Positions 1-64,000 of a stretch of 64,000 nt of DNA are shown piece by piece. Source of the DNA: Actinopolymorpha cephalotaxi (GTDB taxonomy: Bacteria > Actinomycetota > Actinomycetes > Propionibacteriales > Actinopolymorphaceae); NCBI RefSeq assembly GCF_013408535.1, contig NZ_JACBZA010000001.1, forward strand, positions 124,001 to 188,000. Direction: 5' to 3'. The translations under genes and the position numbers were made by a program. Position 1 is the stretch's first letter. The number at the start of each line of letters is the position of its first letter. Below the pieces are notes generated by a model. That model had not been told where the DNA came from. It was given only the letters and a program-made list of their open reading frames with translations, and did not search any database.

Positions 1-1
1 G

Positions 2-1063
2 GTGATCGGCAGCGTGTGGGCGGAGCAGAAGGGCGAGGTGCTGCTGGCACACGGTGCGGCCATCTATGCCGGCGACCACCTGGGTGACGTCCGCGGTGCC
101 CGGGCCGCCGGGGCATTCGCGCTCGGCGTCGCCACCGGCCCGGTGCCCGCGGAGGACCTGCGCGCGGCCGGCGCCGACGTGGTCCTCGCCGACCTGGCCG
201 ACTTCCCGTACTGGCTGGACGACCACCTGATCGAGCAGCGGCTGGCGGACCTCGACACCCAGCTCGCGGGCCTGGGCTCGGTGATGGTGGCGTTCTCCGG
301 CGGCGCGGACTCCGCGTTCCTGCTGGCCGCCGCGGTCCGCGCGCTCGGACCGGAGAAGGTCGCCGCCGCGACCGCCGTGTCGCCGTCCCTGCCGGACGCC
401 GAACTCGATCCGGCCAGGGAGTTCGCCCAGTCGCTGGGCGTCGAACACCACACGCCGCACACCGACGAGATGGCCCGCGAGGGCTACCGCGCCAACGCCG
501 GCGACCGTTGCTACTTCTGCAAGGCGGAGCTGGTGGAGGTGCTCGGCCCGCTGGCCGAGCGGCTCGGGTTCACCCACATCGCCACCGGTACCAACGCCGA
601 CGACGCGCGGGCCGGCTTCCGTCCAGGTATCCGCGCGGCGGCCGAGCGCGGCGCGGTCACGCCGTTGCGCGACGCCGGCTTCACCAAGGAGCAGGTACGC
701 GAGGCCTCCCGGCGGTGGGGGCTGCCCACCTGGGACAAGCCGGCCGCGGCCTGCCTGTCCAGCCGGATCGCGTACGGCCTGGCGATCACCCCGGCCCGGC
801 TGGCCCGGGTCGAACAGGCCGAGGTCGCCCTGCGGGCGGTCCTGACCGAGTCCGGTACGCCCTACCGCAACCTGCGGGTCCGCGACGTCGGCGACACCGC
901 CCGGATCGAGGTGGACGCCGAGCTCGTCGACCAGGTGGCCGGGATGGACGAGGCGATCGAGGCGGTGCTCGCGGCCGGCTTCGAGGTGGCGGAGGTCGAT
1001 CCCAAGGGCTTCCGTTCCGGTGCGATGAACGAGCTCCTGCCCGATCCGGTGCGCTACCGCTGA
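2..1063 (+). CDS. larE: HAD hydrolase C-terminus fused to LarE-type sulfur transferase (5' partial)
   Basis: The frame is open at the left edge, so the N-terminus is missing. Residues 1-75 look like the end of a HAD phosphatase (GDHLGD motif at 24-29, then an ARAAG helix). Residues ~80-353 match LarE, the ATP-dependent sacrificial sulfur transferase that makes the nickel-pincer cofactor of lactate racemase-type enzymes: PP-loop SGGADS at 99-104, CYFC at 170-173 and a third cysteine at 251 in ACLSSR. Known LarE proteins use either one sacrificial cysteine or three cysteines holding an Fe-S cluster; three cysteines here fit the second type, which is inference. No larA, larB or larC lies in the window. 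HAD and LarE are normally separate proteins, so the in-frame fusion is unusual. Confidence 0.85.
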   Translation: MIGSVWAEQKGEVLLAHGAAIYAGDHLGDVRGARAAGAFALGVATGPVPAEDLRAAGADVVLADLADFPYWLDDHLIEQRLADLDTQLAGLGSVMVAFSGGADSAFLLAAAVRALGPEKVAAATAVSPSLPDAELDPAREFAQSLGVEHHTPHTDEMAREGYRANAGDRCYFCKAELVEVLGPLAERLGFTHIATGTNADDARAGFRPGIRAAAERGAVTPLRDAGFTKEQVREASRRWGLPTWDKPAAACLSSRIAYGLAITPARLARVEQAEVALRAVLTESGTPYRNLRVRDVGDTARIEVDAELVDQVAGMDEAIEAVLAAGFEVAEVDPKGFRSGAMNELLPDPVRYR

Positions 1064-1139
1064 TCCGGCCGGGCGCAAGCCGTTACCGGCGAAGCTGATC
1101 TAAGTAGTGGAGTGCGGGCTTCGCGCCGTCTAGGCTGGG

Positions 1140-1166
1140 AGTGGCCCCCGTGCGACGGGGGCCACT
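1140..1166 (+). terminator. Hairpin terminator after the HAD-LarE gene
   Basis: A perfect 12-bp stem (AGTGGCCCCCGT paired with ACGGGGGCCACT) with a 3-nt loop lies 77 nt after the larE stop and before the cold-shock gene. There is no U tract, as is common for actinobacterial terminators. Confidence 0.65.
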
Positions 1167-1233
1167 GTCATGGACGGGCGCGGGACGGTCCGCGTTCTAC
1201 GCAACCTTCGGGTTCAGCGCGAGTGAGGTCGAT

Positions 1234-1617
1234 GTGCCGGCTGGCAAGGTGAAGTGGTACGACTCGGAGAAGGGCTTCGGCTTCCTCACCAAGGACGGTG
1301 GCGGTGACGTCTACGTCCGGGCGAGCGCCCTGCCCGCGGGAGTCACCGCGCTCAAGGCCGGTCAGCGGGTGGAGTTCGGCATCGTCGAGGGCCGCAAGGG
1401 CGACCAGGCGCTGTCGGTGCGGTTGCTGGAAGCCCCGCCGAGCGTGTCCAAGGCGATGCGCAAGACACCGGACGAGATGGTGCTGATCGTGGAGGACCTG
1501 ATCCGGCTGCTCGACGGCCTGGAGACCACCTACCGCCGCGAGCGTCACCCGGACCCGCGTACGTCCAAGAAGGTGTCCACCGTGCTACGCGCGCTGGCCG
1601 ACGAGCTGGAGCTCTGA
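1234..1617 (+). CDS. Cold-shock domain protein, 127 aa
   Basis: The start [18 protein letters not shown] is the classic cold-shock (OB-fold) opening with the RNP1 motif (KGFGF), and the RNP2-like VYVRAS follows. The domain takes residues 1-~67. A C-terminal extension of ~60 residues is predicted helical, as in the 127-aa actinobacterial type rather than the 67-aa CspA type. The GTG at 1234 is chosen because the frame upstream overlaps the hairpin at 1140-1166 and has no family similarity. Likely a cytoplasmic RNA chaperone. It converges with the MFS gene 32 nt downstream. Confidence 0.85.
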
Positions 1618-1649
1618 CCGGGGCCTCACCCGGTCACCCGAAGGCGCCG

Positions 1650-3299
1650 TCAGCGGTCCGCCGCGCCGGTCGGCGTCCGCGGCCCCGGTGGCGTCTGCGC
1701 CGACTGCGGCGACTGTGCCGTCCGGGTAGTCGTGGACGGCGCAGACGCCGACCCGCGCGGTGTTCGCAGGACGACCACCAGCCCCGCCGCCAGCCCGGCG
1801 GCGCACAGCCCGAGCCCGAGCTGGGGGATCAGCGGGAGCACGATCCCGATGCCGCCGCCGACCACCCAGGCCAGCTGGATCAGCGTCTCCGAGCGCGCGA
1901 AGACGCTGGTCCGCACGGCTTCGGGCACCTCGTGCTGGATGAGCGCGTCCAGTGACAGCTTGCCCGCCTGCTGCGCGAAACCCGCGGCGAACGCCAGCAC
2001 CGCGACCGTCACCAGTCCGTAGAACGTCGCGGCCAGGGCGGCCACCACGGCAGTGACGCCGAGGAGTACCGACACCACGAGCTCGGGCCGCCGGGCCCGG
2101 GCCAGCGCGCCGAGTGCCGTACCCACCAGGTTGCCGGCACCGGCGGCGCCGACCACCGCGGCCACCTGCACGGTCGCCGACCAGCCGGGCAGCGGCACCT
2201 CGCGCAGCAGGAACGCCATGAACATCAACAGGAAGCCCGACAGCACGCGGAACGCGACGTTCGCCCGCAGCGCCATCCCGATGCTGGGGGAGATGCCTCG
2301 CAGCCGCCGGCCGATGTCGGCGATCCGGACGTCCTCCTCACCCTCGGCGGAGTCCACCCGGGTGGGCAGCAGAATCGCGGCGACCGTGCCCGCGGCGAAG
2401 ACCACGAACGCGAACCGCAACGGCCACTGCGAACCGAAGTACGCCAGACCGCCCGCGGCCGCGCCGACGACACCCGCGCCGATGCTGCCGGCGAGGGAGA
2501 TCCGCGAGTTGGCGGTGACCAGCGCGACGCCGTCCGGCAGCAGCCGTGGCACCGCCGCGGCCCGGGTCACGTTGTGTGCCTTGGACGCGATCAGGCAGCC
2601 GAACACCAGCGGGTACAGCCACAGCGCGCCGGTGGCGACGCCGCCGGCCATCACCCAGCAGAAGAACGCCCGGACCGCCATCGTCGAGCCGATCGCCCAT
2701 CGGCGGCCGCGGCGGAAGCGGTCCAGGAACGGCCCGATCAGCGGGGCGACCACGACGAACGGCGCCATCGTGATGAGCAGGTAGAGCGCCACCCGGCCGC
2801 GGGCCTCGCCGGACGGCACGGCGAAGAAGAGCGTGCCGGCGAGCCCGATGGCCATCGCCGCGTCGCCGCCGGCGTGGAACGCGTTCAGCTCGATCAGCTT
2901 GGCCAGCCCGGACTCGCCCATGCCCTGGGCATGAGTCGCCCGGCGTACCCGGCGGACGCCCGCGCCACCCGCCCGTCGCGCTCCCCGGCCGGCCCGGGCG
3001 CCCGCCGCGCCGACCACGCCGGCGGTGCGGGTGAGCCCGTCCCGCGCGGCGCGGGCACGCGACCTGCGGGGCGGGGAGTTCGGGTCGTTCCGCGGCGGGG
3101 CGGACCCGTTCGGCGTGGACCCGTTGGGTGTCGGTCCGCTCGGTGTGGACCCGTTCGGCGTGGATCCGTTCTCGCCCGCCGGCTGCTCGTCGAGTGGGCG
3201 GGTGCGGTCGGCGCCGGGGGAGTCCGGGGCCGCCCGCTGCCCGGCGCGGCGGCCCGGCGGTCCGAGCGGCCGGCCCGGCGGGCGATCACGTGGTTCCAC
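1650..3299 (-). CDS. MFS transporter with Pro/Gly-rich N-terminal extension
   Basis: The membrane part begins near the helix GDAAMAIGLAGTLFFAVPSG and continues with about 12 hydrophobic segments and the MFS loop FLDRFRRGRRWA. Before it are ~130 residues of low complexity (repeats of NGSTP/NGSAP, then Arg/Ala-rich sequence), probably a cytosolic tail. Substrate unknown. The GTG at 3299 is preferred because GGGAGAGG (3308-3315) lies 8 nt upstream; in-frame starts at 3305 and 3383 exist. Divergent from the DUF3027 gene. The C-terminus is also Ser/Thr/Pro-rich. Confidence 0.8.
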   Translation of the reverse strand: MEPRDRPPGRPLGPPGRRAGQRAAPDSPGADRTRPLDEQPAGENGSTPNGSTPSGPTPNGSTPNGSAPPRNDPNSPPRRSRARAARDGLTRTAGVVGAAGARAGRGARRAGGAGVRRVRRATHAQGMGESGLAKLIELNAFHAGGDAAMAIGLAGTLFFAVPSGEARGRVALYLLITMAPFVVVAPLIGPFLDRFRRGRRWAIGSTMAVRAFFCWVMAGGVATGALWLYPLVFGCLIASKAHNVTRAAAVPRLLPDGVALVTANSRISLAGSIGAGVVGAAAGGLAYFGSQWPLRFAFVVFAAGTVAAILLPTRVDSAEGEEDVRIADIGRRLRGISPSIGMALRANVAFRVLSGFLLMFMAFLLREVPLPGWSATVQVAAVVGAAGAGNLVGTALGALARARRPELVVSVLLGVTAVVAALAATFYGLVTVAVLAFAAGFAQQAGKLSLDALIQHEVPEAVRTSVFARSETLIQLAWVVGGGIGIVLPLIPQLGLGLCAAGLAAGLVVVLRTPRGSASAPSTTTRTAQSPQSAQTPPGPRTPTGAADR

Positions 3300-3442
3300 C
3301 GTCACATCCTCTCCCGGTCGTCTCACCGGCGTCTCGTGCTCCCCCGCGACGACCGGACCGGAGACGGACCCAGGGAGGGCCATTCCGGGCGGGGACGCGG
3401 CACCCGGTGAGGACCAAGCGGGCGCGTGCGAGAATCGCTGTC
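3300..3442. promoter_or_regulatory. Divergent promoter region, MFS / DUF3027
   Basis: This 143-bp gap serves two divergent genes. GAGAAT at 3430-3435 ends 7 nt before the GTG of the DUF3027 gene, and no Shine-Dalgarno is present, suggesting a leaderless mRNA. No repressor-type palindrome stands out. Confidence 0.45.
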
Positions 3443-4258
3443 GTGAGTACCACCACCCGACGGCTTTCCCGGACCGTGCGGATCGACGCCGTGTGCGCGG
3501 GGGCCGTGGAGCTGGCGCGCGCCGCCGCCCGCGAGGTCGCGGCCGAGGGCGAGGTCGGCGCCTACCTCGGCTGCGAGACCGAGGGCGAGCGAGTCGTCAC
3601 CCACTACTTCGCCGCCGATCATCGCGGCTACCTCGGCTGGCGCTGGGCGGTCAGCGTGGCCCGCGCCGCCCGGGCCAAGGCCGCGACCGTGGACGAGGTC
3701 GTACTCCTCCCCGGTCCGGAAGCGATCACCTCGCCCGCCTGGGTGCCGTGGTCGCAGCGGGTGCAGGCGGGCGACCTGGGCCCCGGCGACATCCTGCCGA
3801 CGGCGGCGGACGACTTCCGTCTGGTGCCCGGCTACCTCGGCCCCGACGACACCGGGTCCGCCGACTCCCTCCGCGTCCTCAACCAGGAAGTCGGCCTCGG
3901 CCGGGTCCGGGTGCTGTCGGTGGAAGGCCGCGACGACGCCGCCGAACGCTGGTACACCGGACCGAACGGCCCGGAGGACCCGGTCGCGCAGGCCGCCCCG
4001 GCCGCCTGCTCCACCTGCGCCTTCCTGGTCCCGCTGGCCGGACCGCTGGGCACGGTGTTCGGGGTGTGCAGCAACGAGTTCTCGCCGAGCGACGCCCAGG
4101 TGGTGGCGTTCGACCATGGCTGCGGTGCGCACTCCGAGATCCAGGCGCCCACCCCCGCCTCGGCCGAGCCGACCGGGTTGCCCTCGCACGTGCTCGACAC
4201 CCTGGGCTACGACGACCTGGAGTACCAACCCCGGAAGTCCCGCCGATCCGGTCGCTGA
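3443..4258 (+). CDS. DUF3027 family protein, 271 aa
   Basis: Matches the actinobacterial DUF3027 family: an AYLGCETEGERVVTHYFAA region, RGYLGWRWAVSVARA, a VLLPGP-AIxxPAWVPW segment around residues 90-110, and a C-terminal part with CSTCAFLVPL and VCSNEFSPSDAQVV that may bind metal through its cysteines. Function unknown in the family; conserved next to cold-shock and MFS genes in actinomycetes, as here. The GTG at 3443 is chosen because it starts the conserved region and follows a -10-like hexamer by 7 nt; the longer open frame upstream overlaps the divergent gene. Confidence 0.85.
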   Translation: MSTTTRRLSRTVRIDAVCAGAVELARAAAREVAAEGEVGAYLGCETEGERVVTHYFAADHRGYLGWRWAVSVARAARAKAATVDEVVLLPGPEAITSPAWVPWSQRVQAGDLGPGDILPTAADDFRLVPGYLGPDDTGSADSLRVLNQEVGLGRVRVLSVEGRDDAAERWYTGPNGPEDPVAQAAPAACSTCAFLVPLAGPLGTVFGVCSNEFSPSDAQVVAFDHGCGAHSEIQAPTPASAEPTGLPSHVLDTLGYDDLEYQPRKSRRSGR

Positions 4259-4334
4259 GCCGGCCCGGTCGCTGAGCCGGGCCCGTGTCCGGGGCCTGCT
4301 CGGTCCGGCCGGCGCCTGCTCTGCTTGCTTCTGC

Positions 4335-4655
4335 CTACTCGCCCTGCCGGGACCGCGCCTGCGAGTCCTGCCGCATCCGGTCGCGGCGCCAGCGGCAGTA
4401 CGCCAGCCCGACCAGGCCCAGCACGATCCCGGTCACGCACGTCCACAGCCACCATTCCATGCCGGCCGCGCGCAGCCGGGACGCGAACGGCAGCAGGCCC
4501 AGCAGGGCGGCCGCCCAGACCAGAATGCCGACCAGGACGGTGCGTACGCCGTCGACGTCGAGCGGGTGCACCTCGCTGGCGAGAAGCCGCCCGCCGGCCG
4601 GCCGACCGGACTCGTCCGTGGCCGCGGCATCCGGGGTAGGTTCGTCCGGGTTCAC
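4335..4655 (-). CDS. DUF2530 family two-helix membrane protein, 106 aa
   Basis: The PLDVDGVRTVLVGILVWAAA segment followed by EWWLWTCVTGIVLGLVGLAY is characteristic of DUF2530, small actinobacterial proteins with two transmembrane helices and a charged C-terminus (CRWRRDRMRQDSQ). Function unknown. Start GTG (VNPDEPT) at 4655: TACGCT lies 6 nt upstream and there is no Shine-Dalgarno, so it is probably leaderless. The gene diverges from the purine permease. Confidence 0.75.
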   Translation of the reverse strand: MNPDEPTPDAAATDESGRPAGGRLLASEVHPLDVDGVRTVLVGILVWAAALLGLLPFASRLRAAGMEWWLWTCVTGIVLGLVGLAYCRWRRDRMRQDSQARSRQGE

Positions 4656-4825
4656 ACGCCGAGCGTAACCCGGGCGTCTCATACGTAGGACATCATTCGC
4701 GGTTGGTGGCACCTCCGCGTCGGGCCGAGGGTCGGCGTCTGGCATGCTGCCGCCGGATTCTCAGGGGCGCGCGCGCCCTGCTCGTGGGGCGCGGGCCGCC
4801 CTCCATGGCTAGAAAGGTTCCTTCG

Positions 4826-6322
4826 ATGGCCGGTGCGGCAACCGACACGGTAACCACCGAAAAGGGCGACAGCAGTCCCAACGGTGGACTCGACCGTTTC
4901 TTCCGGATCAGCGAGCGCGGCTCGACGGTCGGCCGGGAGGTCCGCGGCGGGCTGGTGACGTTCTTCGCGATGGCCTACATCGTCGCGCTGAACCCGCTGA
5001 TCATCGGCACCGTCAAGGACGCGAGCGGGCATTTCCTCGGTGGCGGCACCTCGCCGAACATCGCGATGGTCGCCGCGGCCACCGCGCTGGTCGCGGGCGT
5101 CGTCACGATCCTGATGGGCCTGGTCGCCAACTATCCGCTGGCGCTGGCGACCGGGCTCGGCCTGAACGCCTTCCTCGCGTTCGGCATCGCGTCCTCGATG
5201 ACCTGGGCGGACGCGATGGGGCTCATCGTGCTCGAGGGCCTGGTCATCCTGGTGCTGGTGCTCACCGGCTTCCGCAAGGCGGTGTTCCACGCCGTGCCCC
5301 GCGAGCTCAAGACCGCGATCAGTGTCGGCATCGGGCTCTTCATCGCGCTGATCGGCTTCGTCGACGCGGGTCTGGTCCGGCGTACCGCCGCACCGCCGGT
5401 GCCGGTGCAGTTCGGCGTCGACGGGTCCCTCGGCGGCTGGCCCGTCCTGGTGTTCGTGGTGGGCCTGCTGGCAATCACGATCATGGTGGTACGCAAGGTG
5501 CGCGGTGCCATCCTGTACGGCATCCTCGGCGCCACCGTGCTGGCCATCGTGATCGAGGCGATCACCAAGGTCGGCGCCGCCGGGCCCGGTTACGCCACCA
5601 ACCCGCGGGGCTGGGGCCTGAACGTCCCGCGGCTGCCCGACCACTGGATCCAGGTGCCCGACTTCGGTCTGCTCGGCCACTTCAGCCTGCTCGGCTCGTT
5701 CGAGCGGGTCGGCGTCGTGGCCGCGGTCCTGCTCATCTTCACCCTGATGGTCGCCGACTTCTTCGACACGATGGGGACGATGACCGCGATCGGCTCCGAG
5801 GCCGGGCTGCTGGACGAGGACGGCGTACCGCCGAACTCCCAGCGGATCCTGGTGGTCGACTCGGTGGCCGCGGCCGCCGGTGGTGCGGCGTCGGTGTCGT
5901 CGGCCACGTCCTACATCGAGTCCGCCGCGGGCGTCGGCGAGGGTGCGCGCACCGGGCTGGCCAGCGTCGTCACCGGCGTGTGCTTCCTGCTCGCCACGGC
6001 CTTCGCGCCGATCGTGGAGATCATTCCCTACGAGGCGGCCACGCCGGCCCTGGTCGTGGTCGGGTTCTTGATGATGACCCAGGTCACCGAGATCTCCTGG
6101 GACAAGTACGACATCGCGATCCCGGCGTTCCTCACCATCGTGCTGATGCCGTTCACGTACTCCATCAGCGTCGGCATCGGCGCGGGTTTCGTGTCCTACG
6201 TCGTGCTGCGTGCCGCCCGTGGCAAGGCGCGTGAGATCCACCCGCTGCTGTGGGTGGTCGCGCTGCTGTTCGTCGTGTACTTCGCGATCGACCCGATCAA
6301 GCAGGCCCTCGGCGTCTCCTGA
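4826..6322 (+). CDS. NCS2/AzgA-type purine permease, 498 aa
   Basis: A polytopic membrane protein with the AzgA-subfamily signatures: GRE-RGGLVTFFAMAYIVALNP at residues ~35-55, ATGLGLNAFLAF, and DFFDTMGTM in the segment that carries substrate-binding acidic residues. Family members import adenine, guanine or hypoxanthine with protons. The ATG at 4826 is preferred over that at 4805 because GAAAGG sits 9 nt upstream, whereas 4805 has no ribosome binding site. It is a monocistronic unit with no purine salvage gene beside it. Confidence 0.85.
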   Translation: MAGAATDTVTTEKGDSSPNGGLDRFFRISERGSTVGREVRGGLVTFFAMAYIVALNPLIIGTVKDASGHFLGGGTSPNIAMVAAATALVAGVVTILMGLVANYPLALATGLGLNAFLAFGIASSMTWADAMGLIVLEGLVILVLVLTGFRKAVFHAVPRELKTAISVGIGLFIALIGFVDAGLVRRTAAPPVPVQFGVDGSLGGWPVLVFVVGLLAITIMVVRKVRGAILYGILGATVLAIVIEAITKVGAAGPGYATNPRGWGLNVPRLPDHWIQVPDFGLLGHFSLLGSFERVGVVAAVLLIFTLMVADFFDTMGTMTAIGSEAGLLDEDGVPPNSQRILVVDSVAAAAGGAASVSSATSYIESAAGVGEGARTGLASVVTGVCFLLATAFAPIVEIIPYEAATPALVVVGFLMMTQVTEISWDKYDIAIPAFLTIVLMPFTYSISVGIGAGFVSYVVLRAARGKAREIHPLLWVVALLFVVYFAIDPIKQALGVS

Positions 6323-6419
6323 GGCCCTGCGCCGGGTCCCGGGCTTGCCGGCCGGGGCCCTTGCGGGACCTTCGGGGTCCGGTCCGGCACGAGCCGGGAG
6401 GTTACGGGACACTGTGCCC

Positions 6420-7193
6420 ATGCCGGGTTATGTGGAAGGTCTGTTCTCGCTGCACGGCCGGGTGGCGTTGGTCACCGGTGGAAGCTCGGGGATCGGGGCG
6501 GCGATCGCGACTGCCCTGGCCCGGGCCGGCGCCGACGTGGTGGTGGTCGCCCGGCGGGAGCCCCCGCTGCTGGAGACGGTGGCGGCCCTGCGCCGGGCCG
6601 GTTGCCAGGCCGCGCACGTGCAGGCTGACCTCGGGATCCGCGCGGAGGTGTTCCGGGCGGCCGAGGAGGCGGTGGCGGTGTTCGGTGAGCCCGACATCGT
6701 GGTGCACGCAGCCGGGGTCAACCGCCGCCCGCCCCTGGCCGAGCTCACCCCCGCCGACTGGGACCAGACCCTGGCGGTCAACCTCGACGCCGCGTTCCTG
6801 CTCGGCCAGCGGTTCGGCCCGGCGATGGCCGCCCGTGGCTGGGGCCGGATCATCAACGTCGGTTCGCAGCAGTCCATCCGGGCGTTCGGCAACAGCGGTG
6901 CGTACGGCGTGTCCAAGGCCGGCGTGCTCGCCCTCACCCGTTCCCAGGCGGAGGCCTGGTCGGCACGGGGCGTGCGGTGCAACGCGATCGTTCCGGGCTT
7001 CGTCCGCACCCCGCTCACCGAGGCGGTGATGAGCGACCCCGACCGCGAGCACGCGCTGGCCGCCCGGACGATGATCGGCCGTAACGGGCTGCCGGAGGAC
7101 TTCGCGGGCGTGGCGGTGCTGCTGGCCGGGGACGCCGCGGACTACATCACCGGGCAGGCGATCTTCGTCGACGGCGGCTTCTCCGTCACCTGA
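6420..7193 (+). CDS. SDR family oxidoreductase, 257 aa
   Basis: Classical short-chain dehydrogenase with a Rossmann dinucleotide motif TGGSSGIG at 19-26, HAAG at 96-99, catalytic Ser149 (NVGSQ), Tyr162 and Lys166 (AYGVSKAG), and the C-terminal FVDGGFSVT. The sequence resembles the gluconate 5-dehydrogenase / 3-oxoacyl-ACP reductase group; the substrate cannot be named. NAD(P)-dependent and cytosolic. GACACT 7 nt before the ATG suggests a leaderless transcript. The nearest neighbours are unrelated. Confidence 0.88.
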   Translation: MPGYVEGLFSLHGRVALVTGGSSGIGAAIATALARAGADVVVVARREPPLLETVAALRRAGCQAAHVQADLGIRAEVFRAAEEAVAVFGEPDIVVHAAGVNRRPPLAELTPADWDQTLAVNLDAAFLLGQRFGPAMAARGWGRIINVGSQQSIRAFGNSGAYGVSKAGVLALTRSQAEAWSARGVRCNAIVPGFVRTPLTEAVMSDPDREHALAARTMIGRNGLPEDFAGVAVLLAGDAADYITGQAIFVDGGFSVT

Positions 7194-7242
7194 GGATCGC
7201 CGGCCTGAGTGACCGCTCCCGCCCCATCCTGATCCCCGTTCG

Positions 7243-7266
7243 CGGTCCCTCTCGGCGTCGGGACCG
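7243..7266 (+). terminator. Possible terminator after the SDR gene
   Basis: CGGTCCC and GGGACCG form a 7-bp stem with a 10-nt loop, 50 nt past the SDR stop, without a U tract. Modest stem. Confidence 0.3.
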
Positions 7267-7484
7267 GGGCGCCCGGAAGGCGCGGGATGCGCGGTCTGGA
7301 CGGTTGCGGGAAACCTCCGCGGTGCTCGGAAACTCCCCTGTCCACAGTGTGGGAACGCAACCACATCCACGGCGGGATAGCGCTTGCCGAAACCGGAAAC
7401 CCTTACCTGCATGCTGGGAACGTGCGGGGGGAATGCTCGGCGTCGGGTGGTCGTTAGCAAAGGTAATGAGGTACGCTAACTTTC
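7267..7484 (+). promoter_or_regulatory. Promoter region of the marR-MFS operon with an inverted repeat
   Basis: GTTAGC (7453-7458) and GCTAAC (7475-7480) form an inverted repeat whose half-site centres are 22 bp apart, about two helical turns. It overlaps TACGCT (7472-7477), the likely -10 of a transcript that begins at or next to the ATG at 7485. The position suits autorepression by the MarR protein. The remainder of this gap shows nothing recognisable. Confidence 0.45.
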
Positions 7485-7931
7485 ATGCCGTCATCAACCT
7501 TGCCCGTGAAGTCTGACGCGGGCCTCGCAAGCGTGTTGCGTATATCGGTGATGCGGATGTCCCGTCGGCTGCGAAACCAGCGCGCCGCCGACCACCAGCT
7601 CACAGCGAACCAGCTCGGCGTGATGGCCACTGTCAACCGTCACGGGGCGTTGACGATCGGTGAGATCGCCGCCCTGGAAAAGGTGCGGCCCCCGTCGACC
7701 ACTCGCACGGTGAGCTCGCTGGAGGCCCTCGGTCTCGCGGTGCGTGAGGCGCACCCCACCGACGGGCGCCAGGTGGTGGTCCGGCTGGCCGACGAAGGAC
7801 GCCGCATCCTCGCCGAGGACCGGAAGCGACGCGACGCGTGGCTGGCCCGGCGCCTTCGTGAACTCTCCCCCGACGAGAAAGAGATCCTGCGCCAGGCGGC
7901 GCCGATCCTGGAAAGGCTGGCCGCAGCGTGA
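7485..7931 (+). CDS. MarR family transcriptional regulator, 148 aa
   Basis: Winged-helix protein of normal MarR length. Recognition region LTIGEIAALEKVRPPSTTRTVSSLEALGLAVREAHPTDGRQVVVRL at ~58-102 includes the family's wing motif (DGRQVVVRLADEG). Dimerisation helices flank it. Its stop overlaps the start of the MFS gene (GTGA), so the two are translationally coupled. Probably represses the pair and is relieved by a substrate of the pump. An inverted repeat lies over its own promoter. Confidence 0.88.
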   Translation: MPSSTLPVKSDAGLASVLRISVMRMSRRLRNQRAADHQLTANQLGVMATVNRHGALTIGEIAALEKVRPPSTTRTVSSLEALGLAVREAHPTDGRQVVVRLADEGRRILAEDRKRRDAWLARRLRELSPDEKEILRQAAPILERLAAA

Positions 7932-9718
7932 TCGAGACGTTCCGATCCCTCCGGAACCGCAACTACCGTCTCTACGCCACCGGCTCGGCAGTATCCAACA
8001 CCGGCACCTGGCTGCAGCGGGTCGCCCAGGACTGGCTCGTCCTCGAGCTCACCCACAACAGCGGCACCGCCCTCGGCATCACCACCGGCCTGCAGTTCCT
8101 CCCGTTCCTGCTGGTCGCGCCGTTCGGCGGGCTGATCGCCGATCGCTTCTCCAAGCGCAAGGTGCTGCAGTGCACCCAGGTGGCGATGGGCGTCACCGCC
8201 GCCGCGCTGGCCCTGCTCGACCTCACCGGTGTCGTCGCCGTGTGGCACGTCTACCTCATCGCCTTCCTGTTCGGCGTCGCCAGCGCGATCGACAATCCCG
8301 CGCGGCAGTCGTTCGTCGTGGAGATGGTCGGCAAGGAGGACCTGCCCAACGCGGTCGGGCTGAACTCCGCGTCGTTCAACGGCGCCCGGGTCATCGGGCC
8401 CGCGCTGGCCGGGTTCCTCATCGTCTGGGTCGGCACCGGCTGGGTGATCCTGATCAACGCGATCACCTACGCCGCGACCATCGTCGCCCTGGCCCGGATG
8501 CGGTCCTCGGAGCTCCACACGGCCGCACCCGTCCCGCGCAAGCCCGGGATGCTCCGCGACGGCGTTCGCTACGTGCGCGGCCGGCCGGACCTGATGCTCG
8601 TGTTGTGGGTCGTCTTCTTCGTCGGCTGCTTCGGCCTGAACTTCCAGATGACCAGCGCCCTGATGGCCACCGAGGTGTTCGGCAAGGGTGCCGGAGAGTA
8701 CGGCGTTCTCGGCTCGATCGTCGCGGTCGGTGCCGTGATCGGCGCCCTGCGCGCCGCCCGCACGGGCAAGCCGCGGCTGCGGATCGTGCTCGTCGCCGCG
8801 GTGATCTTCGGGATCCTGGAGGCGCTGAACGGCCTGGCGCCGACCTACCTCACCTTCGCCCTCATGCTGCCGTTCCTCGGGTTCGCGCAGCTCACGATGA
8901 TCACCGCCGCGAACGCGATGATGCAGTTGTCGGTCACTCCGGAGATGCGCGGGCGGGTGATCTCGCTGTACAGCATGGTGTTCATCGGCAGCACCCCGTT
9001 CGGCGCGCCTATCGTGGGCTGGGTCGGCCAGTCCTTCGGCGCCCGGTGGACCCTCATCGGCGGCGGCCTGATCAGCCTGTTCGGCACGCTCGGCGCCGCG
9101 CTGATCCTGACCCACCGGCAGGGACTCGTGATGCGGGCGCACCTGCGGCCGCGGCCGCACCTGCACATGTGGTGGACCCAGGACCGGCCGGCGGCGACCG
9201 GTGCCGGGCTGCCGACCGATGCCGCCGGGCCGGAGGGGGCCGCCGAGGAAGAGGTGGTCACCCAGGAACGCCCGATCGACGCCGAACCAGCGCAGACCGA
9301 ACCGGCGCAGACCGCACCGGTCGGGAATGAGCCGGTCAGGGGTGAACCGGTCGGCGTACGCACCGGGTCGAGCGCGCCGGACGGGCCGGAGCGGTTGGAC
9401 GGCAGGGCTGACCGGGACGACCCGCGACACGACGGCGGTACGCCGGACGGCGGCCGGGAGGCGTACCACGACGGCGTGCGCCGGTACGGACACGCCTCGG
9501 GTGAGGACCGGCGACCCACTCCGGTGGCGCCGGTCGCGCCGGCCCGGTCGGCGGTGCGCCGTACATCCGCGCCGGCCGGTGAGAGAGTGCCGGCATGGAG
9601 TTCGGTCGCCACCACCCGCTGCTCGGGCCCGATCCCGCCGGCTGTGCGGCCGGGGCGGACGCGGGTCCCGGCGCGCCAGGCCCGGCGCGGCGAGGCCGGC
9701 CGATCCGCGGCCCGGTAG
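7928..9718 (+). CDS. MFS exporter with ~170-residue disordered C-terminal tail
   Basis: Residues 1-~410 are a 12-helix MFS protein of the DHA3/EntS type (FRSLRNRNYRLYATGSAVSNTG opening, GGLIADRFSKRKVL loop, DNPARQSFVVEMVG), a group that includes drug and siderophore exporters. The rest (~420-596) is Pro/Glu/Arg-rich, with short EPAQT/EPV repeats and no predicted helices; most relatives stop near 420. The tail is continuous in frame and base composition is unchanged, so it may be a real cytosolic extension. The operon with MarR suggests inducible efflux. Confidence 0.82.
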   Translation: MIETFRSLRNRNYRLYATGSAVSNTGTWLQRVAQDWLVLELTHNSGTALGITTGLQFLPFLLVAPFGGLIADRFSKRKVLQCTQVAMGVTAAALALLDLTGVVAVWHVYLIAFLFGVASAIDNPARQSFVVEMVGKEDLPNAVGLNSASFNGARVIGPALAGFLIVWVGTGWVILINAITYAATIVALARMRSSELHTAAPVPRKPGMLRDGVRYVRGRPDLMLVLWVVFFVGCFGLNFQMTSALMATEVFGKGAGEYGVLGSIVAVGAVIGALRAARTGKPRLRIVLVAAVIFGILEALNGLAPTYLTFALMLPFLGFAQLTMITAANAMMQLSVTPEMRGRVISLYSMVFIGSTPFGAPIVGWVGQSFGARWTLIGGGLISLFGTLGAALILTHRQGLVMRAHLRPRPHLHMWWTQDRPAATGAGLPTDAAGPEGAAEEEVVTQERPIDAEPAQTEPAQTAPVGNEPVRGEPVGVRTGSSAPDGPERLDGRADRDDPRHDGGTPDGGREAYHDGVRRYGHASGEDRRPTPVAPVAPARSAVRRTSAPAGERVPAWSSVATTRCSGPIPPAVRPGRTRVPARQARRGEAGRSAAR

Positions 9719-9734
9719 TCCGCGCGGTGCGCTG

Positions 9735-10349
9735 ATGCGGTTGTTCGTCGCGGTGGTCCCGCCGCCCGCGGTGCTGGACGACCTGGCCGACGAGCTCGCC
9801 CGGCTGCGTGAGCGGTTCGCGCCGGACGGGCCGGACGACAACTACCGCTGGTCGCTGCGGGCACAGTGGCACCTCACCCTGGCCTTCCTGGGTGAGGTGC
9901 CCGACTCCGCGCGCACCGACCTTCACCGCCGCCTGGGCCGGGCCGCCGGACGGTACCCGCCGCTGCGGCTTCGGGTCGCCGGTGGCGGGGGCTTCGGCTC
10001 GGTCCGGCGGGCCAGGGTGCTGTGGGCCGGGATCGACAGCGTCGACGGTGACCCGCGCACGTTGCGGGCGCTGGCGGGTTCGGTCTCGGCCGCCGCCCGC
10101 CGCTGCGGGCTGGACGTACGCGAAGGGCGGTTCAAGCCGCACCTGACCCTCGCCCGGTTGCGCGAGCCGGCCGACGTGGGGCAGGTGACGGCCGCGCTGG
10201 CCGACTACGCGGGCCCGGAGTGGGTCGCCGACCGGCTCGAACTCGTGGCCTCCCACCTCGGTCAGGGCGAAGGCCGGCACTCGCGGTACGAGACCGTCGA
10301 GGACTGGCCGCTCACCGGCCGGGCCGACCCCACGAGCGCGGAGAGGTAG
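9735..10349 (+). CDS. thpR: RNA 2',3'-cyclic phosphodiesterase (ThpR/LigT), 204 aa
   Basis: Contains both HxTx catalytic motifs of the 2H phosphoesterase superfamily: HLTLAFLG near residue 46 and HLTLARL near residue 136. The opening MRLFVAVVPP is typical of ThpR (formerly 2'-5' RNA ligase), which opens 2',3'-cyclic phosphate on RNA ends. Length is normal. It starts 16 nt after the MFS stop and may share its mRNA. The frame is open much further upstream, but only this ATG begins the conserved domain. Confidence 0.85.
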   Translation: MRLFVAVVPPPAVLDDLADELARLRERFAPDGPDDNYRWSLRAQWHLTLAFLGEVPDSARTDLHRRLGRAAGRYPPLRLRVAGGGGFGSVRRARVLWAGIDSVDGDPRTLRALAGSVSAAARRCGLDVREGRFKPHLTLARLREPADVGQVTAALADYAGPEWVADRLELVASHLGQGEGRHSRYETVEDWPLTGRADPTSAER

Positions 10350-10359
10350 CCTCCCAGAC

Positions 10360-10449
10360 GTGCATCCTCGGTACCGGCGCCTGGTGATCCCCGGCGTACT
10401 CCTGCTCCTCGTGGCGATCGTCGTCGTGACGGCGGTCAGCCGGGGCTGA
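10360..10449 (+). CDS. Predicted 29-aa single-helix membrane peptide
   Basis: GTG-initiated ORF reading MHPRYRRLVIPG followed by a hydrophobic run LLLLVAIVVVTAV and SRG: positive residues, one transmembrane helix, short tail. TAGCCT lies 7 nt upstream of the GTG, as in leaderless actinobacterial genes. It fills the gap between thpR and the molybdoenzyme. I do not recognise a family; the call rests on topology and start context only. Confidence 0.4.
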   Translation: MHPRYRRLVIPGVLLLLVAIVVVTAVSRG

Positions 10450-10553
10450 GCGGCGCCGTCGCAGGCAGCCCCGGTCCTTACGGAATTCGAACTCTTCCGC
10501 CCGCGGTCCACCCCGCGCTGGCCAGGCGGCGCGGGTGGGGTGAGGATTCGAGG

Positions 10554-12185
10554 ATGGGAACGACGAACTCCGGGCCTGATGCCGGCCGCGGTTCCGGGCC
10601 CGGGTCTGCTTCTGGGTCTGGATCTGGGCGCGGGTCCGTTCGCGTGTGGGCGGCAGGCGCCGGTGTGGTGGCGGCCGGTGCGGGGCTCGCCCTCGCCCAG
10701 CTCGCGGCCGGCCTGATCGCCGAGCCGCGGTCCGCGCCCGTGGTGGCGGTGGGTGCGGCGTTCATCGACGTCATCCCCGCGTCCGTACGGGAGTTCGGCA
10801 TCCGGACGCTCGGGACCGCCGACAAGCCCGTGCTCGTCACCGGCATCGTGGTGCTCGTCGTCGCACTCGGCGCACTGGCCGGCCTGGCCGGCGGTTGGCG
10901 ACGCCCGCTGGGCTGGGTGGTGTTCGGCGTGCTCGGTCTGGTCGGCGTGCTGGCCGCGGCCAGTCGCCCGGACGCGGGAACGGCCGCGGTGGTCCCGTCG
11001 GTGCTCGCCGCGCTCGCGGCCGGCGGCATCCTCGCCTGGGGACTGGGTGCGGTCGAACGAACCCCGGGCCGGGCCGTTTCCGGAAGGACCGCGCCGGCGC
11101 GGCCGACCGGGCAGCCGACTGGGCAGGGGCGGCGGGACCTGTTGCTGCGGGGCGGGCTGGTGGTCGCCGGGTCGCTGGCCGCGGCTGGTGCGGGCTCACT
11201 GTTGCTGCGCCGGCGGGGAGCGGTGGCCGACGCGCGGGCCTCGTTCCCGGTGCCGCGGCCACCCACCACGTCCGTGCCCGCCGGAGCCGACCTGCGCATC
11301 CGCGACCTGACTCCGTGGCGTACCGCGAACGACGTCTTCTACCGCATCGACACCGCACTCTCGGTTCCCGTGGTCGACCCTGCGACCTGGCGGCTGCGCA
11401 TCCACGGGATGGTCGACCGCCCGCTGACCCTCACCATCGCGGACCTGCGCAGACGCCGGATCGTGCACCGCTGGGTGACGCTGACCTGCGTGAGCAACGA
11501 GGTCGGCGGCGACCTGGTTGGCAACGCCCTGTGGACCGGCGTACTCCTGGACGACCTCCTGAAGGAGGCCGGCGTCAGGCCCGGCGCGGACGCGGTGAAG
11601 TCGACGTCGGCGGACGGCTGGACGTGCGGCACGCCGTTGTCGGCGCTCACCGACGGTCGCGCGTCGATGCTGGCGTTCGGGATGAACGGCGCGCCGCTGC
11701 CGCTGGAGCACGGCTTCCCGGTGCGGATGGTGGTGCCCGGCCTGTACGGCTACGTCTCGGCGACCAAGTGGGTGGTCGACATCGAGGTGACGAGGTTCGA
11801 CAGGTTCCAGGCGTACTGGACGACCCGCGGCTGGTCGGCGCAGGGACCGATCAAGACCGCGTCCCGGATCGACGTACCCGCGAGCGGTGTGAGCGTGCCG
11901 GCGGGCACGGTGACCGTCGCCGGGGTGGCCTGGGCCCAGCACCGCGGCGTGTCCCGGGTCGAGGTCCGGGCCGGTGACGGAGCGTGGCAGGTCGCGCGGC
12001 TGGCCGGGCAGCCGACGAAGGACTCCTGGCGACAGTGGACCTGGACCTGGCAGGCGCCGAAGGGTACGCACCGGCTGCAGGTGCGGGCGTTCGACGGCAC
12101 CGGGCAGGTGCAGGCCGCGGCCGTCGCCCCACCCGCGCCGAACGGCGCCAGCGGCTACCACACGATCGAGGTCGCGGTCGGCTGA
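10554..12185 (+). CDS. Membrane-anchored sulfite-oxidase-like molybdopterin oxidoreductase, 543 aa
   Basis: Four to five hydrophobic segments occupy residues ~25-165, then an RRG-containing linker, then a sulfite-oxidase-type molybdopterin domain (~235-430) with the cofactor cysteine in VTLTCVSNEVGGDLVGNALW and the pocket segment LPLEHGFPVRMVVPGLYGY. A C-terminal Mo-co dimerisation/Ig-like domain ends at TIEVAVG. Family members oxidise sulfite or reduce oxidised substrates such as methionine sulfoxide; substrate not determinable. The layout suggests the catalytic domain lies outside the membrane. Electron partner genes are not in the window. Confidence 0.85.
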   Translation: MGTTNSGPDAGRGSGPGSASGSGSGRGSVRVWAAGAGVVAAGAGLALAQLAAGLIAEPRSAPVVAVGAAFIDVIPASVREFGIRTLGTADKPVLVTGIVVLVVALGALAGLAGGWRRPLGWVVFGVLGLVGVLAAASRPDAGTAAVVPSVLAALAAGGILAWGLGAVERTPGRAVSGRTAPARPTGQPTGQGRRDLLLRGGLVVAGSLAAAGAGSLLLRRRGAVADARASFPVPRPPTTSVPAGADLRIRDLTPWRTANDVFYRIDTALSVPVVDPATWRLRIHGMVDRPLTLTIADLRRRRIVHRWVTLTCVSNEVGGDLVGNALWTGVLLDDLLKEAGVRPGADAVKSTSADGWTCGTPLSALTDGRASMLAFGMNGAPLPLEHGFPVRMVVPGLYGYVSATKWVVDIEVTRFDRFQAYWTTRGWSAQGPIKTASRIDVPASGVSVPAGTVTVAGVAWAQHRGVSRVEVRAGDGAWQVARLAGQPTKDSWRQWTWTWQAPKGTHRLQVRAFDGTGQVQAAAVAPPAPNGASGYHTIEVAVG

Positions 12186-12232
12186 GCGGCCTGTGCGCGG
12201 CTGGGCACACTGAGCGGGGCCGCGCGCGGCGG

Positions 12233-13003
12233 TCAGGGCAGGGTGAGCACCACCGGGCCGTCCTCGGTGATCGCGACGCTGTGCTCGACGTGTGCGGCCC
12301 GGCTCCGGTCGTCTGTGCACAGCGCCCACCCGTCCCGCGCGGGGTGGTAGCCGTCGTGGCCGCCGGAGACGAACATCGGCTCGATCGCGATCACCAGGCC
12401 GGGCTGCAGCGGAAAGCCGCGTCCGGGCCGGCCTTCGTTGGGGACCGACGGCGGCTCGTGCATCTGCCGGCCGATACCGTGCCCGCCGAAGTCGGCCGGA
12501 ATGCCGTACCCGGCGTCCCGGCCGATCCGGCCGATGGCGTGGGAGATGTCGCCGATCCGGTTGCCGGGGGTGGCGGCGGCGATGCCGGCGTCCAGGGCGG
12601 CCCGAGTGGTGGCGATCAGCTTCTCGTCCGCGGGATCCGCCGCCGTGCCCACCACCAGGCTGGTGGCCGCGTCGCCGTGGAAGCCGTCGAGTTCGGCGCC
12701 GAAGTCGATGCTCAGCAGGTCCCCGTCGGTGAGGCGGTAGTCGTCCGGGATTCCGTGCACGATCACGTCGTTCACCGACGTGATCAGGACGGCGGGAAAC
12801 GGCGTGGGCGCGAAGTGCGGGTGGTAGTCGAGGAACGACGACCGCGCGCCGTTGGCCGCGAGCACGCCCCGGGCCACCTCGTCCAGGTCGCGGAGGCGTA
12901 CGCCGGGCCGGGCCGCCTCCGCGCAGGCGGCCAGCGTCTGTGCGACCACGCGGCCGGCGGCCCGCATCGTGGCGATCTCGTTCGCGGTCTTGAGTTCCAC
13001 CAT
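12233..13003 (-). CDS. map: Type I methionine aminopeptidase, 256 aa
   Basis: All five metal ligands are present: Asp100, Asp111 (SIDFGAELDGFHGDAA), His175 (GGHGIGRQMHE), Glu208 (AIEPMF) and Glu240 (HVEHSVAI), plus substrate-binding His83. Removes initiator Met from nascent proteins. It is not beside secY/adk/infA, so it is probably a second map copy, as many actinomycetes have. Runs alongside the AraC gene, 52 nt downstream of its stop, possibly cotranscribed. Confidence 0.92.
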   Translation of the reverse strand: MVELKTANEIATMRAAGRVVAQTLAACAEAARPGVRLRDLDEVARGVLAANGARSSFLDYHPHFAPTPFPAVLITSVNDVIVHGIPDDYRLTDGDLLSIDFGAELDGFHGDAATSLVVGTAADPADEKLIATTRAALDAGIAAATPGNRIGDISHAIGRIGRDAGYGIPADFGGHGIGRQMHEPPSVPNEGRPGRGFPLQPGLVIAIEPMFVSGGHDGYHPARDGWALCTDDRSRAAHVEHSVAITEDGPVVLTLP

Positions 13004-13055
13004 GCTCTGTTCGTCCGTCCTTCGAGGGGTCTGTTCCGGTGGGCGCGCGTCGCCG

Positions 13056-13901
13056 TCAGTTCCGGAGCCGGGTCGCTCGGGCGTAGCGGCTCGGCGACTG
13101 ACCGGTGGCCGCGGTGAAGTCGCGGACCAGGTGTGCCTGGTCGCTGTAGCCGAGGTCGGCGGCGAGGCGTACCCAGTCCGGGTCGCGGTCTTCGCCCGCG
13201 CGTTCGACGGCCTCGTGCAGACGGTAGCGCCGGATGACCCACTTCGGACCCACCCCGGCGTACTCCGCGCACAGCCGCTGCAGTGCCCGGACGCCGAGCC
13301 CGAGCCGGGCCGCGAGCTGGTCCACGCGCAGGATGGTGGGGTCGGCCGCGACCAGGTCGACGATCCCGGCCACCCGCTCGGCGGTGGACAGGCTGGACGC
13401 GTCCCGCCTGCGCGCGCGGACGACGAGCCGGGTGAGGAACTCCTCCGCCGCCGTGACCAGACCGTCGTCGTCCGGTGCGGCGAGCACCGCGGCGTCCGCC
13501 TCGGCTCCCTCGGTACCGAAGACCTCGCCGAGCGGCAGGAACCGGTCGGTGATCGTGGCCACCGAACGACCCATCAACGGCCGGAACCCGCCCGGCCGGA
13601 ACATCACGCCGAGCACCCGGCCGGCATCGGCGAGCAGCTGATCATGAGGGGTCCGCAGCACGCCGGCGACCTGGCTGCGCTCGGCCTGAAAGGTGAGGTT
13701 GACACACGGGTACGGCAGGAGGCGCTGGGTGTGTGGGGGGAGCCCGCGCAGGTCCCAGGACGCGATCCAGTGGTGTGACACCAACCCCGCCAACGCGGGG
13801 GAGGGCAGCCGCCGGCGTAGCTCGAACCGCGACAGGCCCTCCTGCGCGTGCAGGATCCCGCGGGTGCTGTGCAGACCCTGCACCGGAGCCTGCCCGTTCA
13901 T
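13056..13901 (-). CDS. AraC family transcriptional regulator, 281 aa
   Basis: C-terminal double helix-turn-helix: RVDQLAARLGLGVRALQRLCAEYAGVGPKWVIRRYRLHEAVER and LAADLGYSDQAHLVRDFTAATGQSPSRYA (~190-275), the AraC/XylS signature. The N-terminal half (ELRRRLPSPALAGLVSHHWIASWDLRG, PYPCVNLTF) belongs to a common actinobacterial sensor type of unknown ligand. Divergent from the TIGR03086 gene 165 bp away, which it probably controls. Confidence 0.88.
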   Translation of the reverse strand: MNGQAPVQGLHSTRGILHAQEGLSRFELRRRLPSPALAGLVSHHWIASWDLRGLPPHTQRLLPYPCVNLTFQAERSQVAGVLRTPHDQLLADAGRVLGVMFRPGGFRPLMGRSVATITDRFLPLGEVFGTEGAEADAAVLAAPDDDGLVTAAEEFLTRLVVRARRRDASSLSTAERVAGIVDLVAADPTILRVDQLAARLGLGVRALQRLCAEYAGVGPKWVIRRYRLHEAVERAGEDRDPDWVRLAADLGYSDQAHLVRDFTAATGQSPSRYARATRLRN

Positions 13902-14066
13902 GACCCGAGCCTAGGACACCCCGCCGACAGTGGTTCCGACGCGCGTCGTCTCGAGGGCCCCCGTGACAGGTCGCGTTTGTTCAAGACCGACGCCGTCCCA
14001 CGCACTTCACTGGTTCCCGGTCGAGGGCCTGAACCAACGAGGTCCGAACGAGTGAGAGGCACAGTG

Positions 14067-14657
14067 ATGAGAATCCAGCCGTTGATGGCACGGGCCGCCG
14101 CGTCGGCGACCACCGTCGTCCAGGGTGTCCGGCCGGAGCACTTCCGGTCGCCGACACCGTGCAAGGACTACGACGTACAGGCGTTGCTCAACCACCTCAT
14201 CCTGTGGACCGGCCACCTCAGCGAGCTCAGCGCGCGTGGCCGGTCCGCCGCCGAGCTGCCCGACCCGGCGATCATGGAACCCGGTCACGACTTCCTGCAC
14301 GGGGACTGGGCGCAGGCCTATGCCAAGCAGCTGGAGCTGGCCGTCGCCGCGTGGGGTGAGCCGGGCGCGGAGGACGGCACCACCCGGATGGGCGACGCCG
14401 AGCTTCCCGCCGACTTCGTGGCCCAGATGCTCTTCGACGAACTGGTCCTGCACGGCTGGGACCTGGCAGTCGCGACCGGTCAGAGCCTGGACTGCCCGGA
14501 CGACGTGGCGCGGGCCGCGTACGACGCGACGGCGCGGTCGGCGGAGCAGGCGCGGGAGATGGGCCTGTTCGGCCCGCCCGTGGAGGTGCCGACGCGCGCG
14601 AGCGAGCTGGACAGGGTGCTGGCGCTCAGCGGACGGGACCCGCGCTGGACACCGTGA
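14067..14657 (+). CDS. TIGR03086 family DinB-like metal-binding protein, 196 aa
   Basis: Typical TIGR03086/maleylpyruvate isomerase N-terminal-like four-helix protein: PTPCKDYDVQALLNHLILWTGHL (first metal His), then LFDELVLHGWDLAVATGQ (the last His region). Such proteins may use mycothiol; activity unknown. GAGAGG (14054-14059) is 7 nt before the ATG; the adjacent GTG at 14064 is an alternative. Paired divergently with an AraC regulator. Confidence 0.8.
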   Translation: MRIQPLMARAAASATTVVQGVRPEHFRSPTPCKDYDVQALLNHLILWTGHLSELSARGRSAAELPDPAIMEPGHDFLHGDWAQAYAKQLELAVAAWGEPGAEDGTTRMGDAELPADFVAQMLFDELVLHGWDLAVATGQSLDCPDDVARAAYDATARSAEQAREMGLFGPPVEVPTRASELDRVLALSGRDPRWTP

Positions 14658-14666
14658 CCGCGTCCT

Positions 14667-15830
14667 TCAGCCGGAGGTGGCGCCGGACCGCCGCCGGGCC
14701 GGCGCGGCGGCGATGCCGACCGCCACCAAAGTGAGCAGCGTCCCGATGATCGTGGTCGTGGTCAGGTGGGCCGAGCTCGTGGGCAGCGCCGCGTCCAGGA
14801 CCAGCGCGCCGACGAGCTGCCCGGCCACCGAGGTCAGGCCGAGCAGGAGTACGCCGGTGATCTTCACGACGTACGCCGCCAGGCTGATGAACGCGATCCC
14901 GAACAGTCCGCCGACGTACAGCAGCGGGTTGGAGGGCCATGAGGCCGGCAGCCCGCGCAGCCCGACGTCGACCGCGGCGGCGATCACCAGGGCGGCCGTA
15001 CCGACACCGAAGTTGGTCAGTGCGGCCACCAGCGCGGCGAGCAGGCCGTTGCCGTTGGTGCCCGCGGGCCTGGATCCGGAAGCAGTCCGCGGACCCTTCG
15101 CACCGGCGGCGGGCGCACCGGCGGCGGGCGCACCGGCGGCGGCCCGTGCCACCCGGCCGTTCACCGCCTGCTGCCACGCCGTGCCCACCCCGGCCAGCGC
15201 GGGCAGGATCGCCAGCGCCGCGGTCGACGGCGTACCCAACTGGTGGGCGACGGTGAGCACGACCGCGCCGAGCGCCAGCACAGCGCCGACCATCCGCCGG
15301 GTCGTCACCGGCTGCCGGCCCCCCGGCCCCAGCCCCAGCCGGTCGACGACGAGGCTGCTGCCGGCCTGCCCGGCGACCACCGCGACGGTGAACACGGCCA
15401 CGCCGACCAGGCCGACGGTCGCGGACTGGGTGACCACGAGGTACGCGCCGCAGACGCCGCCGAGCACCTGCCACGGCCGCAGCGCCCATGGGGACGCGGT
15501 GCCGGCAGCACCTCCGTCCCGCTCTGTGCCGCTGCTGCTGCTACTACTACTGCTGCCCCGTCCGGCGTGCAGGGCGCCCACCACCGACCGCAGCCCGGAC
15601 CGCACGCCGGGTACCAGCGCGGCGACGATCACCAGCACCACGAGGCCGGAGCCGAACGACCAGGTGGCGGCGACGATCCCGTCGTGCAGCTCGGCGCCGA
15701 GCTGGCCGTTCACCCGCGACTGGCAGGCGAGCAGAACACCGATCACGAACGTGATCGCGATACCCACCGCGAGCTGGGCCGGTGGAGCGTGCTGGTCGGT
15801 CACGGAGGGGGAGTTGCGCGTCTGGGTCAC
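14667..15830 (-). CDS. DMT-superfamily carrier with two YdcZ (DUF606) repeats, 387 aa
   Basis: Two halves of about five helices, each starting with the YdcZ-like pattern (GIAITFVIGVLLACQSRVNGQLG near the N-terminus and ILPALAGVGTAWQQAVNGRVA mid-way), indicate a fused duplication; many bacteria carry YdcZ as a single ~150-aa unit. Loops contain a run of eight serines coded by a GCT/ACT trinucleotide tract (15531-15556) and three GAPAA repeats coded by a 15-bp repeat (15100-15143). Start GTG (VTQTRNS) at 15830; the longer frame to 15866 lacks support. Substrate unknown. Confidence 0.75.
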   Translation of the reverse strand: MTQTRNSPSVTDQHAPPAQLAVGIAITFVIGVLLACQSRVNGQLGAELHDGIVAATWSFGSGLVVLVIVAALVPGVRSGLRSVVGALHAGRGSSSSSSSSGTERDGGAAGTASPWALRPWQVLGGVCGAYLVVTQSATVGLVGVAVFTVAVVAGQAGSSLVVDRLGLGPGGRQPVTTRRMVGAVLALGAVVLTVAHQLGTPSTAALAILPALAGVGTAWQQAVNGRVARAAAGAPAAGAPAAGAKGPRTASGSRPAGTNGNGLLAALVAALTNFGVGTAALVIAAAVDVGLRGLPASWPSNPLLYVGGLFGIAFISLAAYVVKITGVLLLGLTSVAGQLVGALVLDAALPTSSAHLTTTTIIGTLLTLVAVGIAAAPARRRSGATSG

Positions 15831-15935
15831 ACCCCATCCTCTGCCGACCGGATGCCGACCGGGCACGCCGCCCCCGGATCGGCATCCGGTCGAGCGCCTC
15901 CCCGTCGGAGATCACCGGAGTTCACCTACCGGAGA

Positions 15936-17393
15936 TCACTCATCGGAGCGGAGGAGGCGGGTGGCGATGATCCCGGTCAGCAGGGCCAGGGCGGCCTCGG
16001 CGGCGAGGACCGCGACCGTCGCGGCCCGCCAGTCGCCGCCGGCGGCCGTGCCGGTCGAGGAGCCGGTCGAGGAGCCGGTCGACGCGACCCGGAAGAACAT
16101 CGTTCCAAGCGCGGCCACGCCGACCGCGATCATCGCCTGCTGGGTCGTGGTGAGGACGCCGCTGGCGACCCCGGCCCGGTCGGTGGTAACCCCGGCCAGC
16201 ACCACGCCGAACACCGGGATCATCACCAGGCCCTGGCCGAAACCGATCACCACGAACGCCGGCAGCAGGGTCCGGGCCGTCAGGCCGTCGTAGCCCACAC
16301 CCGCCTGTACGGCAGCGGCGGCCAGGCTCACCGCGAGGACGACCGCACCGGCGACGATCACCCGGGCGGCGTACCGCCCGATCAGCCGCGGCACGGTCAG
16401 TGAGGCGGCGAGGAAGCCGAGCGCGTACGGCGCGAGCGCGAACCCCGCTCCCAGCGGGCTCATGCCCAGGCCCTCCTGCAACGAGATCCCGGTGGTGAGC
16501 AGGAACCCGCCCAGGCCGACGAAGAACACCGCGACGACGGCCAGCCCGCGCCGGAACGCCGGCAACCGGACCAGCGACGGCGGCAGCAGCGGCGCACCGC
16601 CCGCACGTTCGCGCGCCGCCTGGTCGCGGACGAACCCGTACGCCGCGACCGGCGCGGCGGCCAGGCCCACCCACGCCCACGCGGGCCAGCCCGCGCCCGC
16701 CCCGACGCTCAGCGGTACGAGCAGCAGAACGAGGGTGAGGGTCAGCAGCGCCGCACCGCGCAGGTCCAGCGGAAGCGGCCGGCCCCGGGTCTCGGGAACC
16801 AGGCGGACCGCCAGTGCGGCGACCAGCAGAGCGATCGGCGCGAACGGCCAGAAGACCAGCTGCCAGGTCAGGTGCGCGACGTCGAAGGTGACCGCCGCTC
16901 CGCCGTACAACTGCCCTACCACACAGGCGATTCCGAGGGCGGCGCCGAAACCCGCAAGCGCACGTTGACGCGCCGCCCCGGAGTATCCGGCCTGGATCGT
17001 GCTGAGCACCTGCGGAACGAAGATGCCCGCCGCCGCGCCCTGGACCAGCCGGGCGCCGGTGAGGGTCCAGACGTCGCCGGCCAGGCCGCAGGCGAGACCG
17101 GAGACGGCGAACGCGACCAGGCCGAGGACGAACATCCGCCGGCGGCCGAAGCGGTCGCCGAGCCGGCCGCCGGCGACCAGCGCGGCGGCGTACGACACCG
17201 AGTACGCCGCGACGACCAGTTGCAGCGAGGCGGCGTTCGCGTGCAGGGACCTGCCGATCGTGGGCAGGGCGACGTTGACGACGAAGAAGTTGGCGGTGGC
17301 GAGGAACGAGCCGAGCAGGAGGACCGGCAGGGCGAGCCGGTCGGCCACCCGGGCGGTCGTACCCGCCGGAGAGGTGAGGGTGGTGGTAGTCAC
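15936..17393 (-). CDS. MFS transporter, DHA2 (14-helix) type, 485 aa
   Basis: Opening LPVLLLGSFLATANFFVVNVALPTIGRSL and GGRLGDRFGRRRMFVLGL (motif A), then GARLVQGAAAGIFVPQVLS (motif C region) are typical of DHA2 drug/proton antiporters such as QacA/EmrB relatives. About 14 hydrophobic segments. GSSTG repeats sit near the C-terminus. Divergent from an MmyB-like regulator across 92 bp holding three copies of a CTGGTAyC operator. Confidence 0.85.
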   Translation of the reverse strand: MTTTTLTSPAGTTARVADRLALPVLLLGSFLATANFFVVNVALPTIGRSLHANAASLQLVVAAYSVSYAAALVAGGRLGDRFGRRRMFVLGLVAFAVSGLACGLAGDVWTLTGARLVQGAAAGIFVPQVLSTIQAGYSGAARQRALAGFGAALGIACVVGQLYGGAAVTFDVAHLTWQLVFWPFAPIALLVAALAVRLVPETRGRPLPLDLRGAALLTLTLVLLLVPLSVGAGAGWPAWAWVGLAAAPVAAYGFVRDQAARERAGGAPLLPPSLVRLPAFRRGLAVVAVFFVGLGGFLLTTGISLQEGLGMSPLGAGFALAPYALGFLAASLTVPRLIGRYAARVIVAGAVVLAVSLAAAAVQAGVGYDGLTARTLLPAFVVIGFGQGLVMIPVFGVVLAGVTTDRAGVASGVLTTTQQAMIAVGVAALGTMFFRVASTGSSTGSSTGTAAGGDWRAATVAVLAAEAALALLTGIIATRLLRSDE

Positions 17394-17419
17394 GCCATCA
17401 GCATTCGACGCCCGCGAGC

Positions 17420-17467
17420 CTGGTACCAGAGTGTCCTCATCCTGGTATCGGCAGCACCTGGTACCGG
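17420..17467. promoter_or_regulatory. Three CTGGTAyCrG operators between the MFS and MmyB-like genes
   Basis: CTGGTACCAG (17420-17429, a perfect palindrome), CTGGTATCGG (17442-17451) and CTGGTACCGG (17458-17467) repeat at 22- and 16-bp intervals in the 92-bp divergent gap. Their number and placement fit binding by the adjacent helix-turn-helix regulator and control of both genes. Binding is inferred. Confidence 0.65.
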
Positions 17468-17485
17468 TTCTCCGGCGGGAGCATC

Positions 17486-18418
17486 ATGGTGTCCGTGACC
17501 GCCGACCCCCGCATCGCCGGCCCCCGCGGCGCCGAACCCCGCATCGCCGACCCCCGCGGCGCCGAATCCCGGCGGGCCGAGCTCGCGGCGTTCCTGCGCT
17601 CGCGCCGGGAACGCCTGCGACCCGAGGACGTCGGCCTGCCGCCCGGCGGCCGCCGCCGCACTCCCGGCCTGCGCCGGGAGGAGGTCGCCCAGCTCGCCGG
17701 GGTCGGGGTCACCTGGTACACCTGGCTGGAGCAGGGCCGGCGGATCAACGCCTCGCCGTCCGTCCTCGACGCGATCGCGCGCAGCCTGCGGCTGCATCCC
17801 GACGAGTCCCGGCACCTGTTCGCGTTGTCCGGGGCCGCGCCGCCGGAGCGGCCGAGCCCGCCAGGTCCGGTCGACCCGGTGGTCCAGCGCGTCCTCGACG
17901 CCCTCGACCCGTATCCGGCGCACGTCGTCACGCCGCGGTACGACCTGGTCGCCGGCAACCGGGCCGACCGGTTGCTGATGGGCGACTGGCGCGCCCTGCC
18001 GCAGCACCGGCGCAACGTCCTGTGGCTGTTGTTCACCGAACCGTCGTGGCGGCGGATGCTGGTCGACTGGGACGCCGAGGCCGCGCACTCGCTGGCGTTG
18101 TTCCGGGGCGCGAGCGCGGAACACGTGGGCGAGCCGGCGTGGAGCGATCTCGTACGTGAGCTCACGGAGGTCTCACCGGACTTCGCGGCGATGTGGAACG
18201 ACCACGCGGTCGCCAGTCCCACCACCCGCGTCAAGCTGTTCCTGCACAGTGAGATCGGCCCGCTCCGGCTGGAGACCCGCAGCCTGTGGCTGCGCGAACA
18301 CCCCGACGCGCGGATGGTCGTCTACACCGCCGCCGACGCCGCGACCGAGGAGGCGCTGAGCCGGCCGCGGGATCTTCCGGCCTCCGCCGAGTGGTCCGAG
18401 CTAGCTCGTCGCGACTGA
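17486..18418 (+). CDS. XRE/MmyB-like transcriptional regulator, 310 aa
   Basis: N-terminal helix-turn-helix (LRREEVAQLAGVGVTWYTWLEQGRRINASPSVLDAIARSLRL, ~65-110) followed by the MmyB-like ligand domain (YDLVAGNRADRLLMGDW, NVLWLLFTEPSWR, TELVSPDFAAMW-type segment). In actinomycetes these regulators usually sit divergent to an SDR or MFS gene they control. The first ~30 residues contain repeated DPRGAE/GPRGAE blocks, so the true start could lie later. It overlaps the YesL-like gene by 18 bp tail to tail. Confidence 0.87.
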   Translation: MVSVTADPRIAGPRGAEPRIADPRGAESRRAELAAFLRSRRERLRPEDVGLPPGGRRRTPGLRREEVAQLAGVGVTWYTWLEQGRRINASPSVLDAIARSLRLHPDESRHLFALSGAAPPERPSPPGPVDPVVQRVLDALDPYPAHVVTPRYDLVAGNRADRLLMGDWRALPQHRRNVLWLLFTEPSWRRMLVDWDAEAAHSLALFRGASAEHVGEPAWSDLVRELTEVSPDFAAMWNDHAVASPTTRVKLFLHSEIGPLRLETRSLWLREHPDARMVVYTAADAATEEALSRPRDLPASAEWSELARRD

Positions 18419-19036
18419 GTCCGTACGCCGGGACCTGGCGGCGACCGCCTCCTGGCGGGCCGCGAACCGGCGGAACACCCGCCGGACCAGCCGGCTGATC
18501 ACCCAGGTGAAGAACCCGGCGATCGCCGGCACCACCGCAGGCACCGTCATCACCAGCAACGACGCGAGCAGCAACAGGAACAGGCTGAGCAGCGTCGTCA
18601 GCGGATGCGCCGCCGCGAACAGCGCGCTGTTGCGCAGCACCCGCCGCCACGGCGCGGGGTAGGTGACCATCACCGGGAACAGGAAGACCAGGGTGCCGCC
18701 GACGGCGAGGATCCCGACGATAGCGGCGACCATGACCACCGCCCGCAGCGGCGCGTCGGCGGCCCGCAGGCCGTACAGCAGATCGATCGTCAGCAGCCCA
18801 CCGGCGACGGCGGCTGCGAACCCCAGGGCCAGGCTCTGCCGCAGGTGGCTCCGGAACCCGCCCCAGAACGTCGACCACACCGACGGCGGCCCGTCCTCGC
18901 CCCACTCCATCATCACCGCGGCGAGACCGGCCGTTCCCGGGCCGAGGGTCACCAGCGGGACGGCGGTGAGCACCCACAGCAACCCCGCGACCACCATGGT
19001 GAACAGGGCCTCGAGGGGTCTGGTGAGGATCTGCAT
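18401..19036 (-). CDS. YesL-like (DUF624) membrane protein, 211 aa
   Basis: Five to six hydrophobic helices with the DUF624 pattern VVAGLLWVLTAVPLVTLGPGTAGLAAVM in the first 40 residues. DUF624/YesL proteins often sit with sugar ABC transporters and two-component systems; no such partner is adjacent here. GGAGG precedes the ATG. Role unknown. Confidence 0.72.
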   Translation of the reverse strand: MQILTRPLEALFTMVVAGLLWVLTAVPLVTLGPGTAGLAAVMMEWGEDGPPSVWSTFWGGFRSHLRQSLALGFAAAVAGGLLTIDLLYGLRAADAPLRAVVMVAAIVGILAVGGTLVFLFPVMVTYPAPWRRVLRNSALFAAAHPLTTLLSLFLLLLASLLVMTVPAVVPAIAGFFTWVISRLVRRVFRRFAARQEAVAARSRRTDSVATS

Positions 19037-19190
19037 CCGATCGTCCTCCGGCGTTGATGAGCGATCACCAACCCTACGGGTCGATCACCGCCGGCCGACA
19101 GGTCGGCGGGCGGTGAATACCGGACGCGGCACCCGGCGGCTCCCCCTGGGTCAAGGTCATCGGCCGGGCGAAGTGGTCGACAATGGCGCG
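19037..19190 (+). promoter_or_regulatory. Promoter region before the 57-aa ORF
   Basis: GACAAT (19179-19184) ends 6 nt before the ATG at 19191, a leaderless arrangement; no convincing -35 is seen. The region also serves the divergent YesL-like gene. No repeats. Confidence 0.35.
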
Positions 19191-19364
19191 ATGCCGGGCC
19201 TGGTGCGCGCGCTCCGGGTCCGCTACCGAACCCTTCGTGAAAGGCGGACGGCTGTGCGCACCGACGGTCCGACCGCTGCGTTCGGAAGACTTGTGGGCCA
19301 CCAGGTTGATGTGATGGAGTTCGTCGCTTCCGAGCACGACCTGCTGGAGGTACGACGGACGTGA
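19191..19364 (+). CDS. Small ORF, 57 aa, coupled to the secreted-protein gene
   Basis: MPGLVRALRVRYRTLRERR then a mildly acidic C-terminus (VDVMEFVASEHDLLEVRRT). Its TGA overlaps the GTG of the next gene by 4 nt (GTGA), the usual sign of translational coupling, and GACAAT lies 6 nt before its ATG. Two adjacent signals make it more than a chance ORF. No family recognised; soluble, basic N-terminus. Confidence 0.45.
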   Translation: MPGLVRALRVRYRTLRERRTAVRTDGPTAAFGRLVGHQVDVMEFVASEHDLLEVRRT

Positions 19365-21151
19365 GGGCGCACCCCGCACTGGACGGTCACCGGTCAGGCC
19401 CACCTCGCCAGGCGGACCGGCCGCGGCCACGGCGGCTCGCCACGGCGTTCGCGGCGCTGCTGCTCGGCGCGGTGGTGGTTCCGTCGTACGCAACCCCGTC
19501 GTACGCCGCCCCGGCGGATCCGGCCAAGGAGCGCAGGGCGTTCAGCATCGGCGACTCCCGGATCAACGAGTCCAGTGGGCTGGCCGCGAGCGCGCTGCAC
19601 CGCGGGTACTTCTACACCCACAACGACTCCGGCGACGACCCCCGGGTCTTCCTGCTCGACCCGCGCGGCCAGGTGGCCGGGACGATCTCCCTCCGGACGG
19701 CGGAGAACGTCGACTGGGAGGCCATCGCCCCCGGCCCGGACCAGCGCGTCTGGGTGGGGGACATCGGCGACAACACCCGCGTTCGCGACCGGATCACGAT
19801 CTACCGCTTCCGCGAGCCGAGCTCCACGGGCGACCAGCCGGTGGAGTGGAGCCGCTTCCGGTTCAGGTACCCCGACGGCGCGCACGACGCGGAGGCGCTG
19901 CTGGTGGACCCGCGTACCGCCCGGGTCTACGTCGTGACCAAGGACCCCGGCGGCGGGGCGATCTACGCCGCGCCGTCCACCCTCGTGGCCGGCACCACCG
20001 CCACCCTCACCAAGGTTGCCGATGCACCCGCGATGGTGACCGACGGCACGTTCCTTCCGGACGGCTCGGCGATCGTGCTGCGGACGTACGCCGACGTGCG
20101 GGTGCTGCGCTGGCCCGGCGGAAAACCCGAGCGCACCATCTCGCTGAGTCAGCCGCAGCGGCAGGGCGAGTCCATCGCCGTCGGCGCGGACGGGAAGCAG
20201 TTGTTCCTGGGCAGCGAGGGCGCCAACTCGCCGGTGTACTCGATGTCGGTCGCCGCGGCCGCACCCGCTCCCTCGCGCCGGGCTCCGGGCGCGACCCCGT
20301 CGCCCAGCCCGTCCCCGACCGCGCAGGCACCCACGTCCAGCGGCAGCGACGGTTCGCTGCTGAGCGGCCTGCCGCGCTGGATCCTGCTCCTGGTGATCGC
20401 GGCCGCGCTGCTGGCCGGACTCGCGGCGTACCCGGCCTCGCGCCGGCGCCGGCCGTCGGCGTCCAGCCGGCCGCCCGGTATGGGCCGCCCGCCGGCGTCG
20501 GCCAGCCCGTGGCCGGCCGACCCCGCTCCGGCCGACTCGGGTTCGCAGCAGGCGTACGCCCGCCCGCCGGGGTCGGTGCAGGCCGCGGGGTACGGCGACG
20601 TGGGCCGGGGACCGATCTGGCCGGCGGAGCCGTCGGAGCCGGCGGGGCCCGAGGATCCGGGCGGGCGGCGACGCACCGAAGGGCCGGGCCCGCAGCAGGC
20701 CCGGCGGTCGGCCCAGCAGTCGGCTCAGCAGTCGCCCCAGCGGCCGGCTCATGAAGCGCCCCGGCAGTCGGCCCGGCACGCCGGGCAGGACGACACCCCG
20801 CTTCCGTGGGAGGACGAGGACTGGCGGCGCGAACGCGGGAACGAACGCGGAAACGACGTACCGCCACCCCGACCGGCCGACCGGCCGCGGTCCTCCGGAG
20901 CACCTCGCCCGGCCGGTCCGCCGCCTCGGACGTCGGGCTCACCGGCCTCCTCGGGTCCGTCGGGTCCGTCTGGCTCGGCTGCCGGCTCGGCCGGGCGGCG
21001 TGCCCGGCCACCCGCGGCTCGCCCGCCCGCCGAGACCGACTGGCCGGACGAGCCGGCCGGAAGCCCGCCACCGAGGGGCGAGGAAACCGGACGGGGCCGA
21101 CGCCGGCGGCCGTTGTACCGCGACGAGGACCGCGACCCCGAAGGGCCGTGA
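19361..21151 (+). CDS. Secreted, membrane-anchored protein with propeller-like ectodomain and disordered tail, 596 aa
   Basis: Signal peptide: Arg-rich start, hydrophobic LATAFAALLLGAVVV, cleavage near SYAAPA (~45-50). The ectodomain (~55-300) has repeated GDIGDNTRVRD, DAEALLVDPRTARVYVVTKD and ESIAVGADGKQLFLGSEG segments, like a beta-propeller of the SdiA-regulated/esterase-like group. Then a Ser/Pro linker, one helix (WILLLVIAAALLAGLAAYP, ~345), Arg-rich stop-transfer and a ~220-residue Pro/Gln/Arg tail in the cytosol. Function unknown. The stop codon lies in the first unit of a 16-bp repeat. Confidence 0.72.
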   Translation: MRAHPALDGHRSGPPRQADRPRPRRLATAFAALLLGAVVVPSYATPSYAAPADPAKERRAFSIGDSRINESSGLAASALHRGYFYTHNDSGDDPRVFLLDPRGQVAGTISLRTAENVDWEAIAPGPDQRVWVGDIGDNTRVRDRITIYRFREPSSTGDQPVEWSRFRFRYPDGAHDAEALLVDPRTARVYVVTKDPGGGAIYAAPSTLVAGTTATLTKVADAPAMVTDGTFLPDGSAIVLRTYADVRVLRWPGGKPERTISLSQPQRQGESIAVGADGKQLFLGSEGANSPVYSMSVAAAAPAPSRRAPGATPSPSPSPTAQAPTSSGSDGSLLSGLPRWILLLVIAAALLAGLAAYPASRRRRPSASSRPPGMGRPPASASPWPADPAPADSGSQQAYARPPGSVQAAGYGDVGRGPIWPAEPSEPAGPEDPGGRRRTEGPGPQQARRSAQQSAQQSPQRPAHEAPRQSARHAGQDDTPLPWEDEDWRRERGNERGNDVPPPRPADRPRSSGAPRPAGPPPRTSGSPASSGPSGPSGSAAGSAGRRARPPAARPPAETDWPDEPAGSPPPRGEETGRGRRRRPLYRDEDRDPEGP

Positions 21152-21207
21152 TCCCGAAGGCCCGTGACCCCGAAGGCCCGTGACCCCGAAGGCCCGTGAC
21201 CCCGAAG
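21136..21207. repeat. 16-bp tandem repeat, 4.5 copies
   Basis: Units at 21136, 21152, 21168, 21184 and a half unit at 21200, consensus CCCCGAAGGCCCGTGA, with one or two changes in the first two copies. It begins inside the last codons of the secreted-protein gene and ends 11 bp before the serC stop, filling the convergent gap. Confidence 0.9.
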
Positions 21208-21218
21208 AGCGGCGACGC

Positions 21219-23147
<1,929 letters not shown>

Positions 23148-23189
23148 TCAAGGTCCGCCGCGGGATGCCAGGGTGTGTTCCGGGACATG

Positions 23190-23252
23190 CCCTACTGCCG
23201 GAATCCCTGCTGCCTGGATCCCCTACTGTCCGGATCCCCTACTGTCGGGATC
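23190..23252 (+). repeat. 16-bp tandem repeats carrying -10-like hexamers upstream of pdxH
   Basis: Four units (23190, 23205, 23221, 23237) with consensus CCCTACTGTCCGGATC. The last two contain TACTGT, a TAnnnT hexamer; the one at 23240-23245 lies 8 nt before the pdxH ATG and is its probable -10. The array ends 1 nt before the start codon. Confidence 0.8.
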
Positions 23253-23253
23253 C

Positions 23254-23970
23254 ATGGACGCACACGACGAGGGTGGCGAGCAGAGCCCCCAGGCACCGCA
23301 GCTGCCGTCGCCCGCCCGGCTGGCGGAGCTGCGCCGGCGTTACGGGCGCGGCGAACTCGTGGAGGGCGCGCTGCCCGCCGATCCGCTGGCGCTGTTCCAC
23401 ACCTGGCTGGCCGACGCGCTGGCGGAGAAGGTGCCCGAGCCGAACGCGATGGTGGTCGCCACCGTCGGCCCGGACGGCATCCCGTCGGCGCGGACCGTAC
23501 TCCTCAAGGGCCTCGACGAGCGCGGCTTCGTCTTCTACACCAACTACGGCTCGGCCAAGGCCGCCGACCTGGACGCCCACCCGAACGCCGCGCTGGTCTT
23601 TCCCTGGCACGCGATGGAACGCCAGGTCCGGGTGACCGGCCCGGCGGCCCGGGTGAGCCGGGAGGAGTCGGCCGCGTACTTTGCGAGCCGGCCGCTGGAG
23701 AGCAGGCTGGGTGCGTGGGCGAGTCCGCAGTCGCGGGTGGTCGCCGACCGGGAGAGCCTGGACCGGGTGTACGCGGAGACGGCCGAGCGGTTCGCCGGCA
23801 CCGAGGACGTGCCGCTTCCGGACTTCTGGGGCGGATATCGCGTACGCCCCGAAGTGGTGGAGTTCTGGCAGGGCCGGCAGGGCCGGATGCACGACCGGGT
23901 GCGGTTCCGGCGTACGGAGGAGAAGCGGGAGAACCAGGGGGACTGGATCGTGGAGCGGCTGGCGCCCTGA
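23254..23970 (+). CDS. pdxH: Pyridoxamine 5'-phosphate oxidase, 238 aa
   Basis: Classic PdxH: RRRYGRGELVEGALPADPLALFHTWLADA, SARTVLLKGLDERGFVFYTNYGSAKAADL (FMN and substrate region), ERQVRVTGPA, SRLGAWASPQS, and the C-terminal signature FWGGYRVRPEVVEFWQG with RLAP at the end. Makes pyridoxal 5'-phosphate with FMN and oxygen. Probably leaderless: no Shine-Dalgarno, TACTGT 8 nt upstream. Confidence 0.93.
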   Translation: MDAHDEGGEQSPQAPQLPSPARLAELRRRYGRGELVEGALPADPLALFHTWLADALAEKVPEPNAMVVATVGPDGIPSARTVLLKGLDERGFVFYTNYGSAKAADLDAHPNAALVFPWHAMERQVRVTGPAARVSREESAAYFASRPLESRLGAWASPQSRVVADRESLDRVYAETAERFAGTEDVPLPDFWGGYRVRPEVVEFWQGRQGRMHDRVRFRRTEEKRENQGDWIVERLAP

Positions 23971-23999
23971 GCGCCGCCCGACCGGTTTCGGGCATGGGA

Positions 24000-24051
24000 C
24001 GACCCGCGGGCTTTGTGTGCTGGAGGGACTGGTTCCAGCGCCCGCGGGTCG
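24000..24051. terminator. Long hairpin between pdxH and the short minus-strand locus
   Basis: CGACCCGCGGGC (24000-24011) pairs perfectly with GCCCGCGGGTCG (24040-24051); inside the 28-nt loop GCTGG (24019-24023) pairs with CCAGC (24035-24039). It starts 30 nt after the pdxH stop. It may end transcripts from both strands, or be part of a structured RNA. No U tract. Confidence 0.5.
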
Positions 24052-24284
24052 GGTGGCTGCCCTTGGTTTCGCCGACCGCCATCCGGTGCACCTACACGCG
24101 TTGGCGCGGGCACCCTCAGGACGAGCCGGTGATCGGCAGTCAGTCCTTACTAAGGGGACAGCGGCTAGCGGACAGCCACCTCACGAGTCCCAAAGCTATG
24201 CATGCGTTGGACCACCTCCTTCCTCGTGTACGCCCGACCGTACGCGGTGCCGGGCGAACAGACAACAACCTTTTCCCGGACACG
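24052..24284 (-). ncRNA. Candidate small RNA / leader locus with its own promoter
   Basis: On the minus strand TTGTCT (24260-24265), a 17-bp spacer and TACGGT (24237-24242) make a good vegetative promoter. Downstream are a full Shine-Dalgarno AAGGAGGT (24214-24221), a 12-codon ORF, an inverted repeat CCTTAGTAAGG, and ~100 nt later the 12-bp hairpin at 24000-24051. No minus-strand protein gene follows within 850 bp. The predicted transcript (~230 nt) matches no RNA family I know. Confidence 0.35.
24165..24203 (-). CDS. 12-codon ORF MHSFGTREVAVR behind a strong ribosome binding site
   Basis: The ATG at 24203 follows AAGGAGGT by 10 nt and is ~30 nt after the predicted transcription start; it ends at TAG after 12 codons. 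Could be a leader peptide or a small peptide, or an SD-like sequence by chance. No known leader-peptide bias (no run of one amino acid). Confidence 0.3.
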   Translation of the reverse strand: MHSFGTREVAVR

Positions 24285-25130
24285 TCACCAGCTGAGACGG
24301 CCGGAGCGTTCGGTGCCGGTGCCGAGCGAGAACTCCCCGGACAGGTGGGGAACCACGGTGTGCCAGAAGCCCAGCGGACCTGCGCCCAGCGCGGTGGCGT
24401 AGGTGAGCCCGTCGGGGTCCACGTCGTACACGCGGTAGGTGCTCGCGCCCTGGCCGAGCGAGCCCGCCGTCACCTGGGTGCAGTGCGGCGCGAGCGGGCG
24501 TACGGACGTGACGTGCACGTGGCCGCAGGCGTACAACCGGACGTGCGGGTGCCGGCGGATCAGGTCGAGCAGCGCCGCGCCGGTGCGCGGCACGAACGCC
24601 TCCGAGCCGAACTCCTCGTGTGGCTTGGGGTCCCGGGTCGGCACGAGGGGGTAGTGGCCGACCAGGATCACCGGCCGGATGTCGGCGGCGAGCGTCTCCG
24701 CCAGCCGGGGGAGTACGCCGTCGGGGTCGTCCTCGCGCACACCCACGCCGACGACGCGCAGCTGACCCAGGTCGCGAACCTCCACCGGGTCGGTGCCGAA
24801 GGTGCGGCCGTACCCCGTCCGGGCGTACGCCACGTCCTCGTACGCCTCCTGCACCGGACTGCGCCGGCCGCGGTCCGGGCTCGGCCCGAGGTCGTGGTTT
24901 CCGGGCACGGCGAGGTACGGGACGTCCAGGGAGTCCAGCCACTCCCGGGCGAGGGCGAGGTGGTCGGGCCGGGAGCTGCCGTAGGTGGTCAGGTCACCGG
25001 AGACGATCATCAGGTCGGCGCCGACGCGCCGCAGCGGGTCCCGGTCGAGGGCTAGGGAGGCCATCAGCCCGGGCAGGCGTTCCTCCGGCGCGGGCTCGAC
25101 GTGCAGGTCGGAGATGTGCAGGATGCGCAT
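24285..25130 (-). CDS. Calcineurin-like metallophosphoesterase, 281 aa
   Basis: All metallophosphoesterase motifs occur in order: ISDLHVE (residues 6-12), VSGDLTTYG (~43), GNHDLGPS (~76), VGHYPLV (~155) and CGHVHVT (~207). Two metal ions expected. Closest in style to CpdA-like phosphodiesterases; substrate unknown. Cytosolic. Confidence 0.85.
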   Translation of the reverse strand: MRILHISDLHVEPAPEERLPGLMASLALDRDPLRRVGADLMIVSGDLTTYGSSRPDHLALAREWLDSLDVPYLAVPGNHDLGPSPDRGRRSPVQEAYEDVAYARTGYGRTFGTDPVEVRDLGQLRVVGVGVREDDPDGVLPRLAETLAADIRPVILVGHYPLVPTRDPKPHEEFGSEAFVPRTGAALLDLIRRHPHVRLYACGHVHVTSVRPLAPHCTQVTAGSLGQGASTYRVYDVDPDGLTYATALGAGPLGFWHTVVPHLSGEFSLGTGTERSGRLSW

Positions 25131-25196
25131 GGCCCCGACTTTCGCAGACCGCGGGCGTGGCGCCCACCGCCGGTCTCCGGCCCCGGCTGGCCAGTC

Positions 25197-25991
25197 TCAG
25201 ACGCGCATCACCTGGACGCCGGCCTCCTCGAACTTCGCCACCGCGTCGTCGCCGACGCCGACGTCGGTGATCAGCATGTCGATCTCGTCCGGGCGACGGA
25301 TCCGGGCGAACGCCTGGCCGCCGATCTTGGAGCTGTCGGCGACCACCACCACCCGCCGGGCACGCGAGGCCATCAGCTTGTTGATGTCCGCCTCGCCCTC
25401 GTGGTGGGCGCTGGCGCCGTACAGCGGGTCGACCGCGTCCGCGCCGAGGATGGCGAGGTCGAGGCTCACACCCTCCAGGATGTGGGTGGCCAGGGGACCG
25501 GCGAGCTCGTACGACTGCGGCCGGGCGACACCGCCGGTGACGACGATCTTGACGTGCGGGCGGACGGTGAGCTCGTTGGCGATGTTGACGGCGTTGGTGA
25601 CGATGGTGACCGCCCGGCGCCCTTCGTTCGGGGACCGCAGGTCGGTGCGGGTGGCGATGGCGCGGGCAACCTCGGTGGCGGTGGTGCCGCCGTTGATGCC
25701 GATCACCATGCCGACCGCCACGAGGTCGGCCGCGGCCTGTCCGATCCGCTGCTTCTCGGTGGCCTGGCGGGCGGTCTTGTAGCGCAGGGGGAGGTCGTAG
25801 GCGACGCTGTGCGCGACCGCTCCGCCCCGGGTCCGGGTGAGGAACTGCTGCTGGGCGAGGTGGTCGAGGTCGCGCCGGATGGTGGCGGTGGAGACCGCGA
25901 GCTCCCCGGCCAGGGTCTCGACGTCGATCCGGCCGCGTTCGGCGACGAGCTCGAGAATCGCGTTGAGCCGCTCGTAGCGGTTCATGGGCAT
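25197..25991 (-). CDS. DeoR family repressor of the amino-sugar operon, 264 aa
   Basis: N-terminal DeoR helix-turn-helix (RYERLNAILELVAERGRIDVETLAGELAVSTATIRRDLDHLAQQQFLTRTRGGAV, 4-58) and a sugar-phosphate-binding domain with NGGTTATEVARAI, TNAVNIANEL, VTGGVARPQSYEL, GADAVDPLYG and VADSSKIG, as in GlpR/AgaR. Divergent from the SIS-ROK-NagA-aldolase operon, whose promoter holds a palindrome. A sugar phosphate probably relieves repression. Confidence 0.9.
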   Translation of the reverse strand: MPMNRYERLNAILELVAERGRIDVETLAGELAVSTATIRRDLDHLAQQQFLTRTRGGAVAHSVAYDLPLRYKTARQATEKQRIGQAAADLVAVGMVIGINGGTTATEVARAIATRTDLRSPNEGRRAVTIVTNAVNIANELTVRPHVKIVVTGGVARPQSYELAGPLATHILEGVSLDLAILGADAVDPLYGASAHHEGEADINKLMASRARRVVVVADSSKIGGQAFARIRRPDEIDMLITDVGVGDDAVAKFEEAGVQVMRV

Positions 25992-26178
25992 CGCCTCTGT
26001 TCGGTACCGCGGCTCTTCGGGGCTCCGTGCGGGCTGTTCGAAGTTGCGCGCGTGGTAGGAGAACCGATCATAGAGTGCCCGGAGCCTGCAAGGCTGGTGC
26101 TTGAACGCACATCCGGGAACAATCACCCCGAGTAGGACCCACGAGCGCTCCGGGGTGCCGATCTTGCACAGGACTGCT

Positions 26179-26206
26179 CATTTATGCGCTGAAGCATGCA
26201 CAAATG
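26179..26206. promoter_or_regulatory. Operator-like inverted repeat before the amino-sugar operon
   Basis: CATTTATGC (26179-26187) and GCACAAATG (26198-26206) form an 8/9-bp inverted repeat with a 10-bp spacer. It lies just upstream of TATGCT (26221-26226), a likely -10 located 33 nt before the SIS gene start, so a bound repressor would cover the -35 region. The AT-rich arms stand out in this genome. Confidence 0.55.
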
Positions 26207-26258
26207 GGCGTTCGATGCCCTATGCTGCGGGCAGCCGACTTCGCGGAAGGGACCAGGC

Positions 26259-27164
26259 ATGGAATTCGTGACCGAGGAGATCGCCAGCCAACCCGATTGC
26301 TGGCGGCGTGCCGTCGCGCTCGCCGAGTCCGCCGCGGCGGTGCTGCCCCGCCCGGGCGAGCGGGTCGCGGTGCTCGGCTGTGGCACGTCGTGGTTCATGG
26401 CCCAGGCGTACGCCAGCCTGCGGGAAGGCTCGGGCCAGGGCGAGACCGACGCGTTCACCGCCACCGAGCTGCCCGCCGACCGGCGCTACGACCGGGTGGT
26501 CACGATCACGCGTTCGGGCACCACCACCGAGGTGCTCGCCGCGCTGACCCGGCTGCACGGCCGGGTGCCCACCGTCTCCCTGACCGCGGACCCGAACACC
26601 CCGGTGATGGAGCGCTCCGACGAGACGGTCGTCCTCGACTTCGCCGACGAGAAGTCGGTCGTCCAGACGCGGTTCGCCACCTCCGTCCTCGCCCTGCTGC
26701 GCACCCACCTCGGCGCCGACCTCACCGGCGCGATCTCCGACGCCGAGACCACGGTCACCGAGCCGCTCCCCGTCGGTGCCACCGAGCGCCGGCAGTTCAC
26801 CTACCTCGGCGCCGGCTGGACGATCGGCCTGGCCAACGAGGCCGCGCTGAAGATGCGCGAGGCGTCGCTGTCGTGGACCGAGGCCTACCCCGCGATGGAG
26901 TACCGCCACGGCCCGATGAGCATCACCGACGGATCGTCGGTGGTGTGGTTCCTCGGCACGCCGCCCAACGGCCTGCTGGACGAGGTGGGCAAGCTCGGCG
27001 CGCTGGTGGTCTGCGAGCCCGCGCGTGACCCGATGGCGGAGCTGATCCGGATCCAGCGGCTCGCCGTGGAGATCGGCGCGGGCAAGGGACTCGACCCCGA
27101 CCGGCCGCGCAACCTCACCAGGTCGGTCGTCCTGGACACCGCGAGCGGGTCGGGCCAGGCGTGA
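26259..27164 (+). CDS. SIS-domain sugar-phosphate isomerase/deaminase, AgaS-like, 301 aa
   Basis: Two SIS domains: VAVLGCGTSWFMAQAYASL (~40), ITRSGTTTEVLAAL (~87), SLTADPNTPV, and in the second half YLGAGWTIGLANEAALKMREAS with EAYPAMEYRHGPMS. Resembles AgaS and the isomerase half of GlmS. In this operon the likely reaction is deamination and isomerisation of galactosamine- or glucosamine-6-phosphate. GGAAGG precedes the ATG. Overlaps the ROK gene by 4 nt. Confidence 0.85.
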   Translation: MEFVTEEIASQPDCWRRAVALAESAAAVLPRPGERVAVLGCGTSWFMAQAYASLREGSGQGETDAFTATELPADRRYDRVVTITRSGTTTEVLAALTRLHGRVPTVSLTADPNTPVMERSDETVVLDFADEKSVVQTRFATSVLALLRTHLGADLTGAISDAETTVTEPLPVGATERRQFTYLGAGWTIGLANEAALKMREASLSWTEAYPAMEYRHGPMSITDGSSVVWFLGTPPNGLLDEVGKLGALVVCEPARDPMAELIRIQRLAVEIGAGKGLDPDRPRNLTRSVVLDTASGSGQA

Positions 27165-28108
27165 CCGACTCCGCCCCGGGTGGCGGCCCGGCGCCGCGCG
27201 GCTGCGTCGCGGCCCTCGACGTCGGCGGCACCTCCATGAAGGGTGCCCTCGTCGACGCCGAACGCCGGGTCCGCGCGCGGATGAGCTTCCCCACCCCCGT
27301 GGCCGACGGGCCGGACGCCGTGATCCACCAGATCGGTACGGCGCTGGAGACGCTGGCCGCGCGGGCGCCCGCGACCGGGCTGGACGCACCGGCGGCCGCC
27401 GGCGTCGTCGTACCCGGCATCGTGGACGAGGCGCGCGGCGTGGCCGTCGCGGCGGCGAACATCGGCTGGCAGGACGCGCCCCTGGTGGCGGTTCTGCGGG
27501 ACCGGCTCGGCATCCCGGTGGCGCTCGGCCACGACGTACGCGGCGGCGGGCTGGCCGAGCGCGTGCTCGGCGCCGGCGCCGGTGCGCGGGACACGCTGTT
27601 CATCGCCCTCGGCACTGGGATCGCCGCCAGTTGCATCGTGGACGGCCGGCCGCTGGTGGCCGGAGGGTACGCCGGCGAGGTCGGGCACGTCGTGGTCGAA
27701 CCCGACGGCGAACTCTGCGGTTGCGGCGGGCGAGGGTGCCTGGAACGCATCGCTTCCGCGGCCGCCGTGGCGCGCCGCTACACCGCACGTACCGGTACGC
27801 CGGTGTCCGGAGCGGCCGATGTCGCTCTTCGGGTACGAGACGGCGACGCCGACGCCCGGGCGGTCTGGGACGAGGCCGTCGCCGCGCTGGTGACGGTCCT
27901 CTACACGGCCGTCACCCTGCTCGGCCCGGAGGTGGTCATCGTCGGCGGCGGCCTGGCCGAGGCCGAGGACCTCCTGCTCGACCCGCTGCGGCGCGGGCTG
28001 GAGGAGCGGCTGACGTTCCAGCGGCGGCCGAGGCTGGTCCGGGCCGCACTGGGTGATCAGGCAGGATGTCTGGGCGCGGCCCTGCTGGCCGAAGGCACGA
28101 AGCACTGA
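27161..28108 (+). CDS. ROK family sugar kinase, 315 aa
   Basis: Phosphate loop ALDVGGTSMKGALVD (18-32), catalytic Asp in LGHDVRGGG (~126), and the ROK zinc signature GHVVVEPDGELCGCGGRGCLE (~172-192). No DNA-binding domain, so it is a kinase rather than a NagC-type regulator. Probably phosphorylates an N-acetylhexosamine at C6. GTG start overlaps the SIS stop. Confidence 0.88.
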   Translation: MTDSAPGGGPAPRGCVAALDVGGTSMKGALVDAERRVRARMSFPTPVADGPDAVIHQIGTALETLAARAPATGLDAPAAAGVVVPGIVDEARGVAVAAANIGWQDAPLVAVLRDRLGIPVALGHDVRGGGLAERVLGAGAGARDTLFIALGTGIAASCIVDGRPLVAGGYAGEVGHVVVEPDGELCGCGGRGCLERIASAAAVARRYTARTGTPVSGAADVALRVRDGDADARAVWDEAVAALVTVLYTAVTLLGPEVVIVGGGLAEAEDLLLDPLRRGLEERLTFQRRPRLVRAALGDQAGCLGAALLAEGTKH

Positions 28109-28124
28109 CGCGACGGAGGAGCCC

Positions 28125-29285
28125 GTGACGCTGCTGGCCAACGCCAAGGTCGTGACCCCGGAGGAGATCCTCGACCCCGGCTGGGTGGAGGTGGACGGCG
28201 AGCGGATCGTCGGCGTCGGTGCCGGGACGCCGGACCGGCCCGCCGACGTCGACCTGGCCGGGCGGACCGTCGTACCCGGGTTCGTCGACACCCACGTGCA
28301 CGGCGGCGGCGGTGGGTCGTACCTGCGTGCCGACCCCGAGGAGACCGCGCGGGTGGCGGCGTTCCACCTCTCGCACGGCACCACCACGACGTTCGCCAGT
28401 CTGGTCTCCACCACCGCGGAGGAGCTGGAACGCCAGGTCGCGGCGACGTCGGACCTCGTGCTCGACGGAGTGGTCGCCGGGATGCACCTGGAGGGCCCGT
28501 GGATCAGCGAGGTCCGCCGCGGCGCTCACGACCCCGCCTACCTGCGGCCGGCCGAACCCGCTGAGCTGGACCGGCTGCTGCGCCTGGGCAAGGGCACGGT
28601 GTCGATGGTGACGCTGGCGCCGGAGCTGCCGGGCGGGCTGGACGCGGTCCGTCAGGTGACCGGCGCGGGCGTGGTCGTCGCGGTCGGGCACAGCGACGCC
28701 GACTACGCCACGGTGATCGCCGCCGTGGACGCCGGCGCCCGAGTGGCCACCCACCTGTTCAACGGCATGCCGCCGCTGCACCACCGGACCCCGGGGCCGG
28801 TGGGCGCCCTGCTGGAGGACCCGCGGGTGACGGTGGAACTCATCGCCGACGGCATGCACGTACACCCCGGGGTGATCGCGGTGGCGGCCCGCTCGGCCGG
28901 GCCGGGCCGGGTCTCGCTGGTCACCGACGCGATGAACGCGGCCGGGATGCCCGACGGGATCTACGACCTCGGTGGGCAGTCCGTACGCGTCGACCACGGA
29001 CTGGTGAAGCTGGTCCACGGCGACTCGATCGCCGGCAGCACCCTGACCATGGACGTGGCGTTCCGGCTGGTGGTCCGCGAGGCCGGCTTCGACCTGCGCG
29101 ACGCGGCGCGGATGTCGGCCACCACACCGGCGGCGACGTTCGGGCTCACCGACGTGGGCTCCCTGGCGCCGGGGCTGCTCGCCGACCTGGTGGTGCTGGA
29201 CGAGGACCTGCGGACGGTCGCGGTGATGCGGCGCGGCGGCTGGGTGTCGCGTGAAGCCGCCGCCGACGAGCTGTCGTCCCACTGA
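28125..29285 (+). CDS. nagA: N-acetylglucosamine/galactosamine-6-phosphate deacetylase, 386 aa
   Basis: Amidohydrolase with PGFVDTHVHGGGGG (metal His pair), MHLEGPWIS (metal Glu), AVGHSDADY, ATHLFNGMPPLHHRTPG, and LVTDAMNAAGMPDG (catalytic Asp). Hydrolyses the acetyl group of GlcNAc-6-P or GalNAc-6-P. GGAGGA lies just upstream of the GTG. Third gene of the operon. Confidence 0.9.
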   Translation: MTLLANAKVVTPEEILDPGWVEVDGERIVGVGAGTPDRPADVDLAGRTVVPGFVDTHVHGGGGGSYLRADPEETARVAAFHLSHGTTTTFASLVSTTAEELERQVAATSDLVLDGVVAGMHLEGPWISEVRRGAHDPAYLRPAEPAELDRLLRLGKGTVSMVTLAPELPGGLDAVRQVTGAGVVVAVGHSDADYATVIAAVDAGARVATHLFNGMPPLHHRTPGPVGALLEDPRVTVELIADGMHVHPGVIAVAARSAGPGRVSLVTDAMNAAGMPDGIYDLGGQSVRVDHGLVKLVHGDSIAGSTLTMDVAFRLVVREAGFDLRDAARMSATTPAATFGLTDVGSLAPGLLADLVVLDEDLRTVAVMRRGGWVSREAAADELSSH

Positions 29286-29335
29286 CCGCCGTTCCCCACT
29301 GACCGCTGTTTCCTACTGACTAAGGAGAATCTGCG

Positions 29336-30172
29336 ATGCCGCTGGTGCCGACCGGACAGATCGTTGGGGACGCGGCGCGGGCCGGTCGCGGTGTCGGCGC
29401 GTTCAACGTGATCCAGCTCGAGCACGCGCAAGCGCTGGTTGACGGTGCCGAACGCGCGGGGGCGCCGGTGATCCTGCAGATCAGCGAGAACGCCGTGAAG
29501 TACCACCGTGCGCTGGAGCCGATCGGGCTGGCCACGCTCGCGGTGGCCCGCACGGCGTCCGTGCCGGTGGCGGTCCACCTCGACCACGCCACCCGGCCCG
29601 AACTCGTGCGCGAGGCCGTCGCGCTCGGCTTCGGCTCGGTGATGTACGACGCGTCGGTCCTGCCGTACGACGAGAACGTCCAGGCCACGCGGGACGTGGT
29701 CGAACACTGCCACGCGGCCGGAGTGTTCGTGGAGGCCGAGCTCGGTGAGGTCGGCGGCAAGGACGGCGTACACGCTCCGGGCGCGCGGACCGATCCGGCC
29801 GAGGCCGCGGCGTTCGTGGAGGCCACCGGCATCGACGCGCTCGCCATCGCGGTGGGCACCTCGCACGCGATGCTGGAGAAGACCGCGTCGCTCGACCTCG
29901 ACCTGATCGCCGCCAACCGCAAGGCGGTGCCGGTCCCGCTCGTGCTGCACGGCTCGTCCGGGGTACCCGACGCCGACCTCACCCGGGCCGTGGAGGCGGG
30001 GATGACGAAGGTCAACATCGCCACCTCGCTGAACCAGGCGTTCACGGGTGCGGTGCGCGACTACCTCAGCGCCAACCCGAAGGTCGTCGACACCCGTAAG
30101 TACCTCGCGCCGGGACGCGACGCGGTCGCCGCCGAGGTGGCCCGCCTGCTGGGTGTCCTCCGCGCGGCCTGA
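29336..30172 (+). CDS. Class II ketose-bisphosphate aldolase, 278 aa
   Basis: Fba/KbaY/GatY family: GAFNVIQLEHAQALVDGAERAGAPVILQIS, the zinc motif VAVHLDHATRPELVREAV, GFGSVMYDAS, EAELGEVGGKDGVH, AVGTSHAM, LVLHGSSGVPDADL and VNIATSLNQAFT. In a GalNAc-type operon the expected substrate is tagatose-1,6-bisphosphate, giving DHAP and glyceraldehyde-3-phosphate; fructose-bisphosphate is the alternative. AAGGAG precedes the ATG. Confidence 0.9.
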   Translation: MPLVPTGQIVGDAARAGRGVGAFNVIQLEHAQALVDGAERAGAPVILQISENAVKYHRALEPIGLATLAVARTASVPVAVHLDHATRPELVREAVALGFGSVMYDASVLPYDENVQATRDVVEHCHAAGVFVEAELGEVGGKDGVHAPGARTDPAEAAAFVEATGIDALAIAVGTSHAMLEKTASLDLDLIAANRKAVPVPLVLHGSSGVPDADLTRAVEAGMTKVNIATSLNQAFTGAVRDYLSANPKVVDTRKYLAPGRDAVAAEVARLLGVLRAA

Positions 30173-30235
30173 ACCGAGCCGACGGGCCGGGGCCGGCACC
30201 GGCCGGTGCGCGTCAGGTGCCCGGTAGGCGACGGC

Positions 30236-30808
30236 TCACGACCTCCGCGGGCCGATCACCTGGTCGGCCAATTGGCGCGCGAGCCGCGCCGGGTCGGTGT
30301 GGGGTTTCGTCACCCCGGCCGCGAGGGTTCCGTCGATGAGCAGCATGAGCTGGTCGGCGGCCGACGCCGGCTGCTGATGGCCGGCCTTGACGAGCTCCTC
30401 CTCGAGGAGTTCGTGGACGCGCTCGCGGTACTCGCGGGTGATCCTGTGTGCGGGATGGTCGGGATCGGTCAGGGCGAGGTCGGCCGACAGGTACCTGCAG
30501 CCGCGAAAGTCCGGGGTCTCGATGACCTCGGCGAGCATGTCGAAGATCGACAGCAGGCGAACGCGTGGATCATCGCCCGCAGCCCGCATGGTGGTGCGGA
30601 AGAGCTCCTCGTCCTCTGCCGTGGTCACTCGTAGCACCTCGGCGATGAGCCCGTCCTTTCCGCCGAAGTGCTCATACAGCGAACGTCGGGCGACATTCGC
30701 CTCCTTGAGGATGGCGTCGACACCCACCCCGACTCCCTGGCTGTACGTCAGTTCCTTGGCTGCGGCGATCAGCCGTTCGCGTGGGCGGCTCGCGGTGCGG
30801 GTGGTCAT
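30236..30808 (-). CDS. TetR family repressor, 190 aa
   Basis: N-terminal helix-turn-helix RPRERLIAAAKELTYSQGVGVGVDAILKEANVARRSLYEHFGGKDGLIAEVL (8-60), then an all-helical effector domain. Divergent from the NTF2-like gene; a double palindrome lies between them. Confidence 0.9.
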   Translation of the reverse strand: MTTRTASRPRERLIAAAKELTYSQGVGVGVDAILKEANVARRSLYEHFGGKDGLIAEVLRVTTAEDEELFRTTMRAAGDDPRVRLLSIFDMLAEVIETPDFRGCRYLSADLALTDPDHPAHRITREYRERVHELLEEELVKAGHQQPASAADQLMLLIDGTLAAGVTKPHTDPARLARQLADQVIGPRRS

Positions 30809-30835
30809 GAGGGCAGCGTGCCACGGGGTTGCCAG

Positions 30836-30876
30836 TAGAACAACCGGTCTATATGGTTTGTAGACCGACCGTTCTA
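30836..30876. promoter_or_regulatory. TetR-type double operator
   Basis: TAGAACAACCGGTCTA (30836-30851) and TAGACCGACCGTTCTA (30861-30876) are inverted copies (13/16) with a 9-bp spacer, and each arm is itself a partial palindrome (TAGAnC/GnTCTA). That is the layout expected for two dimers on adjacent sites. It ends 14 bp before the NTF2-like start. Confidence 0.75.
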
Positions 30877-30890
30877 TCTAGGGAGTCGAC

Positions 30891-31274
30891 GTGACCCAGC
30901 TCACCACCTCGGAGATCATCGACCGCTTCAACCACGCTTTCGTCCACCACGACCCCACCGCCCTGGACGACCTGATCGCCGACGACTGCGTGATGGAGGC
31001 GATCCAACCGGCACCGGACGGGGCCCGCACCGAAGGCCGCGAGGCGTGCCTGACCTTCTGGCGGGCGCTGGCCGAGGACCACAGCACACAGTTCGAGCCC
31101 GAGGAGGTCTCGGTGTCGGGCGAACGCGCGACCATCCGCTGGCGCTACCGCTTCGGAGACGGTCCCGCGGACTCGGTGCGCGGGGTGAACCTGATGCGGG
31201 TGCGGGACGGGCGGATCGCCGAAGCGCTCGGATACAGCAAGACCGGCGGCGAGATTCCGCTCGCCGCCGAATGA
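30891..31274 (+). CDS. SnoaL/NTF2-like protein, 127 aa
   Basis: Single cone-shaped NTF2-like fold: IIDRFNHAFVHHDPTALDDLIADDCVMEAIQP, GREACLTFWRALAEDH, TIRWRYRFGDG, VRGVNLMRVRDGRIAEALGYSK. Could be an enzyme or a small-ligand binder. Likely regulated by the divergent TetR protein and cotranscribed with the VOC gene 28 nt downstream. Confidence 0.78.
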   Translation: MTQLTTSEIIDRFNHAFVHHDPTALDDLIADDCVMEAIQPAPDGARTEGREACLTFWRALAEDHSTQFEPEEVSVSGERATIRWRYRFGDGPADSVRGVNLMRVRDGRIAEALGYSKTGGEIPLAAE

Positions 31275-31302
31275 GCAGCCGACACGAGACGGGGATCGAA
31301 CA

Positions 31303-31686
31303 ATGAACAAGCCAAGCGGGTTCGCTGTCCAGCCGGTCCTGCGTACCAACGACATCGAGCGGTTGGGCTCCTTTTACACCGAGCTGTTCGGCGCGAAGGA
31401 GGAGCTGAGTGTGCCGGGCAGGAAGGGGCCGTTCTTCGTGACGCTCCGGTTCGGTGACGCCAGCGTTTGTCTGGTCGCCGACAAACGGGGAGCCGACGCG
31501 GAGCCGGCCCGGGTCACCGTCGCCGTGTTCGCCGTCTTCGTCGAGAACGTCGACGAGCTGCTGCCAAGGGTGAAACCGGCGGGCGGGGAGGTGCACGGCA
31601 AGGCCAAGGACATGCCGTGGGGCCATCGGGTCGCCCATATCTGCGACCCGGACGGCAATGCGCTCAATCTCACCCAGCAGCTCTGA
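31303..31686 (+). CDS. VOC family (glyoxalase/bleomycin resistance-like) protein, 127 aa
   Basis: One VOC module: VQPVLRTNDIERLGSFYTELFGAKEE, VTLRFGDASVCLVAD, VFVENVDELLPRV, and the closing HICDPDGNALNLTQ. The usual metal Glu near the end is replaced by the DPDGN strand context, so activity is uncertain. Second gene of the TetR-controlled pair. Confidence 0.8.
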   Translation: MNKPSGFAVQPVLRTNDIERLGSFYTELFGAKEELSVPGRKGPFFVTLRFGDASVCLVADKRGADAEPARVTVAVFAVFVENVDELLPRVKPAGGEVHGKAKDMPWGHRVAHICDPDGNALNLTQQL

Positions 31687-31826
31687 GCACACTCGGCCCG
31701 GCCGGAGTAGTCCGGTCGCCGGACCGCCGCCGAACCGGTCCGCGGGCCGGCCTACGTACGGGTGCTCTCCGCGCTCGACGATCTGCCCGCGGAGCTCATG
31801 GGCACCGGCGATTCCTCGCGGCGTCC

Positions 31827-34034
31827 TCACGGTCGTTGCACCATCTGGTGGACGTCCACCCATTCGGGCGGGATGTACTCGGGGTGGCCGTGGCTGCCCA
31901 TGCGGACGGTCCAGCCTTTGTGGTGGACGAACGTGTGGTGGGTCTTGCACAGGAGCACTCCGTTGTCGAGGTCGGTCGGCCCGAAGTCGTCCCAAGCCGT
32001 CATGTGGTGGGCGACGCAGCGTCGTTCTGGCACTTGGCATTCGGGAAAGTGGCAGTGGGAGCCGTCGCGGACGGCGAGTGCGCGGCGCTGCGCTTCGGTG
32101 AAGAACCGGTCCGCCATTCCGACGTCGAGGACCTCGCCATTGCCGCCGAGGACGACGGGGATGATGTTCGCGTCGCACGCCATCCTCCGGATCGTGGCGA
32201 CCGAGACCGGCTCCCCGCGCAGACCGGTGATGCGAGCCGATCCACCGCCGCCGCACTTGCTGCACCCGTCGTGGGGGTCGATGGGCTGGTTGGGGTCGCC
32301 ACGGTCGTAGGTGTCGGTTGCGGCGTCGGGGTCGAGGGCAGCCTCGGGCTCCGCCGCGCCCTCTTCGGGTTCGGCGTCGTCGTCTTCCGGTCTGAGGTCG
32401 CAGTCCTCGGGTCCGGTATGTGGTTCCGGATTCCCGTTGTGTGGTTCGGGTTGCGGATCCCATCGGGGTCCCGGCTCAGTTTCGGGGCCGGTACCGGTGG
32501 CGGTGTTCGGTTGTGGGTGCTGGCCGGGTTCTCGCGGTGCGGGTATCCGCTCCGCGGCCCCGGCCGGCGGGTCCGGCTGGTCGGCTGGTGTTTTCTCGTT
32601 GTCTGGTTGACCTTTCGAGGCGGTTGCTGTGGTCTCCGCGCCGCCGGGAGTCGCCGTCGGGTCGCCAGTGCCGGCCGGGGTGTTGGGCTGGACGGGGGCG
32701 CTGGTCAGGTCCGGGTCGCCGAGGTCGGCAGGCTCGGCGGTTTCGCCGGGCCCGCTCGTCGCGTCCAGGTCACCGGCATCGGCCGGGTCGCCGGACTGGA
32801 CGGGGTCGCTCGTCACGTCCGGGTCGCCGGCGTCGTCGTGGTCGTCAGGCACGCTGGCGTCAGCAGGCTCGATGGTGGGGCCGCTCGTGTCGTCGGGTTC
32901 GGTGACTCCTTGGCCCGGAGGGGGTTCCGGCCGGGTGTCATCGGCGTTCTCGCCAGGCTCGGCGTCTGCACTGGGCTCGGCGCTCTTCTCTTTGCTGTCC
33001 TCGGTGCCGCCGGCCTTCTTGCTGGGCTTGCGGGCCTTGCGCTTGGCGGCCTTGCGCTGTGCTTGGCGTTTGGCGTCGGGGGTTTGGCAGCCGCATGGCA
33101 TGGGGCGGACGGGGTTGAGGTCGTCGATGGTGCCGGACCCGAGGCCGTTCCCCAGTTGCTGCAGGTGGATCAGGACGGTGACACAGTCCCGGCCCCGGCC
33201 GCGGTTGGGCGATGCCTCCCACTCGGCCATCCGGGCGATGAGTTCGGCGAACGCGTCACCACGCTTCTGGTCCAGGGGACGGTCGTCAGGTTCGGCGCGC
33301 TTGTCGGCGGCGACGAGTGCTTCGATGATTTTGCGGAGTTGTTCCATCTCCAGCACCGGCAGTTTGATCACCACGGTTTCGGAGCCGGGAACACCGTTGG
33401 GCCGGTAGAACAGGGACCTGCTGCGTTCGGCGGCGCGTTCGGCGGCGTCGAGTTCCTTGCCGAGCTGCTTCTCCCATTCCTCGGGCGCGATGACCCGCAA
33501 CAGGTGCCTGCCCAGCAGGCGTACGTCGTCAGGGTTGCGCCGCCGGGATTCGGCGATCAGGTACTCCTCGGCCTTGACACGTTGTTCGAGACTGATCCAC
33601 TTGGGCAGATCGGTGATCGCGGCGGCGATCACCTGGGCGTGCCGGAAGGAGACCTCCCCTCGTGCCATGGCGCGGGCGGTCAACGTGATGGTGCGGTCCA
33701 GGTCGCGGGCGAGGTTGACGGTGGCGTAGGAGTCCTTCGTGCCCATCCGCTGGGTGGTGCGCAGCCACGCCGCTGTCGTGGCCGCGCCGGTGGTTTTGCC
33801 GATGTCGCAGGCCTCTGCTTGGCGTACCCACCCGAGCTTCAGCGCGTCGAGCCGGGACTCCTCCACGGTCAGTTCGCTGATCAGCTCTCCGAGATCACCC
33901 ACCGACACATAGGTGGAGGGGGTGGACAGCGCTTTGTCGAGTCCGGCACGGAACATGCCGACCGCAGCCCTTAGCTCGGCGACGGTGCCACTGCCACCGT
34001 CCCAGCCCGGAGAGTCCTGCGTCATCGAATGCAT
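31827..34034 (-). CDS. DUF222/13E12-type HNH endonuclease with long acidic insert, 735 aa
   Basis: N-terminal DUF222 domain (~10-290: RQAEACDIGKTTGAATTAAWL, VSFRHAQVIAAAI, GRHLLRVIAPEEWE). Residues ~330-600 are Pro/Asp/Thr-rich with repeats such as GDPDVTS/GDPDLTS. The C-terminal HNH nuclease has a CxxC (CSKCGGGG), DGSHCHFPEC, CVAHHMTAWDD and LLCKTHHTFVHHKGW. In mycobacteria some 13E12 genes are LexA-controlled. The start ATG at 34034 lies in the 8-bp duplication made by the ISL3 element, so its original promoter has been cut off. Confidence 0.82.
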   Translation of the reverse strand: MHSMTQDSPGWDGGSGTVAELRAAVGMFRAGLDKALSTPSTYVSVGDLGELISELTVEESRLDALKLGWVRQAEACDIGKTTGAATTAAWLRTTQRMGTKDSYATVNLARDLDRTITLTARAMARGEVSFRHAQVIAAAITDLPKWISLEQRVKAEEYLIAESRRRNPDDVRLLGRHLLRVIAPEEWEKQLGKELDAAERAAERSRSLFYRPNGVPGSETVVIKLPVLEMEQLRKIIEALVAADKRAEPDDRPLDQKRGDAFAELIARMAEWEASPNRGRGRDCVTVLIHLQQLGNGLGSGTIDDLNPVRPMPCGCQTPDAKRQAQRKAAKRKARKPSKKAGGTEDSKEKSAEPSADAEPGENADDTRPEPPPGQGVTEPDDTSGPTIEPADASVPDDHDDAGDPDVTSDPVQSGDPADAGDLDATSGPGETAEPADLGDPDLTSAPVQPNTPAGTGDPTATPGGAETTATASKGQPDNEKTPADQPDPPAGAAERIPAPREPGQHPQPNTATGTGPETEPGPRWDPQPEPHNGNPEPHTGPEDCDLRPEDDDAEPEEGAAEPEAALDPDAATDTYDRGDPNQPIDPHDGCSKCGGGGSARITGLRGEPVSVATIRRMACDANIIPVVLGGNGEVLDVGMADRFFTEAQRRALAVRDGSHCHFPECQVPERRCVAHHMTAWDDFGPTDLDNGVLLCKTHHTFVHHKGWTVRMGSHGHPEYIPPEWVDVHQMVQRP

Positions 34035-34036
34035 GT
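34029..34036. repeat. Left copy of the 8-bp target-site duplication
   Basis: ATGCATGT, identical to 35496-35503, directly abuts the left IS end and includes the DUF222 gene's start codon on the minus strand. Confidence 0.9.
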
Positions 34037-35495
34037 CCCTCTCCTCAGGTTTGTGTGGGGAGGTTGAGGGTGATTCCGCCGAGGCAGAGGTAGATCATGG
34101 CGGTGAGGGAGTCTGGTCCTGGGTGTCCGTAGCCGCGGCGTTGGATGACGCGGATTTTGCTGTTGATGCCTTCTGCTCGTGAGTTGGACAGGCCGAGTTC
34201 GACGGCTGCGATGGTTTGTTGGAAGTACTTCTTCAGGCGGGTGGCCAGTTGGCGCATCGCGGGGATGGTGGATCGGAACGCGCGGGTGATCCACCTTCGA
34301 AGGTAGCGGCGGGCCTGTTCGGGTGGGATGCGGTAGAGGTCTCGTAGTTGTTCTTTGAGGGTCCAGGCGCGGAAGAGCTGGTAGTTGTGGCGGCGCAGGG
34401 CGTTGATGAGGGCGCGGCGGTCGTCGGTGAGGTTTTCAGCGCCTGAGCGCAGCGCTGTCTTCAGCCGTCGCCACGCCCTGGCCGGGGCGTTGACCTGTGC
34501 GACGGTGTGCTGCTTGGCCGGGCTGGCCGGGGCGGCCGGGCTGGCCGGGTTGGCCGGGGCGGCTGGCAGTGGTGGGACGGCGGGGTTGGCCTGGCGGGCT
34601 CTGTCGAGGGCTTCGTTGGCCCACTTGATGACGTGGAAGGGGTCCAGGCACACCGCGGCCTGTGGCGCCTTCTGTGCGGCGACGGGCATGTAGATCGGGG
34701 AGCCGTCCATGGTGATCGCGGTCAGCTGTTTGCTGCGGTCAGGGCCCAGGGCGGTGAAGAAGCCCTCGAACGCCTTGCGGGTGCGGTCCTTGGTCACCCA
34801 GACCACCCGGCCGGTGTCGTGGTCGCAGACGATGGTCAGGTAGTGGTGGCCGCGTTTGTAGGAGATCTCGTCCACCCCGATCCGATACAGCCCGTCCAGC
34901 CGGTCGGTGGGCAGATGGTCGGCCACCAGCATTCTCACCGCCCGGTCCACCGCCTCCCACGAGCACCGCAGCAGCCGGGCCACGCTCGTCTTGTCCATGC
35001 GCTGGGCCAGCCAGCCGATCACGTCCTGGAAGTCGCGGGTGTGCCGGGCGTTGCGCCGCGCCCAGGGCACGGTCTCGGTGCGGATTCCACACGCCGGGCA
35101 GGCGATCCGGGCGATGTCGGCGGCCAGCCACACCTTGGTGGCCCCGAAGTCCAGGTGGCGCCAGCGGCGGCGGGATATGTCATAGCGGGCCCGGGTGGAG
35201 AACCCGCACTCACACCGGTAGCGGCGGCCACGCCGGCGGCGAAGGCCAAGAACGAGGCCGTCGGTGGTGAAGTCCACCGAGCACACCGATGCCCCGGACA
35301 AACCCAGAATGCGGTTGAATACCGTGGTGACGCGCACGTGCGTTGCTCCAGACGGTTAAGGATTCGACACCCAGAACCTAAGGGCAACCACGTGCGCGTC
35401 TTCTCATGCCCCGCCCCGCCCCACACACCCCAACCCAGCCACACCAACCCCCCTCCCGGCCCTGGTTACGAACCCACACCAAGCCGAGGAGAGGG
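34037..35495 (-). mobile_element. Complete ISL3-family insertion sequence, 1459 bp
   Basis: The terminal inverted repeats are 23 bp with 20 matches: 34037-34059 begins CCCTCTCCTCAGG and the complement of 35473-35495 begins CCCTCTCCTCGGC; both end TGTGGG. An exact 8-bp duplication, ATGCATGT, flanks the element, matching the ISL3 family's 8-bp duplications. A single full-length transposase lies inside. Identical duplications and an intact gene suggest a recent insertion. Confidence 0.92.
34045..35337 (-). CDS. tnp: ISL3-family transposase, 430 aa
   Basis: Full length for the family. N-terminal zinc-finger-like cysteines (RCECGF, CPACG), then a DDE core: Asp in IGVDEISYKRGHHYLTIV, Asp in CLDPFHVIKWANEALD, Glu in LSNSRAEGINSKIRVIQRRGYG. 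Ala/Pro repeats (AAPASPA) fill a loop near residue 245. GTG start at 35337. Its stop is 8 bp inside the IS end, so readthrough goes straight into the DUF222 gene. Confidence 0.92.
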   Translation of the reverse strand: MRVTTVFNRILGLSGASVCSVDFTTDGLVLGLRRRRGRRYRCECGFSTRARYDISRRRWRHLDFGATKVWLAADIARIACPACGIRTETVPWARRNARHTRDFQDVIGWLAQRMDKTSVARLLRCSWEAVDRAVRMLVADHLPTDRLDGLYRIGVDEISYKRGHHYLTIVCDHDTGRVVWVTKDRTRKAFEGFFTALGPDRSKQLTAITMDGSPIYMPVAAQKAPQAAVCLDPFHVIKWANEALDRARQANPAVPPLPAAPANPASPAAPASPAKQHTVAQVNAPARAWRRLKTALRSGAENLTDDRRALINALRRHNYQLFRAWTLKEQLRDLYRIPPEQARRYLRRWITRAFRSTIPAMRQLATRLKKYFQQTIAAVELGLSNSRAEGINSKIRVIQRRGYGHPGPDSLTAMIYLCLGGITLNLPTQT

Positions 35496-35513
35496 ATGCA
35501 TGTTCGAACTCTA
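35496..35513 (-). promoter_or_regulatory. Right target duplication with the stranded LexA-box half and -10
   Basis: Minus strand: TAGAGT (35508-35513) is a -10-like hexamer followed by TCGAACATGCAT (35507-35496). Joining this to the other side of the IS restores TCGAACATGCATTCGA, which fits the actinobacterial SOS box TCGAACRNRYGTTCGA at 15 of 16 positions. The IS now splits it. Confidence 0.6.
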
Positions 35514-35712
35514 CCGGCTGCCACCGACACCTCACCTGTTGTCCACAAGGGCAAGCCGATCAGCCACCTGTGGACAAAAAGCTGGCAGCCGCCACCTCGC
35601 CGGTCCCTTATGGCCGGCACTTCTGGCCCGGGACGTGGGCAGGTTCGTGAACCTGGCGTGGTCGAAAGGTCAGCGGTCCGTGTCGTCCAGACGCGGAACC
35701 TGACGGTACGGC

Positions 35713-36573
35713 TCAGAGAACGAGGTCGGCGTACCGCTGGATCATCGTGGCGAGCACATCGTCGGGATCGGCGGCCCACACGTCGGCGTTGAAGATCTCC
35801 ACCTCGATGTCGCCGGTGTAGCCGGCCGCGTCGACCGCCTCCCGGAACGGCCGGAAGTCGATCACGCCGTCGCCCATCATTCCCCGGGCCAGCAGCGCGT
35901 CCGCGGGGATCGGCAGGTTGAAGTCGCACACCTGGAAGGACGCGATCCGCCCACCCGCACGGGCGATCTGGGCGAAGACAGCCGGGTCCCACCACAGGTG
36001 GAAGGTGTCCACGACGACGCCGACCTGCTCGACCGGGAACAGTTCGGCCAGGTCGAGTGCCTGCGCCAGGGTGGACAGCACCGCGCGGTCCGCGCAGTAC
36101 ATCGGGTGCAGAGGCTCGAGGGCGAGGCGGACACCGCGTTCACCGGCGTACGGCGCGAGTTCGGCGACCGCGTCGGCTACTCGTTCCCGCGCCGCGGGGA
36201 GGTTCCGGGACCCGTCCGGCAGCCCGCCCACGACCAGCACCAGGCAGGGCGCGCCGAGCGCCGCTGCCTCGTCGATCGCGAGCCGGTTGTCGTCAAGTGC
36301 GCGTTGACGGGCAGCAGGCTCGGCGGCGGTGAGGAAACCACCCCGGCACAGCGAGGAAACCCGGAGGCCCGTATCGCGTACGAGGGTGGCCGCGCGTTCC
36401 ACCCCGATGTCCTGCACGGGTTCGCGCCACAGGCCGATGGCGGGGATTCCCTTGCGTACACAGCCGGCGACCGCCTGCGCGACACCCCAGCTGTTGGTGG
36501 TCTTCTGGTTGAGAGACAACCGTGTCAAGTCCGCCTTGACGAGACTCCCGGCGGCACCGTCGGCAGCACTCAC
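35713..36573 (-). CDS. Sugar phosphate isomerase/epimerase-like TIM barrel, 286 aa
   Basis: AP_endonuc_2/xylose-isomerase-like barrel: LSLNQKTTNSWGVAQAVAGCVRKGIPAIGLWREP, CRGGFL, VLVVGGLPDGSR, LALEPLHPMYCADRAVLST (metal Glu), GVVVDTFHLWWDP (metal Asp/His), FQVCDF and DIEVEIFNADVW (metal Glu). Acts on a sugar or keto-sugar, not known which. Start overlaps the DUF993 stop by 4 nt, so it is coupled as the third gene of the operon. Confidence 0.85.
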   Translation of the reverse strand: MSAADGAAGSLVKADLTRLSLNQKTTNSWGVAQAVAGCVRKGIPAIGLWREPVQDIGVERAATLVRDTGLRVSSLCRGGFLTAAEPAARQRALDDNRLAIDEAAALGAPCLVLVVGGLPDGSRNLPAARERVADAVAELAPYAGERGVRLALEPLHPMYCADRAVLSTLAQALDLAELFPVEQVGVVVDTFHLWWDPAVFAQIARAGGRIASFQVCDFNLPIPADALLARGMMGDGVIDFRPFREAVDAAGYTGDIEVEIFNADVWAADPDDVLATMIQRYADLVL

Positions 36574-37745
36574 GCGGCGACTCCGTGCAGGGCAAGGAAA
36601 GTTCGCATCCGGGCAGCGGCGAGGTCCGGGTCCGGCAGCAGTCCGGCCCGGTCGGCGAGCCGGAACGCCTCCACCAGATGAGGAACGCTGCGCGCGCTCT
36701 GCAGCCCGCCCACCATCGCGAACGCGTCCTGGTGGCCGGAAAGCCAGGCCAGGAAGCAGATCCCGGTCTTGTAGTAGTACGTCGGTGTGCCGAACAGGTG
36801 CCGCGACAGCGGAACGGTCGGCCCGAACGCCTCGTCGTAGGCAGCGGTGTCACCGGCGTCCAGCGCGGCCAGCGCGGTCGCGGCGGCGGGTGCGATGGCG
36901 GCGAAGATCCCCAGCAGGGCGTCGGATCCGGAGGCGATCAGGTCGGGATAGTTGAAGTCGTCGCCGGTGTAGAGGCGTACGCCCGCGGGCAGGGCCGACC
37001 GCACGGCGATCTCGTGGTCGGCGTCGAGCAAGGACACCTTGACACCATCGACCACGCCCGCGTGGTCGCGTACCAGCGACAGGAACGTGTCCGTCGCGGC
37101 GGCGAGGTCGGCCGAACCCCAGTAGCCGCTCAGTGCGGGGTCGAACATCGGCCCCAGCCAGTGCAGGATCGCCGGGCGGCGTACCTGGCCGAGCAGCCGG
37201 TCGTAGACCTTGCGGTAGTCGTCGGCGTCCCGGGCAGCGGACGCCAGGTGCCGGCTGGCCATCAGGATGGGCTGTGCACCGGCGTTCTCGACCACCGCGA
37301 GCTGTTCCTCGTACGCCGCGACCACGTCGTCCAGGCTCGGTGGCCCGGCAGCGGCGGAAGCGCCCAGGGCCGGCAGCTGGTCGGTTCCCGCGCCGCAGGC
37401 GATTCGCCCGCCACAGGACGCGGCCTCGGCGGCGCTGCGCCGGATCAGCTCCGCCGTGGTGTCCCAGGTCAGGCCCATGCCGCGCTGCGCGGTGTCCATC
37501 GCGTCGGCGACCCCAAGGCCGTGCGCCCACAGGTGCCGGCGGAAGGCCAGGGTCGCGTCCCAGTCCAGTCGGGCCGGTGCGCCGGGAGTGTTGTCGGCGA
37601 ACGGGTCGGCCACCACGTGCGCGGCGGCGAACGCGACCCGGGAGGTGAAGCCCTCGCCGCGCCGGACCCACTGCGGCGGCGCCATCAGTTCGTACGGCCG
37701 GATCGATCCGTCCTCCGAGGGGAGGTTCAGCCGTGTGCCGGTCAC
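36570..37745 (-). CDS. DUF993 dihydrodipicolinate-synthase-like protein, 391 aa
   Basis: The sequence from VTGTRLNLPSEDGSIRPYEL on matches DUF993, a class I aldolase-like TIM-barrel family: GMGLTWDTTAELIRRSAAEA, GAGTDQLP, ILMASRHLASAA, LHWLGPMFDPALSGYWG, VDGVKVSLLDADHE (putative Schiff-base Lys), YTGDDFNYPDLI and YYYKTGICFLAWLSGHQ. Probably a retro-aldol or dehydratase step on a sugar acid; unproven. GTG at 37745 overlaps the Gfo/Idh stop. Confidence 0.8.
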   Translation of the reverse strand: MTGTRLNLPSEDGSIRPYELMAPPQWVRRGEGFTSRVAFAAAHVVADPFADNTPGAPARLDWDATLAFRRHLWAHGLGVADAMDTAQRGMGLTWDTTAELIRRSAAEAASCGGRIACGAGTDQLPALGASAAAGPPSLDDVVAAYEEQLAVVENAGAQPILMASRHLASAARDADDYRKVYDRLLGQVRRPAILHWLGPMFDPALSGYWGSADLAAATDTFLSLVRDHAGVVDGVKVSLLDADHEIAVRSALPAGVRLYTGDDFNYPDLIASGSDALLGIFAAIAPAAATALAALDAGDTAAYDEAFGPTVPLSRHLFGTPTYYYKTGICFLAWLSGHQDAFAMVGGLQSARSVPHLVEAFRLADRAGLLPDPDLAAARMRTFLALHGVAA

Positions 37746-38899
37746 GCGCCGACCTCCGGCACCTCGATCCGCCGGCCCTCCCGGGACGACGCGATGCCGA
37801 GCTCGGCCAGCTGAACGCCCCGGGCCGCAGCCAGGAAGTCGTACGGGAACGGCGCGGCGTCCTCCTCCAGCACGTGCCGCAGGAACTGTTCCCACTCGGC
37901 CTTGAAACCGTTGTCGTACTCCGCGTTGTCCGGCACCTGCTGCCACTGCTCGCGGAACGGCTCGGTGACCGGCAGATCGGGATTCCACACCGGCATCGGC
38001 GTGGTCGAGCGGTGCTGGATCCGGCAGTTGCGCAGTCCGGCGACCGCGCTGCCCTCGGTGCCGTCGACCTGGAACTCCACCAGTTCGTCGCGGTAGACCC
38101 GCACCGCCCAGGAGGAGTTGAGCTGGGCGATGGTGCCGTCCTCCAGCTCGAAGATCGCGTACGCGGCGTCGTCGGCGGTGGCCTCGTAGGCCTGGCCCTG
38201 CTCGTCCCACCGCTGCGGGATGTGGGTCACCGAACGGGCGGTGACGGCACGCACCCGGCCGGCGATCGACTCCAGGACGTAGTTCCAGTGGCAGAACATG
38301 TCCAGGGTGATCCCGCCGCCGTCCTCGGCGCGGTAGTTCCAGCTCGGCCGCTGCGCGCGCTGCCAGTCGCCCTCGAACACCCAGTAGCCGAACTCTCCGC
38401 GTACGGAAAGAATCCGGCCGAAGAACCCGCCCTCGACCAGCCGCCGGAGCTTGCGCAGGCCGGGGAGGAAGACCTTGTCCATCACTACGCCGTTCTTCAC
38501 CCCCGCCTCGCGGGCCGCCCGGACGAGCTCGAGCGCGCCGGCCACCGAGTCCGAGGTCGGCTTCTCGCAGTAGATGTGCCGGCCGGCGGCGATCGCGGCG
38601 AGCACCGACTTCTCTCGGGCGCGGGTCGTCTGGGCGTCGAAGTAGATCAGGGTGGAGGGGTCGGACAGGGCGGTGTCGAGGTCGGTGGTCCACCGGTTCA
38701 GGCCGTGGCGGTCGGCGATGTCGCGCAGCTTCTGCTCGGAGCGGCCGACCAGGAGAGGGGCGGGAACGACGCGGGTGCCGTCGGCGAGCTCGACGCCGCC
38801 CTGGTCCCGAATGGCGAGGATCGACCGCACCAGGTGCTGGTTGTACCCCATCCGGCCGGTCACGCCGTTCATGACGATCCCGACTTCACGCACGGCCAT
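37742..38899 (-). CDS. Gfo/Idh/MocA oxidoreductase, 385 aa
   Basis: N-terminal Rossmann motif GIVMNGVTGRMGYNQH and the catalytic EKP (YCEKPTSDS, ~110), then the C-terminal beta-sheet domain with YRAEDGGGITLDMFCHW (substrate-binding His). NAD(P)-dependent sugar or polyol dehydrogenase. First gene of the three-gene operon; GGGAGGG upstream. Faces a LacI gene and a LacI-type operator at 38941. Confidence 0.88.
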   Translation of the reverse strand: MAVREVGIVMNGVTGRMGYNQHLVRSILAIRDQGGVELADGTRVVPAPLLVGRSEQKLRDIADRHGLNRWTTDLDTALSDPSTLIYFDAQTTRAREKSVLAAIAAGRHIYCEKPTSDSVAGALELVRAAREAGVKNGVVMDKVFLPGLRKLRRLVEGGFFGRILSVRGEFGYWVFEGDWQRAQRPSWNYRAEDGGGITLDMFCHWNYVLESIAGRVRAVTARSVTHIPQRWDEQGQAYEATADDAAYAIFELEDGTIAQLNSSWAVRVYRDELVEFQVDGTEGSAVAGLRNCRIQHRSTTPMPVWNPDLPVTEPFREQWQQVPDNAEYDNGFKAEWEQFLRHVLEEDAAPFPYDFLAAARGVQLAELGIASSREGRRIEVPEVGA

Positions 38900-39282
38900 C
38901 GGACCCTCCCCGCTGAACGAACCTGTCTGGGAAACAGGATGGAAAACGCTTTCCGACGATTCGAAGGAGCCTAGCCGAGCCGGTCGACCGTGAGCAAGCC
39001 CGGCAACGGGCAGGGGTCGGACGCTGTCGGACCCTGTGGGAGCACGTCGTCGGGCAGATCGTCGGGCAGGTCCCTGGGCCGCCGGGTGCACCCTCGGGTA
39101 CGCCGGGCAGGGTCGAGGCATTTTCCCGCGCCGGCTGGCTCGCCGGTGCGTCTGCCCACCCGCGCGGGCGGGCGATCCGGCATGCTGGGGCGCGTACGTC
39201 GGACCAGGCAGACCCACACCGACGTGACCCGGCGTACACCGACGTACACCGGGAACGAACTGCGGGCGGAGACACGGAACAC
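38900..39282. promoter_or_regulatory. Divergent control region with LacI-type operator
   Basis: GGAAAACGCTTTCC (38941-38954) is a near-perfect palindrome with a central CG, the hallmark of LacI/GalR operators. It is 42 bp before the Gfo/Idh start. Further right the region has short repeats (TCGTCGGGCAG at ~39049, CGTACACCGACG at ~39230) and no ORF I would support. Confidence 0.75.
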
Positions 39283-40317
39283 ATGAGCATTCCCACGGTG
39301 GTCACCCTCGGCGACGTCGCCCGGCGGGCCGGGGTGTCGCTGGCGACCGCGTCGCGGGTGCTCAACGGCAGCACCCGGCGCGTCAACGAGGACCTGCGGG
39401 TCGTCGTGCTGAAGGCGGCGCAGGAGCTCGGCTACTCGCCCAACCTGCACGCCCAGGCGGTCGCGCGCGGGACGAGTTCGACCGTCGGCCTGGTCATGCA
39501 CGACATCGCCGACCCGTACTTCTCCGCGATCGCCTCCGGGGTGATGCGCGTCGCCGACGAGCGTGGCCTGATCGTCACGCTGGGCACCACCTCGCGCAAT
39601 CCCAACCGAGAGTTGCAGTACGTCGCGATGATGCGGGCCCAGCGTGCCCGGGCGGTGATCCTCGCCGGCACCCGTACCGCCGACAAGGAACAGACCGAGC
39701 GGCTGGCCGCGGAGGTCACGGCGTTCCGGCGTTCGGGCGGCCGGGTCGCCTGCGTGAGCCAGCACAAGCTGCCCGCCGACACGGTGCTGCCGGAGAACCG
39801 CGCGGGGGCGCGGGAGCTGGCGGTGAGGCTGGCCGAGCTCGGGCACCGGCGGTTCGGGGTACTCGCCGGTCCGCGCCAGTTGCTGACGGCGCGCGACCGG
39901 CTGGCGGGGTTCAAGGCGGGCCTGGCCGAGAAGGGCGTACGGCTCGCGCCGGACGCGGTCGTCGACGGGCCCTTCACCCGCGACGGCGGGTACCAGGCGG
40001 CACGCGACCTGATGGCCCGCGGGCTCGGCGTCTCGTGCGTCTTCGCGGTCAACGACGTGATGGCGGTCGGTGCGATGGCGGCCTGCCGCGACGAGGGCGT
40101 CGACGTTCCGCGGGATCTTTCCATCGCCGGCTTCGACGACATCCAGACGTTGCGCGACCTGGTCCCGCCGCTGACCACGGTCCGGCTCCCGCTGGAGGAG
40201 ATGGGCGTGCGCGCCGCGGAGCTGGCGCTGGAGCTGGACGCTCCGGAGAAGGACCGGCTGGTGCGCGTACGCGGCGAGGTCGTGATCCGGGAGAGCACCC
40301 GCAAGGTCCGCGGCTGA
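39283..40317 (+). CDS. LacI family regulator of the DUF993 cluster, 344 aa
   Basis: Helix-turn-helix TLGDVARRAGVSLATASRVLNGSTRRVNEDLRVVVLKAAQELGY (8-52), hinge helix LHAQAVARG, then a periplasmic-binding-like domain (VGLVMHDIADPYFSAIASGVMRVADERG ... FDDIQTLRDLVPPLTTVRLP). Effector likely an intermediate of the neighbouring pathway. Probably binds GGWAARCGCTTYCC sites at 38941 and 41148. Confidence 0.92.
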   Translation: MSIPTVVTLGDVARRAGVSLATASRVLNGSTRRVNEDLRVVVLKAAQELGYSPNLHAQAVARGTSSTVGLVMHDIADPYFSAIASGVMRVADERGLIVTLGTTSRNPNRELQYVAMMRAQRARAVILAGTRTADKEQTERLAAEVTAFRRSGGRVACVSQHKLPADTVLPENRAGARELAVRLAELGHRRFGVLAGPRQLLTARDRLAGFKAGLAEKGVRLAPDAVVDGPFTRDGGYQAARDLMARGLGVSCVFAVNDVMAVGAMAACRDEGVDVPRDLSIAGFDDIQTLRDLVPPLTTVRLPLEEMGVRAAELALELDAPEKDRLVRVRGEVVIRESTRKVRG

Positions 40318-40352
40318 CCCGCGCGCGGTGGCAACCCGCTCTGGGGCGGACG

Positions 40353-41081
40353 TCAGGTGCGTTTCGGTGTGTCCTGGATGATCTCGCGTGCCGCACGGAC
40401 GAGGGCGGCGTTGCCCGGGGCGGGGGCGCCGTCAGGGAGGTGAAGCACGTCTTCCAGGCCGATACGGGTGTCCAGGCCGCGGGAGGCCGCGAGCCGCAGG
40501 ACCGCCCACGCGGCGGTGTCCTCGCCGTGCAGCAGAATCGGCGCGGGAACAGATCCGAGTCCGTCCAGGAGCTCGGCCGCGGCGTGCAGCGCTTCCTGCG
40601 GGGCGGCCTCGGTGATCTCGGCCAGGACGCGCAGGACCCGGCGAGCCCCGGGCCAGTCCAGGAACCGTCGTGCCGCGGCAGTGCCGGAGTAGATGCCGGC
40701 CTCGACGCCGATTCCCCGATCCAGCAGGGCCGTGGCGACCTCGGATGCGCCGTCCTCGTGCCAGTTCACCGACGCGTGGTCGGGTAGCACGGTCCAGGAC
40801 CGGACCTGCGCGGCACGGGCACGAGGGTCCGGCGTGGCCCATGCGCCGGTGGTGACTCCGACGGGGACCCCCGGGACGGCAGCCCGCACCGCGCTCACCG
40901 CGGCGGCGACGGCGGCGGCTTCCAGCGTGTCCTGACCGTCGTGGTCCTTGGGGTGCAGGTGGACGTCCTCGGCGCCGGCGGCCACAGCCTCGCGGGCCGC
41001 CACCGCCAACTCCTCGGCGGTGACCGGCAGGTGGGCGCACTCGACCCGGCTTCGAGCACCGTTGGGACACACCTGCAGCAC
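40353..41081 (-). CDS. BKACE family 3-keto acid cleavage protein, 242 aa
   Basis: Opening VLQVCPNGARSR and zinc motif VHLHPKDHDG (~40), then VPVGVTTGAW, SVNWHEDGA, GVEAGIYS, ILLHGEDTAAW and GLEDVLHLPDG with the third ligand Glu. The family condenses a 3-keto acid with acetyl-CoA (Kce type). It is shorter than the usual 270-300 aa. GTG start; GAGGAT 6 nt upstream suggests leaderless. Divergent from the hydroxyacid dehydrogenase across a LacI-type operator. Confidence 0.82.
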   Translation of the reverse strand: MLQVCPNGARSRVECAHLPVTAEELAVAAREAVAAGAEDVHLHPKDHDGQDTLEAAAVAAAVSAVRAAVPGVPVGVTTGAWATPDPRARAAQVRSWTVLPDHASVNWHEDGASEVATALLDRGIGVEAGIYSGTAAARRFLDWPGARRVLRVLAEITEAAPQEALHAAAELLDGLGSVPAPILLHGEDTAAWAVLRLAASRGLDTRIGLEDVLHLPDGAPAPGNAALVRAAREIIQDTPKRT

Positions 41082-41147
41082 GACGCCATCCTCGCAGCCA
41101 CACCCCAGCCGGTGCCGGACGTGGTCACCACCGTCGTCGCCAGTCTC

Positions 41148-41161
41148 GGGAAGCGCTTACC
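41148..41161. promoter_or_regulatory. Second LacI-type operator
   Basis: GGGAAGCGCTTACC (minus strand GGTAAGCGCTTCCC) fits GGWAARCGCTTYCC, shared with 38941-38954. It occupies the -35 position relative to TACGCT (41171-41176), the -10 of the dehydrogenase gene, in the 102-bp gap to the BKACE gene. Confidence 0.65.
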
Positions 41162-41183
41162 CACGCGCGCTACGCTGCCGCAC

Positions 41184-42200
41184 ATGGTCCCAGCGCGCCG
41201 CCCCGCCGTCGTCCTCGCGATGTCCCCGGCCAACCTGCCCCGCCTGCTCGACGACCACCAACGGCAGCGCCTCGCCGCGATCGCGGACGTGGACCTCGAC
41301 CTCGTTCTGGACGAGTACCACAGCCCGCGCGCCCGGGCGGCCCTCGGCCGGGCGGAGGTGCTGCTCACCTGCTGGGGCGCCCCGCCCGTCGACGCCGAGG
41401 CGGTCGCCGCCGCGCCCGGGCTGGCCGCGGTCGTGCACGGTGCCGGCTCGGTCAAGAGCCTGGTCACCCAGGCCGCCTGGGACCACGGCGTCCGGGTCTC
41501 CTCGGCGGTCGCCGCGAATGCCGTCCCCGTCGCGGAGTACACCGTGGCCATGGTGGTGCTCGCCGGCAAGCGGGCGTCCCCCATCCAGGCGGCCTACAGA
41601 GCCGACGCGCGCCGACAGGACTGGGCCGCCCGGTTCCCCGGCCTCGGCAACTACCACACCACCGTCGGGATCGTCGGCGCCTCGCACGTCGGCCGGCGGG
41701 TGCTGGACCTGCTCGCGGCGTACGAGATGGACGTCCTGCTGGCCGACCCCACCCTGACCGCGGCGCAGGCCGCCGGCCTCGGCGCCCGGCTGGTCGACCT
41801 GGACGAGCTCGCCGCCGGTTCGGACGTGGTGAGCATCCACGCACCGGACGTACCTGCGACGTACCACCTGTTCGACGCCCGCCGGCTGGCCCTGATGCCG
41901 GACGGCGCCACCCTCGTCAACACCGCGCGCGGCCGGCTGGTGGACACCGCCGCACTGACCGCGGAGACGGTGAGCGGGCGGCTGTCCGCGGTGCTGGACG
42001 TCACCGATCCGGAGCCGCTGCCCGCGGACTCGCCGTTGTTCGGGCTGCCGAACGTCGTACTCACCCCGCACATCGCCGGGTCGCTGGGCAACGAGGTGCA
42101 CCGGATGGGCGCGCTCGCGGTGGACGAGGTCGAACGCTTCGCCCGGGGAGAGGGCTTCGCCCACCCGGTCGACCGGGCGCGACTGGACCTGCTGGCCTGA
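41184..42200 (+). CDS. D-isomer-specific 2-hydroxyacid dehydrogenase, 338 aa
   Basis: NAD-binding Rossmann core TVGIVGASHVGRRVLDLL (~155) and the catalytic triad Arg (VNTARGRLVDTAAL), Glu (DVTDPEPLPADSPL) and His (VVLTPHIAGSLGNE). Interconverts a 2-keto acid and a D-2-hydroxyacid; substrate unknown. Leaderless start: TACGCT 7 nt before the ATG. Co-regulated with the cluster through the operator at 41148 (inference). Confidence 0.88.
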   Translation: MVPARRPAVVLAMSPANLPRLLDDHQRQRLAAIADVDLDLVLDEYHSPRARAALGRAEVLLTCWGAPPVDAEAVAAAPGLAAVVHGAGSVKSLVTQAAWDHGVRVSSAVAANAVPVAEYTVAMVVLAGKRASPIQAAYRADARRQDWAARFPGLGNYHTTVGIVGASHVGRRVLDLLAAYEMDVLLADPTLTAAQAAGLGARLVDLDELAAGSDVVSIHAPDVPATYHLFDARRLALMPDGATLVNTARGRLVDTAALTAETVSGRLSAVLDVTDPEPLPADSPLFGLPNVVLTPHIAGSLGNEVHRMGALAVDEVERFARGEGFAHPVDRARLDLLA

Positions 42201-42231
42201 GCGAGCACCGGTACCGGGATAGGCTCCGGCC

Positions 42232-42345
42232 ATGGGACGAGGATCGCGAGCGAAGGTTCGTTGGACGAAGGAACGCACCCGCCGTAAGCGCGAGCGGGAC
42301 AAGCGCAAGGCAGAGGAACGAGGCGCGGCGCGCAAGAGCGGCTGA
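42232..42345 (+). CDS. 37-aa highly basic small protein
   Basis: MGRGSRAKVRWTKERTRR then KRERDKRKAEERGAARKSG: about half of the residues are Arg or Lys. TAGGCT (42220-42225) is 6 nt before the ATG and a strong terminator follows 26 nt after the stop, so the gene looks like a complete, leaderless, monocistronic unit. It resembles small RNA- or ribosome-binding proteins, but I cannot name a family. Confidence 0.55.
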   Translation: MGRGSRAKVRWTKERTRRKRERDKRKAEERGAARKSG

Positions 42346-42671
42346 CCGCGGGTCGTCGCCCGTGGGAGTTCGCCGTGTTGCCGGGGCGTTCCCCGGCAAC
42401 ACGGCGGTCTCCCGCCCCCGGCAGGCAGCGCTGAGCGCGGATGACCCGCCCGCCGGGCGCAGGCGTGATTCTTCGGCCGGTCCGCACCCTGTCCGGGAGC
42501 GATACGGCACGTGTGGGCTCCTTTCGGCCTATGATGCCGAGCCCGAGCATCGACACCCCGTTACGACGGTTTCGACGCACCTGCCAGCCTTTCGCCCGTT
42601 TTGACCGCGGCCAGGTCCGGACGCCGCCGCGTATTCTTTTGGGCAGGCAGACCTGAGAAGGAGCACGCGGC
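42346..42671 (+). terminator. Terminator and upstream region of ideR
   Basis: CGCCGTGTTGCCGGGG (42371-42386) pairs perfectly with CCCCGGCAACACGGCG (42391-42406), 16 bp with a 4-nt loop, ending the 37-aa gene. The rest of the gap, up to ideR, has an AAGGAG ribosome binding site at 42658-42663 and no other ORF. No iron box visible. Confidence 0.75.
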
Positions 42672-43424
42672 GTGAGCCACAGCGATCTGATCGACACCAC
42701 GGAGATGTATCTCCGCACCGTGTACGAGCTGGAGGAGGAGGGCATCGTCCCTCTCCGCGCCCGGATCGCCGAACGCCTGCACCAGTCCGGCCCGACGGTC
42801 AGCCAGACGGTCGCCCGGATGGAACGCGACGGACTGCTCACCGTCCAGGGTGACCGGCACCTCGAGCTGTCGCCGAAGGGCCGGGCGCTGGCCACCCGGG
42901 TGATGCGCAAGCACCGGCTCGCCGAGCGCCTGCTGGTCGACGTGATCGGGCTGGACTGGGAGCTGGTGCACGTCGAGGCCTGCCGCTGGGAACACGTGAT
43001 CTCCGACGACGTCGAACGCCGGCTGGTGACGATCCTCGGCGAGCCGACGGTCTCGCCCTACGGCAATCCCATCCCCGGTCTCGCCGAGCTCGGCTACACC
43101 GGCGCGGTGGAGGACTTCCTGACCGAGGTGGAGTCGCTGGAGCAGGTGGTCGGCAAGGCCGGGCCCGGTGAGGAGACCAAGGTGGTCGTACGCCGGATCA
43201 GTGAGCCGCTGCAGACGACGCCGGAGCTGATGGAGGTGCTGCGCCGGGCGGGTGCGCTCCCGGGTCAGACGGTGACCGTGACGGCCGGACCGGACACCGT
43301 GCAGGTCCGGGGCGGCGACGGCGGCGGCGACGGGATGAGCGGCGACGGGTCGGCGCGGATCGCCGGCGCGACCGCCGAGATCGCCCACCAGCACGCCGGT
43401 CACATCTTCGTCCGCCGGCTCTAG
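42672..43424 (+). CDS. ideR: IdeR/DtxR iron-dependent repressor, 250 aa
   Basis: Very close to DtxR/Ide[52 protein letters not shown] (DNA-binding, 5-55), [42 protein letters not shown] (metal sites with Cys102-type and His residues), and a C-terminal SH3-like domain. Glycine-rich insert [13 protein letters not shown] near 218. Represses iron uptake genes when loaded with Fe2+. GTG start behind AAGGAG. Confidence 0.94.
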
Positions 43425-43445
43425 GTCGTGGTGGAACTACGACCT
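43423..43445 (+). terminator. Weak hairpin over the ideR stop
   Basis: AGGTCGT and ACGACCT form a 7-bp stem with a 9-nt loop, starting within the TAG stop codon. Possible terminator. Confidence 0.35.
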
Positions 43446-43560
43446 GGGTTCTCTCGGATCGAGCCGGGTGCGGCGGACAGGGCGCGGTGCCACCCTCCCG
43501 GACCGGGTCCTATCCTCGATCTGCCCTGCCCCCGTCCTCCGCGAAGGAGGCTGAAGCGCC

Positions 43561-44412
43561 GTGACGTCTGACTGGCGCGGCTATCTCGACGACTTCCACG
43601 TCCGCCACGCCGGTGTCACCGAGGACCTGCTGCGGCGTTGCCGTGCGGGCGACCTCACGCCGTACGGCTGGGTGCTTCGGCCGGTGGCCGGCAAGGGGCG
43701 TCGCGTACTCGACGTCGCGTGCGGCAGCGGTGCGGTGGCCGGTGACCTGCACCTGGAGCAGTACCAACGGGAGGGCATCGAGGATCCGCTGGTCGTCGGA
43801 GTCGACCGGTCGCGGCAGGAGCTCGCGAAGGCCAGGGAACGCCACCACGCCCAGGTGCTGTGTGCCGACGCCACCAGGCTGCCGTTCACCGAAGGCGGGT
43901 TCGACGCGGTGGTGTGCTCGATGAGCCTGATGGTGGTCCAGCCGCTGGCGGAGGCACTGGCGGAGATCGCGCGGGTGCTGCGCCCGGGCGGCATGCTGTC
44001 CGCGACCGTGCCGGCCGCGGTGCCGTTGCGGCCGAGCGACCTGCTGGTCCTGGGGCCGCTCACCGCCAGGCTTCGGACGCCGCCGCGGTTCCCCGGCTGG
44101 TCCGAGCTCGGCGACCTGGGCGACCGGCTGGAAGACGCCGGCCTGCACGTCGTCGAGGACGCCCGCGAGCGCTTCGTGTTCTCCGTACGCGACGCGGCCG
44201 ACGCCGAGTTGCTGATTGCCGCGCTGTACCTGCCGGACCTGTCGCCGGAGCGGCGGTCCACGGCGATCGCCTGGCTCACCGAACGCGCGCACGGTCGTCC
44301 GGAAGGAGTGGACATCGCCATCCCGATCCGCCGGGTGCTGGCGATGCGTCGTGAGCCCGCGCCGACGAGCCCTGCGAAACACGCTCGGGCGCTGGAGGCA
44401 AGGCGGGATTGA
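43561..44412 (+). CDS. Class I SAM-dependent methyltransferase, 283 aa
   Basis: Motif I VLDVACGSGAVAGDL, VGVDRSRQEL, CADATRLPFTEGGFDAVVCSMSLMVV and ARVLRPGGMLSATVP, as in UbiE/Methyltransf_11 proteins. Substrate unknown. GAAGGAGG lies just before the GTG. The C-terminal ~30 residues are Arg/Ala/Pro-rich. Stands alone, 137 nt after ideR. Confidence 0.84.
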   Translation: MTSDWRGYLDDFHVRHAGVTEDLLRRCRAGDLTPYGWVLRPVAGKGRRVLDVACGSGAVAGDLHLEQYQREGIEDPLVVGVDRSRQELAKARERHHAQVLCADATRLPFTEGGFDAVVCSMSLMVVQPLAEALAEIARVLRPGGMLSATVPAAVPLRPSDLLVLGPLTARLRTPPRFPGWSELGDLGDRLEDAGLHVVEDARERFVFSVRDAADAELLIAALYLPDLSPERRSTAIAWLTERAHGRPEGVDIAIPIRRVLAMRREPAPTSPAKHARALEARRD

Positions 44413-44441
44413 CAGCGTTCCTCGCTGTCAATCGTTCCTTG

Positions 44442-45506
44442 TCAACGCGGTTGGTGCGGTCCGCTGGACTCCCGTACGACCAGTTCCGGCTGGAACAGCA
44501 CCTGTTCGTGCTCGTGCTGTCCGCGGGTCCCGGCCTCGGCGAGGAGGAGGTCGGCGGCGGCCCGGCCGATCTGGTAGCGCGGCTGGCGGATGGACGTCAG
44601 CGGGGTGGTGAGCACGGCCGCGAACTCCACGTCGTCGTACCCCACCACCGCGACGTCGTCGGGCACGCCGAGACCGCGGGCACGCAGCCCGCGCAGCACG
44701 CCGAGCGCGGTCAGGTCGTTGACGCAGAGGATCGCGGTGACACCGTCGGCCTGGTCCAGCACCCGGGTGAGGGCCTGCTCGCCGCCGTCGGCGTTCAGCG
44801 CGCTGACGGTCACCTCCACCAGCGAGCCGGACAGCGTGAGACCGGCGGCCTTCAGCGCCTTCCGAACTCCCTTGCGCCGGTCCGCGCACTGCCGGATCTT
44901 CGTGGGTCCGTTGACGAACGCGATCCGCCGGTGGCCCAGCGAGATCAGGTGCGCGGCGGCGAGCTCGCCGCCGCGTACGTCGTCCACTCCGACCGAGCAC
45001 ATCGTGCCGCCGTCGCTGCGGTCGAGCAGCACGACGGCGGTGCCGCGGGCGCGGGCCTGGTCCAGCCAGGTGAGGTCCTCCTCCGCCGGGCTGACCAGGA
45101 CGCCCTGCACACCCTGTTCCTCCAGCAGCCGGAGGTAGCGCAGCTCGCGTTCGTTGCTCTCGTCGGAGCTGGCCAGGATGAGGATGTGGTCGTCCTCGGC
45201 GAGACGGTCCTCGATGCCGCGGGCGACGTCGGTGAAGAAGGGGTTGGCGATGTCGAGGACGATCGCCCCGACCGCACGGCTGGTGCCGGCACGGAGCTGG
45301 CGGGCCGAACCGTTGCGGACGAAGCCGAGAGTGGCGATGGCCTCCTCCACCCTGCGCCGGGTTTCCTCGGCCACCAGTGCGGGTTTGTTCAGCACGTTCG
45401 AAACGGTCCCGACAGACACGCCCGCGAGTTCGGCCACGTCCCGAATTCCCCGGCGACGCGCGGAGCTGTGCGGCGTACGACCCACGCTTTCGACAATCGC
45501 CGCCAT
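44442..45506 (-). CDS. LacI family regulator of the rhamnosidase gene, 354 aa
   Basis: Helix-turn-helix GIRDVAELAGVSVGTVSNVLNKPALVAEETRRRVEEAIATLGF (20-62), hinge ARQLRAG, then AVGAIVLDIANPFFTDVARGIEDRL and a full sugar-binding domain ending VLFQPELVVRESS. Divergent from alpha-L-rhamnosidase, so rhamnose or a rhamnoside is the likely inducer. GGGAGGG is correctly placed before the ATG at 45506. Confidence 0.92.
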   Translation of the reverse strand: MAAIVESVGRTPHSSARRRGIRDVAELAGVSVGTVSNVLNKPALVAEETRRRVEEAIATLGFVRNGSARQLRAGTSRAVGAIVLDIANPFFTDVARGIEDRLAEDDHILILASSDESNERELRYLRLLEEQGVQGVLVSPAEEDLTWLDQARARGTAVVLLDRSDGGTMCSVGVDDVRGGELAAAHLISLGHRRIAFVNGPTKIRQCADRRKGVRKALKAAGLTLSGSLVEVTVSALNADGGEQALTRVLDQADGVTAILCVNDLTALGVLRGLRARGLGVPDDVAVVGYDDVEFAAVLTTPLTSIRQPRYQIGRAAADLLLAEAGTRGQHEHEQVLFQPELVVRESSGPHQPR

Positions 45507-45776
45507 GAAATCCCTCCCACAGTAAGGCCCGCCCCGGAAAGGCATTCCCCGGAACCGGCCATGAAACGCACCCGCCGGACCGGCCGCGAAGAGCGGACCC
45601 GAACCGCCGGGCTAATGCCCACCTGCGAAGCCACACACGAAGCCAGACACGAAGCCACACACGAACCAGGCTTGGGATCCAGCATAGGAGCCCTTGACAG
45701 TCCGCTGCGCCGACAATAGCGTCACTCGCGCGAATCTTGAAAGGTTTCACCGCCCATTCAACGGACGGACTGTGAC
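45507..45776 (+). promoter_or_regulatory. Rhamnosidase promoter and LacI-type operator
   Basis: TTGACA (45694-45699), a 17-bp spacer and TAGCGT (45717-45722) form a near-consensus promoter. TGAAAGGTTTCA (45738-45749), a LacI-type palindrome, lies just after the predicted start site, where bound repressor would block elongation. Nearer the lacI gene are GGAAAGGCATTCC (45536-45548, possible autoregulation) and three 12-bp repeats of CGAAGCCACACA (~45626-45665). Confidence 0.7.
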
Positions 45777-48700
45777 GTGGACGAAACCGCCGGGCCACTT
45801 CGGCCGCACGATCTTCGGACAGAAACCGCGAAATCCCCCCTCGGCCTGGACGAGCCCAGGCCGCTTCTGGCCTGGGAACTGACCGGAAACGGCCGGAGCA
45901 GGGCGCAGCGCGGTTACCGCATCCGGCTTTTCCCGGCCGCGGCCGGCGCCGATCCGCTCGCGGACGGCGGCGACGTGCACCCCGCTGTCGTGTGGGACTC
46001 CGGTGAGGTGACCTCGCGCGACTCGGCCGGTGTGGAGTACGCCGGTCCGGTACTGGCCGCCCGTGAGCGGTACGCCTGGGCGGTGCGGGTGACCGACGAG
46101 TCCGGGCGCGACTCGGGGTGGAGCGAGCCGGCGGAGTTCGAGCTGGGCCTGTTGACGGAGTCGGACTGGCACGCGGACGGCGTCGGCACGCGGTGGATCG
46201 GCTCGCCCGGCGAGGACGACCTGTCCGGCGCGGTGTCGCTGGACTACGCGGGCCGGCCGCGGCACCGGATCGAACGCGTGTGGCTGCCCGGCGACCTGTC
46301 CTCGGCCGCGCGCACCGCCTACTTCAGGACGCGGTTCGAGGTGCCGGACGGTTCGGTCCCCGAGCGCGTGCGCGTCGTGGCCGACGCGAGTGACGCGGCC
46401 GTTCGCGTGTACTGCAACGGACGTGAGGTCGCCGCGGACGGCACCCCGATCGAGGCGGGCGTGCTGCGTACGGGCTCGAACGTGCTCGCGGTCGCCGTCG
46501 ACGGCAACCCGAAGACGCGCACGCAGACGCACACACAGACGGACCCCGCAACGCACGCGAACGACGTGTCGGGTCTGGTGGTGCACCTGAACGCCGAGTC
46601 GGGCGAGGACGACGTCGTGGTGACCAGCGACGACAGCTGGCGGTGCTCGCCGGTCGCGGACGACGGCTGGGAGACCACCGACCACGACGACTCGGGCTGG
46701 CAGCTGGCGCAGGCGTTCGGTCTGCACGGTGTCGCGCCGCACGGCCGCTCACCCCTCAGCCACCGCCCCACTCCCTATCTGCGCAAGGAGTTCCGGACCG
46801 GCGCACCGGTTCGCCGCGCCCGGCTTTACGCCACCGCGCTCGGCATCTACGAGGCCCGGTTGAACGGCGAGCGGGTCGGCGACCACCGGTTCGCTCCGGG
46901 CTGGACCGACTACGCCCGCCGCGTTCCGTACCAGACCTACGACGTGACCGACCTGGTGCGCTCCGGCGACAACGTGCTGGCCGGCGTGCTCGCCGACGGG
47001 TGGTACACCGGCAACGTCTGCTGGTTCGGTCCGTTCCAGTACGGCCGGCATCGTGCGTTCCGCGCGCGGCTCGAGGTCGAGCACACCGACGGCACGCGCA
47101 CAGTCGTGGCCACCGACGAGTCCTGGCGGGTGGGCGAGGGAGCGACGAGGTACACCGACCTGCAGAACGGCGAGGTCGTCGACGCCCGGCTGGAACCAGC
47201 CGGTTGGGACCTGCCCGGCTTCGACGACTCCGCCTGGCCGCACGCGGTCGCCGGCTCACCCAGGCACGGTCCGCTGGAAGCCGAGGTGGCCCCGCCGATC
47301 CGTGTCAAGGAGACCTTGCCCGCGGTCACCGTCACCGCGCCCCGGCCGGGTGTGCACCTGGTCGACTTCGGCCAGAACCTCGTCGGCTGGGTGCGGTTGC
47401 GCGTACGCGGACAGGCCGGCACCAGGCTGCTGGTGCGGCACGCCGAGGTGCTCGACCACCGCGGCGAGCTGTACGTCGAGGCGCTGCGCGACGCGCGAGC
47501 CACCGACGAATACGTCCTGCGCGGCGATCCCGACGGCGAGGTGTTCGAACCCCGCTTCACCGTGCACGGGTTCCGGTACGCCGAGATCGTCGGCTTGGCG
47601 GGCGACCTCGACCCGGCCGACGTGCAGGCGAAGGTCGTCTACGCCGACATGGAGCAGATCGGCGCGTTCGAATGCTCCGACCCGCGGCTCAACCAGCTGC
47701 AGCACAACATCGTCTGGGGTCAGCGCGGCAACTTCCTCAGCGTCCCGACCGACTGCCCGCAGCGCGACGAGCGGCTCGGCTGGACCGGCGACGCGCAGGT
47801 CTTCGCCTCCACCGCGGCGTACAACTACGACGTCCGTTCGTTCCTGCGCAAGTGGCTGCGCGACCTGCGCGACGGCCAGCAGCCCGACGGCGGCGTACCC
47901 CACGTCGCTCCGGACGTGCTCTCGCCGCAGTCGTTCCTGATGGGCGGTGACGGCCGTGCGGCCGCGGGTGCCGCCGGGTGGGGCGACGCGATGGAGATCG
48001 TGCCGTGGGAACTGCTGCGCGTGTACGGCGACCGCCGGGTGGTCGCGGAGAACCTCGCCGCGGTCGGTTCCTGGCTGGACTATCTCGAGGAACACAGCAC
48101 CGACTTCGTGCGGCCGGCCGAGGGGTTCGCGGACTGGCTGGCGCCGATGCCGACCCCCGCCGACCTGGTGGCCACCGCGTTCTTCGCCTACGCCGCCCGG
48201 GTCGCCGGGTGGCTGGCCGCCGAGCTCGACCGGGCCGACGAGGCGGCCAGGTGGGAGAAGCTGTACGACCAGGTGCGGGCGGCGTTCCGGGCCCGCTACG
48301 TGCGCGGCGGCGGGCGGGTGCAGTCCGGCACCCAGACGTCGTACGTGCTCGCGCTGCACTTCGGGCTGCTCGAGCCCGGGGAGGAGCCACTCGCCGCGCG
48401 GCACCTGGTGGAGGAGATCGCCTCCCGCAACTGGCACCTCGCCACCGGTTTCCTGGGCACGCCCTACCTGCTGCCGGTGCTGTCGAGGTTCGGCTTCGAG
48501 GACGTGGCGTTCCGGCTGCTCACCCAGGACACCTTCCCGTCCTGGCTCTACCCCGTCGTGCACGGCGACGCCACCACGATGTGGGAGCGCTGGGACTCCT
48601 GGAGCGACTCGCGCGGCTTCCAGGACCCGGGCATGACGTCGTTCAACCACTACGCCTACGGCGCGGTCGGGGAGTGGATCTACCAGACGCTCGGCGGGAT

Positions 48701-49031
48701 CGCGCCGGGAGAGCCGGGCTACCGCACGGTGGTGGTCCGTCCGCGCGCCGGCGGCGACGTCAGCTGGGCGCGGGCGTCCCTGCGGACGCCGTACGGCAAG
48801 GTGTCGACGCGCTGGCGGCGGACGCCGGAGGGGGCGTTCACCCTCGAGGTCACGCTGCCCCCGAACGTCACCGGCGAGGTCTGGCTACCGACGGCGGACG
48901 CGTCCGGGGTGACCGAGAGCGGCGAGCCGCTCGCCGGGGCGGACGGCCTGGCGGTGGAGCGGAGCGGCGACGAGACGCTGGTCCGGTTGGGTTCGGGCAC
49001 GTACGTGTTCCAGGTGCCGGCCACGACCTGA
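45777..49031 (+). CDS. Alpha-L-rhamnosidase, GH78, 1084 aa
   Basis: Multi-domain GH78: N-terminal beta-sandwiches (SPLGLDEPRPLLAWELTGNGRSRAQ is the typical opening; YLRKEFRTGAPVRRARLYATALGIYEARLNGERVGD the carbohydrate-binding part), then an (alpha/alpha)6 barrel with catalytic acid in DCPQRDERLGWTGDAQVFA (~655-675) and WLYPVVHGDATTMWERWDSW (~920). Removes terminal L-rhamnose from glycosides. No signal peptide, so it acts in the cytosol on imported substrates. GTG start at 45777. Regulated by the divergent LacI protein. Confidence 0.93.
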   Translation: MDETAGPLRPHDLRTETAKSPLGLDEPRPLLAWELTGNGRSRAQRGYRIRLFPAAAGADPLADGGDVHPAVVWDSGEVTSRDSAGVEYAGPVLAARERYAWAVRVTDESGRDSGWSEPAEFELGLLTESDWHADGVGTRWIGSPGEDDLSGAVSLDYAGRPRHRIERVWLPGDLSSAARTAYFRTRFEVPDGSVPERVRVVADASDAAVRVYCNGREVAADGTPIEAGVLRTGSNVLAVAVDGNPKTRTQTHTQTDPATHANDVSGLVVHLNAESGEDDVVVTSDDSWRCSPVADDGWETTDHDDSGWQLAQAFGLHGVAPHGRSPLSHRPTPYLRKEFRTGAPVRRARLYATALGIYEARLNGERVGDHRFAPGWTDYARRVPYQTYDVTDLVRSGDNVLAGVLADGWYTGNVCWFGPFQYGRHRAFRARLEVEHTDGTRTVVATDESWRVGEGATRYTDLQNGEVVDARLEPAGWDLPGFDDSAWPHAVAGSPRHGPLEAEVAPPIRVKETLPAVTVTAPRPGVHLVDFGQNLVGWVRLRVRGQAGTRLLVRHAEVLDHRGELYVEALRDARATDEYVLRGDPDGEVFEPRFTVHGFRYAEIVGLAGDLDPADVQAKVVYADMEQIGAFECSDPRLNQLQHNIVWGQRGNFLSVPTDCPQRDERLGWTGDAQVFASTAAYNYDVRSFLRKWLRDLRDGQQPDGGVPHVAPDVLSPQSFLMGGDGRAAAGAAGWGDAMEIVPWELLRVYGDRRVVAENLAAVGSWLDYLEEHSTDFVRPAEGFADWLAPMPTPADLVATAFFAYAARVAGWLAAELDRADEAARWEKLYDQVRAAFRARYVRGGGRVQSGTQTSYVLALHFGLLEPGEEPLAARHLVEEIASRNWHLATGFLGTPYLLPVLSRFGFEDVAFRLLTQDTFPSWLYPVVHGDATTMWERWDSWSDSRGFQDPGMTSFNHYAYGAVGEWIYQTLGGIAPGEPGYRTVVVRPRAGGDVSWARASLRTPYGKVSTRWRRTPEGAFTLEVTLPPNVTGEVWLPTADASGVTESGEPLAGADGLAVERSGDETLVRLGSGTYVFQVPATT

Positions 49032-49135
49032 CCGGGCTGACTGGGCCCGGCCGGCCGTGCGCCGGCCGGAGTGGGTGCCCGCGTTTCCCAGACGACCTGG
49101 GCACCCACCCCGGTCGGCGCGCGGTCAGCCGACCG

Positions 49136-49447
49136 TCAGCGGACGGCCGCGCCGCGGGGCCTGCGCAGCGTGTAGCCCACACCGCGCACGGTGTGGATCA
49201 GCGGCGGGTCCTGCTTGTCGATCTTGCGGCGGAGGTAGCTGATGTAGGACTCGACGATGCGGCTGTCCCCGCCCGCCTGGTAGTCCCACACCCGGTCCAG
49301 GATCTGGGTCTTGCTCACCACCTTCTCCGCGTTGATCAGCAGGTAGCGGAGGAGGTTGAACTCGGTGGGGGAGAGCCTGACGCTGACGCCGCTGCGGCGA
49401 ACCTCGTGGGCGTGCTCGTCGAGTTCCAGGTCACAGTAGGTCAACAC
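49136..49447 (-). pseudogene. Truncated OmpR-type response regulator (DNA-binding domain only)
   Basis: LELDEHAHEVRRSGVSVRLSPTEFNLLRYLLINAEKVVSKTQILDRVWDY and ESYISYLRRKIDKQDPPLIHTVRGVGYTLRRP form an intact winged helix of the PhoB/OmpR (MtrA-like) family. The receiver domain is missing. Homology continues only to a GPPVLTY linker remnant, and an in-frame TGA (49457-49459) precedes it. No sensor kinase adjacent. Either a decayed gene or a short stand-alone DNA-binding protein from the GTG at 49447. Confidence 0.75.
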
Positions 49448-49767
49448 CGGCGGTCCTCAGGGGTCGAAATCGGGGCGGCTGGCTACGTCGGGAGCTTCGC
49501 CGTCAAACCTGAGAGCGACCTGTGATTTGGTCCAAGAGCAGGGAAGGTTTCCGCAAGCAGGTCCCCGAGAGTGCGCCGGCTCCGGCCGGAACGCCCGGAA
49601 ACGCTCCGGCAGGATCGGGAACCGGCGCATGGTGACCGTGCGTCGTAACGCAACGCGAGGACGTCGACACGTCAGGACATAGCGGCGGCGCCCCGGGCGA
49701 CAGGTGTCCCGGACCTGCCGGACATGCTTGGGTGGCGGGCAGAGGTACGACGACAAGGAGGCTCCGC
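49448..49767. other. Non-coding stretch between the regulator remnant and the nucleotidyltransferase
   Basis: No receiver-domain remnant can be read in any frame. The only clear signal is the ribosome binding site AAGGAGG (49755-49761) for the next gene. The stretch looks like the scar of a replaced or deleted 5' half. Confidence 0.4.
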
Positions 49768-50604
49768 ATGCGCAGCTGGCATTCGGACGCGCTGAACCAC
49801 ATCGCCGTGGCGGCCGCGGCGGACCGCGCGGTCACGCAGGCCTGGGTGTACGGCTCCGGGGCGAGTGGCGACCTCGACGAGTGGAGCGACCTCGACGTCG
49901 GCCTGGTGGTGTCCGGGGAGGACCCGCGCAAGATCGCGGCGCCGGACTGGCTCGCCTCCCTCGGCCCGATCTGGACCTTCCAGTGCGCCGACCGGGACGG
50001 CGGCGCACTGGTGCGGACGGTGTTCCGGGACGGGCGCCGGATCGACCTCAGCGCCGTCGGCGACCCGGAGGTGCTCCCGGCGGACCGGCGGCGGATCGAC
50101 CTGATCGTGAGTGACGCGGACCGCGTGGGCCAGCCGAGCCACCCGAGCCACCCGAGCCACCCGAGTCAACCGAGTCACCCGGATTCCGGTCCGGACGAGG
50201 TGGAGCTGCCCGACCTGGTGCACCAGTTCCGGTTCACCGCCGCGCTCGCCGTCGTCAAGGACGCCCGTGACGACCTGCTGATCGGCGGCCATCTCGCGCT
50301 GGAGCTGCCGCGCCTGTGCCTGGTCCTCGCCATGCTCCTGCGCGACCGCGCGGAGGGCACCGCGCACCACCGGTTCGGCGGCGCCCGCAACGACGTCTGG
50401 GACCACGTTCTCGACCTGATGCCCGAGCAGGACTCCGGGCGCGACAGCGTGCTCGACCTGGTGGACGCCTCGGCCGGACTGTTCGACGACCTCGCCGCGC
50501 GAGTGTGGCCCGACTACGTGCCAGACTGGTCCGGCCTCACGGTGCTGCTGGACCAGGCCCGGGAGCGCTGCCTTCTGGAGGGGCCCGCTATCGCCCGGCT
50601 CTGA
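49768..50604 (+). CDS. Nucleotidyltransferase, ANT(6)-like, 278 aa
   Basis: Nucleotidyltransferase core VYGSGASGDLDEWSDLDVGLVV (GSG...DxD metal site, ~27-48) and a C-terminal helical part (FRFTAALAVVKDARDDLLIGGHLALELPRLCLVLAMLLRD). Similar to aminoglycoside 6-adenylyltransferases; whether it modifies an antibiotic is unknown. A (SHP)n insert coded by 9-bp repeats (50133-50180) lies between the two domains. Confidence 0.75.
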   Translation: MRSWHSDALNHIAVAAAADRAVTQAWVYGSGASGDLDEWSDLDVGLVVSGEDPRKIAAPDWLASLGPIWTFQCADRDGGALVRTVFRDGRRIDLSAVGDPEVLPADRRRIDLIVSDADRVGQPSHPSHPSHPSQPSHPDSGPDEVELPDLVHQFRFTAALAVVKDARDDLLIGGHLALELPRLCLVLAMLLRDRAEGTAHHRFGGARNDVWDHVLDLMPEQDSGRDSVLDLVDASAGLFDDLAARVWPDYVPDWSGLTVLLDQARERCLLEGPAIARL

Positions 50605-51388
50605 CTCCGCCGAACCCGCGCCGGGCGAGTGCCTCGGCCATCGGGCGGAAACGCACGCCGGTGACGAGGTGTACGCCGTCGAAGGCGCCGCTGTCCCGGA
50701 TGCGTTCCACCTGGTCGCACGCCGCCTCGACGCCGGCCTGCCGATCCTGCCCGACCCGGCGGATCAGCTCCTCGGGGACGTCCAGGTCGGGGATGCTCGC
50801 CGCGAGCCGGCGGGCCATCGGCTCACTGGACAGCACCAGCACTCCGGCGTACGCCGGGCGGTCCGGCCCGTGCGTCTCCCGCCAGCGCACCTGCTCGGCC
50901 ACGTCGAAACCCACCTGCGCGAACACGAAGTCCGCCGCCCGCTTCCAGGCCGGCAGCGGGCCCGGCCCGGCGGCGACACCGGCGCGGAAACCCCCGCCCC
51001 GTAGGTCCGGCTCCTCGGCGAACCGCCGCACCTCCTCCAGCATGGCGCGCACCGTCAGGTCGCCGGTCCGGTTGCCGGAGGTGGGCTTGTCGCCGTACAC
51101 GAACACGAACCGCTGGACGCCGTACGCCGCCGCGGTGAGCAGGTCGCGGCGCAGGCCGAGCAAGTTGCGGTCCCGGGCGTTCAGGCAGGCCAGCCCGCGG
51201 CCGCCGGCACGCTGGATCTCGTGCGCGACGGCGACGCTGGAGATCGTCGCCCTGCCGAGGTGGTTGTCGGGGGCGAGGAAGGCGTCCGCGACGGGACCCA
51301 GCACCTCGATCTGCCGGCGGACGTGGGCGAGATCGGGCCGCGCGGGCGGCTCGACCTCGCAGACGACCTCGAACGCGGGAGTGGGCAC
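50588..51388 (-). CDS. Methylenetetrahydrofolate reductase-like protein, 266 aa
   Basis: TIM-barrel protein with FEVVCEVEPPARPDLAHVRRQIEVL, APDNHLGRATISSVAVAHEIQ, LACLNARDRNLLGLRRDLLTAAAYGVQRFVFVYGDKP and FVFAQVGFDV, as in MetF. Shorter and diverged from MetF, and not in a methionine operon, so it may be an accessory family member using another substrate. Overlaps the nucleotidyltransferase by 17 bp tail to tail. Confidence 0.75.
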   Translation of the reverse strand: MPTPAFEVVCEVEPPARPDLAHVRRQIEVLGPVADAFLAPDNHLGRATISSVAVAHEIQRAGGRGLACLNARDRNLLGLRRDLLTAAAYGVQRFVFVYGDKPTSGNRTGDLTVRAMLEEVRRFAEEPDLRGGGFRAGVAAGPGPLPAWKRAADFVFAQVGFDVAEQVRWRETHGPDRPAYAGVLVLSSEPMARRLAASIPDLDVPEELIRRVGQDRQAGVEAACDQVERIRDSGAFDGVHLVTGVRFRPMAEALARRGFGGVRAGR

Positions 51389-51448
51389 CCGCTCACCTTA
51401 GGCCGTACATCCAGGCTGCCTACTCCGCGTCGCTCCTCGCCCGGGCGC

Positions 51449-54400
51449 TCAGCGGTGGGTCAGGTGGTACGCCCGGACCAGGGTCTGGTCCACGGTGTTG
51501 CCCGCCCCGTCGTCGGCGGTGACCCGCAACGACACCGAACCCGATCCCCGCACCCGGGGGTGGTGGTAGGTCGCGGTGAAGCCGGCGGCCTCACCGGCCT
51601 CCCCGGCGCCCGGTGTGGACCGTACGGTCGCCCGCCGCCAGGTCGTGCCCTCGTCGAAGGAGACCCAGACCGCGACCGATCGCACCTCGGGCGCCGCCGA
51701 TCCCAACTGGTGGCCCACCCGGAGCCGCAGCGAGACGTCCCGGTCGTCGGCCGCGGTGTTGGCGAGGTCCAGGGCCGAGCGGCCGGTGGCCGGGTCCACG
51801 ACGCCGGTGTAGTCGACGTCGACCAGCGGTAGGACGTACTCCCCGCCGTTGCCGGCGGAGCGGAACGTCCACGTGGACCGGGCGTGGGTGGACAGCCCGA
51901 AGACCGTCTCGTCGGGGTCGACCTCGGTCTCCAGCCGGTAGCCCGACTCGGCGGCCGGCACCTGCGCCGACCCCCGCAGCCCGTAGTCACTGGACGCGAT
52001 CAGCGTCCCGTCCCGATAGAGCCGGCTCTGCGAGGTCGCCGGCCCGAGCGACGGGGTCCAGTGCCCGGCCGAGTCGGTCCAGGGCGCGATGTCATAGGTC
52101 AGCGTGTCGTGGAACCGCGTGCTCGCCCGCCGCGCGCCGCTCAGTGTCAACTCGGAGTTGGCAGGCCCGGGGGAGAACGGCGCGGCCAGCCAGTCCTCGG
52201 TGAGGCGCTGTCCGGGCTGGTATGCCGGCAGGTCCCGGGTGTACATCACGTCGCCGGGATTGCCGTAGCGGTACTGCCAACTGGGCTGCACCCCCACGTC
52301 CGGTCGCGCGGTGACGTACTCGGTCCGGGTGCGGCCGAGCAGGGGCAGGTAGTCGGCCACCAGGGTCGAACCGCACGCGCAGGGCGCGGCGACGAAGTTG
52401 TGCAGGCGCCAGCCGCGTTCGCCGGTGCCGGTGGTGGACAGGCGTACGTCGACCTGCGCGACGTCATCGGGCCGGACGACGTAGGAAAGCTGCCGCGGGA
52501 CCTGCCCCTGCTCCACGTAGGCGACGTCGTAGGCGTACGGCGCCACCGGCTCGCCCACGAACCGCACCGACGCCGGCCCGCGGCCCAGCACCGCGACCAG
52601 CGCGTCACCGTCGGACTTCGGCGCCGCCAGCACCGGCACCGGGCCGCCGGCGGACGGCCAGAACACGCCGGGCTCGGCGGAGGTGAGCAGCACCGCCCGG
52701 GCGCCCTTCGCCACCACGGCGGACACCTGGTCGGCGTAGGACACGTCCGAGCTCTCCCGGACCACCGCGAGCTTGCCGCGCAGGTCGGCCCCTGCCAGAT
52801 CGTCCGGGCTCGCGGTGCCCGCGTCCGCGGCGGCCATCACCACGGTGCCGTCGATCGGCGGCCCGCCCTCCCAGACCGGGTGCAGGACGCCGTCGCCCGG
52901 TGGGCGTGCGCCGCCGACGATCCGTCCGGTGAGGACAGGTGGCCCGGCGTCGAAGGCGGTGGTCACCACGAACGGCGCGTCGTCGACCCGGTCGGTGCCG
53001 GCCACCGACACCTTCTCCGGTGAGCCGTCGCCGACCATCACGCCGAGGGCGTCGAAGCTGCGGTACGGCGTTCCGGGTGTGCCCCGCCACCACGACAGCG
53101 CCAGCGACCGGATCGTCGAGGCGCGCGGTGTCGTGAGCCGCACCGGCTCCGCCTTGCGGGCGTCGAGGACGATCGAGAAGTTCGGTGCGTACGCGTGCAC
53201 GCGCGGGATGGCGACCACGCTGTGTTCCTCGACGAATCGCCCGGACTCGTCGAAGGTGAGGATGTCGGCCCACAGGTTGTAGTCACCCTCGGGCACCCGT
53301 CGAAGCTGCTCGGTCTCGCCCGGGTCGAGGTAGAAGTAGTCGGGGTAGTAGCGGCCGTCGAAGTCCTCCTTCTTGTACGGCGCCATCCGCAGCGTGGCGT
53401 AGGCCGGACGTCCGTGCCGGTCCAGCGCCTTCACCGAGATGTCCACGGTGTCGTCCTGCTTGTAGAAGCCCACGGTGGTTCGGATCGCGAGATCGGCGCC
53501 ATCGGGGACCGCCGCGGCGGTGGCGACCACGGCGCCGGTATAGCTGCTCGGTGCGATCGTGCGGGCGTCCACGGTGACGGTCGTCTGGCCGGATCCACCG
53601 GCCGGCAGGGTCAGTTGCGCCGGGGTGACGGTGAGGCCGGAGGCGTCGCCGGGCTGGCCCTTCTGGTCGGTCAGCGTCGTGGACAGGTGCAGGGTGACCG
53701 GATCCTCGCCGTCGTTGCGGTATGTCAACGTCTTCTTGACGACCATCGCCGAGTCGTCGTACGGCCGGGCGAAGTAGCCCGCGTCGACGGTGCCCTGGTC
53801 GACCCGGACCTGCTGGCGGGTGGCGCGGTCGACGTCGATCCGGCCGGCGCCCTGGTCGACGACTGTCGCGCCGTTGATCCGCACGGTGGTCGATGTCAAG
53901 GCAGCCTTGACATCGGCCACGGTCCAGCCGGGATGCTCCTGCAACAGCAGGGCCGCGGAGCCGGCGACGTGTGGAGTTGCCATCGAGGTGCCGGTCATCG
54001 TGGTGTACGGGCTGCCGTCGCCGGTGCCGGCGGCCTGCGCGGCGGTGATGCTCACGCCGGGCGCGACCACCTCGGGCTTGATCGCGGTGTCGCCGAGCCG
54101 GCCCCGGCGTGACCCCGCGTACATCCGGTCCTGCTTGGAGACGGCGCCGACGGTGAGCGCGTCGCCGGCCGCACCGGGTGACGTCACGAACCTGCTGTCC
54201 TGTCCGTACGGGTTGAAGTTGCCGGCCGCGACGACGAACAACGTGCCGTAGCGGTCGGACAGGTCGTCCAGTGCCCGGCTCACCGGGTCGTCACCGCGGG
54301 ACGGATCCCCGCCCAGGCTGAGGTTCACGACGTCGGCGCCCGCGCTCGCCGCCCACTGCATGCCCTCGATCACCTGCGACATCGAGCCGGAGCCGTCGTC

Positions 54401-55375
54401 GCCGAGCACCTTGCCCACCAGCAGGTGCGCACCCGGCGCGACGCCGCGGTAACGACCGTCGGAGGCCGCGCCCGAGCCGAGCACGGTGGACGCGACGTGC
54501 GTGCCGTGCCCGGCGCCGTCGACCACGTTGCCCTTGCCACTGAAGTCGCGGGTCGCCTCGATCCGGCCGGCGAAGTCGGGATGGGTGGCGTCGATGCCGG
54601 TGTCCAGGACGGCGACCCTGACGCCCGAACCGTCAAGCCCGCGTTGCCAGGCGGCGGGCGCGCCGATCTGCGGGACGCTCTGGTCCAGGCTCGCCCGCAC
54701 CTTCGCGTCCAGCCATACCCGGCGGACGCCGCCGGTCAGCGTGGCGCCGGTCAGCGTGGGGTCGGTTCTCGGGTGCCGGGCGTTCGCGGGCTTGCCGGTG
54801 AGCCCGGACCAGAAGCGCGTCGCGTCCTGCTTGCGTACGGACACCGCGCCGGCGTGCGCCGCACCGAGCCGGGCGGTGAGCCGGGCCGCCGAGGGCGCGG
54901 CCGCCCGGGCCGACGCGGACGCGGTCGGATAGGTGAGGATCAGCGGCAGGGCGGAGGTGTGCGCGTCGTCGAAGCCCCGGCGCACCAGCGCGGAGACGTC
55001 GAACAACGCCGGGTCCAGCCGCCCGGCGCCGAGCAACCGCCGGGCGGCCTCGGGAACGAAGTGCGCGTCACCGGACGGGTCGGTGTAGGAGTGGTAACCC
55101 CCACCGCCCGCCGCCGGGCGCACCAGCGTGGCGGTGTCCGCGGAGTTCTGCCCGCCGGAGGTGTCCAGGCGTACGACGTCACCGGTGACCAGGGTGACCA
55201 CCGCCGACGACGACCGGGCGCCGGCGCCCGAGCCGACCCTGCCGGCCGAACCGTCACCGCCGGAACCCGGCGGCGCCGCGCCGGCGACGGTGGGGGACAG
55301 CAACCCGGTGGGAGTAAGCAGGGCGGCGACAACCGCACACACCGCCACCACGGCGGCGGACACGCGAGTACGCAT
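51449..55375 (-). CDS. Secreted subtilisin-like (S8) protease with PA domain, 1308 aa
   Basis: Signal peptide (hydrophobic AAVVAVCAVVAALL, cleavage near AGAAPPG ~34). Propeptide-like region to ~225. Catalytic triad Asp258 (VAVLDTGIDATHPDF), His290 (GAGHGTHVAS) and Ser464 (TGTSMATPHVAGSAA), with oxyanion Asn in AAGNFNP. A fibronectin-like region, a PA domain (~885-935, ADLRGKLAVVRESSDVSYADQVSAVVAKGARAVLL) and C-terminal beta-sandwiches follow. A large exported protease of the actinobacterial S8/PA type. No sortase or other anchor signal. Confidence 0.92.
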   Translation of the reverse strand: MRTRVSAAVVAVCAVVAALLTPTGLLSPTVAGAAPPGSGGDGSAGRVGSGAGARSSSAVVTLVTGDVVRLDTSGGQNSADTATLVRPAAGGGGYHSYTDPSGDAHFVPEAARRLLGAGRLDPALFDVSALVRRGFDDAHTSALPLILTYPTASASARAAAPSAARLTARLGAAHAGAVSVRKQDATRFWSGLTGKPANARHPRTDPTLTGATLTGGVRRVWLDAKVRASLDQSVPQIGAPAAWQRGLDGSGVRVAVLDTGIDATHPDFAGRIEATRDFSGKGNVVDGAGHGTHVASTVLGSGAASDGRYRGVAPGAHLLVGKVLGDDGSGSMSQVIEGMQWAASAGADVVNLSLGGDPSRGDDPVSRALDDLSDRYGTLFVVAAGNFNPYGQDSRFVTSPGAAGDALTVGAVSKQDRMYAGSRRGRLGDTAIKPEVVAPGVSITAAQAAGTGDGSPYTTMTGTSMATPHVAGSAALLLQEHPGWTVADVKAALTSTTVRINGATVVDQGAGRIDVDRATRQQVRVDQGTVDAGYFARPYDDSAMVVKKTLTYRNDGEDPVTLHLSTTLTDQKGQPGDASGLTVTPAQLTLPAGGSGQTTVTVDARTIAPSSYTGAVVATAAAVPDGADLAIRTTVGFYKQDDTVDISVKALDRHGRPAYATLRMAPYKKEDFDGRYYPDYFYLDPGETEQLRRVPEGDYNLWADILTFDESGRFVEEHSVVAIPRVHAYAPNFSIVLDARKAEPVRLTTPRASTIRSLALSWWRGTPGTPYRSFDALGVMVGDGSPEKVSVAGTDRVDDAPFVVTTAFDAGPPVLTGRIVGGARPPGDGVLHPVWEGGPPIDGTVVMAAADAGTASPDDLAGADLRGKLAVVRESSDVSYADQVSAVVAKGARAVLLTSAEPGVFWPSAGGPVPVLAAPKSDGDALVAVLGRGPASVRFVGEPVAPYAYDVAYVEQGQVPRQLSYVVRPDDVAQVDVRLSTTGTGERGWRLHNFVAAPCACGSTLVADYLPLLGRTRTEYVTARPDVGVQPSWQYRYGNPGDVMYTRDLPAYQPGQRLTEDWLAAPFSPGPANSELTLSGARRASTRFHDTLTYDIAPWTDSAGHWTPSLGPATSQSRLYRDGTLIASSDYGLRGSAQVPAAESGYRLETEVDPDETVFGLSTHARSTWTFRSAGNGGEYVLPLVDVDYTGVVDPATGRSALDLANTAADDRDVSLRLRVGHQLGSAAPEVRSVAVWVSFDEGTTWRRATVRSTPGAGEAGEAAGFTATYHHPRVRGSGSVSLRVTADDGAGNTVDQTLVRAYHLTHR

Positions 55376-55713
55376 GGAGGCTCCCGGAGACGTCGTCGTC
55401 CCGCCGGGAACCGCGCCGTGACCACCCGAGACCGGCCGGCGGCCCGGTCAACGGGGAGTATGACCGCGCTCACCCGCTGTCGTAAACAGTGCGGAGGCAC
55501 GCTGGCACATTTCAGCCACACAGCACCGCGCGGGGCGCCGACGGCCGCGGTTCGTCCACGCCACAAGGGGTCCGGCGGCTGGCGAGCTCCGGACACCCCG
55601 CGCGGGCGGGGTTCTCACATGGTGAACGTGCAGGGGGTCGGCGTTGCCCTGCGTTACCGCGCGCCATAGCGTCGAGCCCTCGCTTTTGGGCCCGCACAGA
55701 GGAGTTGACGCCC
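55376..55713 (+). promoter_or_regulatory. Promoter region of the ThuA-Gfo/Idh operon
   Basis: TTGCCC (55644-55649), 17 bp and TAGCGT (55667-55672) make a fair promoter, with AGAGGAG (55699-55705) as ribosome binding site for the GTG at 55714. The left half of the gap also carries the protease promoter, where no clear hexamers are seen. Confidence 0.5.
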
Positions 55714-56394
55714 GTGACAACATCGCCGGGTCCCGCCGGATCGCGCCGCGCGCTGGTCGTCCGCGGAGGCTGGGACGGCCACGTGCCCGTGGAGGCCACC
55801 GACCGCTTCGTCCCGTTCCTGCGGGAGAGCGGCTACACCGTGGAGGTCTCCGACACCCTGGACTCCTACCTCGACGCCGACCTGCTCGCCTCGACCGACC
55901 TGATCGTGCAGTGCTGGACGATGGGCCAGATCAGCCCCGAGCAGAGCAAGGGCCTGGACACGGCCGTGCGCGCGGGCACCGGGCTGGCCGGCTGGCACGG
56001 TGGCATCGCCGACGCCTTCCGCGCCGACCTCGAGTACAACTTCATGGTGGGCGGGCAGTTCATCTGCCACCCGGGCGGCTTCGTCGACCACGAGGTCCAG
56101 GTGCTCCCCGAGCGCGCCGACCACCCGATCGTCGCCGGTGTCGACCGGTTCGCCGTGCACACCGAGCAGTACTACGTCCACGCGGACCCGAGCATCGACG
56201 TGCTCGCGTCCACGACCTTCGCCGCGCATCCGGACTACCCCTGGATCGACGGCGTGACCATGCCGGCCGTGTGGACCAAGCCGTGGGGTTCCGGCCGGGT
56301 CTTCGTCTGTACGGTCGGTCACAAGCTTGACGACCTCGACACCCCCGAGGTTCGCACGATCATCGAGAGAGGACTGCTATGGGCGAGCCGCTGA
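55714..56394 (+). CDS. ThuA-domain protein, 226 aa
   Basis: Glutamine-amidotransferase-like ThuA fold: ALVVRGGWDGHVPVEATDRFVPFLRESGYTVEVSDTLDSY, DLIVQCWTMGQIS, GTGLAGWHGGIADAF, HPGGFVDHEVQVL, YYVHADPSIDVLAS and MPAVWTKPWGSGRVFVCTVGH. ThuA proteins serve in trehalose/sugar utilisation, often with Gfo/Idh dehydrogenases that oxidise C3. Overlaps the next gene by 16 nt. Confidence 0.88.
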   Translation: MTTSPGPAGSRRALVVRGGWDGHVPVEATDRFVPFLRESGYTVEVSDTLDSYLDADLLASTDLIVQCWTMGQISPEQSKGLDTAVRAGTGLAGWHGGIADAFRADLEYNFMVGGQFICHPGGFVDHEVQVLPERADHPIVAGVDRFAVHTEQYYVHADPSIDVLASTTFAAHPDYPWIDGVTMPAVWTKPWGSGRVFVCTVGHKLDDLDTPEVRTIIERGLLWASR

Positions 56395-57476
56395 AGGTTG
56401 GCGTCGTCGGCACGGGCACGATCAGCAAGACGTACTTCGAGCACATGGCCAAGCTGCCGGGTCTCGACGTCGTCGCCGCCGCCGACCTGGACATCTCGCG
56501 GGCCAAGGCCGCCGGTGACAAGTACGGCGTACGGGCGCTGACTCCCGACGAGCTGTACGCCGACGACGAGGTGGAGGCCATCCTCAACCTCACCATCCCG
56601 GCCGCGCACGCCTCGGTGGCGCTGGCCGCGCTCGGTGCGGGCAAGCACGTCTACGGCGAGAAGCCGCTGGCCGCCACCCGGCAGGAGGCCCGTCCGCTGC
56701 TCGACGCCGCCACCAAGGCCGGCCTGCGGATCGGCTGCGCGCCCGACACCGTGCTCGGTACCGGTACGCAGACCGCACGGGCGCTGCTCGACCGCGGTGA
56801 CATCGGTCAGCCGACCGCGGCGAGCGCGTTCTTCGTCAGCCCCGGACCCGAGCCGTGGCACCCGGACCCGGAGTTCTACTACAAGCCGGGTGGCGGGCCG
56901 CTGCTGGACATGGGCCCCTACTACCTCAGTGCGCTGATCAACCTGCTCGGGCCGATCGCCCGGGTGACCGGCCGGGTCGGCCGGGCCAAGCAGGAGCGCA
57001 CCGTCGGCAGTGGCCCCAAGGAGGGGACGACGTTCAGCGTCGAGGTGGACACGCACGTGACCGGCGTCCTCGAGCACGAGTCCGGCGTCCTCAGCACGGT
57101 CGTCACCAGCTTCGACGTCTGGGGCTCCAACCTGCCCCGGATCGAGGTCTACGGCAGCGAGGGTTCGCTGTCGGTGCCCGACCCGAACGGCTTCGCCGGT
57201 GACGTCAAGCTGTACAAGCCCGGCAGCGACTGGTCGGTGGCGAAGGTGGCCGGTGGGTACGCCGACTCCGGCCGCGGCTACGGCCTGGCGGACATGGCAC
57301 GGGCGATCCGCGACGGCGGCGCGCACCGGGCCAGCGGCGAGCTCGCCTACCACGTGCTCGACGTGATGGAGTCGCTGCTGGAGTCCGGCGCCCAGGGCGG
57401 CGCTCCGGTCGAGGTGGACAGCACGGTCGAGCGGCCGGCGGCCGTCCCCGAGGGTGCGACCCCCGACAAGGCCTGA
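56379..57476 (+). CDS. Gfo/Idh/MocA oxidoreductase, 365 aa
   Basis: GVVGTGTISKTYFEHMAKLPGLDVVAAADLD (Rossmann, 5-35), HVYGEKPLAATRQEARPLLDAA (catalytic Lys in EKP ~93), PGGGPLLDMGPYYLSALINLLGPI (substrate His replaced by Tyr in this group), ending in a Rossmann-independent sheet domain. Paired with ThuA, as in 3-keto-sugar forming systems. Starts inside the ThuA 3' end. Terminator after it. Confidence 0.88.
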   Translation: MGEPLKVGVVGTGTISKTYFEHMAKLPGLDVVAAADLDISRAKAAGDKYGVRALTPDELYADDEVEAILNLTIPAAHASVALAALGAGKHVYGEKPLAATRQEARPLLDAATKAGLRIGCAPDTVLGTGTQTARALLDRGDIGQPTAASAFFVSPGPEPWHPDPEFYYKPGGGPLLDMGPYYLSALINLLGPIARVTGRVGRAKQERTVGSGPKEGTTFSVEVDTHVTGVLEHESGVLSTVVTSFDVWGSNLPRIEVYGSEGSLSVPDPNGFAGDVKLYKPGSDWSVAKVAGGYADSGRGYGLADMARAIRDGGAHRASGELAYHVLDVMESLLESGAQGGAPVEVDSTVERPAAVPEGATPDKA

Positions 57477-57533
57477 GGCAGGCCCCAGGCCTGGACCGCG
57501 TCGACCCGAAGCGTTCGACGTACGACGGCACGA

Positions 57534-57565
57534 ACGGCCCCCACACCGCACGGTGTGGGGGCCGT
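57534..57565 (+). terminator. Terminator of the ThuA operon
   Basis: ACGGCCCCCACACCG and CGGTGTGGGGGCCGT pair over 15 bp with a 2-nt loop, 58 nt past the stop. Confidence 0.7.
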
Positions 57566-57905
57566 CGGCGTTTCGGTGTCCGCTTCCGGAAGTGGTGACG
57601 GCACGAATTTTCGCTCGGGTTACGCGTCAAGGTCACCGGGCGTGGAACGGCAGTCATCGGACGGTGTCCGCGTAGCGTGGTCGGCGTTACCTGGAAGAAA
57701 CGAACGCAATGTGACAAGGCGAGTTCAGTCGCTCACGAAGCGTTTGTTGATAGCGGGAAGTAGTCGGGAACAGCGTGCGTCCGACCGTTGACTAGGCGGG
57801 GCGGCGCCCGTACCTTAGGTGCACATTGAAACGACTCAGGCCGCTTCTTTTAACACGGGGTTAACGCGAACGCAGGGTACGGGGTCAACGCGAAGGCGGA
57901 TGGGC
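57566..57905 (+). promoter_or_regulatory. Control region of the LuxR-type gene with a 24-bp-period direct repeat
   Basis: ACGGGGTTAACGCGAA (57855-57870) and ACGGGGTCAACGCGAA (57879-57894) differ at one base and start 24 bp apart, immediately before the LuxR-type gene. This part is less GC-rich than its surroundings (CTTCTTTTAACA). An alternative GTG at 57819 lies in frame. Confidence 0.5.
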
Positions 57906-58259
57906 ATGTCAGATCTCAGCCATGGCGTAGTGAGGGCTCTTCGACCGGCTGGTGTCGCTAACGAGGGCATCTACAGTGCGCCAACTGTCACCACGACGCA
58001 TCACAATGTTCCCAGTCATGTTCCGAGTCACGTTCCAAGTCATGTCACGACGACGACCGACCTCAGGCGCCGCGTGACCGACGACGAGATCAGGCTCCTG
58101 GCACTGCTGGCCGACGGGCTTCCGGTGGAAGCCATCGCGCGTCGGCTAGCGCTTTCCGATCGGACGGTGCGCCGGCGTTCGCGGGCGCTCTGCGACCGAC
58201 TCGGTGCCCGGGCGCCCATTCAGGTCGTCGCTTGGGCCGCGAGGAACGGGCTGATCTAA
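57906..58259 (+). CDS. Orphan LuxR-type helix-turn-helix protein, 117 aa
   Basis: C-terminal LuxR/GerE DNA-binding domain (~57-117): VTDDEIRLLALLADGLPVEAIARRLALSDRTVRRRSRALCDRLG then ARAPIQVVAWAARNGLI. No receiver or sensor domain; the first ~55 residues include a (VPSH)3 repeat. AAGGCGG precedes the ATG at 57900/57906; either could start. The VPSH codons differ only at synonymous sites, so this part is translated. Confidence 0.75.
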   Translation: MSDLSHGVVRALRPAGVANEGIYSAPTVTTTHHNVPSHVPSHVPSHVTTTTDLRRRVTDDEIRLLALLADGLPVEAIARRLALSDRTVRRRSRALCDRLGARAPIQVVAWAARNGLI

Positions 58260-58349
58260 GAACCCCCGAGCAGGGTTCGAATCAGCTCCCCCCGCGCCGG
58301 TGGTCGCAGCGCAACGAGGCGTTCGGCCGTCGGTCGCCAACCGAATCTC

Positions 58350-58392
58350 CCGTTGGGCGGGTGTCGTGATGACACCCGCCCAACGGTTTTTT
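58350..58392 (+). terminator. Canonical intrinsic terminator of the LuxR-type gene
   Basis: CCGTTGGGCGGGTGTC pairs with GACACCCGCCCAACGG over 16 bp (5-nt loop), followed by six T residues: the only textbook U-tract terminator in the window. Confidence 0.92.
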
Positions 58393-58540
58393 GTGGGCCG
58401 AGTTCGGTGGACGGAGCTCGCGTCCGGAGAGCGGTTTCCCGCAGTGGGTGTTCTCGGTGTGGGATCGTTACCAGCCTGTGATCGGCGCCGCGGGCGGAGA
58501 ATTCGAGGGGAATTACCACCGAGAGTGACGAAAAGCGCAA

Positions 58541-58580
58541 CACGAACGCCCGGCCGAATGCTCCCGGCCGGGCGTTCGTG
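58541..58580 (-). terminator. Terminator of the sugar ABC operon
   Basis: A 16-bp perfect stem (CACGAACGCCCGGCCG with CGGCCGGGCGTTCGTG, 8-nt loop) 24 nt beyond the permease stop on the minus strand. Confidence 0.75.
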
Positions 58581-58604
58581 GGTTCCTGCTGGGGTTTCGG
58601 TCCT

Positions 58605-59477
58605 TCAGCCCTTCACGCCAGTGAGGGTGATGCCCTGGATGAACGTGCGCTGGGCGAAGAAGAACACCACGATCACCGGGATCACCACCACGGTGCTGGC
58701 CGCCATCAGCGGCCCGAACTGCGAGCTGTACTCGCTGCGGAAGAAGGTCAGCCCGAGCGAGAGGGTGTAACTGTCGGCGTCACTGAGGTAGATCAGCGGG
58801 CCGAGCAGGTCGTTCCAGGACGTGAGGAACTGGAACAGCGCCACCGCTGCCAAGGCCGGCTTGGCAAGCGGCAGGATGATCCGCCAGTAGATGACCAGCT
58901 CGTTGGCGCCGTCCATGCGGGCCGACTCCGACATCTCCTTCGGGATGCTCAGGAAGAACTGCCGGAGCAGGAAGATGTAGAACGGCACACCGAAGAAGTG
59001 CGGCACGATCAACGGCAGGTAGGTGTCGGTCCACCCGATCGACCGGAACATCGTGAACAGCGGCACCATCGTGACGTAGAACGGGATCATCATCGTGGAA
59101 AGGATCACCACGAACAGCGGTGTGCGCCACCGCCACTCGATCCGGGACAGCCCGTATGCCACGAACGAGCTCGACAGCGCCGCGCCGAGCATGGAGAAGG
59201 CGCAGATCACCAGCGTGTTGAACAGATAGCGGGCGAACGGGAACACCTGCAGCCCCGCGATGTAGTTCTCCAGCGTCAGCGTCTTCGGAAACCACACCAC
59301 CGGAAAGGCGTTCAGGTCCACGCCGGTCTTCAGTGAGCCGGACACCATCCAGAAGAACGGCACCATGAAGATCACGCTGATCGCGATCAGGAAGGCGTGC
59401 GCGACGACCTTCTCGGCGAGTTTGTTCCAGCCCGCGCCCCGTTGGGCGGGGAGGGCCGTGCGTTGTGCGACTGCCAT
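58605..59477 (-). CDS. Sugar ABC transporter permease (MalG/UgpE type), 290 aa
   Basis: Six helices and the EAA loop [32 protein letters not shown] (~195-225) that docks the ATPase; C-terminal [35 protein letters not shown] is typical of CUT1 permeases. Works with the other permease and lipoprotein of the operon. Confidence 0.92.
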   Translation of the reverse strand: [290 protein letters not shown]

Positions 59478-59492
59478 CTTTCCTCAGCCCTC

Positions 59493-60443
59493 CTATGCTC
59501 CGCCGTAGTAGACGCGCCGGCCGACCAGGCGGAAGACGAGCGCGGTCCCCAGGCCGACGATGATGAACAGCACCCAGGCGATCGCGCTCGCGTAGCCGAC
59601 CTTGAAGAACTGGAACGCGTTCTGGTACAGGTACAGGCCCGACACGAGGGTCTTGCCGGCCGGGCCGCCGGTGCCGTTGGTCAGCACGAACACCGGCGTG
59701 AAGAACTGGAAGCCGGCGATCAGACCGGTGACCAGGGCGAACAGCAGGTGCGGGCTGAGGAACGGCAGGCTCACGTGCCGGAAGCGCCGGAACACCCCCG
59801 CGCCGTCGACCTTGGCCTGGTCGTGCAGGTCCTGCGGCACGTCCTGCAGGCCCGCCAGCAGGATGATCATCAGGTTGCCCGCGCCCCAGGTGCTGAAGAT
59901 GATCAGCGCGGGCATCGCCCATTCGGGGCTTGCCAGCCAGCCCGGCCCGGTGATGCCGAACCACCCCAGGACCGTGTTGAAGACGCCGTACTGCGGGTTG
60001 AAGACGTACAACCACACCACGGCGGAGGCCACCAGCGGCACGATCGCCGGCAGGTAGAAGATCACCCGGTAGATCGACTGACCGCGGACGTTCAGGTTGA
60101 GCAGGATGGCGAGGAACAACGCCACCGCGATGCCGAGCGGCACGCTCACCACGATGTAGTAGAGCGTGTTGCCGAGCGAGTCCCACCAGGAGGAGTCCGA
60201 CACCAGGGACTCGTAGTTGCCGAGCCCGAGCCACTGCGCGGGCTTCATCATCGTGGCCGAGGTGAAGCTGTAGTACAGCGACACCAGCACCGGGTAGAGG
60301 GTGAACCACAACAGCCCGATGATCGCCGGTGAGGTGAACACCAGGCCCCAGAAGAAGTTGCGGCGTTGCTGGGGGGTGCGCGCGGGCCGTCTGGCGGCCG
60401 ACCGGCGCTCGGCTGACGACGACTGTGCCGTGGTCGTGGTCAT
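59493..60443 (-). CDS. Sugar ABC transporter permease (MalF/UgpA type), 316 aa
   Basis: Six helices, opening FFWGLVFTSPAIIGLLWFTLYPVLVSLYYSFT, EAA loop DLHDQAKVDGAGVFRRFRHVSLPFLSPHLLFAL (~205-237). ATG at 60443 behind GGAAGGAGG; its ATGA overlaps the stop of the lipoprotein gene. Confidence 0.92.
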   Translation of the reverse strand: MTTTTAQSSSAERRSAARRPARTPQQRRNFFWGLVFTSPAIIGLLWFTLYPVLVSLYYSFTSATMMKPAQWLGLGNYESLVSDSSWWDSLGNTLYYIVVSVPLGIAVALFLAILLNLNVRGQSIYRVIFYLPAIVPLVASAVVWLYVFNPQYGVFNTVLGWFGITGPGWLASPEWAMPALIIFSTWGAGNLMIILLAGLQDVPQDLHDQAKVDGAGVFRRFRHVSLPFLSPHLLFALVTGLIAGFQFFTPVFVLTNGTGGPAGKTLVSGLYLYQNAFQFFKVGYASAIAWVLFIIVGLGTALVFRLVGRRVYYGGA

Positions 60444-61837
60444 GCCTCGACCTCCTTCCGGAACCTGTCCCACTCGCCCATGACGTTCTTCTTGACCGTG
60501 CGCAGGGCCTGGATGGGTGTGCTCAAGCCGAGCACGGCGTTGCTGATCTGCTCGTCGAGCTGGGTGAAGTAGAAGTCGGCCACCGGCACCGGCGGGCGAA
60601 TGTTGGTCGCGGTGGTGAGTACGTCGTAGAACGGCGCCATCACCGGGTCGTCGCGGATCTCCGCGAGGACCGCGGCCTTGCGGTAGCCGGGCGGGAACCC
60701 GACCGTCTCCCACTGGGCCTTGGTGCCCTCGTCGGTGGCGCCGACCCAGCGCAGGAACTCCCACGCCTCGTCCTTGTGCCGGGCGGTCGCGGGGATGAAC
60801 ATCCCCCAGCCACCGATCCAGGCACCCGCACCGGGAGCCTTCGCCCCGGGCGGTTCGAAGGGAAGCAGCGTGGCGCCGATCTTCATGTCCTTGGCGTTGG
60901 TCTTGATGTCGCGGTAGTTCGGCGCGACCAGCGGAGCCATGCCGATGTTGCCGGTGCTGAACGGGTGCAGCTGCAGGCCCGGCGGCGTCACCGTCACCCG
61001 GTCGGCACCGCCCACCGACTTGGCGTACTTGACGATCCACTCCAGCGCCTTCACGGAGTACTCGTGGTCGGGAGTGACCTCCTCGCGTTCCTTGTCGTAG
61101 AACTCCGCGCCGAAGCCGAAGCCCCACGTGAACAGCGAGTTGGAGTAGCCGTAGGAGTCCCAGGGGATCATGCCGATCTTGGTGACGTTGGCCCCGGACT
61201 TCTTCAGGATCTTCGCGGAGTACTCGTCCACCTCCTCCAGCGTCTTCGGCGGCTTCTCCGGGTCCAGACCCGAGTCCTCGAACAACTGCTTGTTCCAGAA
61301 GAACGGGAAGTTCGGGTCGGCGTCCCACTGCATCTGCCAGACGCTGCCCTTGTAGGTGATGCTCTCCCAGACCGGCGCGAAGAAGTCGTCCTGGGACAGG
61401 CCCGCCGCCCGGTAGCGGCTGGTGAGGTCGGTCATGATGCCGAGCTCGACCCACTGCGGCGCCTGGGACGGAACGAGCTGACCGACGTCGGGTGGGTTGC
61501 CGCCGGCGATCGCGGTGAACAGCTTCTGCTGGACCGCGCCGCCGCCCATCCCGGCCGGCGCGTAGGTCACGCGTACGCCGATGTCGGGCTGGGCCTCCTC
61601 GAACTTCTTCGCGAGGTTGACCATCCCCGCACCGACGGTCGAACCCCAGACGCTGTAGACCTCGATGTTCGTCTTACGTCCCGGCGCCGGTTTCTTGTCC
61701 AGACCGACGTCGGTGATGGGCGGCGTGCCCTTGGTGAACGTGCACCCCCCGGTGAGGAGGCCCATCGCGCCCAGGCCAAGCCCGCCGAGGGCCTGGATCG
61801 CCCGTCGGCGCGAGATGCGTGCTGCCGGCATGACCAT
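60440..61837 (-). CDS. Sugar ABC transporter solute-binding lipoprotein, 465 aa
   Basis: Twin-arginine-type lipoprotein signal (SRRRAIQALGGLGLGAMGLLTGGC, lipobox Cys ~31), then a family 1 solute-binding protein (IEVYSVWGSTVGAGMVNLAKKFEEAQPDIGVRVTY, GGNPPDVGQLV, FYFTQLDEQISNAVLG). Binds a carbohydrate outside the membrane and delivers it to the two permeases. The operon has no ATPase, so a shared MsiK-type ATPase is likely. ATG at 61837; 61831 also fits AAGGAG. Confidence 0.9.
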   Translation of the reverse strand: MVMPAARISRRRAIQALGGLGLGAMGLLTGGCTFTKGTPPITDVGLDKKPAPGRKTNIEVYSVWGSTVGAGMVNLAKKFEEAQPDIGVRVTYAPAGMGGGAVQQKLFTAIAGGNPPDVGQLVPSQAPQWVELGIMTDLTSRYRAAGLSQDDFFAPVWESITYKGSVWQMQWDADPNFPFFWNKQLFEDSGLDPEKPPKTLEEVDEYSAKILKKSGANVTKIGMIPWDSYGYSNSLFTWGFGFGAEFYDKEREEVTPDHEYSVKALEWIVKYAKSVGGADRVTVTPPGLQLHPFSTGNIGMAPLVAPNYRDIKTNAKDMKIGATLLPFEPPGAKAPGAGAWIGGWGMFIPATARHKDEAWEFLRWVGATDEGTKAQWETVGFPPGYRKAAVLAEIRDDPVMAPFYDVLTTATNIRPPVPVADFYFTQLDEQISNAVLGLSTPIQALRTVKKNVMGEWDRFRKEVEA

Positions 61838-62093
61838 CGCACTCCTTTGCTCGTCGCGCTTGATCGTCGCGCTCCGCACACCTTGCTGACCCCGGGTGAG
61901 CACCAGAAGATGGCATCGAGCCCCGCATCTGGCAAGGATCGATCACACTGCCGAACACGCCGGGGTGGGTGGAGACGACCCAGGGTCGTCGAAAACCGCC
62001 AACCCCGCCTTGCGCTGTCCGAGTTCGGCCAGCCAGGCGACCGGTAGCGGCTCGGCGCGAAGGTTGGGCGAACAGCCTGGAAGGCTTGGCCTC

Positions 62094-64000
62094 ATGGCAC
62101 CAGACATCACACGTGCGGACGGAAAGCTGGGCTGGGGAATTCTCGGCCCGGGCAACATCGCCCGCCGCTTTGCAGGAGACCTCCCGGCGTCGAGCACCGG
62201 CGTGCTCGTGGCCGTGGGCAGCCGCGACCTCGACAAGGCGAAGGCGTTCGCCGCGGAGTTCGGCGGCGCCCGCGGCTACGGCAGCTACGAGGAACTACTC
62301 GCCGACGACGAGGTCGACGCGGTCTACATCTCGACCCCGCACCCGCAGCACGCCCAGTGGGCGATCAGGGCGGCCGAGGCGGGCAAGCACATCCTGTGCG
62401 AGAAGCCCCTGACCGTGAACCACGCCGAGACGATGGCCGTGATCGAGGCGGCCCGCGAGCATGACGTCTTCTTGATGGAGGCGTTCATGTACCGCTGCGT
62501 GCCGCAGACCGCGGCGCTGCTGGACCTGTTGCGCGAGGGCGCGATCGGGAAGATCCACCAGATCGAGGCGTCGTTCGCGTTCGGTGGCTCCCCGAACCCG
62601 GGCAGCCGGCTGTGGGACCCCGAGCTCGCCGGCGGCGGCATCCTCGACGTGGGCGGCTATCCCGTCTCGATGGCCCGGCTGATCGCCGGCGTCGCGGCCG
62701 GGCAGCCGTTCGCCGACCCGGAGTCGGTCAGCGCGGTCGGCCGGGTCGGCGAGACCGGTGTCGACGAGTGGACCGCGGCGACCCTCACGTTCCCCGGTGG
62801 AGTGTCCGCCCACGTGGTGACCGGCATCCGCAAGGGCGCGGAGAACGTCGTCCGGGTGGTCGGCAGCGAGGGCTACCTCGTGGTGCCCAACCCGTGGCTG
62901 CCGGCCCGGGACGGAAGCAGCGCGGGCATCGAGGTGCACCGCGTCGGTGAGGACGACCGGCACGTCGAGGTGGAGACGGTTCCGCTGTACGCCGCCGAGG
63001 CCGACACGGTGGCCGCGCACCTGGCCGACCGCCAGGCGCCGGCGATGGCCTGGGCGGACTCCCTCGGCCAGGCGGCCACCCTGGACGCCTGGCGGGCCGC
63101 CATCGGGCTGGAGTACCCCTCGGAGCGGCTGGACGCGAACCGGCCGACCGTGCACCGTCGGCCGCTGCGCCGGCGCGACGACCACACCATGAAGTACGGC
63201 CAGATCGTGGGCGTGGACAAGCAGGTCTCCCGCCTGGTGATGGGCGTGGACAACCAGATGAACCTCTCGCACGGCACCGCGATGTTCGACGACTTCTTCG
63301 AGCGCGGCGGGACCACCTTCGACACCGGCTACATCTACGGCCGGGGACAGTGCGAACGCGTTCTGGGGCAGTGGATCCACAACCGCGGTGTCCGCGACGA
63401 CGTGGTGGTCATCGGCAAGGGAGCGCACACCCCGCACTGCGACCCGGAGTCGATCACCCGGCAGCTGCACGAGTCGCTGGAACGCCTGCAGACCGACTAC
63501 GTCGACGTGTACTTCATGCACCGGGACAACACCGACTACCCGGTGGGCGAGTTCGTCGACGTGCTGGACGAGCACTACCGTGCCGGCCGGATCAAGGCGT
63601 TCGGTGGTTCGAACTGGACCCTGGAGCGCCTCGCCGAGGCGAACGCCTACGCCGAGGCCAACGGCCGTCAACCCATGGTTGCGGTGAGCAACAACTTCAG
63701 CCTGGCAAGGGCGCTGGACGTTCCCTGGGCCGGCTGCCTGGCGATCAGCGACGACGAGTCCCGGCAGTGGCTGGAGAAGAACCAGCTGGCGCTGATGCCC
63801 TGGTCGAGCCAGGCGCGGGGCTTCTTCACCGGACGTGCAAAGCCCGAGGACCGTTCCGACGCGGAACTGGTGCGGTGCTGGTACAGCGACGACAACTTCG
63901 AGCGCCTGGCCCGGGCCACGTCGCTGGCGCGCAAGCGGGGTGTGCACCCGACCGCGATCGCGCTGGCGTACGTCCTGCACCAGGACTTCCCGACGTTCCC
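62094..64000 (+). CDS. Gfo/Idh oxidoreductase fused to aldo/keto reductase (3' partial)
   Basis: One frame runs from the ATG at 62094 past the right edge. Residues 1-~355: Gfo/Idh/MocA (WGILGPGNIARRFAGDL, catalytic EKP in HILCEKPLTVNHAETM, ELAGGGILDVGGYPVSMARLI). From ~363 (MKYGQIVGVDKQVSRLVMGVDNQ): an aldo/keto reductase barrel with catalytic Asp/Tyr in FDTGYIYGRGQCERVLGQW, Lys in VVIGKGAHTP, His in VYFMHRDN and FGGSNWT. Both dehydrogenases probably act in turn on one sugar. Divergent from the ABC operon, 256 bp apart. Confidence 0.87.
   Translation, partial: MAPDITRADGKLGWGILGPGNIARRFAGDLPASSTGVLVAVGSRDLDKAKAFAAEFGGARGYGSYEELLADDEVDAVYISTPHPQHAQWAIRAAEAGKHILCEKPLTVNHAETMAVIEAAREHDVFLMEAFMYRCVPQTAALLDLLREGAIGKIHQIEASFAFGGSPNPGSRLWDPELAGGGILDVGGYPVSMARLIAGVAAGQPFADPESVSAVGRVGETGVDEWTAATLTFPGGVSAHVVTGIRKGAENVVRVVGSEGYLVVPNPWLPARDGSSAGIEVHRVGEDDRHVEVETVPLYAAEADTVAAHLADRQAPAMAWADSLGQAATLDAWRAAIGLEYPSERLDANRPTVHRRPLRRRDDHTMKYGQIVGVDKQVSRLVMGVDNQMNLSHGTAMFDDFFERGGTTFDTGYIYGRGQCERVLGQWIHNRGVRDDVVVIGKGAHTPHCDPESITRQLHESLERLQTDYVDVYFMHRDNTDYPVGEFVDVLDEHYRAGRIKAFGGSNWTLERLAEANAYAEANGRQPMVAVSNNFSLARALDVPWAGCLAISDDESRQWLEKNQLALMPWSSQARGFFTGRAKPEDRSDAELVRCWYSDDNFERLARATSLARKRGVHPTAIALAYVLHQDFPTF

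Follow-up and report, generated by a model that had tools for sequence, protein, structure and literature searches.

A bacterial fusion of a Gfo/Idh/MocA dehydrogenase with an aldo/keto reductase and its possible role in sugar epimerisation

A single open reading frame of Actinopolymorpha cephalotaxi, located at the end of the 64,000-nt stretch of DNA analysed here (the window), encodes a dehydrogenase of the Gfo/Idh/MocA family followed by an aldo/keto reductase (AKR), and comparison with other genomes confirmed that this fusion is real, old and present in many bacterial groups. Both halves come from known families, and public databases already contain the fused sequence; a search of open-licence papers by title and abstract, in which slash-containing family names cannot be queried, found no description of it. 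We propose, with somewhat less than even confidence, that the protein is a bifunctional, epimerase-like sugar enzyme which first oxidises and then reduces, and which arose once by loss of a stop codon and spread between phyla.

Reading frame and domain architecture

The coding sequence runs on the forward strand from an ATG at 62094 to the edge of the window at 64000 and on to a TGA at 64101-64103 (contig position 188103; L009:1095-3104), giving a protein of 669 residues. The last 34 residues and the stop codon fall outside the window, the stop ending 103 bases past its edge. The initial annotation had noted intact motifs of both families in one frame of more than 635 codons, and reading the remaining 3′ end bore this out: the frame stays open past the window, its 669 codons contain no stop and both active sites are present.

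The dehydrogenase half comprises the NAD(P)-binding Rossmann domain PF01408 (residues 13-130, 62130-62483; Pfam score 88.3 bits, cut-off 24) and the C-terminal domain PF22725, GFO_IDH_MocA_C3 (residues 142-262, 62517-62879; 69.1 bits, cut-off 27). Both domain scores, together with the lysine of an EKP motif (Lys104, 62403-62405) and an Asp/Tyr pair in the C-terminal domain (Asp185, 62646-62648; Tyr189, 62658-62660), place it in the Gfo/Idh/MocA family. An interdomain linker at about residues 345-365 (63126-63188) leads to an in-frame ATG at the junction; the presence of this internal methionine had been correctly recognised, whereas its position is residue 366 (63189-63191) and not about 363. 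The second half is assigned to the AKR superfamily by its Aldo_ket_red domain PF00248 (residues 386-665, from 63249 to 64000 and beyond the window; 171.9 bits, cut-off 24), by the family fold in the model of a close relative (L057) and by an Asp-Tyr-Lys-His tetrad whose codons lie at 63321 (Asp410), 63336 (Tyr415), 63417 (Lys442) and 63519 (His476), all on the forward strand. Domains of an oxidising family and of the AKR superfamily share one chain, as would be expected of a REPI-like fusion epimerase.

An upstream GTG, which would give a protein of 735 aa, was considered as an alternative start. The ATG at 62094 was preferred because alignments with homologues begin at about residue 5-12 and close relatives keep this ATG. 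Among 16 loci compared, GGAAGG precedes the ATG start in five close relatives (L010-L014).

Distribution among bacteria

The initial annotation had proposed looking for the same fusion across actinomycetes. Among 97 genomes from the same order, a search at the protein level (E ≤ 1e-60) recovered 41 full-length, stop-free rows in 40 of them. An internal stop or a frameshift, named in the initial annotation as the observation that would speak against a genuine fusion, was looked for, and none of the 41 rows carries an internal stop. All 8 genomes from the family of A. cephalotaxi and all 31 of family f3 encode the fusion, as does 1 of the remaining 58; one further genome of the order has the Gfo/Idh half alone. 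The distribution across the phylum is patchy, since a thin, even draw found the fusion in only 2 of 396 genomes (E ≤ 1e-100), the genome studied here included. Another genome of the same genus encodes a second, diverged copy of the fusion with 67% identity (L041; G003:C1:1454314-1456320).

Beyond the order, scanning of GTDB species genomes with an alignment of the family detected at least 567 relatives. The best 80 of these all match from end to end and belong to Actinomycetota, Chloroflexota, Planctomycetota, Verrucomicrobiota, Lentisphaerota, Armatimonadota, Abditibacteriota, Omnitrophota and other groups; 79 of the 80 are free of internal stops, the exception being L098 with one stop. Assembly error, sequencing error and a chance frame could be ruled out, because the frame is conserved in 40/97 genomes of the order and in 79/80 of the best GTDB loci.

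Plasmids carry the fusion as well. Of 202 matching plasmid records, 196 come from rhizobia and their relatives, and in 195 at least 80% of the query is matched at a single place; a few of the listed matches are split into pieces, and one of these, from Paenibacillus, consists of two genes. The Sinorhizobium meliloti copy lies on pSymA (1289092-1291110), and a search under six presumed locus names found nothing on its expression. Among the plasmid records listed, annotations name the protein after one half, mostly as "aldo/keto reductase" and sometimes as "Gfo/Idh/MocA family oxidoreductase".

Origin from a pair of neighbouring genes

In Planctomycetota, 33 of 294 genomes gave matches at E ≤ 1e-60, and 20 rows are stop-free, full-length fusions. 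In six genomes of the phylum (L160-L165) the two halves are separate neighbouring genes, with the Gfo/Idh gene first. These pairs show the path from gene pair to fusion, in which the former start codon can still be recognised: L161 has an ATG (reading MKYG) four bases past the stop of the first gene, the two genes of L162 share a reading frame but are separated by a stop and new ATGs, and in L163 AAGGAG stands ahead of the AKR ATG. The Paenibacillus plasmid record (L182) holds an unfused pair in the same order, with AAGGAGG ahead of the second gene. Met366 is best read as the relic start codon of a once-separate AKR gene, because the starts of separate AKRs align with it; in an alignment of seven, it matches an ATG in six and the GTG start in L164. 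That all seven unfused pairs keep the same order suggests that both halves serve one pathway.

In a tree of the AKR halves, the fusions (46 plus 4 rhizobial, 50 rows) form one clade with an SH-aLRT support of 100 against 15 other rows, of which seven come from the unfused pairs, six from solo genes and two from the outgroup. The fusion clade also received 100 in an earlier tree of 52 fusions without rhizobia. Both trees came from a quick search of selected fusions with SH-aLRT as the only support measure, six near-duplicates of the 52 being left out of the tree with rhizobial rows. The finding is most simply explained by one fusion event, in which the stop codon between neighbouring Gfo/Idh and AKR genes would have been lost; the fusion would then have spread between phyla. 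The single origin rests on the AKR trees, because the Gfo/Idh trees, with very long outgroup branches, lack the resolution needed for counting fusion events.

Solo versions of either half occur too, which means that the halves can do without each other. In the Gfo/Idh tree, the solo genes L090 (Omnitrophota) and L043 (a genome of the same order) are nested among fusions, suggesting that the halves sometimes separate again after fusion. The Omnitrophota gene (G511:C508:719-1738) is 53% identical to the N-terminal half, lies about 1 kb from a fusion on the same contig and is its sister in the tree. It looks like a copy that has lost its AKR half.

Is the second half also translated separately?

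Independent translation of the second domain, the other observation that the initial annotation held to be incompatible with its claim, was searched for without any good sign of it. Position 366 is encoded by ATG in 77 of 84 fusions; five others have Ile (ATC, ATT) and two Val (GTT), so that codon 366 is neither ATG, GTG nor TTG in 7 of the 84. Of six rhizobial fusions, three have ATT or ATA there and three have GTG, which could in principle be used as a start. In a wider sample of 119 fusions, 12 lack any in-frame ATG around the junction. Of the other 107, 18 (17%) have a ribosome-site core ahead of this ATG, compared with 13.4% of 27,820 control codon positions, a small nominal excess among unweighted related sequences and no clear enrichment; of five unfused AKR ATG starts, three have the core. 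At the junction in the window itself no such core was found.

The AKR half might still be made additionally on its own from codon 366, giving two proteins in practice. Its alignment with the start of the separate AKRs, the frequent ATG or GTG and the slightly more common core would fit such an arrangement, whereas the missing start codons, the smallness of the excess next to the unfused ATG starts and the bare junction in the window speak against it. We consider it very unlikely, and the fusion is probably not two proteins.

Active sites, cofactor and predicted structure

We take Lys104 of the EKP motif, Asp185 and Tyr189 to be the catalytic residues of the Gfo/Idh half, and Asp410, Tyr415, Lys442 and His476 to be the AKR tetrad. 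In an alignment of the protein with 83 further fusions (n=84), EKP (103-105), Asp185, Tyr189, Asp410, Lys442 and His476 are each present in 84/84 and Tyr415 in 83/84. The six rhizobial fusions (L176-L181) keep both catalytic sets in every case.

Position 44 is Arg in 69 of the 84 fusions and Ser in 14, and the Arg is shared with KijD10, which was solved with NADP. Arg641, which presumably sits in the AKR cofactor motif, is found in 79/84. Judged by these residues, Arg44 and Arg641 fit one shared cofactor and would favour NADP(H) at both sites, though not decisively: a shared NADP(H) is not certain, because Ser occupies position 44 in 14 of the 84 fusions and because Glu645 (84/84) and Ser649 (79/84) deviate from the Gln and Asn that we assume to be usual at these positions of the motif.

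For the Actinopolymorpha alba protein (L057, 80% identical), a model built from a 45-sequence alignment reached a mean pLDDT of 93.9 and a pTM of 0.92, and the linker blocks had a pLDDT of 95-96. The fusion is thus predicted to be one rigid two-domain body with an ordered linker; freely tumbling domains would not be expected to yield such a pTM. Functional coupling of the halves is supported by this confident single-body model together with the unfused neighbouring pairs.

The nearest folds of the N-terminal half of this model are dimeric dihydrodiol dehydrogenase (2o48, Z 43.4) and the sugar 3-ketoreductase KijD10 (3rc1, Z 39.7), with which the EKP and Asp/Tyr residues are aligned; both differ from the fusion in that their solved chains have about 330 residues and no AKR, and are 27-32% identical. 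For the C-terminal half, the nearest folds include DepB (8hwn, Z 34.1), tied with 7utf (also DepB, 33.6) and 4xk2 (33.1). By sequence, however, the nearest solved relatives of the AKR half are 8xr2 and 8jwk, then IolS, and DepB ranks lower. Foldseek and VIA lists were dominated by the N-terminal half, and the absence of a family from them is uninformative.

Several known systems can be compared with the fusion. The oxidation step before DepB is carried out by a separate PQQ enzyme. DepB itself, a stand-alone AKR and 26% identical to the C-terminal half, is reported to reduce 3-keto-deoxynivalenol to the 3-epimer (PMC9427786). REPI/STORR of poppy resembles the fusion in its logic of two modules in one chain and differs from it as a plant alkaloid enzyme of separate origin. 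Its first module is a haem protein, a P450, and its second an AKR. The two modules of this polypeptide perform sequential steps of reticuline epimerisation (PMC10813097). Unlike the fusion, YcjQ, YcjR and YcjS of Escherichia coli are separate proteins, with an epimerase/isomerase between the two dehydrogenases. YcjS is a Gfo/Idh enzyme, and the set is not known to include an AKR. The gene cluster that encodes its two sugar dehydrogenases also contains a LacI-type repressor and a sugar ABC transporter (PMC11543891). Glucose-fructose and aldose-aldose oxidoreductases (1ofg, 5a02), finally, share the fold of the N-terminal half and differ from the fusion by having no AKR domain. They couple oxidation and reduction as well, one active site doing both. 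By analogy with REPI, DepB and YcjQ/R/S, a redox-neutral reaction of the fusion appears possible, if somewhat short of probable.

Gene neighbourhood and possible function

Upstream of the fusion and divergent from it, the window encodes a sugar-type ABC transporter with a solute-binding protein (60440-61903; UgpB-like match, 35.9 bits against a cut-off of 411) and two permeases with BPD_transp_1 domain matches (59493-60416 and 58605-59477), all on the reverse strand. Of 47 actinomycete loci, 35 have a transporter and/or LacI cluster no more than four ORFs away from the fusion (transporter 28, LacI 11); the loci are not independent, because 14 are Kribbella-like and 7 come from the family of A. 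cephalotaxi. Outside actinomycetes and rhizobia, the same clusters were found near the fusion in 0 of 42 loci, a search that transporters of other families would escape. These counts cover 89 of 90 loci, L098 being left out, and are rough, because ORF calling was mechanical and used no gene finder. Comparison of neighbouring ORFs found no partner gene that is conserved across phyla.

Of six rhizobial regions compared, five are annotated, and in all five a transporter operon lies upstream of the fusion on the same strand. Rhizobium etli, Sinorhizobium sp. B11 and Phyllobacterium have the order regulator, solute-binding protein, permeases, ATPase, fusion; Sinorhizobium sp. M103 has permeases, ATPase, fusion; and in R. 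tumorigenes a GH42 beta-galactosidase is placed between ATPase and fusion. These operons bear on the idea that the two halves perform two successive oxidations of one sugar, for instance the AKR at the anomeric carbon and the Gfo/Idh half at a ring hydroxyl, yielding a keto-lactone or keto acid. Sugar dehydrogenases occur in both families, and while no NCBIfam equivalog reaches its cut-off with the fusion, the best-scoring profile is D-xylose 1-dehydrogenase (97.9 of 350 bits). However, a kinase, lactonase or dehydratase for the product, which might be expected next to it, is not listed beside the fusion in the annotated rhizobial operons compared, and several named solved AKR relatives are reductases; we consider a double oxidation unlikely.

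Pfam searches of 30 neighbour proteins from other loci returned several housekeeping functions in non-actinomycetes (queuosine synthesis, tRNA synthetase, Rho); sugar-related neighbours among the 30 were a GH1 gene adjoining the fusion of a Portnoybacteria genome (L080), a sulfatase (L073) and a second Gfo/Idh gene (L082). Such housekeeping surroundings, the 0/42 loci with a sugar-transport cluster and the solo versions of each half would fit halves which act on different molecules and were fused for dosage or cofactor recycling, as in a sugar dehydrogenase feeding NADPH to a carbonyl-detoxifying AKR. Against this stand the seven genomes or plasmids in which the separate genes hold both order and adjacency, and the linker and pTM of the model, which suggest that the geometry is kept; we regard this explanation as improbable.

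Oxidation and then reduction of the same sugar is most simply inferred because a dehydrogenase and a reductase stay together, often beside a sugar importer. The Gfo/Idh half would oxidise one hydroxyl of an imported sugar or glycoside with NADP+, giving a keto sugar, and the AKR half would use the resulting NADPH to reduce this carbonyl from the opposite face, or to reduce a carbonyl formed by rearrangement. The net reaction would be an epimerisation or isomerisation without net cofactor use. The initial annotation, which had suggested channelled epimerisation through a keto sugar with NAD(P)H recycled between the domains, is thereby supported in part: the fusion and its two intact active sites bear it out, while epimerisation, channelling and recycling are putative. 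More broadly, the fusions may represent an unrecognised, widespread class of one-chain sugar epimerases or isomerases, in which sites of fixed geometry pass on a keto sugar using recycled NADP(H) and a single gene beside a transporter makes a foreign sugar usable, although at about one chance in three we consider this class doubtful. Counting against the epimerase reading are the 42 other loci without a transporter or LacI cluster, the housekeeping neighbours, the solo halves and the closer sequence match to 8xr2 and 8jwk than to DepB. If the redox-neutral reading is true, it would constitute a new way of epimerising sugars that could be put to use in making rare ones, and it could account for those rhizobial sugar-transport operons that list the fusion as their sole enzyme.

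Beyond the transporter, at 55600-57476, lie a ThuA-family gene and, overlapping it, a second Gfo/Idh gene; the distance is 1.1 kb to the transporter and 4.6 kb to the fusion. We take this pair to be thuAB-like, hinting at keto-sugar chemistry in the region. It is also compatible with the handling of 3-keto sugars together with an isomerase or lyase of the AP_endonuc_2 type, in which the Gfo/Idh half would form a 3-keto glycoside, or reduce one, and the AKR would reduce an intermediate further along the pathway. AP_endonuc_2 proteins are encoded directly 3′ of the Phyllobacterium fusion (L180) and 1.2 kb downstream of the unfused pair L160, and one on an Enterococcus plasmid, whose 31.3 bits barely exceed the cut-off of 31.1, neighbours a solo AKR and a sugar transporter. 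YcjQ/R/S of E. coli form such a set (PMC11543891). None of the 30 scanned neighbour proteins matches AP_endonuc_2, though, and no such gene is listed in four of the five annotated rhizobial regions; we rate this possibility as quite improbable.

Two further loci deserve mention. Just past the window, a gene for a 625-residue protein (L009:3192-5066, reverse strand), without a Pfam or NCBIfam match at 0.001, converges with the fusion, and a GH2 glycosidase gene lies upstream of it on the same strand. On the plasmid of Enterococcus faecium (L183:7959-12779), the related solo AKR (38% identical) is accompanied by a gene for a sugar phosphate isomerase/epimerase, by PTS genes and by an ABC sugar transporter.
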